Shown piece by piece: positions 1 through 27,541 of a DNA stretch of 27,541 nucleotides; the stretch's first letter is position 1; the number at the start of each line of letters is the position of its first letter. Source of the DNA: a virus; IMG/VR virus record IMGVR_UViG_3300042542_003080, positions 1 through 27,541 of that record. One strand, written 5' to 3'. The notes below the pieces were generated by a model that searched no databases, had not been told where the DNA came from, and saw nothing but the letters and a program-made list of their open reading frames with translations. The translations under genes and the position numbers were made by a program.

Positions 1-19
1 GCATGGTGATCTTCTTCAT
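1..19 (-). CDS. 5' end of a further gene, cut by the window edge
   Basis: Only the first six codons are in the window and they read M-K-K-I-T-M. The ATG overlaps the TGA stop of the preceding gene as ATGA, the same junction used by most genes here, which is the reason for calling it. A start with two lysines followed by hydrophobic residues would suit a Sec signal peptide or lipoprotein leader. A secreted lysis protein (spanin, endolysin) would fit next to the holin-like gene, but six codons cannot establish this. Confidence 0.5.
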
Positions 20-447
20 GGTGCTGCGAACCCTTGCGCGTTGACGTAGACGGAGCCCGTGCCGCTCGCGGTCAGCGTGACGACCTCGAGCAGCGTGTTG
101 GCGGTTCCGACGAGGGGGACGTCGAAGTCGACGAACACCGTTGGCAGGCCACCCGTCGGAACCTTGGTGCGCCAGATGACCGTTCCAGCTGCGCCGTCAC
201 GGATGGCGACCTCCGTTGCGGTGGTCAGCGGGTCGGCCATGAGCTGCAAGCCGGTGATGTAGTTCCGCAGGCCGGCGCCGGCCGCGGTCTTGATCGTCAC
301 CGCGGTCGTGCTGTTGGTGATGCCGCCGGCTGCCGCGGCGTAGCGCCACATCGACGTTCGGTCGGTGCCGTGCATCGACACCGGGAGAGGCGTGGCGCCA
401 GAGACGAACTGCGGGTTGCCCGCCGGGTTATAGAAGTGCTGGGTCAT
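16..447 (-). CDS. Small beta-rich virion-associated protein (function unknown)
   Basis: 143-aa protein with no TM segment or signal peptide, rich in Thr, Ala, Gly and Val. The central stretch (about residues 36-105) has the pattern YAAAAGGI..., IRDGAAGTVIWR and NTLLEVV, which I recognise from many small phage proteins encoded near tail fibres. It looks like a single beta-sandwich domain, perhaps a fibre accessory or decoration protein. It starts by an ATGA overlap with the holin-like gene and ends by ATGA overlap with the next gene. Specific function is not known. The gene is secure because of its reading frame, its couplings and the family resemblance. Confidence 0.8.
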   Translation of the reverse strand: MTQHFYNPAGNPQFVSGATPLPVSMHGTDRTSMWRYAAAAGGITNSTTAVTIKTAAGAGLRNYITGLQLMADPLTTATEVAIRDGAAGTVIWRTKVPTGGLPTVFVDFDVPLVGTANTLLEVVTLTASGTGSVYVNAQGFAAP

Positions 448-827
448 GCGGGCTTCCTCGTGATGTCGCGCAGTGCTTCGGTGAGCTCGCGGCGAGACGT
501 GTGCGCGTCCTCTCGCACGGCTTGCATCATCTGCAGCTGCGTCGTGCTGAACGTCTCGCCGAGCTTGTGAGTCATGCTCGTGCAGTCACCGACGACCTTC
601 TCGACGTGCTCGCGGTTTGCCTTCCGCTCGGCGTCGCTCGATGCCCGCTCCTCGCGCAGGTGGCGCAGGAACACGAACAGGGCGACCAGCAGCAGAACCG
701 CTGCGCCGCCGCCAGAAAGGTCCTTCCAAGGGACATCGAGGCCGTCGGATGGAGGAAGAGCCGATGCGGCGGTGAAGCCGACTGCCGAGAGGACGCCAAG
801 GATGATGACTGTCGAGATGGTGGTCAT
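444..827 (-). CDS. Two-TM, coiled-coil membrane protein, holin candidate
   Basis: 127 aa. Two hydrophobic segments are visible, residues 4-24 (TISTVIILGVLSAVGFTAAS) and 39-56 (GGGAAVLLLVALFVFLR), separated by a short loop with acidic residues and Pro. A highly charged tail (57-127) with helical, coiled-coil character follows. Size, two-TM topology, charged C-terminus and position after the fibre genes fit a class II-like holin or another inner-membrane lysis or superinfection protein. No family-specific motif is seen. The ATG at 827 is chosen because it overlaps the previous stop as ATGA; the longer upstream frame is antisense-like arginine-rich readthrough. An endolysin is not in the window, so the holin role is an inference. 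Confidence 0.6.
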   Translation of the reverse strand: MTTISTVIILGVLSAVGFTAASALPPSDGLDVPWKDLSGGGAAVLLLVALFVFLRHLREERASSDAERKANREHVEKVVGDCTSMTHKLGETFSTTQLQMMQAVREDAHTSRRELTEALRDITRKPA

Positions 828-2260
828 ACGACGTAAGCGTCGAAGGTGACGTGCGCCCAAATCACCTGGGAACCAGTGGCGGTGCCCACGATGAACTTGG
901 CCACGGTGGCCACGAACTCGCCGGGGTAGACAGGGATGGGGGCGGCGAAGGGCATGTACACGTCGCCATTCGTCGGCATCGAACCGACGGCCGCACCCAC
1001 GGGCCACGTTTGGAAGCCGAGCGGGATGCGACGCGGAGCCTTCGTGCCGCTCGCCGTGGCTTCGGCCGTCGCCATCGACACCGCCGTGTGCCCGTAGGCC
1101 AGCGACCATGCAAGCGTTGTCGCCGTCGTCGCCACAGCCGCGCCGAGGTTGGCCGCGCTGATCTTGACGCCGCGAATCATGATCGTGCGGCCAGTGATCG
1201 CAGCCGTGCCGGCGGGGTTCTGGTACGAGGTGACGATGCCGTCCGTGACCGCAGTGGCCGCAGCGTTGAACCGCGCTTGCCCGCCGAACCCCGTCACAAG
1301 CGCAGCCGTGTTGGACAGCGCAGCCGCAGCCGTGGGGTCGGCGCTGTTCGCGTAGCTCGCCGTCGTGCCCATCGTGCCGCCCGACTGGCCCTGCGAAGCG
1401 TGCTGCCCAGCCCCCGTCATCGCGTCCACGGGATCGACCGTGTGCTGCACGTCGGCTTGGTCGATGGCCACGAACGCCACGCGCAGCTGCTGGGCCAGTC
1501 CCGTGACGCCCGTGTTGTAGGTGCGGAACGTGATCGGCAGCGCACCAGCGCCAACGGGGCCGACGCCAGCCACGTCGGCGAAGCGCGCAACGAGCACGTC
1601 GTCGATCCAAAAGTTCGCACCGGAGAGGTGCAAGTCGATCGCGAAGTTGCGCGTGGTGGCAGCGCCGATGAGCGACGCGAAGTTGAGCGCCACCGACTGC
1701 GACTCGGTGCCGTTGACGTTCAGGACGCAGCGCAGCTCGCCGGCAGCGTTCAAGCGGAAGAAAGCGCCATCCGTCGGGGCCGCCGTGCCCGTGGCCAGCA
1801 GCAGCCCCCATTCAGTGATGTTGCTGGTCTGCGGGACGTTCGTGATCTGCGCCCGGCACCGGAACGAGATGCCGCCTGAACCGCGCGTCGGGAACATGCG
1901 GTAGGACGTGACGCGGGCCACTGCGGCGTTGGCCGTGCTGCTGCCGCTGTTGAGCGTCAGGTAGCCGGACGCTTGCGCAATCGCCATCGTGGTGACGGGC
2001 GACGTGTAGAGCGCCGAGTTGATCGCCGCCGAGTTGAACCACTCGGAATGCAGGATCTGGTCGATGCCGACGCGGACGCGGTAGTCCTCGGTCGCCTCGG
2101 GGGACTTAATGCTTCGCGTCCCGGTGATGGTGCCGGCGTCCTGCTCGACGAGGATCGCGGCATGTCCGGCGAGCGTGTCGTCCAGCGTCAGTGCGATCTT
2201 CGCCTCGTTCTGGGCGTTGATCTCAAGCTGCGTCCCCGTGAGTCCCTTGATCTCTGCCAT
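824..2260 (-). CDS. Fibre/appendage protein with jelly-roll-like middle domain
   Basis: 478 aa, no signal peptide. Residues 1-90 look like an attachment region. About 96-270 read like a concanavalin/LamG-type beta sandwich: alternating strands including ISFRCRAQI, EWGLLLATG, GAFFRLNAAGELRCVL and a FWIDDVLVARF strand, as seen in phage carbohydrate-binding proteins. The C-terminal third (about 285-478) is a separate Ala/Thr-rich beta domain. Proteins of this shape are common among siphophage tail or receptor-binding genes. It lies directly after the fibre gene at 2267-3253 with a 6-nt gap and overlaps the holin-like gene by 4 nt. Receptor binding or capsid/tail decoration is plausible; no catalytic motif is seen. 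Confidence 0.7.
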   Translation of the reverse strand: MAEIKGLTGTQLEINAQNEAKIALTLDDTLAGHAAILVEQDAGTITGTRSIKSPEATEDYRVRVGIDQILHSEWFNSAAINSALYTSPVTTMAIAQASGYLTLNSGSSTANAAVARVTSYRMFPTRGSGGISFRCRAQITNVPQTSNITEWGLLLATGTAAPTDGAFFRLNAAGELRCVLNVNGTESQSVALNFASLIGAATTRNFAIDLHLSGANFWIDDVLVARFADVAGVGPVGAGALPITFRTYNTGVTGLAQQLRVAFVAIDQADVQHTVDPVDAMTGAGQHASQGQSGGTMGTTASYANSADPTAAAALSNTAALVTGFGGQARFNAAATAVTDGIVTSYQNPAGTAAITGRTIMIRGVKISAANLGAAVATTATTLAWSLAYGHTAVSMATAEATASGTKAPRRIPLGFQTWPVGAAVGSMPTNGDVYMPFAAPIPVYPGEFVATVAKFIVGTATGSQVIWAHVTFDAYVV

Positions 2261-2266
2261 GTTCGA

Positions 2267-3253
2267 TCAGCCGATGATGTAGTTGATGCGGCGTTGGCCG
2301 GTGACCGGTCCGGGGACTGCGATAGCAGCAACCTTGAAGCTCCCCGAGAGCGGCTTCACCGTCAGGACGATCCCTTCGAGCTCGCCCTCGTCGCCGTCCT
2401 CACCGAGGTCTTCGACGGTGGCGATGATCTTCGATGCACCCGAGACCGCGCCGTTTGTGACCGTGAACGTCGAGCCGTAGACGGGAGTCGTGCCGAAGTC
2501 GATGGTCGTCGAGTAGACGGTCGCACCACCGCCAGACGGCGTCGCCCAAGAACCATCGCCGCGCAGGAACGTCGTGCTGTTTGCGGTGCCGGTGCCGAGG
2601 CGCGCCGCGGCGATGATGCCGGAGACGATGGCCGCCGCGTCGATGCCGCTTACGAACGCCAGCGCGCCGAGCCCGAGCAAGGTCTCGAGCTCGCTCGCGC
2701 GCAGCATCGTCGGAACGCCGCTCGGGTCGGTGCCGGCTACGCGATCAGCGTCCGGAGTCGCCAGAGTCGCGAGGCCGCTGAGTCCGAGCTCGGTGCGAAC
2801 CTGGCTCGGCGTCAGGTCCTGCGGGGCGCCGTTGCCGCTCGCGTTCTGGCGACCCTTGATGGTCCCGGCGAGCATGCCGGCCTGCTTCGCGTTGGTGACC
2901 ACCCCGTTGTCGATGGTCCACACCGAGCCGCTGCCGCTGACCGTGACGTCGCCCTTGTCGCCGTCGGTGACACCGCCACCACCACCACCCGCAGGCGCCC
3001 AGACCTTGACCGTGCCGTCGGCGTCGAGCGTCACCTCGCACTGCGAGAACCCGCCAGTCGGCGACACAACGACGTTGTTCAGGTCGCGACGCAGCAGGAC
3101 TGGGCGGTCCTCGGTCTGCACGACGACCGGCTTCGCCGCCGACCACGCCGGCAGGGCGGCGACTCGGCGCCGCGCCAGCATGGCCATCGTCGTTGCTTCA
3201 GAAGCCTGCGCGCGCGCCGCATCGGCCGCAGCTTGTGCGACGAGCGGCTGCAC
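2267..3253 (-). CDS. Tail fibre protein
   Basis: 328 aa. A helical Ala/Arg-rich N-terminus (1-45) is followed by typical fibre repeats: a Gly run (about 88-94), the segment [19 protein letters not shown], an [12 protein letters not shown] stretch, and [15 protein letters not shown] at about 225-240. The last two are phrases characteristic of phage tail-fibre shafts with triple beta-helix segments. The C-terminal ~80 residues form a different, acidic beta domain that may be the tip. Translation starts at GTG 3253, with a good Shine-Dalgarno GGAGG 8 nt upstream. Family-typical role: trimeric adhesin or side fibre attached to the tail tip. Confidence 0.75.
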
Positions 3254-3256
3254 GGA

Positions 3257-3745
3257 TCAGACCTCCTCGAACCACAGCTGCGCGTTCCAGCCGGTGAGCG
3301 TGCTCGGCTCGGCGGCCCAGTGCAGCGAGAGGCCGCTCGTCGAGCTGGCCGGCAGGACGATCTGCTCCTTCTCCGGCAGCCACAGGTCGAAGCCGGCCGT
3401 GATGAGGAACGCCCACTCGCCGATGACGGTCTTTCCGCCCGCGCCCTCGCCGCTTGCGTTGACGCCTGCGGTTCCGGCGGCGCCGGTCGTGGCGCCGGTG
3501 ATCTGGGACACCTGCTCACCGCCGTCAACAGCTCGCGGCGTGGCCGCCGTCAGCGTCGGGAAGGCCGAGACCTGCCGGGACAGGCGGACGCGCACCATGC
3601 CCGCCGTGGTCGTGCTCGACTGCGAGACGTGGGCACGGAACACGCGGAGCGATCGCGACGTGCCGGGGTTGATCCAGCACAGCGTTCGGATCGCGCCCGA
3701 CGAGACCGTGACTGCCTCGGCACCGACGACGTAGATGCGGCCCAT
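3257..3745 (-). CDS. Small structural protein, probably tail-tip/fibre accessory
   Basis: 162 aa, predicted beta-rich, with no TM segment or enzymatic motif. The start (MGRIYVVGAEAVTVSSG...) and a C-terminal half with GEWAFLITAGFDLWLPEKEQ and HWAA...LWFEEV resemble small unnamed virion proteins found between TipJ and fibre genes. It is the first gene of the fibre/lysis module and is preceded by a 58-nt intergenic gap carrying the TTTTCACTGCGC motif. No Shine-Dalgarno is visible before the ATG at 3745. Function unknown; location is the only guide. Confidence 0.7.
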   Translation of the reverse strand: MGRIYVVGAEAVTVSSGAIRTLCWINPGTSRSLRVFRAHVSQSSTTTAGMVRVRLSRQVSAFPTLTAATPRAVDGGEQVSQITGATTGAAGTAGVNASGEGAGGKTVIGEWAFLITAGFDLWLPEKEQIVLPASSTSGLSLHWAAEPSTLTGWNAQLWFEEV

Positions 3746-3790
3746 CGTGCGATGCAGCGTTCGCTATGCAGGCGAGCGCAGCAACGGATC

Positions 3791-3802
3791 GCGCAGTGAA
3801 AA
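3791..3802 (-). promoter_or_regulatory. Repeated motif TTTTCACTGCGC, copy C
   Basis: Minus strand reads TAGCTTTTCACTGCGC. The motif ends 46 nt upstream of the ATG at 3745, inside the 58-nt gap after TipJ. The same 11-nt core occurs only at 19857-19867 and 27337-27347 in this window, also minus strand and also upstream of the first gene of a module. No clear sigma70 -10 box follows at a suitable distance. Probably a transcription control site; the protein that reads it is unknown. Confidence 0.5.
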
Positions 3803-3803
3803 G

Positions 3804-6800
3804 CTACACCGTCTGCTTCCTCGACGGCGACAGGCCGAACTGCCCGATCTGCTGCACGTCGACCACGAACGTCATCGTGCCGCTCGGCGTGTAGCCGTCG
3901 GCGGTCTGCTCGGCCGCGGTGTAGGTCACCCACTTGTCGCGGAGCGTCGGCGTTCCGCTGCCAGGCGTCGCCGTGATGGTCTTCGTGCGAACGACCGACG
4001 ACCCCGTCGGGTCGTAGATCGAGAACAGGTAGCCCTCGCTCGGCTCGTCCATCGGGTGCGGCGGCTGCGTGCCGACCTCCTGCACGTCGCGGCACCAGTG
4101 GGCGACGACGGTGAGCGTGGCGTTGAAGGGCGACGACCCGATCAACTTCGACACGGAGCGAACCGGCAACGGGCGCGCGTTGTGCCACTTCGCCGAGACG
4201 CCGATCGGCTCGACGTCGTCCAGCGACAGGCCCGGCGGCACCAGCTTGTAGACGAGCGCCGTCGGCTGGATCGTGCCGGGGAACACGCGGCGCCAGAGGC
4301 CGGGAGCCGGTGCGCCGGTGCTGGTGGTTAGCTGCACGACGACGCTCCCAGCCAGCCACCCGCGCGGGGTCGTGCCTCTGAGTCCTCGGAGCATGGTCTC
4401 GAAGTAGAACTTCCCAGGCGTCCCGTCGGTTCCGACCTTGACGGCCGCGATGATCTCGAACGCGTCCCGGTTCTCTGGGTCGATGACCGCGAACCAGTTG
4501 GCCCCGCGCGCGGCCTCGGCTGCAGTGACAGAATCGACCGAGATGCTCTCGTCGGTGAACTGCGTGTTGGCGTTCGTTCCGTAGCTGCTGACCGTCACGT
4601 CGGTGGTGCCGTAGGACTCGCTCGACGGGTAGGCGTCCCACGCGAAGCCGACCGTCCTCCCGATGATGGCCCGCTCGTTGACCGTGCCGACCTGCGTGTA
4701 GGTCGTGCCGTCCGGCGACTCGTAGACGACCGCTCCGGCCCAGTCCTCAAGGCTGGTCGTGTCGAGCGCGAAGGCCAGTGACGGCAGCAGCGCGTCCTCG
4801 TCCTTCCACGCGGGGATGTCGAGGATGTGCGCCTCGTTGATCGCGCCGGCCGTGACCAGTGCCGGCGGTTCCGAGCCGGCCGCGCTCTGCACCGGGCTCG
4901 CGACGGTCGACAGGTCGATCTCTTCGCGGACGGCCGTGATGGCCACGCGGAAGTCGCTGCCGATGTCGCGCTGGATGATGCGCGCCGAGACGACTTGCCC
5001 CTCGTCGTCGGTGAACGTCACGACGTCGCTCTCGAGCAGGTGCAGGTAGTTCGCCGGCAACACGAGCCGGTAGGTGCGTGCGTTGATGTGGGCCCGGCGC
5101 AGCGTCGTCGTCGCGAGGTTGCGCGCGTCCTTGCGCGTCAGCACGACGTTCGACAGGTCGAACTCGGCGTCGTTCTCCCACTCGAAGCCGAACGGGTTGC
5201 GCAGGCCGAAGTGCTGGTAGCCGTCGGCGAACTGGTTGTCGGGGTCCTGGTGCCGGATGCCCATCGACGTCGGCAGGTCCTCGGGCGCAGCGTCCTCGAC
5301 GTTGACCTTCTCGTCCGTCGCCGGCTCGCCGTCGAGGCGGCAGCCGAGGTGCGAGATGGAGCCGTTCAGGATCTCGACGACCTCGCTGTTGCCGATGTCG
5401 AAGACCGCGATCGCGCCGTCGCGCTCCTGCGTGATGAGCTGGCCGGCGACGAGCACCGGCTGGATCGCCGTCGCGAGCGCCGCGTTGCCGCGGAAGTAGG
5501 CGCCGAGGAACGGCCGGTTGTCGATGCCCTCGACGTCGATCGCGTCGTCGGGGATGCCGCCGCGCTCGCGCAGGATGGTCCGCACCGCCTCGCCCCACGT
5601 CATCGCGGAGTCGGGGTCGATGATGGCTTCCATCGCGAACGGCAGCGCGTTGCCGAAGTCGTTCGCGAAGAAGTCGTCGAGGCCCTGGTAGGCGATGCCG
5701 CGATAGGCCGAGACGTTGCCGGTGCCGCGCTTCTGGACGATCAGCGCGTCCTCGCCCTGCGTCTCGGTGCCGCTGTGGTAGTAGAGCGACGGATCGAAGG
5801 TCGGCGGGAAGAGCGGGGCGGCGAAGGGCTTCGGGTTGCGTGGCCGAATCCTTCCTGCCTTCGTTGGCCCGATGGCCTGGACTGACGATGGAGACCCACC
5901 GCTTGCCACTCGGATCTGTATCTCTGTCTCGTTCAAGACCTGAAAAGCAATCCACCCGGCTGGAATCAGGCCGACATCTGCTCCTGAACCGTCAATGAGG
6001 TTCTCCAGCGTTACAGGATCCCCGACAACGAACAGGCTGTTCGGTTCCAGGTGAGATGCTGTGTTGAACGTGAACGATGGGAAGCCTGTGGGCGAAGTGG
6101 CTCCGGTCCCCTCGACGAAGACGACGTCGTCGACTCGCGTGACGGAGGCAGGCGAGAATGGAGTACCAGCCGTCGCGGCGACGCCGAGGACGAGCTGCCC
6201 ATCGAATGGGGTCAACTCGATACGCCCCGGAGATGCTCCGTGCTCCACAACGTCGGCCACCTTCCAGTAGCCGTTGATGTCGGCGCCCGACGTCATCACG
6301 AAGCCGGACAGCTTCACCGCGTCGCCGATCTTGTGCTTCGTCGTGAAGTCCGGGTCGCTGGTCGATCCTGCAGTCAGCACAAGCCGCGGCCCCACCACCG
6401 AGACGACCATGTTGGCCGACTCGGTGGATACGAGGTTGCGGCTGTTGAACAGCAGCATCGTGTTGTTGCCGCGAAGCTGCACAAGACGCCGCGTCTCGCG
6501 GTCGTTGATCGCGATCAGCGCGTCGAAGTAGGTCCGACGCTGGGCGACGCCGGTGCCGCGCTTCGACGAAGAGGCGGCCGTTTCCAGCGCTTTCAGGTCT
6601 TGCCAGAGCGTGTGCGTAGGCACGCGGATGCGACGGCCCAGAGCCCAGACGCGCGGCGCCCCAGGCTCGTTCGAGTCTGCCGGGACACCGAGAAGGCGCT
6701 CGGGCCGGACCTTCCCTCGCCCTTTGCCTTGCAGGGCAGGGACGACAACGAACTGGTCGACGATGGCCGCCGCGGTAAGGACGACGAAGCCGAGGATCGG

Positions 6801-6854
6801 GTTCGCTGCGAACGCGCCGCCAGCTGCCGCGATGGATACGCCTGCACTTACCAT
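3804..6854 (-). CDS. TipJ-like tail tip / host-specificity protein
   Basis: 1016 aa. This is the large central tail-tip protein family (lambda J / GTA gp15-like, phage tail protein 3 domain) that forms the central hub-fibre. It has a hydrophobic N-terminal helix (about 13-38), then a region starting NEPGAPRVWALGRRIRVPTHTLW typical of this family. Two small inserted beta modules follow (about 150-218 and 250-320), then a core with SAMTWGEAVRTILRERGG, VLVAGQLITQERDGAIAVFD and the NPFGFEWENDAEFDLSNVV region. Downstream are fibronectin-like beta domains (about 680-1016). It is the last gene of the GTA-like tail-tip module, starting one nucleotide after the NlpC/P60 stop. The DNA around 5830-6270, encoding the second inserted module, is visibly less GC-rich than its flanks. 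Confidence 0.85.
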   Translation of the reverse strand: MVSAGVSIAAAGGAFAANPILGFVVLTAAAIVDQFVVVPALQGKGRGKVRPERLLGVPADSNEPGAPRVWALGRRIRVPTHTLWQDLKALETAASSSKRGTGVAQRRTYFDALIAINDRETRRLVQLRGNNTMLLFNSRNLVSTESANMVVSVVGPRLVLTAGSTSDPDFTTKHKIGDAVKLSGFVMTSGADINGYWKVADVVEHGASPGRIELTPFDGQLVLGVAATAGTPFSPASVTRVDDVVFVEGTGATSPTGFPSFTFNTASHLEPNSLFVVGDPVTLENLIDGSGADVGLIPAGWIAFQVLNETEIQIRVASGGSPSSVQAIGPTKAGRIRPRNPKPFAAPLFPPTFDPSLYYHSGTETQGEDALIVQKRGTGNVSAYRGIAYQGLDDFFANDFGNALPFAMEAIIDPDSAMTWGEAVRTILRERGGIPDDAIDVEGIDNRPFLGAYFRGNAALATAIQPVLVAGQLITQERDGAIAVFDIGNSEVVEILNGSISHLGCRLDGEPATDEKVNVEDAAPEDLPTSMGIRHQDPDNQFADGYQHFGLRNPFGFEWENDAEFDLSNVVLTRKDARNLATTTLRRAHINARTYRLVLPANYLHLLESDVVTFTDDEGQVVSARIIQRDIGSDFRVAITAVREEIDLSTVASPVQSAAGSEPPALVTAGAINEAHILDIPAWKDEDALLPSLAFALDTTSLEDWAGAVVYESPDGTTYTQVGTVNERAIIGRTVGFAWDAYPSSESYGTTDVTVSSYGTNANTQFTDESISVDSVTAAEAARGANWFAVIDPENRDAFEIIAAVKVGTDGTPGKFYFETMLRGLRGTTPRGWLAGSVVVQLTTSTGAPAPGLWRRVFPGTIQPTALVYKLVPPGLSLDDVEPIGVSAKWHNARPLPVRSVSKLIGSSPFNATLTVVAHWCRDVQEVGTQPPHPMDEPSEGYLFSIYDPTGSSVVRTKTITATPGSGTPTLRDKWVTYTAAEQTADGYTPSGTMTFVVDVQQIGQFGLSPSRKQTV

Positions 6855-6855
6855 G

Positions 6856-7266
6856 CTATTCGATCCCCCTGATGCGCCAGAACGCGACGACCGGCTCGAC
6901 CTGCACGCACTCGATGACGCGACGGTTTCGGCCCCACGCGTGCACGACCACCGGCTGGCCGCAGCCGTTCACGCCGACCGGGACGACGACGTGACGCGCC
7001 TGCCGGCCTACCCGAACCTGCCAGATGTGAGCATCCGCAGGATCCGCCACGCGATCGCAGTAGGAGGCCAGCCCGTCAGCAAGGTCTGACTCGCCCGGCA
7101 GAACCCCGTAGCCGCGGGTGGCAGGGAGCACGAGGCCGCACGCCGTCGCCGCCGCCCACGGGACGCCGACGCAGTCGAGGCCCCTGCCGATCGCTCGGCC
7201 TTGGTGGACGACTGGCGTCCCGATGCAGGACCGGACCGCCTCCAGGAACTGTGCGCGCGCAATCAC
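6856..7266 (-). CDS. NlpC/P60-family tail-tip peptidase
   Basis: 136 aa. Papain-like cell-wall peptidase of the phage type that follows DUF2163 in GTA-like tails; it is expected to cut peptidoglycan peptides during DNA entry. The motif GRGLDCVG carries the predicted nucleophile Cys32, and ARHVVVPV carries the predicted His92. The VVHAW...VIE segment near the C-terminus matches the family's IHA...VVE ending. Length is normal for this phage subfamily (about 130-150 aa). Start is GTG 7266, overlapping the DUF2163 stop as GTGA; the longer upstream frame is noncoding. It sits between DUF2163 and TipJ, as expected. Confidence 0.8.
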   Translation of the reverse strand: MIARAQFLEAVRSCIGTPVVHQGRAIGRGLDCVGVPWAAATACGLVLPATRGYGVLPGESDLADGLASYCDRVADPADAHIWQVRVGRQARHVVVPVGVNGCGQPVVVHAWGRNRRVIECVQVEPVVAFWRIRGIE

Positions 7267-8369
7267 CTCTCCCCCGGTTGCTCGATGACTTGTGCTGCGC
7301 TCGGCGCTTCGTGGTCGCCGCCGAAGTTCAGCTGGTTCGCGAACTTGTCCTTGCACGTCGAGAACAGACCATCGCACCCGACGCGGATGACGCCGCGGTC
7401 GCCGACCTGAATCGGGTAGACCGTCGGCAGCAGCAGCTCGAAGCGGTAGGCCGCGTCTTGGTAGCGCGCGATCGGGCAGACCTGGCCCGCGTTGTCGCCG
7501 GTCACCCAGTGGATCTCGCCGTCTCGATACCAGTCGTCGCCGAAGCCGTTCGTGAACAGCGATGAGGTGACGGTGAACTCGCGGCGGTTGTCGATGACGG
7601 TCGCCACCGTCGGGCCGCGGCCGATGTGGTAGGCGCACGACACCGGCAGAACCGACCACTGGCCGTCAACGAAGAGCGTGTCGGAGTCGTTGCCCAGGAT
7701 GGCGAGCTCCTGACCGCTGCCGACGCCACCCGCGCGCATGAGCACGCGGTAGCCCGCCCACTGGTCCGTGGTCCAGGACTTCGACACGTCGGTCAGCGAC
7801 ACCGCGTTGGCGGCAGTCGCGGTGCCGATCTCGCTGGCGGCCATCTGCGTCCATGCGCTGATGTCCTTCCGGCAGAACTGGCCGCCCAGCTTGTATTGAC
7901 ACGTCGTCGTCCAGGTGCCACCGAAGCGCCCGGCGGCCTGCCGCTGCAGCTGTTGCGACCGGCCCTGCAGCGTCGCGGTGAAACTGCTGCCGCGGCGCAC
8001 GATCTTGCGGATCCAGCGCCGGTGCCGCGCGAACACCACCCACGGCTTCTGCCAGTCGGTGACGACTTGGTAGACCGTGGCGCCGAGGTAGGCGCCGCCG
8101 TTGATGTCGGGGATCGTGACGGTCGTCCCGTCGATGTGCCCGCGCGCTTCCTGGTCGCCGGTGCGCAGAGCCGCCTCGCGCCGGTCGGCCGAGAGCTCGC
8201 CCATGATGACCGGCACGTAGACGCGCCCCTCGAAGGTCAGCGCGCGATCGTGGTCGGTGAACGTCAGCTCGACGCCGTCCTTGCGCACGATGCGGATCAG
8301 GTGGCAGAGCTTCTTCGTGCGCGTGTAGCGCAGCTGGCTGAGAGCGCCGGCTCCGGGTCGACTGGTCAA
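7263..8369 (-). CDS. DUF2163 tail-tip hub protein (GTA gp13 / lambda L-like)
   Basis: 368 aa. The N-terminal half has the diagnostic LIRIVRKDGVELTFTDHD and VYVPV...GELSAD pattern. The C-terminal signature is RVGCDGLFSTCKDKFANQLNFGGDH. Cys157, Cys166 (TTTCQYKLGGQFCRKD), Cys332 and Cys339 match the four-cysteine set that binds a 4Fe-4S cluster in lambda L and RcGTA gp13. An extra ~70-aa beta module (about 183-252, SWTTDQWAGY...) is inserted after Cys166. The start is inferred as TTG at 8369 because it overlaps the preceding stop as TTGA and gives the normal N-terminus (LTSRPGAG...); no nearby ATG or GTG fits. It links the tail tube end to the TipJ hub. Confidence 0.85.
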   Translation of the reverse strand: MTSRPGAGALSQLRYTRTKKLCHLIRIVRKDGVELTFTDHDRALTFEGRVYVPVIMGELSADRREAALRTGDQEARGHIDGTTVTIPDINGGAYLGATVYQVVTDWQKPWVVFARHRRWIRKIVRRGSSFTATLQGRSQQLQRQAAGRFGGTWTTTCQYKLGGQFCRKDISAWTQMAASEIGTATAANAVSLTDVSKSWTTDQWAGYRVLMRAGGVGSGQELAILGNDSDTLFVDGQWSVLPVSCAYHIGRGPTVATVIDNRREFTVTSSLFTNGFGDDWYRDGEIHWVTGDNAGQVCPIARYQDAAYRFELLLPTVYPIQVGDRGVIRVGCDGLFSTCKDKFANQLNFGGDHEAPSAAQVIEQPGER

Positions 8370-9451
8370 AACGAGACCTCCGCACCGTTGATGGTGCCGG
8401 TGACGAGCTTCGTGACGGTGACGGTCGACAGGTAGCGGATGGCCGCACCCGCAGCACCGCCCTGCGCCGCCGTGATGGCGGTGCCCAGCGAGCTGCCCGG
8501 CGACCCTGCCGCCCCCGGCCCGCCGCCTGCGCCGCCGCTGTTGTGGCCCGCCAGGACGCCACCGAGGCCGCCGAGGCCGATCGTGCCGCCCTGGCCGTTG
8601 CCGGCCGCCAGCTGGCCAGCGCCGCCGAGGCCGAAGCCGCCGAGGCCCGGCTCCGAGGCGAGGTAGCCAGCACCGCCGCCGCCACCGCAGCCAGGCACGG
8701 CGACGAACGTGCCGCCGCCGCCGCCGCCACCGCCGCCCTGGATGAAGCCGCGGTTGACGACGACGAGGTTGTTCCAGGTCTGGATCGCCGCGCCGCCGGC
8801 CTGCCCAGGACCGTTGAACGCGGACGGAGGGACCAGTCCGCCCTGGCCGCCGGCACCACCGCGGCCGCAGATGCGGGCGCCGGCCTCGAGCAGCAGCTTG
8901 ATCGTCGTGCCGGTCGGCCAGACGCCCGTATCGAAGGCCGGGATCGCAACCGACGTGCTGCCGATGACGTGGCCAGCCGCGATCGTGCAGGTGACGGCGT
9001 AGGGCACGTCGTCGAACGCGCCAGCCGACCGCGCATACTCGCGCAGGTTGAGGTTCGTCTGCGTTGTCAACCGTAGGTTTACAACCTTGCGGTCGGCGAG
9101 GCCGGTGCCGAGCGTCGCCGTCCCGCTGCGCACGTAGACCTGCCACAGGCCCTCGACCGTGATGAACGGAAGGTGCAGGTCGGCGACTTGTCCAGGCGTC
9201 AGCGTCGCGAACGTCGTCCCCAGGATGCCGAGGATGGTCAGGTTCGCCGTCCCGGCGTTCACGATGCGGAAGATGTCGGCGCCGGTGCGCAGGAACAGGG
9301 CGAGGGGCAGGACGGCGAACGTGGCAGACGACGGGCGCACCACGTGCAGGCGCTTGCCGCCCGGACCCCACGGCAGGCCGAGGGTGTAGAACGGGCCACC
9401 GGTCGAGACGTCGACCGAGCCGCCGAACCATGCATCTCCGGTGACGCTCAC
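8366..9451 (-). CDS. Polyglycine-rich tail adhesin-like protein
   Basis: 361 aa. Residues about 35-115 form a small beta domain (GADIFRIVNAGTANLTI..., GLWQVYV) that resembles the C-terminal domain of the neighbouring DUF2460 protein. About 120-190 is a linker/beta segment, and about 196-335 is extremely glycine-rich, with a run of nine Gly at 239-247 and GGG/GLGG blocks separated by short hydrophobic turns. Such blocks form polyglycine-II sandwiches in T-even gp38 adhesins and other phage tip proteins, so host recognition is plausible. Start is GTG 9451, overlapping the DUF2460 stop as GTGA. It sits inside a module (DUF2460-DUF2163) whose genes are usually adjacent. Confidence 0.7.
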   Translation of the reverse strand: MSVTGDAWFGGSVDVSTGGPFYTLGLPWGPGGKRLHVVRPSSATFAVLPLALFLRTGADIFRIVNAGTANLTILGILGTTFATLTPGQVADLHLPFITVEGLWQVYVRSGTATLGTGLADRKVVNLRLTTQTNLNLREYARSAGAFDDVPYAVTCTIAAGHVIGSTSVAIPAFDTGVWPTGTTIKLLLEAGARICGRGGAGGQGGLVPPSAFNGPGQAGGAAIQTWNNLVVVNRGFIQGGGGGGGGGTFVAVPGCGGGGGAGYLASEPGLGGFGLGGAGQLAAGNGQGGTIGLGGLGGVLAGHNSGGAGGGPGAAGSPGSSLGTAITAAQGGAAGAAIRYLSTVTVTKLVTGTINGAEVSF

Positions 9452-10401
9452 GAGGTCATCACCCACGTCGAAGTGCTGCCGCTGCGCACAAGGTTGATGC
9501 GGCGCGCGCTGCCGGCGCTGATGGCGGTGCCGAGGGCGTTGCCGGCGTCGTCGCGGACCTGCACGGTTCCCGCCGAACCGGTCGCGTTGTTGATGACGAA
9601 GACGTCGATGCCGCTGCCCATCTCGCCCGGCACCGGGAGGAACGCGTTGATCGCAGCGCCAGGAACGATGTTGATGAGCCGGCCGTCGGCGTAGCTGAGC
9701 GTGACGTCCTGCGAGGTCGTGATGTTGAAGCAGCCTCCGGGGTCGACGCGCTCCGGCTGCTCGACCTCGTTCAGCACTTCCTGCAGGTCGAGAAGCGGCA
9801 GGCTCCAGGTCTGGAACGCGTCGGCCTGCAGCCGGGCCCATCGGTCGAAGTCGAGCGAGAAGCGCACCGGCACGAAGAACTGGTAGCCGGCGGTGACGAT
9901 CTGGCCGAGCGTCGGGGCCGCGGCGAGCGTGACGACGCCTGCGCTGTTGACCGTGAACGACGTCGTCGGCGTGCCCGCGACCGCGACCAGCACGGAGCCG
10001 CTGACCGGCAGCGTGATCGTGCGGGTGTATTCGCTCGGCCCGGTGGCGCCGTAGCGCTTCACCAGCTGGAAGTTCGTCCTCGTGCCGTCGCCGGTGCCGA
10101 GCACTTGGTCGAGTGCGGCCGGCGCCGTCTCGCCGTCGGCGTTGCTGGTGTAGTCGGCGAAGTCGGTGACCTTGAACGAGTGCAACGCGCCGCGGCGTTC
10201 CAGCGCGAACGACTTCAGCTCTTTCGCCTCGGCCGGCGTCTGCAGCGCCTTGACCAGCGAGAGCCGGTGCACGGCCTGCGCCTGCCGCGCGACGCGGACC
10301 TCGTGCCCGCTCGCGGTCGTCTGGATGATCGTGGCGAAACCGGGGCCGCTCTGGCTGGCATACTGGATGCCGCTCGGAAGGGTGACGTCGTGGAATGCCA
10401 T
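9448..10401 (-). CDS. DUF2460 distal-tail protein (GTA gp12-like)
   Basis: 317 aa. Residues 1-210 match the DUF2460/TIGR02217 family, which forms the distal tail ring at the tube-hub junction. Typical are FHDVTLPSGIQYASQSGPGF, the RVARQAQAVHRLSL and ELKSFALERRGALHSFKVTDF segments, and the FFVPVRFSLDFD motif. After this core (about 225-317) there is an additional beta domain, not part of the basic family, with GIDVFVINNATGSAGTVQV and a final W. The ATG at 10401 follows the tape-measure stop by 3 nt. The gene is the first of the conserved tail-tip module. Confidence 0.85.
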   Translation of the reverse strand: MAFHDVTLPSGIQYASQSGPGFATIIQTTASGHEVRVARQAQAVHRLSLVKALQTPAEAKELKSFALERRGALHSFKVTDFADYTSNADGETAPAALDQVLGTGDGTRTNFQLVKRYGATGPSEYTRTITLPVSGSVLVAVAGTPTTSFTVNSAGVVTLAAAPTLGQIVTAGYQFFVPVRFSLDFDRWARLQADAFQTWSLPLLDLQEVLNEVEQPERVDPGGCFNITTSQDVTLSYADGRLINIVPGAAINAFLPVPGEMGSGIDVFVINNATGSAGTVQVRDDAGNALGTAISAGSARRINLVRSGSTSTWVMTS

Positions 10402-10404
10402 GCG

Positions 10405-11730
10405 TTAGGACGTGGTGATGCCGGGGCCGCCGACTTGGGGGATGCCGCTGTTCTGCACCCTCTGCGTGCCGGTGATGCCACCGACCACAGCACCGAAGAG
10501 GCCGCCGACGCCTTCCTGGAAGCCCTGGCGCGCGAGCGACTGGAACACCGCGGCCAGCGCGCCGCGCAGAGTGTTGGCGCCGCTGATGGCGTCGAAGAGA
10601 GCGCCGCCGATGGCCGCGCCGAACTGCTCGCCGGCCCGCGTCGCGCGCTCGATGTTCTCGTTGATGCGCTCCCAGCGCTCGGCCTGCTGCTGCATCTGCT
10701 CCTCGGTCATCCGGACGCCGGAGCCGGGGACGCCGTTGTCGGGGTTGAGGATGTCTTCGATGGACGGGTTCGCGTTGAACCCAGGGCGCAGGACGCCGGT
10801 GGAGTAGAGGGCGGAGTCTGAGACGTTGCGGGCGAACGGGCCTAGCGCCTCTGGCGTCGATACCTGCCCGGTCTGCCGAAGCAGCGATTGAGCTTGGCTC
10901 CGCAGCACCGCGAGCGCCTGCTCGTTGGTGAGCCGCACAGCCCCCGGGCTTGTGTTCTCGAAGTTCTCGATCCTCGGGAACCCGCCCGGGCCACCGGAAA
11001 CCGTCCTCGAATCAGCGAACGACCCGCGAGACAGGAACTGCGCAGCCGACTGGTTGCCCTCGAAGGCAAGGAACGCGATCAACTGCTGGTCCGAAAGCCC
11101 CGCCGCGTCGCGAAGCTGGTTGAACCCGCCCGGCAGACCTTGGCCAGCGACAAGGCCCTGCTGAAGCTGCTGGATCTGGCGGAGCTGCCGGCCGGACCTT
11201 GCAGCAGGGTCGTCAGGGATGCCGAGCAGCCTGTTCGCTCGATCGGAGATGTCGTTCTTGCGGATCTCGTCCGCGAGGGCTTGGTAGTCGACCGCGGCCT
11301 GCTTCGCTCCGCTGCTGAACGCTGCGAACGCCGTGGCCGCGATGCCGATCGCAGTCGCCACCGCCCCGATCGGGTTCGCGCGGATGACGGCGCCCAGCGT
11401 CCCGAACACCGTCGCCGCGCCGCCGACCGCGCCGCGCAGCTGCTGGAAGTCTCGCGCCGTGTTGCCGACCTCGAGCAGCGTGCGGCTGGCGTTGAACAGG
11501 CCGGCGGCCGTGTTCAGCTCGCCGAACGCCTTCGCGGTCTGGCTGATGCCGGTCGCGATCTGGACGCCGCCGCCGGTGACCTGGAAGGCGGACGAGAGCG
11601 CGCTACCGGAGCGCTGGACCTCGGTCGCCGTCTTGGCCGCGGTCGCCGTGACGGAGTCGAGAGCCGTCTTGGCCACCGCCGCCCCGCGCTGCATCCCCGT
11701 CGCGTCGATCAGCAGTTCGAGAGTTGGCAT
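10405..11730 (-). CDS. Tape measure protein (short)
   Basis: 441 aa. An N-terminal helical segment rich in Ala, Thr, Ser and Gln (about 25-95) is followed by a hydrophobic stretch ANPIGAVATAIGIAATAFAAF (about 137-157) typical of tape measures, then charged helical sequence to the C-terminus. It lies exactly between the G/GT chaperones and the distal-tail gene, the standard tape-measure slot. Using the usual ~0.15 nm per residue relation, 441 aa suggests a tail of only about 60-70 nm (inference). The start ATG 11730 has an upstream AAGGGGG Shine-Dalgarno. The first 128 nt overlap the end of the frameshift product of the chaperone gene. Confidence 0.8.
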   Translation of the reverse strand: MPTLELLIDATGMQRGAAVAKTALDSVTATAAKTATEVQRSGSALSSAFQVTGGGVQIATGISQTAKAFGELNTAAGLFNASRTLLEVGNTARDFQQLRGAVGGAATVFGTLGAVIRANPIGAVATAIGIAATAFAAFSSGAKQAAVDYQALADEIRKNDISDRANRLLGIPDDPAARSGRQLRQIQQLQQGLVAGQGLPGGFNQLRDAAGLSDQQLIAFLAFEGNQSAAQFLSRGSFADSRTVSGGPGGFPRIENFENTSPGAVRLTNEQALAVLRSQAQSLLRQTGQVSTPEALGPFARNVSDSALYSTGVLRPGFNANPSIEDILNPDNGVPGSGVRMTEEQMQQQAERWERINENIERATRAGEQFGAAIGGALFDAISGANTLRGALAAVFQSLARQGFQEGVGGLFGAVVGGITGTQRVQNSGIPQVGGPGITTS

Positions 11731-12513
11731 CAGCGGCCCCCTTCTTCGCGTTCACCATGGCCAAGAACTCGCGGTCCATGGCCCGCAGCAGCGTGCACCA
11801 GCGCCGACGCTCCTCGCCGACAATCCCGTTGTCCTCGCACCAGCGCGACAGCTCCGAGTAGGCGAGGCCGCTGGCGGCCATGCCGATCGTTCGCCCCTCG
11901 CTCAGTTCGTGCCACGCGTTCCATACTGGTTGCAGGTCGTCGTCGAGTTCGGGTTCCGGCCCGATGTCCGGCATGGGCGGTCGCCCGTGCTTTGCTCGCA
12001 GCTCCGCTTCCTTCGCCCGCCGTCGCCGCTCGTCCGGTGGGTAGCGGTGAAGCCACCGAAGGCGGCTCGTCAGTTTCCCGCAGCCTTCGCGACCTCCTGC
12101 GCTGCCAGAGCCGCGCGCCAGTTCGCCGCCGACTGCACGAACTCGCGCAGCGAAAGCCATGCGTCGTCCGTCATCAGCTCGACGGCCTTGTCCTCGGACC
12201 ACGGCAGCGGCTGCCCGCCGACCACGAGGCCGCGCCAGCCGCGCAGGACCGCCCGGCCCAGCGCCTGGCCCTGGATCAACCGCAGCATGGCGTCGTTGGC
12301 CTTGCCCTCGCGGATCTCGTAGAGGTGCGGCCGGCGCGCGTCGTCGAGGGCGCGCTCGTAGGCGGTCAGCGCCGGCACGATCAGCAGCGCCGGCCCTTCG
12401 CCGGGGTCGTCGACTGCCTTGCCGCCGATGCGGCCGTCGGTCTCGCGCCAGATCGACCACCACACGCCGCCAGCGACCTTCGCCGGGTCGACCTTGATGC
12501 CGAGGAGGTCCAT
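11603..12513 (-). CDS. Tail assembly chaperone GT fusion by -1 frameshift
   Basis: Predicted 303-aa product: the 147 residues of the G-type protein joined after Asn147 to 156 residues in the -1 frame, beginning LTSRLRWLHRYPPDE. The T-like part contains a DUF1799-like pattern: WNAWHELSEGRTIGMAASGLAY, a central CEDNGI, and AMDREFLAMVNAKK. Slippage at GGGAAAC (12079-12073) re-reads one base and continues to the first stop in that frame at 11603. The final ~40 residues overlap the tape-measure start and are low-complexity Arg/Gly/Asp-rich. The location, frame and heptamer exactly match the conserved frameshift of long-tailed phages. Whether the low-complexity tail is functional is unknown. Confidence 0.8.
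12070..12513 (-). CDS. Tail assembly chaperone, G-type product
   Basis: 147 aa. This gene occupies the standard position between the tail tube and tape measure. It is helical and soluble, with WWSIWRETDGRIGG near the N-terminus and a C-terminal helix LREFVQSAANWRAALAAQEVAKAAGN. Family role: bind and hold the tape measure during tail polymerisation. The ATG at 12513 shares its A with the tail-tube stop (TGATG). The reading frame ends with GGA AAC TGA, where a perfect slippery heptamer precedes the stop, so most ribosomes make this short form and a minority make the longer GT form. Confidence 0.8.
   Translation of the reverse strand: MDLLGIKVDPAKVAGGVWWSIWRETDGRIGGKAVDDPGEGPALLIVPALTAYERALDDARRPHLYEIREGKANDAMLRLIQGQALGRAVLRGWRGLVVGGQPLPWSEDKAVELMTDDAWLSLREFVQSAANWRAALAAQEVAKAAGN
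12073..12079 (-). promoter_or_regulatory. -1 programmed ribosomal frameshift site GGGAAAC
   Basis: In the zero frame this reads G GGA AAC followed at once by TGA, a canonical X_XXY_YYZ heptamer; lambda uses GGGAAAG at the same place. Four nucleotides downstream a potential hairpin GAGCCGCC-TTC-GGTGGCTT (one internal G-U pair) could stimulate slippage. The -1 frame then stays open to 11603. Confidence 0.85.
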
Positions 12514-13658
12514 CAGACGAACCTCTGAATGCGGAGCGTGCACCCTTCGACCGGGTCGAGCACAGCCTGCCCGCTGCCGTCGAGGTAGTCGTCCTGGTTG
12601 AGGCCGCGCGTGTCGGCGCCGAGGTCGGACCACTTGTGCTGCGGCATCGACACCGTGAGCACGCGCCCGCCGCTGTCCTGCATCGCGAACCACAGATCGG
12701 TGGCCACGTTGCCGGTGTAGTTGGACATCTCCGTCCAGTTCGACAGGTAGCTCGAACTCGACGTCGTCACCTGCGTCGCACCCCACGAGAAGCCGGTCGC
12801 GCCCAGCGTGCCGACCTGCGTCTGCGCGCGGATGCTGTGCGTCATCGAGAAGCCGATGGACTTCGCCGAGTAGGCCGAGCCGCCGAGGTTGAACACCGGG
12901 ACGCCGAGCGCATCGAGGATCGGCATGGTCGTCGGGTTGGTCGTGCTGACCGCGTAGGTGCTCGTGTTGCGCTGCGAGCTCGCGCCCAGCAGGTCGAACG
13001 AGCAGGTCGTGATGCCGCCGTCGGCGATGTTGATCGACATGCCGTTGACGACCACCTTCTCGAAGAGCTCGAAGAGCGAGCCGTCGGTGCGCGCGACCTC
13101 GACGTCGAAGTAGTATTGCTGCGTGCCGTTCTTCATGCGCGCGCCGCGCGTGACGGTCACGTTTCCGGCGCTGCCGGTGAAGTTGGCCGCGGCCTCGACG
13201 GTGAGCGTCAAGGCCACCACCGCCGTCACCTTCCAGAGGCCGTTGTCTCCGGCCGGCGTGGCGCCCGTGGTTCGGACGATGTCGCCGACCTCGATGCCGT
13301 CCGAGATGAACGAGCCCGACGCGCGCGTGATGGTCTTCGCCGCACCGGTCGTCGAGCAGCTGGCCACGGTGGCCACCGCCGTCTCGGTGGCCCGCATCGC
13401 GCCGCGCATCAGGAACCAGAGCGCCTCGTTGACCACCGGGAACGTCAGCTCCGCCGGCAGGCCGCCGCTGACCGACTGCGTCAGCCGCACCAGATCCTGG
13501 ATGTTGGCGTCGGTGCGCAGCGTGTTGCTCTGCTGGTAGCCGACGCGGTTGCGAAGGCTCTGCGCCGTCACCGGGAACACGAGAAGGTCGCGCGTCGCCG
13601 GGGTGGCGAAGCTGCTGCGCTGGACGATGCCAACGCGCACGGCATTCGATGCGGTCAT
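12513..13658 (-). CDS. Major tail tube protein
   Basis: 381 aa. Family resemblance is to phage tail-tube proteins starting FATPATRDLLVFPVTAQSLRNRVGYQQSNTLR with a QSVSGGLPAELTFP segment. The C-terminal half has repeated beta strands, including FDVEVARTDGSLFELFEKVVVNGMSI and WSDLGADTRGLNQDDY. About residues 98-172 look like an inserted beta module (GIEVGDIVRTTG...DNGLWKVTAV...LTV), a common insertion in this family that would project from the tube surface. It starts at ATG 13658, overlapping the tail-terminator stop as ATGA, and is followed directly by the chaperones. It polymerises in hexameric rings to build the tail tube. Confidence 0.85.
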   Translation of the reverse strand: MTASNAVRVGIVQRSSFATPATRDLLVFPVTAQSLRNRVGYQQSNTLRTDANIQDLVRLTQSVSGGLPAELTFPVVNEALWFLMRGAMRATETAVATVASCSTTGAAKTITRASGSFISDGIEVGDIVRTTGATPAGDNGLWKVTAVVALTLTVEAAANFTGSAGNVTVTRGARMKNGTQQYYFDVEVARTDGSLFELFEKVVVNGMSINIADGGITTCSFDLLGASSQRNTSTYAVSTTNPTTMPILDALGVPVFNLGGSAYSAKSIGFSMTHSIRAQTQVGTLGATGFSWGATQVTTSSSSYLSNWTEMSNYTGNVATDLWFAMQDSGGRVLTVSMPQHKWSDLGADTRGLNQDDYLDGSGQAVLDPVEGCTLRIQRFV

Positions 13659-14068
13659 GTCACTACCTCGTCGACTCGGAAGGGGATGCGGACGGTCCGC
13701 CGGCACCAGGCCCCGTCGACTTCGGCGGTGCCGATGATCGAGGGCGCTGGCGTGAAGGAGATGAGGGCGGGCGTCTCGGTGGACACGCCGCGGAAGGCTG
13801 CGATGACGGTCGCGGCGCGGTCGAGGAGGGCCGCGTCGCCGAGGCGAGCCGGCGCGAACAGGTTGACCGTGGCGGAGCCCGTGGACCGGTAGCGAGCGGT
13901 GCCGGTGGCGACCTGCGTCGTGCTGTCGACCGCGATCGAGAATCGGCACCAGCTCTGGACGGCGTCGGCCGGTTGCGGACCGTTGTCGTGCACGGTCACG
14001 AGCTCGAGCTCGTCAGTGACGAGCGTCTTGAACCGGGCCCGGATCCACTCGAAGGCGGCGGGGCTCAC
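13655..14068 (-). CDS. Tail terminator protein (DUF4128-like)
   Basis: 137 aa. Its size, helical start (AAFEWIRARFKTLV) and alternating beta strands (WCRFSIAVDSTTQVATG, ATVNLFAP, CRRTVRIPFRVDEVVT) match the small tail-terminator proteins that cap the tube and join it to the neck. It sits between a gp10-like neck gene and the tail tube, the canonical position. The start is GTG 14068, overlapping the gp10-like stop as GTGA. The longer upstream frame is a shadow. The terminator assignment relies on both the sequence pattern and synteny. Confidence 0.75.
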   Translation of the reverse strand: MSPAAFEWIRARFKTLVTDELELVTVHDNGPQPADAVQSWCRFSIAVDSTTQVATGTARYRSTGSATVNLFAPARLGDAALLDRAATVIAAFRGVSTETPALISFTPAPSIIGTAEVDGAWCRRTVRIPFRVDEVVT

Positions 14069-14535
14069 GACACCCTCGCATACTTGGCCGAGATGGCGGC
14101 GACGGCCTGCGCGACCATGCCGGCGGGCGCCTGCTTGCTCCAGCCGTTCTCCAGCGCGTCCATGTAGTCGAGCGGGTTGGTGATCCAGACCGCCGACGGC
14201 TGCGTGATGCGGCCGACGACCGCGAAGCCGTCCGACAGCGCGCGCGCGCCCGTGGCGTCGACACCCTGCAGCGGCGATCGAGCCGGCGCACCGATCGCGA
14301 TCTGCCAGTTGCGCCGCGCCTGGCCGCCGACGTAGCCCTTCGGCAGCGGCGGCAGGCCCTTCAGCGCGCGCTTCTGGTTGCCCTTCCACCGGGTCGAGTT
14401 GCCGACCGGCGTCGCCTGCACGATCGCGGTGAACGTCTCGGCGACGATCTGCTTCTGCATCTGGACCGCGCGCGCCGGCACCTCCTCGGAGAGCCATCGC
14501 TCGATCTCGAGCTTGAACTGGCGGGCGTCAGCCAT
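14065..14535 (-). CDS. HK97 gp10-like neck/tail completion protein
   Basis: 156 aa. An N-terminal helix with many charged residues (ARQFKLEIERWLSEEVPARAVQMQKQIV) is followed by a segment with TPVGNSTRWKGNQKRALKG and a C-terminal WITNPLDYMDALENGWSKQAPAGMV. The ending 'Y...LE.G.s..aP.GMv' is diagnostic of the HK97 gp10 / tail-component family that bridges head closure and tail terminator. The ATG at 14535 overlaps the previous gene by 8 nt. Length is normal for the family. Confidence 0.85.
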   Translation of the reverse strand: MADARQFKLEIERWLSEEVPARAVQMQKQIVAETFTAIVQATPVGNSTRWKGNQKRALKGLPPLPKGYVGGQARRNWQIAIGAPARSPLQGVDATGARALSDGFAVVGRITQPSAVWITNPLDYMDALENGWSKQAPAGMVAQAVAAISAKYARVS

Positions 14536-14902
14536 TGCCCACCTCGCCGCAGTCGAGCCGGAAGGCGACCGTGCCGCCCTGCAGCTGCAGCGGGAACAGG
14601 TTCGCGACCTGCCACGTCCGGCCGCCGACGACCAGCCGGTCGCCCAGCTTCGGCGTCAGCGAGAGCCCCACCGCCGACACGTAGAACGTGCCGGTCACAG
14701 TCTGCTCCGTCGACAGGTCGCGCCAGCGCTTCGACTCCTCGACCGGGCCCGCTAGCGTGACCGAGACGTCGACCGGCGTGCCGGTGACGGTGCCGTCGGT
14801 CGCGTAGGTCGACGGCATGCTGCGCAGCGTGCCACCGGCCGGCGGGCCGAACTCGGCCAGGATCTCGCGCGCGAAGGTCTGGAACTCCGACAGCAGGCTC
14901 AT
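14528..14902 (-). CDS. Head closure / neck protein
   Basis: 124 aa from ATG 14902, which overlaps the connector stop as ATGA (another ATG six codons upstream is less likely). A short helical start (SLLSEFQTFAREILAEFG) precedes a small beta barrel with SVTLAGPVEESKRWRDLSTEQTVTGTFYV, SLTPKLGDRLVVGGRTWQV and a final AFRLDCGEV. The phrase 'GD.l..gG..w.V' is typical of phage head-closure (SPP1 gp16-like) proteins. Synteny between connector and gp10-like protein agrees. It has no membrane segment or catalytic site. Confidence 0.7.
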   Translation of the reverse strand: MSLLSEFQTFAREILAEFGPPAGGTLRSMPSTYATDGTVTGTPVDVSVTLAGPVEESKRWRDLSTEQTVTGTFYVSAVGLSLTPKLGDRLVVGGRTWQVANLFPLQLQGGTVAFRLDCGEVGNG

Positions 14903-17415
14903 GCGATCGCCCACCCCCACGCGCCGCCGTCGGCGATGAGCCCGGCGCCGACGAGCATCTTGTCGAGGGCGGGGAACTGCGTGGTCGCCGACTTGGCGCC
15001 CTGATAGGTCACGGTCTTCGTGAAGCCGGCGCCGCTCTTGCTCTCGCTCTTGATGTCGGCGTCGGTCTGCGTGTCCGGGATCAGAGCGTTCCCCTGGACG
15101 TGCAGCAGCGCCGCGCGCGCGACCCAGTGCTGCAGCTTCGTCGGCACCGCGTCCTCGGCCAGCAGGTCACCCGCCGGGCCGTAGGCGCCGGTGCGCGGCC
15201 AGTCCAGCGCCTGCTCGGACGTGAGACGCTTCCCGGTCCAGCGCACGCCGTAGCGCTCGTCGGCCGCGCGGGTCGCGATGCACAGCGCCTGCTGCTTCGC
15301 CGCGGTCGACAGGGCCGTCCACGCCGACGGGTTGCCGTAGCGCTCGTGGTAGTCGTCGGCGGTGGCGACCGCGCAGTAGCTGTTGCTCGACGTGAGACCG
15401 CTGCCGTCCTCCACGGTGAAGGCGGCGGTCTCGGACGGCGTCTCCGTTGCAGTCGCCGTCCCGCCCTCCCCGTCGATCAGTGCCGCAAGCGCATCGAACG
15501 CGTCGTAGCCGATCTGGTAGACCGCCTCGGCCGCGTAGTGGACGTTGTCCGAGCGGTTGAGCTCGTAGTCGCTCGGCCCGGCGTTGCGCAGGACGCGCAC
15601 GTTCGCGCGTGCGCCCTCGAGCGAGAGCACCGCGTCGCGGTAGGCCACGCGGATCGACTCCTGGCCAAGGCTCGACCCGCCCGACACCAGCGTCGACGGC
15701 GGCGGGCCCTGAAGCCAGACCAGCGGCAGCGGGTCGCCGGTCGCGCGCGTGCTGACGAGCGAGCGGATGCTGTCGATGAAGACCGGCGCCTTCGCGGCGA
15801 ACGCGTTGACGACCGACGTGCTCCAGAGGTCGTTCTCGCCGAGCGAGACCAGCGCGCCGACCATGTCGACCTGCTTGCCGAGGTCGCGAAGGCAAGCGAT
15901 GCGGAACTTCTCGAACTGCGCCTCGGTAGTCGACCATCGCGGCGTGCCTTCCTCGAAGGCCCCCTGCGGGTTGCCCGCGAGACCAGCCTCGACCGTCAAC
16001 GGGGCGCCGGCCTCGGCGTGCTTGAACAGCACGACCTGCCCGTAGCGCTCGACCGCCTTCTTCAGGAGCGTGCTCTCCGGACCGAAGCCGGAGATGACAC
16101 TCCCGAACGTCGATGCGTTCGCGGTGATGTCGTAGGGCTCGACCTGCTCGGTGGTGTTGTTCCAGACGTAGACGCCGGGCCGGAACGTGCCTCCGGTTGG
16201 GCCGATGATGCTCGCCTGGTTGCTCAGGACCGCGTAGAGCGGGTCCATGCCGGCGGTGACGAGCTGGCTGTCGCCGAACATCGCGAAGCCGGCGATGGCG
16301 TTCCCGAGCGTGCTGGTGGGCGCCTCGGTGTAGTAGGCCTGGATCGCGTTGAAGAGCCCGATGCCGGCCTGGAGGTAGGTCTCGGTGTCGTAGTAGATCG
16401 GGTCCGTCGGCTCGGCTGCTGGGGCGAGCACCGTCGTCGGTGCGAACTTGCCCCAGTTCATGTCGTAGAGGACGACGCCCGTGTTCGTCTGCTGCAGCGT
16501 CCGATTGACGCCGCGCACGAAGTTCGACAGGCCGGGCGCCGCGGTCTTCAGGATCTCGCGGTGTTGGTTGACGAGCACGATCAGCGCGTCGGCGTCGATG
16601 TCGCTGCGCACGCCGGTGATGAACTCCTGAGCCTGCGTCTGGTAGTTGAAGTTGACGCCGAGCAGGTCGTTCGTGCTCAGGTCGACGATGACGGCGCGGA
16701 TGTCGAGCGTGTCCGGGGCGATCGCCGCCTCCATGTCGGCGATGTGGCCCAGCAACAGAGACCACGAGAGCTGGCCCGGCCGCATCGGCGACAGGCCGGC
16801 GCCGAACCCGCCCGTGGTGCCGAACTTCAGCATCTTGAAGCCGGGCGTCGCGTTTCCGTGCAGGACCGCCAGCTCCTGCATCAGCATGCTGCACGGCGTG
16901 ATCGCGCCGCCGTCGTAGAACCAGTTGTCGCCGTTCGAGGTTGGGTCGACCGTCGGGAACAGCGCGTTGGGCTCCATGTAGTGGAACGGGACGAACTTCC
17001 CGGTCCGGACGTGGAACGTGCTCGAGGTCGGGTTCGTCGCCCACGCGACGCTGACGGTGATCGTGTTGTTGGTGTTGGAGACGACCGTTCGCTCTTGGCC
17101 AACGCCGACGCCCGCGTCGATGTAGACCAGCTTCCCGGCGAACTGGTTGGTCGTCCACGGCGTGCCGCTGACAGTGATCGTGGTCGAAGTGGCGCCGGTC
17201 GACGTCTGCAGCGAACCGGCTCGGCCGTCCCAGTAGGGGGAGTAGGTGCCACCGTTGACGCCATCGGGGCCGCTCGGCACGACGCGGTTCAGCTTCGGGA
17301 ACAGGCGCGCGATGCCCCAGAATACCGGGCTGCCGGTCTCCGGCTTGTTGATGCCGGTCGGGCCGCCAGTGATCTGCTCGTCGCCGACGTAGATGTAGGT
17401 GGGGATCGCGACCAT
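14899..17415 (-). CDS. Fusion: two SGNH-hydrolase-like domains + head-tail connector
   Basis: 838 aa in one open frame. Domain 1 (about 5-365) resembles an SGNH/sialate-O-acetylesterase fold, but GDEQ (11-14) replaces GDSQ, STND (247-250) stands at the G.ND block and DTET (343-346) replaces D..H, so it looks inactive. A beta module (about 66-139) is inserted in it. Domain 2 (about 374-648) carries GDSQ with Ser383, GFGPE at 443-447, GEND at 526-529 and DNVH at 623-626, a complete SGNH set. After a Thr/Glu linker, residues about 665-838 match the DnaT_2-like head-tail connector family (VEDGSG...NSYCAVATADDYHERYG, ...RWTGKRL..EQALDWPR). The upstream gap has only a weak AAGG before ATG. A GTG at 15414 could allow a connector-only product. 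Such fusions are not usual for this family. Confidence 0.8.
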   Translation of the reverse strand: MVAIPTYIYVGDEQITGGPTGINKPETGSPVFWGIARLFPKLNRVVPSGPDGVNGGTYSPYWDGRAGSLQTSTGATSTTITVSGTPWTTNQFAGKLVYIDAGVGVGQERTVVSNTNNTITVSVAWATNPTSSTFHVRTGKFVPFHYMEPNALFPTVDPTSNGDNWFYDGGAITPCSMLMQELAVLHGNATPGFKMLKFGTTGGFGAGLSPMRPGQLSWSLLLGHIADMEAAIAPDTLDIRAVIVDLSTNDLLGVNFNYQTQAQEFITGVRSDIDADALIVLVNQHREILKTAAPGLSNFVRGVNRTLQQTNTGVVLYDMNWGKFAPTTVLAPAAEPTDPIYYDTETYLQAGIGLFNAIQAYYTEAPTSTLGNAIAGFAMFGDSQLVTAGMDPLYAVLSNQASIIGPTGGTFRPGVYVWNNTTEQVEPYDITANASTFGSVISGFGPESTLLKKAVERYGQVVLFKHAEAGAPLTVEAGLAGNPQGAFEEGTPRWSTTEAQFEKFRIACLRDLGKQVDMVGALVSLGENDLWSTSVVNAFAAKAPVFIDSIRSLVSTRATGDPLPLVWLQGPPPSTLVSGGSSLGQESIRVAYRDAVLSLEGARANVRVLRNAGPSDYELNRSDNVHYAAEAVYQIGYDAFDALAALIDGEGGTATATETPSETAAFTVEDGSGLTSSNSYCAVATADDYHERYGNPSAWTALSTAAKQQALCIATRAADERYGVRWTGKRLTSEQALDWPRTGAYGPAGDLLAEDAVPTKLQHWVARAALLHVQGNALIPDTQTDADIKSESKSGAGFTKTVTYQGAKSATTQFPALDKMLVGAGLIADGGAWGWAIA

Positions 17416-17474
17416 GCGTCAGGCCTTGTTCCGAAACAGCCCGCGGCGGCGCCATGCCAACGCCACCGCGGACA

Positions 17475-17495
17475 GGCCCGGCACGGCGCCGGGCC
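17475..17495 (-). terminator. Strong GC hairpin after the capsid-cement gene
   Basis: Perfect 8-bp inverted repeat GGCCCGGC / GCCGGGCC with a 5-nt loop, 18 nt downstream of the cement-protein stop and inside the 97-nt gap before the SGNH-connector gene. No T-run follows on the minus strand, so it is not a standard intrinsic terminator. It may weaken read-through or protect the 3' end of an abundant capsid mRNA. Nothing else is seen in this gap. Confidence 0.4.
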
Positions 17496-17512
17496 GATGA
17501 GCTCTCACGCCA

Positions 17513-17989
17513 TCAGACGTCGTAGGCCGCCCACGCCGTGTAGGTGATCGACGGCGTGGTGCCGCCGATGACCGCACGGAGGCGGATGTAGCGCTGCGGC
17601 TGGTACTCGCCCGCGGCCACGGCGGCCACGTTGTCGAAGTAGATCGGGTAGCGCCCGACCACGCTGTTCGCGCCGATGCCGGTGCCGCCGTTCGTGCCCA
17701 GCGCGCGGCGGCCGATCTCGTAGACGGTGCCGCCGAAGCCGGCCGTGTTCGTGCCCTGCACGACCATCGTGTAGGCCTCGTCGTTGCTCGCGATGTCGAT
17801 CGCGGTCACGTCGAGGAACACGACGCCCTTGATGAACTTGACCGGGGCGTTGGCCGGAGCGCCCGGCATGAGGTCGATGACGGCATCGGCGCCGCCGACC
17901 TGCGCCGTAGCCGTCGCGGTGATCGCCGCCGTGACGTCCTTCAGCTGCAGCTGCGAGTCGAAGGTCGGGTTGTGAGTGGTGTAGACCAT
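17513..17989 (-). CDS. Capsid cement/decoration protein (Bbp16-like)
   Basis: 158 aa. Directly downstream of the major capsid gene, beta-rich with no TM segment. The N-terminus (TTHNPTFDSQLQLKDVTAAIT) and the middle (FIKGVVFLDVTAIDIASNDEAYTMVVQGTNTAGFG) resemble the Bbp16 family of capsid-cement proteins from Bordetella phages, and the R..GRYPIYFDN and RYIRLRAVIGG strands agree. Family role: bind the outer capsid lattice and stabilise it after expansion. The ATG at 17989 has a clear GGAG 8 nt upstream, in line with high expression. Confidence 0.7.
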   Translation of the reverse strand: MVYTTHNPTFDSQLQLKDVTAAITATATAQVGGADAVIDLMPGAPANAPVKFIKGVVFLDVTAIDIASNDEAYTMVVQGTNTAGFGGTVYEIGRRALGTNGGTGIGANSVVGRYPIYFDNVAAVAAGEYQPQRYIRLRAVIGGTTPSITYTAWAAYDV

Positions 17990-18007
17990 TTCGTGTTCTC
18001 CCCTGGG

Positions 18008-18967
18008 TCAGGCGACCGCAGTCGCGTCGGTGATGTTGTAGACACGAGCCACGCACCGCGGGTGCTCGTCGACCATGCCGAGATACCACTCGGCGCGGGT
18101 GCGGAAGACCGGCTTGCCGTTCTGCTCCTGCAGATCGCGGACGTCGAGGCCGCCCGGCGCCTGGATGCCGTGGAGGCCGTCCTCCGACAGGTTGAGCACG
18201 AGGACCGAGGTCGTCGTGTTGTTGTTCTCGTTGAAGCCGAGAGCGGCCTGGTCGCCGTTGATGTCCGCCCACAGGATCGGCAGGCCGTTGTAGGTCTGCA
18301 CGATGCGGCCGAACTCGTCCTTCGTCTGCTGGATCGAGGCCGACCCGCGGAGGAACGTGTTGATGTTGATGGCCTGCTTCTTGGCCATCAGGATGTGCGT
18401 CGGACGGTCGACGGCCATGATGGCCGAGTCGAGACGCGCCATGCTGAGGGCGGCGTTGCTGTTGTTGAACAGCTGGCCGCCGTTGACGCCGGCCGTCGAG
18501 ACGGTCGAGGTGCCGAGGCCGCCGCCGTAGCGAGCGAGCAGACCGTCGATGCCGTGCGGGTCACCGGTGACGCCGCCGAGGTTCATGACCGTGCCGCGGA
18601 CCATGTCGAAGCCGATCTTCTGAGCGATCGCCTTGATCTTCAGCATCTCGTGCCGAGTGCGGACTTCCGGGCCGCCGGTGCGGATCAGGAAGTTGTCGAC
18701 GTCGAGGTCGCCGCCGTAGATCTTCAGCGACTCGAAGATCTCCTCGGTCGCGCCGCTCGATTCCGTGTAGGAGCCGTTGACGGGACGCGACGCGGCGGTG
18801 CCGAGAGCGGACTCGCGAGTCCACTTGTAGGCGTTGCCCGCGATGTCGACGAACGGCATTGCACCGAGCAGCATCGACTGCTCGGCGAACGTCATGAGGA
18901 TGCCGGCCTTCTTGAACTCGCCGTTGTTCGCGGCGAGGTTGGCGGCTTCCAGGGTGGTGATTGCCAC
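18008..18967 (-). CDS. Major capsid protein (HK97 fold)
   Basis: 319 aa. It forms the icosahedral shell. Typical features are an N-terminal helix, the segment FEQ-like MTFAEQSMLLGAMPFVDIAGNAYKWTRE, an E-loop region with SYTESSGATEEIFESLKIYGGDLDVDNFL, a helix MARLDSAIMAVDRPTHILMAKK (P-domain helix), and a C-terminal WYLGMVDEHPRCVARVYNI. It lies between a scaffold gene and a cement gene, as expected. The start is GTG 18967 with AAGGA 8 nt upstream. No N-terminal protease-cleaved delta domain is fused; the separate scaffold gene provides that role. Confidence 0.9.
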   Translation of the reverse strand: MAITTLEAANLAANNGEFKKAGILMTFAEQSMLLGAMPFVDIAGNAYKWTRESALGTAASRPVNGSYTESSGATEEIFESLKIYGGDLDVDNFLIRTGGPEVRTRHEMLKIKAIAQKIGFDMVRGTVMNLGGVTGDPHGIDGLLARYGGGLGTSTVSTAGVNGGQLFNNSNAALSMARLDSAIMAVDRPTHILMAKKQAININTFLRGSASIQQTKDEFGRIVQTYNGLPILWADINGDQAALGFNENNNTTTSVLVLNLSEDGLHGIQAPGGLDVRDLQEQNGKPVFRTRAEWYLGMVDEHPRCVARVYNITDATAVA

Positions 18968-18994
18968 TGGGTGAGTCCTTCTGTTAGGTCAGTC

Positions 18995-19014
18995 CGCGGC
19001 GGCGAGCCGTCGCG
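18995..19014 (-). other. Hairpin between scaffold and capsid genes
   Basis: An inverted repeat of 8 bp with one mismatch on the transcribed strand and a 4-nt loop lies in the 64-nt gap between the scaffold stop and the capsid start. It lacks a T-run. It may act as an mRNA-processing or stabilising element that raises capsid over scaffold expression. Weak evidence, structure only. Confidence 0.3.
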
Positions 19015-19031
19015 AAGTTCCCCATCCAGGG

Positions 19032-19811
19032 CTACCCACGGGGTGCAGTGCTCTCATTGGCACGCTGCAACAGCTCTCGTCCGGACATCTGCTTTCCGAT
19101 GCCCTGGTTGCCAGCCCCGCGGCCCGCGGATTGACTGGAGGAGCCGGAGCCACCGGCCGCCCTGACCTCGAAGAGCCCCTTCGTGCCATCTGCTTCCCGC
19201 ATCTGGTCGATGAGCTCCTCGAATCCCATCGGGTCCATCGACCCGACTTTCTTGGTCAAGGCGGCCTTGCCGTCGTTTCCCACGACGACAGGCACGAGGT
19301 TGCCCTCGCTGTCTTCCTCGACCCGGATGTTGCGTTCGGCGAGCGCCAGGATGGCGTCCATCGCCTTGCTGCCGCCCTTGGCGGCGATGATCGGCGCGAG
19401 CTTCCCGCGCACCTTGGAGTCGCGGACCTCCGAGGTGCGGCGCTCAAGCAGCTTCGATACCTTCGACATCTCGGCTGCGGCCTTGTCGGCGGCGGCCTTC
19501 TTGAATGCCTCGAACTGCTCGCTGCTGGTCAGCTTGCCGGCCTTCTTCAGGCCCAGCGCCTCCGCGGCGTCCTTCAGTTCCTCGGCCGTGATGCCGGCTT
19601 CCTGCACCGCGCGCGCCAGGGCGGCGTTCTTCTGCTTCTCTTCCTTGAGCTGGCGGTTGACCTCGCGCAGCCCGGCCACGTTCTCGACCGCCCACCCTTC
19701 TGGCAGGGTTTCGATGACCAGCTTCCCGCCGTCGACGGGCTTGGCGAGGGGGCGGAGCTCGTCGGAGAGCTCTTCGGGCTTGTCGGCGACGATGCGATAG
19801 GAGACCGGCAT
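19032..19811 (-). CDS. Capsid scaffolding protein
   Basis: 259 aa. Highly charged, Lys/Glu/Ala-rich and mainly helical, with a probable coiled coil at about 45-130 (LREVNRQLKEEKQKNAALARAV..., LTSSEQFEAFKKAAADKAA). A middle domain (about 135-210) and a Gly/Ser-rich tail before QMSGRELLQRANE follow. Composition, length and location immediately before the capsid gene are typical of scaffold proteins. No protease motif is visible. The ATG at 19811 has no Shine-Dalgarno. It is the first gene after the intergenic copy of the TTTTCACTGCGC motif. Confidence 0.75.
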   Translation of the reverse strand: MPVSYRIVADKPEELSDELRPLAKPVDGGKLVIETLPEGWAVENVAGLREVNRQLKEEKQKNAALARAVQEAGITAEELKDAAEALGLKKAGKLTSSEQFEAFKKAAADKAAAEMSKVSKLLERRTSEVRDSKVRGKLAPIIAAKGGSKAMDAILALAERNIRVEEDSEGNLVPVVVGNDGKAALTKKVGSMDPMGFEELIDQMREADGTKGLFEVRAAGGSGSSSQSAGRGAGNQGIGKQMSGRELLQRANESTAPRG

Positions 19812-19838
19812 GTTGCCGGCATGAATCGCAAACGCCGT

Positions 19839-19855
19839 CGCGGTCAACAACCGCG
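19839..19855 (-). other. Inverted repeat adjoining motif copy B
   Basis: Minus strand CGCGGT-TGTTG-ACCGCG, a perfect 6-bp inverted repeat with a 5-nt spacer. It lies one nucleotide downstream of motif copy B and upstream of the scaffold start. It could be part of an operator or a 5'-UTR hairpin. Copy A is also followed by an imperfect inverted repeat. Confidence 0.3.
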
Positions 19856-19856
19856 G

Positions 19857-19868
19857 GCGCAGTGAAAA
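19857..19868 (-). promoter_or_regulatory. Repeated motif TTTTCACTGCGC, copy B
   Basis: Minus strand TAGCGTTTTCACTGCGC, in the 59-nt gap between the 82-aa unknown gene and the scaffold gene; its end is 46 nt from the scaffold ATG, the same spacing as copy C. It shares 12 nt with copy C and 11 nt with copy A. It probably drives or controls the head-gene transcript. Confidence 0.5.
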
Positions 19869-19870
19869 CG

Positions 19871-20119
19871 CTAGTTCAGCTTGGCGCGGTCGCTGGCTTC
19901 CTGCCGGTCCGCCGCGATCTTCCGCACGGCCCTCTCGCACAGGTCGCGCACCGGCTCGGCGTAGTCGCCGATGGCCAGGAAGACCGTGCACTGGATGCCG
20001 CTCGCCGTCAGCCCGTTCGCCAGCGCCACCACTTGGTCGTGGTCGAGCATGTAGTGCGCGAGATCGCCGGCACGCAGGAGCATGCTCGCGGTCAGCTTCT
20101 CGTCCGGGGTGGCGGCCAT
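19871..20119 (-). CDS. Unknown 82-aa protein
   Basis: Not recognised. It is mostly helical: residues 8-40 include LTASMLLRAGDLAHYMLDHDQVVALANGL and residues 55-80 form a charged helix. It has no TM segment, signal peptide or metal-binding motif. It is separated by 12 nt from the P-loop protein gene upstream and ends directly before motif copy B, so it is the last gene of the accessory cluster. Coding is supported by the start position, GC-rich third positions and the absence of overlap with any other gene. Confidence 0.55.
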   Translation of the reverse strand: MAATPDEKLTASMLLRAGDLAHYMLDHDQVVALANGLTASGIQCTVFLAIGDYAEPVRDLCERAVRKIAADRQEASDRAKLN

Positions 20120-20131
20120 CGGCGCGCGATC

Positions 20132-20728
20132 CTACCAGCTCTCGTCATGCGCAACATGACGGCGACGCGAAGATGACGCCACCAGCGGCAGCAGCTCCCG
20201 CCGGACCTTCAGGCGCAGGTCGCCGAGGTCGCTTCCGTCGTTGGCGAACTTGACCTCGCGCATCCCGCGGACGCGCGGCCAGTAGCTGCGCGAGTCGCCC
20301 GCGAAGTCGGTGCCATGGCGGGACACACGCACCAGCAGCACGTTCTGCGGCCCCACCTTCCTGGCCAGCGCCTGCGCCTCGGTGCGGAACCCGGAGTCGG
20401 TGACGATCGCGACCAGCCCGTCGTTCTGCGCCGCCTGGCTCTCGACCTCGAGCGCCAGCAGGTCGCCGAAGTAGGCCTCGCCGAAGAGCGGCTTGCACAT
20501 GCGCTCGCTGTAGGCGATCGCGACCTCGCGCGGCGTGCGGCCGCACAGCGCGTCGTGCGGCTCGTCCTTCTCGACGGTCCGCATGTCGATGCCGTGCACG
20601 TCTCGCAGGTAGTCCGCGATCGGCTGCGCGAACTTGCAGAGCACCGCGCTCGGCAGGTCGCAGTAGAGCATCTCGCCGATGGTGTCCTTGCCGCAGCGAG
20701 GCGGCCCGTTCAGCAGAACGACCCTCAT
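20132..20728 (-). CDS. Deoxynucleotide monophosphate kinase-like P-loop protein
   Basis: 198 aa. Begins MRVVLLNGPPRCGKDTIGEML, where GPPRCGKD-T (8-16) is the Walker A of the phage dNMP-kinase-like family. Further family features are KFAQPIADYLRDV, a SYSERM-like AIAYSERMCKPLFG, and VAIVTDSGFRTEAQ at about 107-121, the core strand plus DSGF motif. The expected reaction is phosphorylation of a deoxynucleoside monophosphate, often one with a modified base, for phage DNA synthesis. It overlaps the phosphoesterase stop as ATGA. A nucleotide-metabolism enzyme among head genes is a cargo-gene arrangement. The substrate cannot be read from the sequence. Confidence 0.75.
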   Translation of the reverse strand: MRVVLLNGPPRCGKDTIGEMLYCDLPSAVLCKFAQPIADYLRDVHGIDMRTVEKDEPHDALCGRTPREVAIAYSERMCKPLFGEAYFGDLLALEVESQAAQNDGLVAIVTDSGFRTEAQALARKVGPQNVLLVRVSRHGTDFAGDSRSYWPRVRGMREVKFANDGSDLGDLRLKVRRELLPLVASSSRRRHVAHDESW

Positions 20729-22098
20729 CGGCTACTCCTCCCCTTCCGTTTCGTCGTCGGCGAGCCGGCAGATCGTGCAGCCCGCTTTCCCGCAGGGGGG
20801 CGTTGCGTCGGCATCCGCAGTGTCTCCAGCCAGTTCGTGTTCGGGTCGGGGTCGGCGAGTCCGCGCCTCTCGTATGTGAACCCCTCGACCGTGAGCCTTT
20901 CGACCGCGCCCACCTGGACCACGGCCGGGTATTGATGCACGGTCCCGTCGGGCTGCAGATGCGCCACTCCGATGCCTCGTTGCCATCCGGTGTTGGTCCC
21001 CTTGATGTAGGCCCGTCCGACCTCGTGCCGCGCGCCCATCGGCGTCGACATCCACGAGAGCGCTTCGTCCCTCTCGTTCGTCCCGTAGGCGACCGACGCC
21101 CGGTGGACGTGCCCGCTCTGCCCGCTGCGGCCTGCTGATCGCAATTCTGCGATGGCCGGAGACTGGCCCAGCGCGGTGCCGTGGTGCACGCGGTAGTGGC
21201 CGAACAGCAGGAAGCCCGGCTTCGCGTCCTCGGTGCCGGCCGGCGACAGCGTCGAGCCGCCCAACATCAAGCGCACGTCGAACTCGCGTAGGCCCAGCAG
21301 TTCGTCGATGCGTAGCGACGGCAGCCCGACCAGCGCGGGCGCGCACTGCGTCAGGTAGCGCGGCAGCCGGTCGCCGAGGTCGTGGTTGCCGCCGGTGAGC
21401 CACAGGTCGCCGTCGTGCACCGATCGCAGGTGAGCGATCATCTGCCGTTGGAACGCCAGTTCGCTCGCGAGTGATTGCGTCCAGTCGCGCGGCTGCACGT
21501 GCCGGGAGATGCCACCGTCGTCGATGATGTCGCCGTTCAGCAGCACGCCGTGCGGACGCAGGTCTCGGATGGCCTGCAGGAAGGCGAGCCAGACGAACGG
21601 ATCGAGCATGCTGCCGTGGGTGTCGCTGATGGAGAGCAGCAGGTAGGCGGACGAGAGCCGGCGCTCCCGGTCGGCCACGTAGGGCGCGACGTAGCGCGCG
21701 AAGTAGCGGGACGCGTGGTCGTGCCGGCTGGTCTCGGCGCGCTTCCTGCGCCACAGCATCGTGCCGACCTGGTCGCGCAGGCCGGCGACCTCGAGCGCGT
21801 GCGTGAACGTGCCGAACTCGGCGTCGAGGAACTGCACCGGGAAGTGCCCGAACAGCTCGTAGCGGCGCCTGCTGATGCTGCGGAACGCGTGCCACGGGTT
21901 CGTCTCGGCGTCCTCGGCGACGCGCACGACGTCGGCCAGCATCTGCTCAACCGTGGGCCGCTGCTTCGCCTTGCCGGCCAGGATGCGCGCCTGTTCGGCG
22001 GCCTGCTTGGCCTTGCGCTCGTGCGCGCGGTGGCGCTCCTGCTCGTCCTGCCGGAGCGTCTCGGGGGCCGCAAGGAACTCGTCGACTGTGCGCTTCAC
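20725..22098 (-). CDS. Metallophosphoesterase with N-terminal DNA-binding-type repeat
   Basis: 457 aa from GTG 22098. Calcineurin-like metal-dependent phosphoesterase with all main motifs: SDTHG (158-162), NGDIIDDG (188-195), GGNHD (236-240), GHYRVHHG (300-307) and SGHVHR (328-333), which would bind two metal ions. Before it (about 67-108) lies SRRRYELFGHFPVQFLDAEF followed by GTFTHALEVAGL, resembling the homing-endonuclease-associated repeat (HNH repeat), so DNA targeting is plausible. An Arg/Lys/Gln-rich helix starts the protein and a basic tail ends it. The start is chosen because it gives a GTGA overlap with the upstream gene; an ATG at 22119 would overlap by 25 nt. Substrate unknown. Confidence 0.8.
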   Translation of the reverse strand: MKRTVDEFLAAPETLRQDEQERHRAHERKAKQAAEQARILAGKAKQRPTVEQMLADVVRVAEDAETNPWHAFRSISRRRYELFGHFPVQFLDAEFGTFTHALEVAGLRDQVGTMLWRRKRAETSRHDHASRYFARYVAPYVADRERRLSSAYLLLSISDTHGSMLDPFVWLAFLQAIRDLRPHGVLLNGDIIDDGGISRHVQPRDWTQSLASELAFQRQMIAHLRSVHDGDLWLTGGNHDLGDRLPRYLTQCAPALVGLPSLRIDELLGLREFDVRLMLGGSTLSPAGTEDAKPGFLLFGHYRVHHGTALGQSPAIAELRSAGRSGQSGHVHRASVAYGTNERDEALSWMSTPMGARHEVGRAYIKGTNTGWQRGIGVAHLQPDGTVHQYPAVVQVGAVERLTVEGFTYERRGLADPDPNTNWLETLRMPTQRPPAGKRAARSAGSPTTKRKGRSSR

Positions 22099-22346
22099 CT
22101 CGGGTCGTCCTTGATGCATGTCCGCACATGGTGCTGCATCGTGTCGTAGGCGACGTTCAGGCCGTTCGGCACGAGGTAGTCGCGGCGGAACTGCGCCCAG
22201 GAGATGGCGGTGCGGCCGGACTCGCGCGCCGCATGGAACTCAGCGATCGCGCCCGCGAGATCGGCGTTCCGGCAGACGCTGCACTTCGTCGGCTGCCGCG
22301 GCCGTGTCTTCGATAGCCAGTCCGCAAGGATCTGCTTCTTCGGCAT
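22095..22346 (-). CDS. Zinc-ribbon-like HTH mini-protein
   Basis: 83 aa. A basic N-terminus is followed by KCSVC (Cys22, Cys25), a helical middle with SWAQFRRDYL, and YDTMQHHVRTC (His72/73, Cys77). The spacing suggests a CC-HC zinc site around a helix-turn-helix-like fold, a layout seen in small phage DNA-binding proteins. A GGAG Shine-Dalgarno precedes ATG 22346. It is translationally coupled to the metallophosphoesterase, suggesting they work together, possibly as a DNA-binding partner. This is inference. Confidence 0.65.
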   Translation of the reverse strand: MPKKQILADWLSKTRPRQPTKCSVCRNADLAGAIAEFHAARESGRTAISWAQFRRDYLVPNGLNVAYDTMQHHVRTCIKDDPR

Positions 22347-22358
22347 GGTTCGCTCCGT

Positions 22359-22604
22359 TCAATCTGCGCCGAGCGCCGCCTTCGCCGTCTCCACGATCGC
22401 GCGCCACCGCGCGGCCTGCTCCATGACGGTCCGCAGCTGGTAGGCGACCTCGCCCGGCTCGCCTCCCTCGAAGAGAGTGCGGTCCTCGAACGCGCCGTCG
22501 CGGTTCCACAGTTGCACGCGGATGCGGTTCCTGCCGGCTGACTCGTCGGCCTTCTCGAGCTCGCGCAGCAGGGCGTCGAGGATGTCGAACTCGTCGTCGG
22601 TCAT
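22359..22604 (-). CDS. Unknown 81-aa acidic protein
   Basis: Starts MTDDEFDILDALLRELEKADESAGRN, an acidic helix, then a short beta section (RIRVQLWNRDGAFEDRTLFEG) and a C-terminal helix (EQAARWRAIVETAKAALG). It has no recognisable family motif. The start overlaps the minor-head stop as ATGA. It is likely a small virion-assembly or regulatory protein; this is a guess from location. The longer upstream in-frame ORF is a shadow of the minor head gene. Confidence 0.65.
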   Translation of the reverse strand: MTDDEFDILDALLRELEKADESAGRNRIRVQLWNRDGAFEDRTLFEGGEPGEVAYQLRTVMEQAARWRAIVETAKAALGAD

Positions 22605-23692
22605 GGTTCCTCGTCGGGGATCCGGTCGAGCCGCCGCAGTTCCGCCAGCGTGAGAGGCTGCATGTCGGCGCCGAGCATCTTCTCGAAGGTGAGCCGACCA
22701 CCGCGCCACGCCGTCGCCCGCGTCTTGCCGAGCACCTCGTCTTGCACGTCCCGGCCCTGCGCCTGCAGCCAGCTGCGGAACGTCATGTCGGCCGGCACGG
22801 GACCGTCGACCGCGGCGCGCGTGCCGATCGGCTCGCCTCCGAAGTCGGGGACGGTGGTGCTCCGACAGTTCGGGTGCGCCGGTGGCATCGGGCCCTTGCC
22901 CAGCTCGTAGACCTCGCCGTCGCGGCTGGCGCAGATGATCGAGGTCTTGCTGTCAAGGGTCGAGATCCAGCGATAGGACGTCACGCCGATCGCCTTGAAC
23001 GACTCGGTGCGCGCGATGCTGCTCGCGTGCGTCGCCGCGGTGCGGACCAGCGTTCCGACGGCGCTGGCGCTCTGGCCCGACAGGATGCCGTCGGAGTAGT
23101 CGCTCGCGCGCGAACCGCGCAGCCCGCGGATGATCTGGTCGGTGGTCAGGTTCTCGGACAGACCGGTCTGGATCCATGCCCTCGTCTTGTCGCCAGTCGG
23201 GCCGACCAGCATCTTCCCGAACCACTTCTCGACCGGCTCGCCGAGCACGGGGCGCGCCTGCACGGCCTCGACGACGAGGCGCTCGTTGACCGGCGGAGGA
23301 TCCACCCGCATCGTCTTGGCGGCGCTCTCGCGCACCCACCCCACCTCCTGCTTGACGAGTTCGGCAAGGCGCTCGGTGGTCAGCCGGCGCACGGCGTCGC
23401 TTCCTCGAGCAACGACCGCCTCGATCTCGGCCATGAGCGTCCGCAGCTCCGGGTAGGCGGCGGCGACGAGGTCTAGGCCGCGCGGCGTGAACGTCGCCAG
23501 CCTAGCGCCGACGGCGCGAAGCACCGGCTGCACGACCTCGCGGCGGAACTCCTCGATCGCCTCGACCTGCATGCCGCGCACGGTGCGCGCGACGAGCAGC
23601 TCGTGCCGGTAGAAGCGCGCGATCCACCGACCGGCGCCCTTGCGGAGCGCGGCGCGGATGGTGTCCGTGGTCGGGATCGCGGTGGAGGTCAC
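22601..23692 (-). CDS. Minor head protein (Mu F / SPP1 gp7-like)
   Basis: 363 aa. The C-terminal signature is intact: SSIARTESFKAIGVTSYRWI (about 224-243), then STLDSKTSIICASRDGEVYELGKG and MPPAHPNCRSTT, with Cys254, His273 and Cys276. This is the Mu gpF-like head morphogenesis domain, found bound to the portal in the procapsid. The N-terminal half is helical and portal-binding by analogy. The start is GTG 23692, overlapping the preceding stop as GTGA. It is followed by the 81-aa gene, also by a 4-nt overlap. Confidence 0.85.
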   Translation of the reverse strand: MTSTAIPTTDTIRAALRKGAGRWIARFYRHELLVARTVRGMQVEAIEEFRREVVQPVLRAVGARLATFTPRGLDLVAAAYPELRTLMAEIEAVVARGSDAVRRLTTERLAELVKQEVGWVRESAAKTMRVDPPPVNERLVVEAVQARPVLGEPVEKWFGKMLVGPTGDKTRAWIQTGLSENLTTDQIIRGLRGSRASDYSDGILSGQSASAVGTLVRTAATHASSIARTESFKAIGVTSYRWISTLDSKTSIICASRDGEVYELGKGPMPPAHPNCRSTTVPDFGGEPIGTRAAVDGPVPADMTFRSWLQAQGRDVQDEVLGKTRATAWRGGRLTFEKMLGADMQPLTLAELRRLDRIPDEEP

Positions 23693-23835
23693 TTCGGCAC
23701 CGCGACCAGTCCCGTCTGCGGGTCGATCTTGTGCCCGTCACGCAGCGCGGCCTTGCCGGCGGCGGTGCGCGGGTCGACCAGCCGAACAGAGGCGGGCTTC
23801 GGCTGCGTCTTCTTCTTCTCGGTGTCGGTGGTCAT
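23689..23835 (-). CDS. Unknown 48-aa basic protein
   Basis: Reads MTTDTEKKKTQPKPASVRLV...DPQTGLVAVPK. Lys/Pro/Thr-rich N-terminal half and a short hydrophobic end; no domain recognised. It exists as a gene because its ATG overlaps the portal stop (ATGA) and its stop overlaps the minor-head GTG (GTGA), so it bridges two structural genes without a gap. Small ORFs of this kind between portal and minor head are common and of unknown role. Confidence 0.6.
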   Translation of the reverse strand: MTTDTEKKKTQPKPASVRLVDPRTAAGKAALRDGHKIDPQTGLVAVPK

Positions 23836-25418
23836 GCGGGCACCTCTTCCTCTTCCTGGTCGTCCCCTTGGTCCTGCGGCTCGTCCTCCTGCTGGCCTTC
23901 CTGCGGCGGCTGGCCGGGCTGCGGCTGCCCCTCGGCCTGGACCTGCCGCAGCATCGCGTCGATCTGAGCCTGCTGGCTGCGCTCCTTCTCCATCGTGACC
24001 GCCTCGGCCTCGGCCTCCGGGTCGAAGTCGTCGGCGAAGTCGCCGGACCGCGCGCGCTCCTTCAGGTAGGTCTCGAGCGTGATGTAGCCCTGGTCCACGT
24101 CGGCCTTCAGCGCCACCGTGCGGGCGCCGCTCATGGCCTGGATCATCGACGACGCGCGGTAGAGCGAGACGTTGAAGTCGTCCGGCAGGTCGACGCCGAT
24201 CCACTGCGCCGCGATCTCGAAGGCGCGGTAGAGCGCCCACTCCATCGCCTCGACCCACTGCTGCGCCTCGCTCATTTCGGCCGTCTCGGCGCGCACCTCG
24301 CCGGTAGCGGTGGCCGAGCCCTTCTGCAGCGGCTCGACGGCGCTCGACTTCATCCGGTATTCGGTCTTCTCGATCTCGGCGCGCGCGATGGTGAGTGACG
24401 TGCCGGCGATCTCCACGAACCGCATGTCGGCGCTGTCGCTCGTCGTCATGAAGTGGGATCCCTCGCCCCTCTTCGGCGGCGAGTCTGTGTCCTGCGAAGA
24501 GAGCCCGCGCCCGAACAGGATCGGGTGCATGCAGTAGCGAACCGCGCTGTCGAGGATGCTCTGCTGGTTCCAGTGCTTGACGTTCAGCTGCGCGAGGCCG
24601 ATCAGCGGCGGCCGCGCGTGCATGAACCCAAGCTGCTTCGTGTAGACGACGACGAGCGGAATCTCGCCGTTCGGGAAGCCCGTCGGCGTCGGCCCCTCGA
24701 TGAGCTTGTAGCCGCGCAGGTCGCTGTAGCCGCGAGACGCCTCGGTCGTGCCGGCGATGGAGGACTTGCCGTAGCTCGCTTCCCACAGTTCGACCGTCTC
24801 GCCGGTGTAGCGGCGCACGCGCTGCACGAGCTCGTCGCCGATGCCGTCGGAACGCGGCCGATACTTCCACTCGCGCACGCGCAGCTCGGTGCAGACCTCG
24901 CGGCCGAACCGAACCTCGCTCTGGAACCCGATGATGTTGTCGGGCTCGATGCGGCACAGGTAGGGCCGCGCGTCGATCGCTTCGGCCTCGGCCAGCGTCA
25001 TGCCCTCCTGGCGCGGCACGTTGTCGACGAGGAAGAACCCGGCACCGCGGCGGACGGCGTCGTTGTAGATCATCGACCCGAACACCGACAGCGACCGGCC
25101 CTGACGATCGGCGTCGTCGATCATGCGGTCGAGGAACGGGTCGAGCTGCTCGCGGCCGCTGAACGTCGGCGGCTTCTCGAAGGGGCGGCCGGCGATGCGG
25201 CTCGTCGCCTCGACGAACGCAGGCAGCAGGACCGACGAGTCGAGGCGCTCGCGGTAGAGGTCCGGCTCCGCCTTCTCGCGCGCGGTGCGCGGCGTGAACG
25301 TGATGCCGGCTTCGCGCATCGCGCGGGTGCCGCCCTCGAGCGCTCTGCAGACCTTCCAGTCTTCCTCCATCTCGATGCGAGGACCGTTGAAGAGGCCGAT
25401 GGTGTTGCTGAGGTCCAT
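23832..25418 (-). CDS. Portal protein (DUF4055 family)
   Basis: 528 aa. Recognised from the DUF4055 portal pattern: ETFTPRT-like FTPRTAREKAEPDLYRERLD, ATSRIAGRPFEKPP, GREQLDPFLDRMIDDADRQGRSL, then FLVDNVPR and ARPYLCRIEPDNIIGF. A C-terminal acidic Gln/Glu/Pro-rich tail (EGQPQPGQPPQEGQQEDEPQ...) follows. Portals form the dodecameric vertex ring through which terminase packages DNA. Start is ATG 25418, two nucleotides after the large-terminase stop; the long upstream in-frame extension is terminase antiframe and is excluded. The length is near the family's usual ~450-530 aa. Confidence 0.85.
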   Translation of the reverse strand: MDLSNTIGLFNGPRIEMEEDWKVCRALEGGTRAMREAGITFTPRTAREKAEPDLYRERLDSSVLLPAFVEATSRIAGRPFEKPPTFSGREQLDPFLDRMIDDADRQGRSLSVFGSMIYNDAVRRGAGFFLVDNVPRQEGMTLAEAEAIDARPYLCRIEPDNIIGFQSEVRFGREVCTELRVREWKYRPRSDGIGDELVQRVRRYTGETVELWEASYGKSSIAGTTEASRGYSDLRGYKLIEGPTPTGFPNGEIPLVVVYTKQLGFMHARPPLIGLAQLNVKHWNQQSILDSAVRYCMHPILFGRGLSSQDTDSPPKRGEGSHFMTTSDSADMRFVEIAGTSLTIARAEIEKTEYRMKSSAVEPLQKGSATATGEVRAETAEMSEAQQWVEAMEWALYRAFEIAAQWIGVDLPDDFNVSLYRASSMIQAMSGARTVALKADVDQGYITLETYLKERARSGDFADDFDPEAEAEAVTMEKERSQQAQIDAMLRQVQAEGQPQPGQPPQEGQQEDEPQDQGDDQEEEEVPA

Positions 25419-25420
25419 GT

Positions 25421-26779
25421 TCAGTAGACGAGCGCCTTGCGGGTCTGGATGGGGTGCCGTTCGTGGACGTAGTAGCGAATCGCGTCGACCCAGTGCGTGC
25501 GCCGGCCGTCGCTCTTGTCGATCTTGCGTTCGGCGCCGGGGCGGTCGTCCCACACCACGCCTTCGAAGTCCTTGATCGTGTGCGCGCACGATGGATCGAC
25601 GACGAGGTGCACCTTGCCGGTCATCGTCAGCAGCCGCGAACAGACCGCGTTCACGCTGTCGACGATCGACGGGGCCGACTTCCCGACGCGCAGCTTCGCG
25701 TTGAAGGTCTGCCGCAGGTCCGCCATGACGACCTGCCAGTCGGTGCTGTCGCTGTTCGTGTGGCGCTGGTTGCCGCCGACGTCGCCGTAGACGTAGACCT
25801 CGCCCTTGTGGCCGGCGAACCGGTTGCGGAACGCCTCGCACATGCGCGCGGCCGTGTTGTCGTCGGCGCGGTAGTGCTCCCAGACGACGGCCGTGCACTG
25901 CTCGCCGTCGATGGTCTGCTCCTGGATCGCCACCGCGGCGCCGGGAGAGACGTTGAAGTCGAGCGTGAACACGAGCGGCAGGTCGGGGCGATACTCGACC
26001 TTGCGCACATGGCGCGCGGCGTCCCACGGGTCGAACACGCGCCCCGTCTGCGTGAGGAACGATGCCTCGTATTCCTGCGCGAAGCTGCGCGCATCCATCG
26101 TCTCGCGAGCTGACTGCAGCTCGGCCGGGTCGATGACGACCGACGAGGTCCAGTGGAACGCCTCGTAGCCGTCCAGCTTGCCGTTCTTCGCCTCGTCCCA
26201 CAGGTCGAACGCGTGGTTGCGCCCGTCCGGCTTGAACATCAGGATGGCCCAGCCCGGCGGGCGGCCGCGCGTCGACAGCGCCGGCCGGATCGAACGCGTG
26301 AACGCACCCGGCTTGAAGTAGGCATACTCGTCGCCGATGAAGCCGTCGACCGCCATGCCCTCGGCGCGCGTCGGCCGGTCCATGCCGACGCAGATGATGC
26401 GGGCCCCTGTCACCAGCTCGATCGTCAGCTTCGGACGCTCGCGCACCGAGACGATCCAGTCGGGCGTCAGGCGCTGCTTGATTCGCGGCCACCATAGGCG
26501 CTCGACCATCTCGTAGGTCGGCGCCGCCACGAGGTAGGTCGGGTCGGCGACGTCGACGGGCGGGCACAGGGCACCGCTGAACATGCGCCGCGTCTCGTTC
26601 ACGCGCGGACCGTGCCCGACGAGCAGGTAGTCGAGCGCGTCCATGCTCTTTCCGCTGCGTCGGCCGCCGGCCGCGATCTTGACGCGAGCCGGGCTCTCGC
26701 GCATGCGGCGCCGCTCTGGGTGGTCGATGCGCCGCGTGCCCGCTGGCGGGCGCCAGGTCAGCGGCAGCACGTCTGTCAC
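25421..26779 (-). CDS. terL: Terminase large subunit
   Basis: 452 aa. The ATPase has Walker A GGRRSGKS (38-45) and Walker B FIGDE (147-151). The nuclease domain has a first Asp in TLDFNVSPG (Asp274), a second in YGDVGG (Asp333) and a third in HWVDAIRYY (Asp432), the RNase-H-like triad. It cuts and packages concatemeric DNA using the portal. The start is GTG 26779, which overlaps the small-subunit stop as GTGA and lies 30-odd residues before Walker A; upstream in-frame sequence is a shadow. All motifs are intact. Confidence 0.92.
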   Translation of the reverse strand: MTDVLPLTWRPPAGTRRIDHPERRRMRESPARVKIAAGGRRSGKSMDALDYLLVGHGPRVNETRRMFSGALCPPVDVADPTYLVAAPTYEMVERLWWPRIKQRLTPDWIVSVRERPKLTIELVTGARIICVGMDRPTRAEGMAVDGFIGDEYAYFKPGAFTRSIRPALSTRGRPPGWAILMFKPDGRNHAFDLWDEAKNGKLDGYEAFHWTSSVVIDPAELQSARETMDARSFAQEYEASFLTQTGRVFDPWDAARHVRKVEYRPDLPLVFTLDFNVSPGAAVAIQEQTIDGEQCTAVVWEHYRADDNTAARMCEAFRNRFAGHKGEVYVYGDVGGNQRHTNSDSTDWQVVMADLRQTFNAKLRVGKSAPSIVDSVNAVCSRLLTMTGKVHLVVDPSCAHTIKDFEGVVWDDRPGAERKIDKSDGRRTHWVDAIRYYVHERHPIQTRKALVY

Positions 26780-27285
26780 GTCGCCTCGCCGGGATCGCCC
26801 GCGTTGGTGGCGTCGGCCGTGGGGTCGCCCTCCGCCTCGGTCGATGCCGCAGCCAGGAACTGGCGAAGCGCCTGCTGGCGCTCGAGGTCCGCCGCGCCCT
26901 TCTTCGCCGCGCGCGCCTCGGCGTTGTAGGCGGCGACGCGGGCGACGTCGACCGGCTTCTGGATGCGGTGGATGCGCTCGAGATACCACTGCGCAGCTTC
27001 GGACTCGCCCGGCGTCCCGTCCGCGATCAGGTCGCACTGGTGCATCTCGCCCGTGGCCTTCGCCTCGTCGAACTCTGCACGCAGCTTCGGGTGCCGACGG
27101 ATGCGCTCGCGGATCGAGCTATCGGTCTGGCCGAACCGCGCCGCGATCGCGCTGAGCCGGTATCGACCCTTGCGCAGCATGTCGAGCTGCTTCTTCCACT
27201 GCTCGGGCGAGAGGAACGTGTTGCCCCAATCCGGGTTCGGGTCCGGACTGTTCGGGTCGTCGTAGTCCTTGCAGGGCTGGCCCAT
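26776..27285 (-). CDS. terS: Terminase small subunit
   Basis: 169 aa. An acidic Pro/Asp/Asn N-terminus is followed by a helix-turn-helix-like segment (about 34-66: LDMLRKGRYRLSAIAARFGQ...SIRERIRRHPKLR). After this comes a helical region (68-105, EFDEAKATGEMHQCD...AQWYLERI), which suits the oligomerisation core, and an Ala-rich charged tail. The order directly before the large subunit with a GTGA overlap supports the assignment. The start ATG 27285 has no obvious Shine-Dalgarno and sits 4 nt downstream of two overlapping palindromes. Confidence 0.85.
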   Translation of the reverse strand: MGQPCKDYDDPNSPDPNPDWGNTFLSPEQWKKQLDMLRKGRYRLSAIAARFGQTDSSIRERIRRHPKLRAEFDEAKATGEMHQCDLIADGTPGESEAAQWYLERIHRIQKPVDVARVAAYNAEARAAKKGAADLERQQALRQFLAAASTEAEGDPTADATNAGDPGEAT

Positions 27286-27288
27286 GCG

Positions 27289-27313
27289 GTCTCGATCGAG
27301 ACGGCTAGCCGTC
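27289..27313. other. Two overlapping perfect palindromes upstream of terS
   Basis: GTCTCGATCGAGAC (27289-27302) and GACGGCTAGCCGTC (27300-27313), each a perfect 14-bp palindrome and sharing GAC. They lie between motif copy A and the small-terminase ATG and include the stop codon of the upstream zinc-finger gene. They could be an operator, a terminase recognition site, or alternative hairpins in the leader. Symmetry is certain; function is not. Confidence 0.45.
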
Positions 27314-27517
27314 GCCTGCGGACCGCTCTAGGCCGCGCGCAGTGAAACGGCGCTTTCCTATCGAGCTGCGAACCCTCGACCTCTTGTAGTGGATCGACCT
27401 ACAAGCCCGACACTCCTGGTAGCCCGTCTTCGGGTGCACGTAGACGCCGCAGATGGCGAGGTCGTGGCCCGCGGCACAGTGGTCGGGGTCGCGGCGCGGG
27501 ATTGGCTCCTTGCTCAT
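27305..27517 (-). CDS. Zinc-finger mini-protein (HNH-like, no nuclease core)
   Basis: 70 aa from ATG 27517, chosen because GAGG lies 7 nt upstream (an in-frame GTG at 27523 is possible). The pattern DHCAAGHDL...GVYVHPKTGYQECRACRSIHYKR gives C-X3-H ... C-X2-C, the zinc-binding knuckle often seen in phage HNH endonucleases, but no HNH catalytic region follows. A basic tail (KRSRVRSS...) could bind DNA. HNH-type proteins next to terminase genes are common, so a small DNA-binding helper or a truncated nuclease is possible. The 3' end of the gene contains motif copy A. Confidence 0.65.
   Translation of the reverse strand: MSKEPIPRRDPDHCAAGHDLAICGVYVHPKTGYQECRACRSIHYKRSRVRSSIGKRRFTARGLERSAGDG
27337..27347 (-). 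promoter_or_regulatory. Repeated motif TTTCACTGCGC, copy A
   Basis: Minus strand GTTTCACTGCGCGCGG, its end 52 nt upstream of the small-terminase ATG and inside the last codons of the zinc-finger gene. It matches the other two copies in 11 of 11 core bases and is followed by the imperfect inverted repeat GCGGCC...GGTCCGC. It probably marks the start of the packaging transcript. Confidence 0.5.
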
Positions 27518-27541
27518 CGGCACGCCTCGCGCGGCCCGCCC

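Follow-up and report, generated by a model that had tools for sequence, protein, structure and literature searches.

An adaptor of the phage neck fused to tandem SGNH domains and its exchangeable N-terminal modules

Introduction

The head-tail adaptor of tailed phages is usually seen as a conserved plumbing part of the neck. In the DNA of an uncultured tailed phage (IMG/VR record IMGVR_UViG_3300042542_003080), a single gene joins such an adaptor to two domains related to carbohydrate esterases. The locus raises a simple question: is this gene genuine and, if it is, what would an esterase do on a protein of the neck? The window analysed here is the whole 27,541-nucleotide stretch of the record, a fragment of 27.5 kb. 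We describe the gene and its domains, compare it with near-copies and remote homologues, and discuss how modules are distributed and exchanged at the N-terminus of the adaptor. Its relationships with known neck structures are then considered.

Results

The reading frame and its adaptor domain

The fused gene occupies positions 14899-17415 on the minus strand. A first-pass annotation of the sequence had reported one 838-aa frame there without giving its strand, and the frame is indeed uninterrupted from 17415 to 14899. Its GC content by codon position (61/50/94%) resembles that of the adjoining genes. On the plus strand, a long open frame of 815 aa (15100-17547) runs antisense to it; this frame is attributed to the high GC content at third codon positions and was not retained. 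The NCBIfam search returned no matches. The AF2 model of the 838-aa protein, built from a 21-row alignment, is of middling quality (mean pLDDT 65, pTM 0.41).

Residues 664-838 (14902-15426, minus strand) form an Ad1 head-tail adaptor domain. The Pfam family DnaT_2 (PF20557) matches residues 665-824 with an E-value of 5.8e-28 and 98.3 bits against a cut-off of 27, over a near-complete profile (positions 2-153 of 168). The profile phrog_477, "head-tail adaptor Ad1", matches residues 664-834 (E 2.6e-34; profile positions 7-174 of 220). The DnaT_2-like connector that had been proposed at residues 665-838 is thus recovered by both profiles.

The gene lies in a minus-strand head-neck cluster with the order scaffold (phrog_206), major capsid protein (18008-18967; phrog_212, E 2e-54), a small protein (17513-17989; phrog_427, E 3e-8), the fusion, head closure Hc1 (14528-14920; phrog_161, E 2e-8), Neck1 or tail completion (14065-14535; phrog_169, E 2e-32), tail terminator (phrog_179) and tail tube (PF18906). 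The adaptor domain, the sole PF20557 match in this fragment record, therefore stands as a single copy between the major capsid and head-closure genes, the usual place of Ad1. Gene order around the fused adaptor is the same in three remote homologues (L085, L100, and L075). The head-gene cluster also includes, at 20132-22119 on the minus strand, genes for a deoxynucleoside monophosphate kinase (phrog_139) and a metallophosphoesterase (phrog_221), which separate the head-morphogenesis gene from the scaffold gene.

The esterase and adaptor parts are joined by a Gly/Thr-rich linker, residues 649-663 (DGEGGTATATETPSE; 15427-15471, minus strand), which has low pLDDT and is predicted to be disordered in the AF2 model. 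An internal start yielding a short adaptor was considered and rejected: neither the window nor most relatives have an in-frame start with a Shine-Dalgarno sequence at this junction, a weak GTG in L100 being the sole exception named. Hence the adaptor would be made only as a fusion, unless the protein is cut. Given a complete Ad1 domain in the canonical slot, the only one in the fragment, and no start at the junction, the adaptor of the virion would come from the fused gene, with the same proviso.

Two SGNH domains, one with a full catalytic set

Two SGNH/sialate-O-acetylesterase-like domains had been suggested upstream of the adaptor, at about residues 5-365 and 374-648. The second holds on structural grounds, with limits at residues 373-648 (15472-16299, minus strand). 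The first is homologous to it over residues 2-364, but the full catalytic set is found only in domain 2.

The SGNH fold, looked for by structure prediction, is present in domain 2: in the AF2 model this domain superposes as an SGNH alpha/beta fold on known esterases. With VIA-align, the best Z-score among the matches listed is 25.3, over 223 residues with an rmsd of 2.2, for the SASA esterase 2apj; further scores are 24.2 for 1zmb, 21.7 for NanS (3pt5), and 21.0 for the tailspike of cyanopodophage Pan3 (9vyh). All listed matches fall on domain 2, and they bear neither on the adaptor nor on domain 1. Foldseek also relates domain 2 to SASA-type esterases (E 3e-8). The Pfam SASA family (PF03629) gave no match in the window protein up to E 10; the relatives L085 (E 4e-14), L089, and L094 pass its cut-off. 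The putative nucleophile is Ser383 in a GDSQ motif (16267-16269, minus strand). Asn528 of a GEND motif (15832-15834, minus strand) corresponds to the block III oxyanion residue, and Asp623-x-x-His626 (15538-15549, minus strand) to block V. Ser383, Asn528, and His626 are kept in all eight relatives compared, down to 22% identity, and six of the eight have Asp at -3 from the histidine. Judging from sequence and predicted structure, domain 2 is a probable SASA-type carbohydrate O-acetylesterase.

Domain 1 (residues 1-365; 16321-17415, minus strand) is a degenerate SGNH copy. Its homology to domain 2 was detected by aligning profiles with hhalign (Prob 98.3, E 1.7e-14), and the AF2 model gives it an alpha/beta topology with strands and helices in the same order. 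The corresponding domain of L085 has a weak SASA match. In the window, Glu13 replaces the catalytic Ser and Tyr342 the His. Indeed, domain 1 of all five tandem members is devoid of the catalytic Ser, with Glu, Gln, Lys, or Asn at its place, and of the His. A pseudo-esterase thus stands beside a probable esterase, and domain 1, catalytically dead, probably serves as a glycan binder or spacer.

A beta mini-domain of ~75 aa is inserted in domain 1, at residues ~63-142 (16990-17229, minus strand). Part of the tail hub protein is homologous to it (E 1e-11); L100 has the insert, and L075, L085, and L092 lack it. In the tail hub protein (7266-9455, minus strand), its counterpart sits between the PF09931 and PF09356 domains. 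Resembling stretches also occur in L100 and in adaptors fused to a beta-rich module.

The fusion in near-copies and remote homologues

The window comes from a metagenomic virus assembled as a single contig, and an assembly or sequencing error could in principle have merged two genes, an event that the first-pass annotation would have placed near residues 648-665. The complete fusion is found in another contig (L002, 98% amino acid identity). Two more contigs, L003 and L004, span the junction, and L005 starts just ahead of the adaptor domain. L002 and L004 have an identical linker. All comparisons of near-copies show more synonymous than non-synonymous changes; pairwise dN/dS is 0.14 overall for L002 and 0.20 for L004, and below 0.37 for every domain. 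From these sequence comparisons, purifying selection acts on every domain of the fusion. The same domain order, tandem SGNH then adaptor, is moreover kept at 36-44% identity in remote homologues of 814 aa (L075), 827 aa (L085), and 921 aa (L100), and in L092, which is cut by a contig end; homologues of this architecture had been named as something to search for. Because independent contigs share the fusion under purifying selection and remote homologues have it as well, it is not an assembly error, and we regard the probability of an artefact as negligible.

Modules at the N-terminus of related adaptors

Connectors of this family had been described in the first-pass annotation as normally stand-alone proteins of about 170-200 aa. 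This is the case in seven isolate phages (158-191 aa) and in 31 of 31 homologues measured in bacterial genomes. Metagenomic relatives were collected by scanning with an interior adaptor motif, which favours no N-terminus. An alignment of all isolate adaptors was too divergent for use as a query. The 80 viral contigs scoring best against the window were kept, 77 of them outside its near-copies, so that the figures below describe this best-scoring set and not general prevalence.

N-terminal extensions of at least 99 aa are present in 20 of these 77 adaptors, and they are of four kinds. Tandem SGNH modules occur in the four remote homologues named above, a single SGNH module in L089, L094, and L096-L099, a beta-rich module of ~580 aa in L077, L078, L081-L084, and L093 (cut at its start), and Ig-like domains in L103, L108, and L111. 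A separate scan yielded a further Ig-fused case (L036). Since several extended adaptors are near-copies of one another, the independent cases are fewer than 20. The extension of L108 matches PF23148, "Podophage GP4 fiber-tail adaptor protein gp77" (E 9e-12), and that of L103 resembles Hoc-like decoration domains. A beta-helix identity for the beta-rich module of L077 was a guess and is not claimed here (AF2 pLDDT 41, no solved or Pfam relative beyond chance).

The esterase region had no tblastn match among 50,697 phage records, and a scan of genome contigs with the whole 838-aa protein gave none. Single-SGNH and Ig-fused queries gave matches confined to the adaptor part or its surroundings, none of which covered more than 80% of the query. 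The esterase region was also missing from 46 related records, a weak piece of evidence from a search that had no positive control. In Vibrio phage vB_VnaS-AQKL99 (L012, positions 1-2229), an unassigned protein of ~768 aa with no Pfam match ends ~250 bp upstream of a stand-alone adaptor gene, in a similar slot.

Gain, loss and exchange of modules

The beta-rich fusion L082 and the stand-alone adaptor L076 come from contigs that are 86% identical upstream and 96.5% identical downstream, with a single block differing between them (1,772 bp in L082 vs. 32 bp in L076). This block starts ~23 nt before the start codon, and its end lies at about codon five of the stand-alone adaptor. L094 and L100 show the same kind of single difference from the stand-alone L090, at 70-74% identity. 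On the adaptor tree, the fused or unfused state changes at least 10 times, at least five of these changes being forced by well-supported branches.

The esterase tree groups the window with L100 (98/98). In the adaptor tree, the window groups instead with L075, the beta-rich fusions, and the stand-alone L076 (99), and L100 with single-SGNH and stand-alone adaptors (100). As the two trees disagree and the pairs with and without a module differ by an insert at the adaptor start, the modules have been swapped. The N-terminus of the adaptor is a recombination site where phages gain, lose, and exchange modules. The absence of any N-terminal module from some relatives indicates that it is dispensable for assembly.

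One further case was seen in record G056 (L184, L185, and L186, from G056 and G055), read as two strain variants assembled at the two ends of one contig, one with a stand-alone adaptor and the other with an Ig-fused one. Ahead of the Ig-fused adaptor, 45 codons of the old adaptor gene remain, and upstream identity to the sister contig G055 is 99.8%. This looks like a recent module acquisition.

Discussion

Relationships with known neck structures

Stand-alone Ad1 adaptors (PF20557/phrog_477), such as those of Caulobacter phage DMCA and Pseudomonas phage JG012, share the domain at 25-35% identity and the slot before the head-closure gene. However, they have 158-191 aa and no N-terminal module.

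The adaptor of roseophage R4C is a dodecamer with an N-terminal Ig-like domain (~106 aa) at its periphery, for which a DALI search by the authors gave no similar structure (PMC10276861). It resembles the window protein by analogy of architecture, as an accessory N-terminal domain on an adaptor, but the R4C module is Ig-like and carries no enzyme. In podophage DEV, the adaptor gp83 bears an outward 101-aa domain, a lectin-type insertion, and the esterase-bearing fibre gp53 makes a collar round the adaptor (PMC10925440). Hence the statement that phage esterases belong at the far end of the tail was too strong. DEV shares with the present case glycan-type domains at the head-tail adaptor and an esterase at the neck; in contrast, its esterase is on a separate fibre protein and its adaptor domain is a mid-protein insertion.

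The neck passage structures of lactococcal 936 and TP901-1 phages carry carbohydrate-binding or pectin-lyase-like modules (PMC6669499) and undergo domain exchange (PMC10684548). There too, neck modules are swapped between phages, and they are dispensable in TP901-1. These structures are nevertheless separate collar proteins with a BppU-like base and a trimeric coiled coil and are swapped at the C-terminus, whereas the module of the window lies within the reading frame of the adaptor itself. Finally, tailspikes of the G7C-like podophages Moo19 and B2 show esterase activity, assayed for Moo19 on 4-nitrophenyl acetate, and these phages depend on O-antigen modifications (PMC11654681). Together with the Pan3 spike, which superposes on domain 2, they are examples of SGNH/SASA-type or other esterases on the virion, but as separate proteins and not fused to an adaptor.

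In the open-access literature, to which the search was limited, no description of an esterase- or enzyme-adaptor fusion was found. The view that no example had been described stands to that extent; the fusion is, however, no singleton, and is one of several N-terminal modules carried by such adaptors.

A possible neck collar

We propose, with a probability of about three in four, that the gene encodes an Ad1 adaptor with an enzymatic N-terminal extension, giving a neck collar of about twelve deacetylase or glycan-binding arms at a site of module exchange. After packaging, about twelve Ad1 domains would assemble beneath the portal into the ring typical of adaptors, and each subunit would carry its two SGNH domains on the outside of this ring by way of the short flexible linker. 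No solved structure matching the DnaT_2 family by sequence was found, and the orientation of the N-terminus thus rests on analogy with other adaptor families; the placing of about twelve arms outside the ring follows the R4C and DEV adaptors. As the tail tip locates its receptor, the arms may loosen acetylated polysaccharide on the cell surface or hold on to it. By analogy, the role that appears most likely is in adsorption, where the arms would deacetylate or bind such polysaccharide. In the R4C study, the Ig domain was argued to lie too close to the head for a part in adsorption (PMC10276861), which counts against this role. As to the tail of the window phage, the probable tape measure protein (10405-11730, minus strand; weak matches to phrog tape-measure profiles) has only 441 aa. 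With the usual rule of ~1.5 angstrom per residue, the tail would be ~65 nm, which is short, and the neck arms would be unusually close to the cell surface.

Two other explanations accept the fusion as real. The N-terminal modules may have no enzymatic role and either decorate the capsid-neck junction or brace it, the latter as proposed for R4C, where the Ig domain touches the capsid and was interpreted as stabilising (PMC10276861). Some relatives carry only Ig-like domains and the catalytic Ser and His have been lost from domain 1 in all five tandem members, both of which fit such a function. Yet the invariance of Ser, Asn, and His in domain 2 across the eight relatives argues against it, and the exchange among esterase, beta-rich, and Ig modules is more in keeping with host-facing diversification than with fixed bracing; we consider a purely structural function unlikely. 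It is still less probable that the fusion is cut after translation, leaving an ordinary adaptor of ~175 aa in the virion and a soluble esterase. A disordered Gly/Thr-rich linker would lend itself to this, and close relatives do manage with stand-alone adaptors. However, relatives differ in the length and sequence of their linkers, no common cleavage motif is visible, and nothing in the data requires a protease.

What the neck may carry

Beyond the enzymatic collar proposed for this phage, we lean towards a wider view, with less confidence. The N-terminus of Ad1 may be a general exchange socket in siphophages, where deacetylases, beta-rich spikes, Ig domains, and fibre-docking domains are recombined in and out, the neck ring processing the receptor alongside or instead of the tail tip.

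The phage neck thus appears to serve as a mount on which tools that act on the sugar coat of the host, or grip it, can be exchanged. A ring protein with swappable enzymes would put a host-interaction device on the neck with no separate fibre gene, and would offer an enzyme display mount of presumed known symmetry, about twelve. Adaptor annotations can then hide host-range determinants, and an esterase gene located in the head-neck module is not necessarily a tail fibre out of place. The pairs of phages with and without a module are a natural experiment on what the arms of the neck do.
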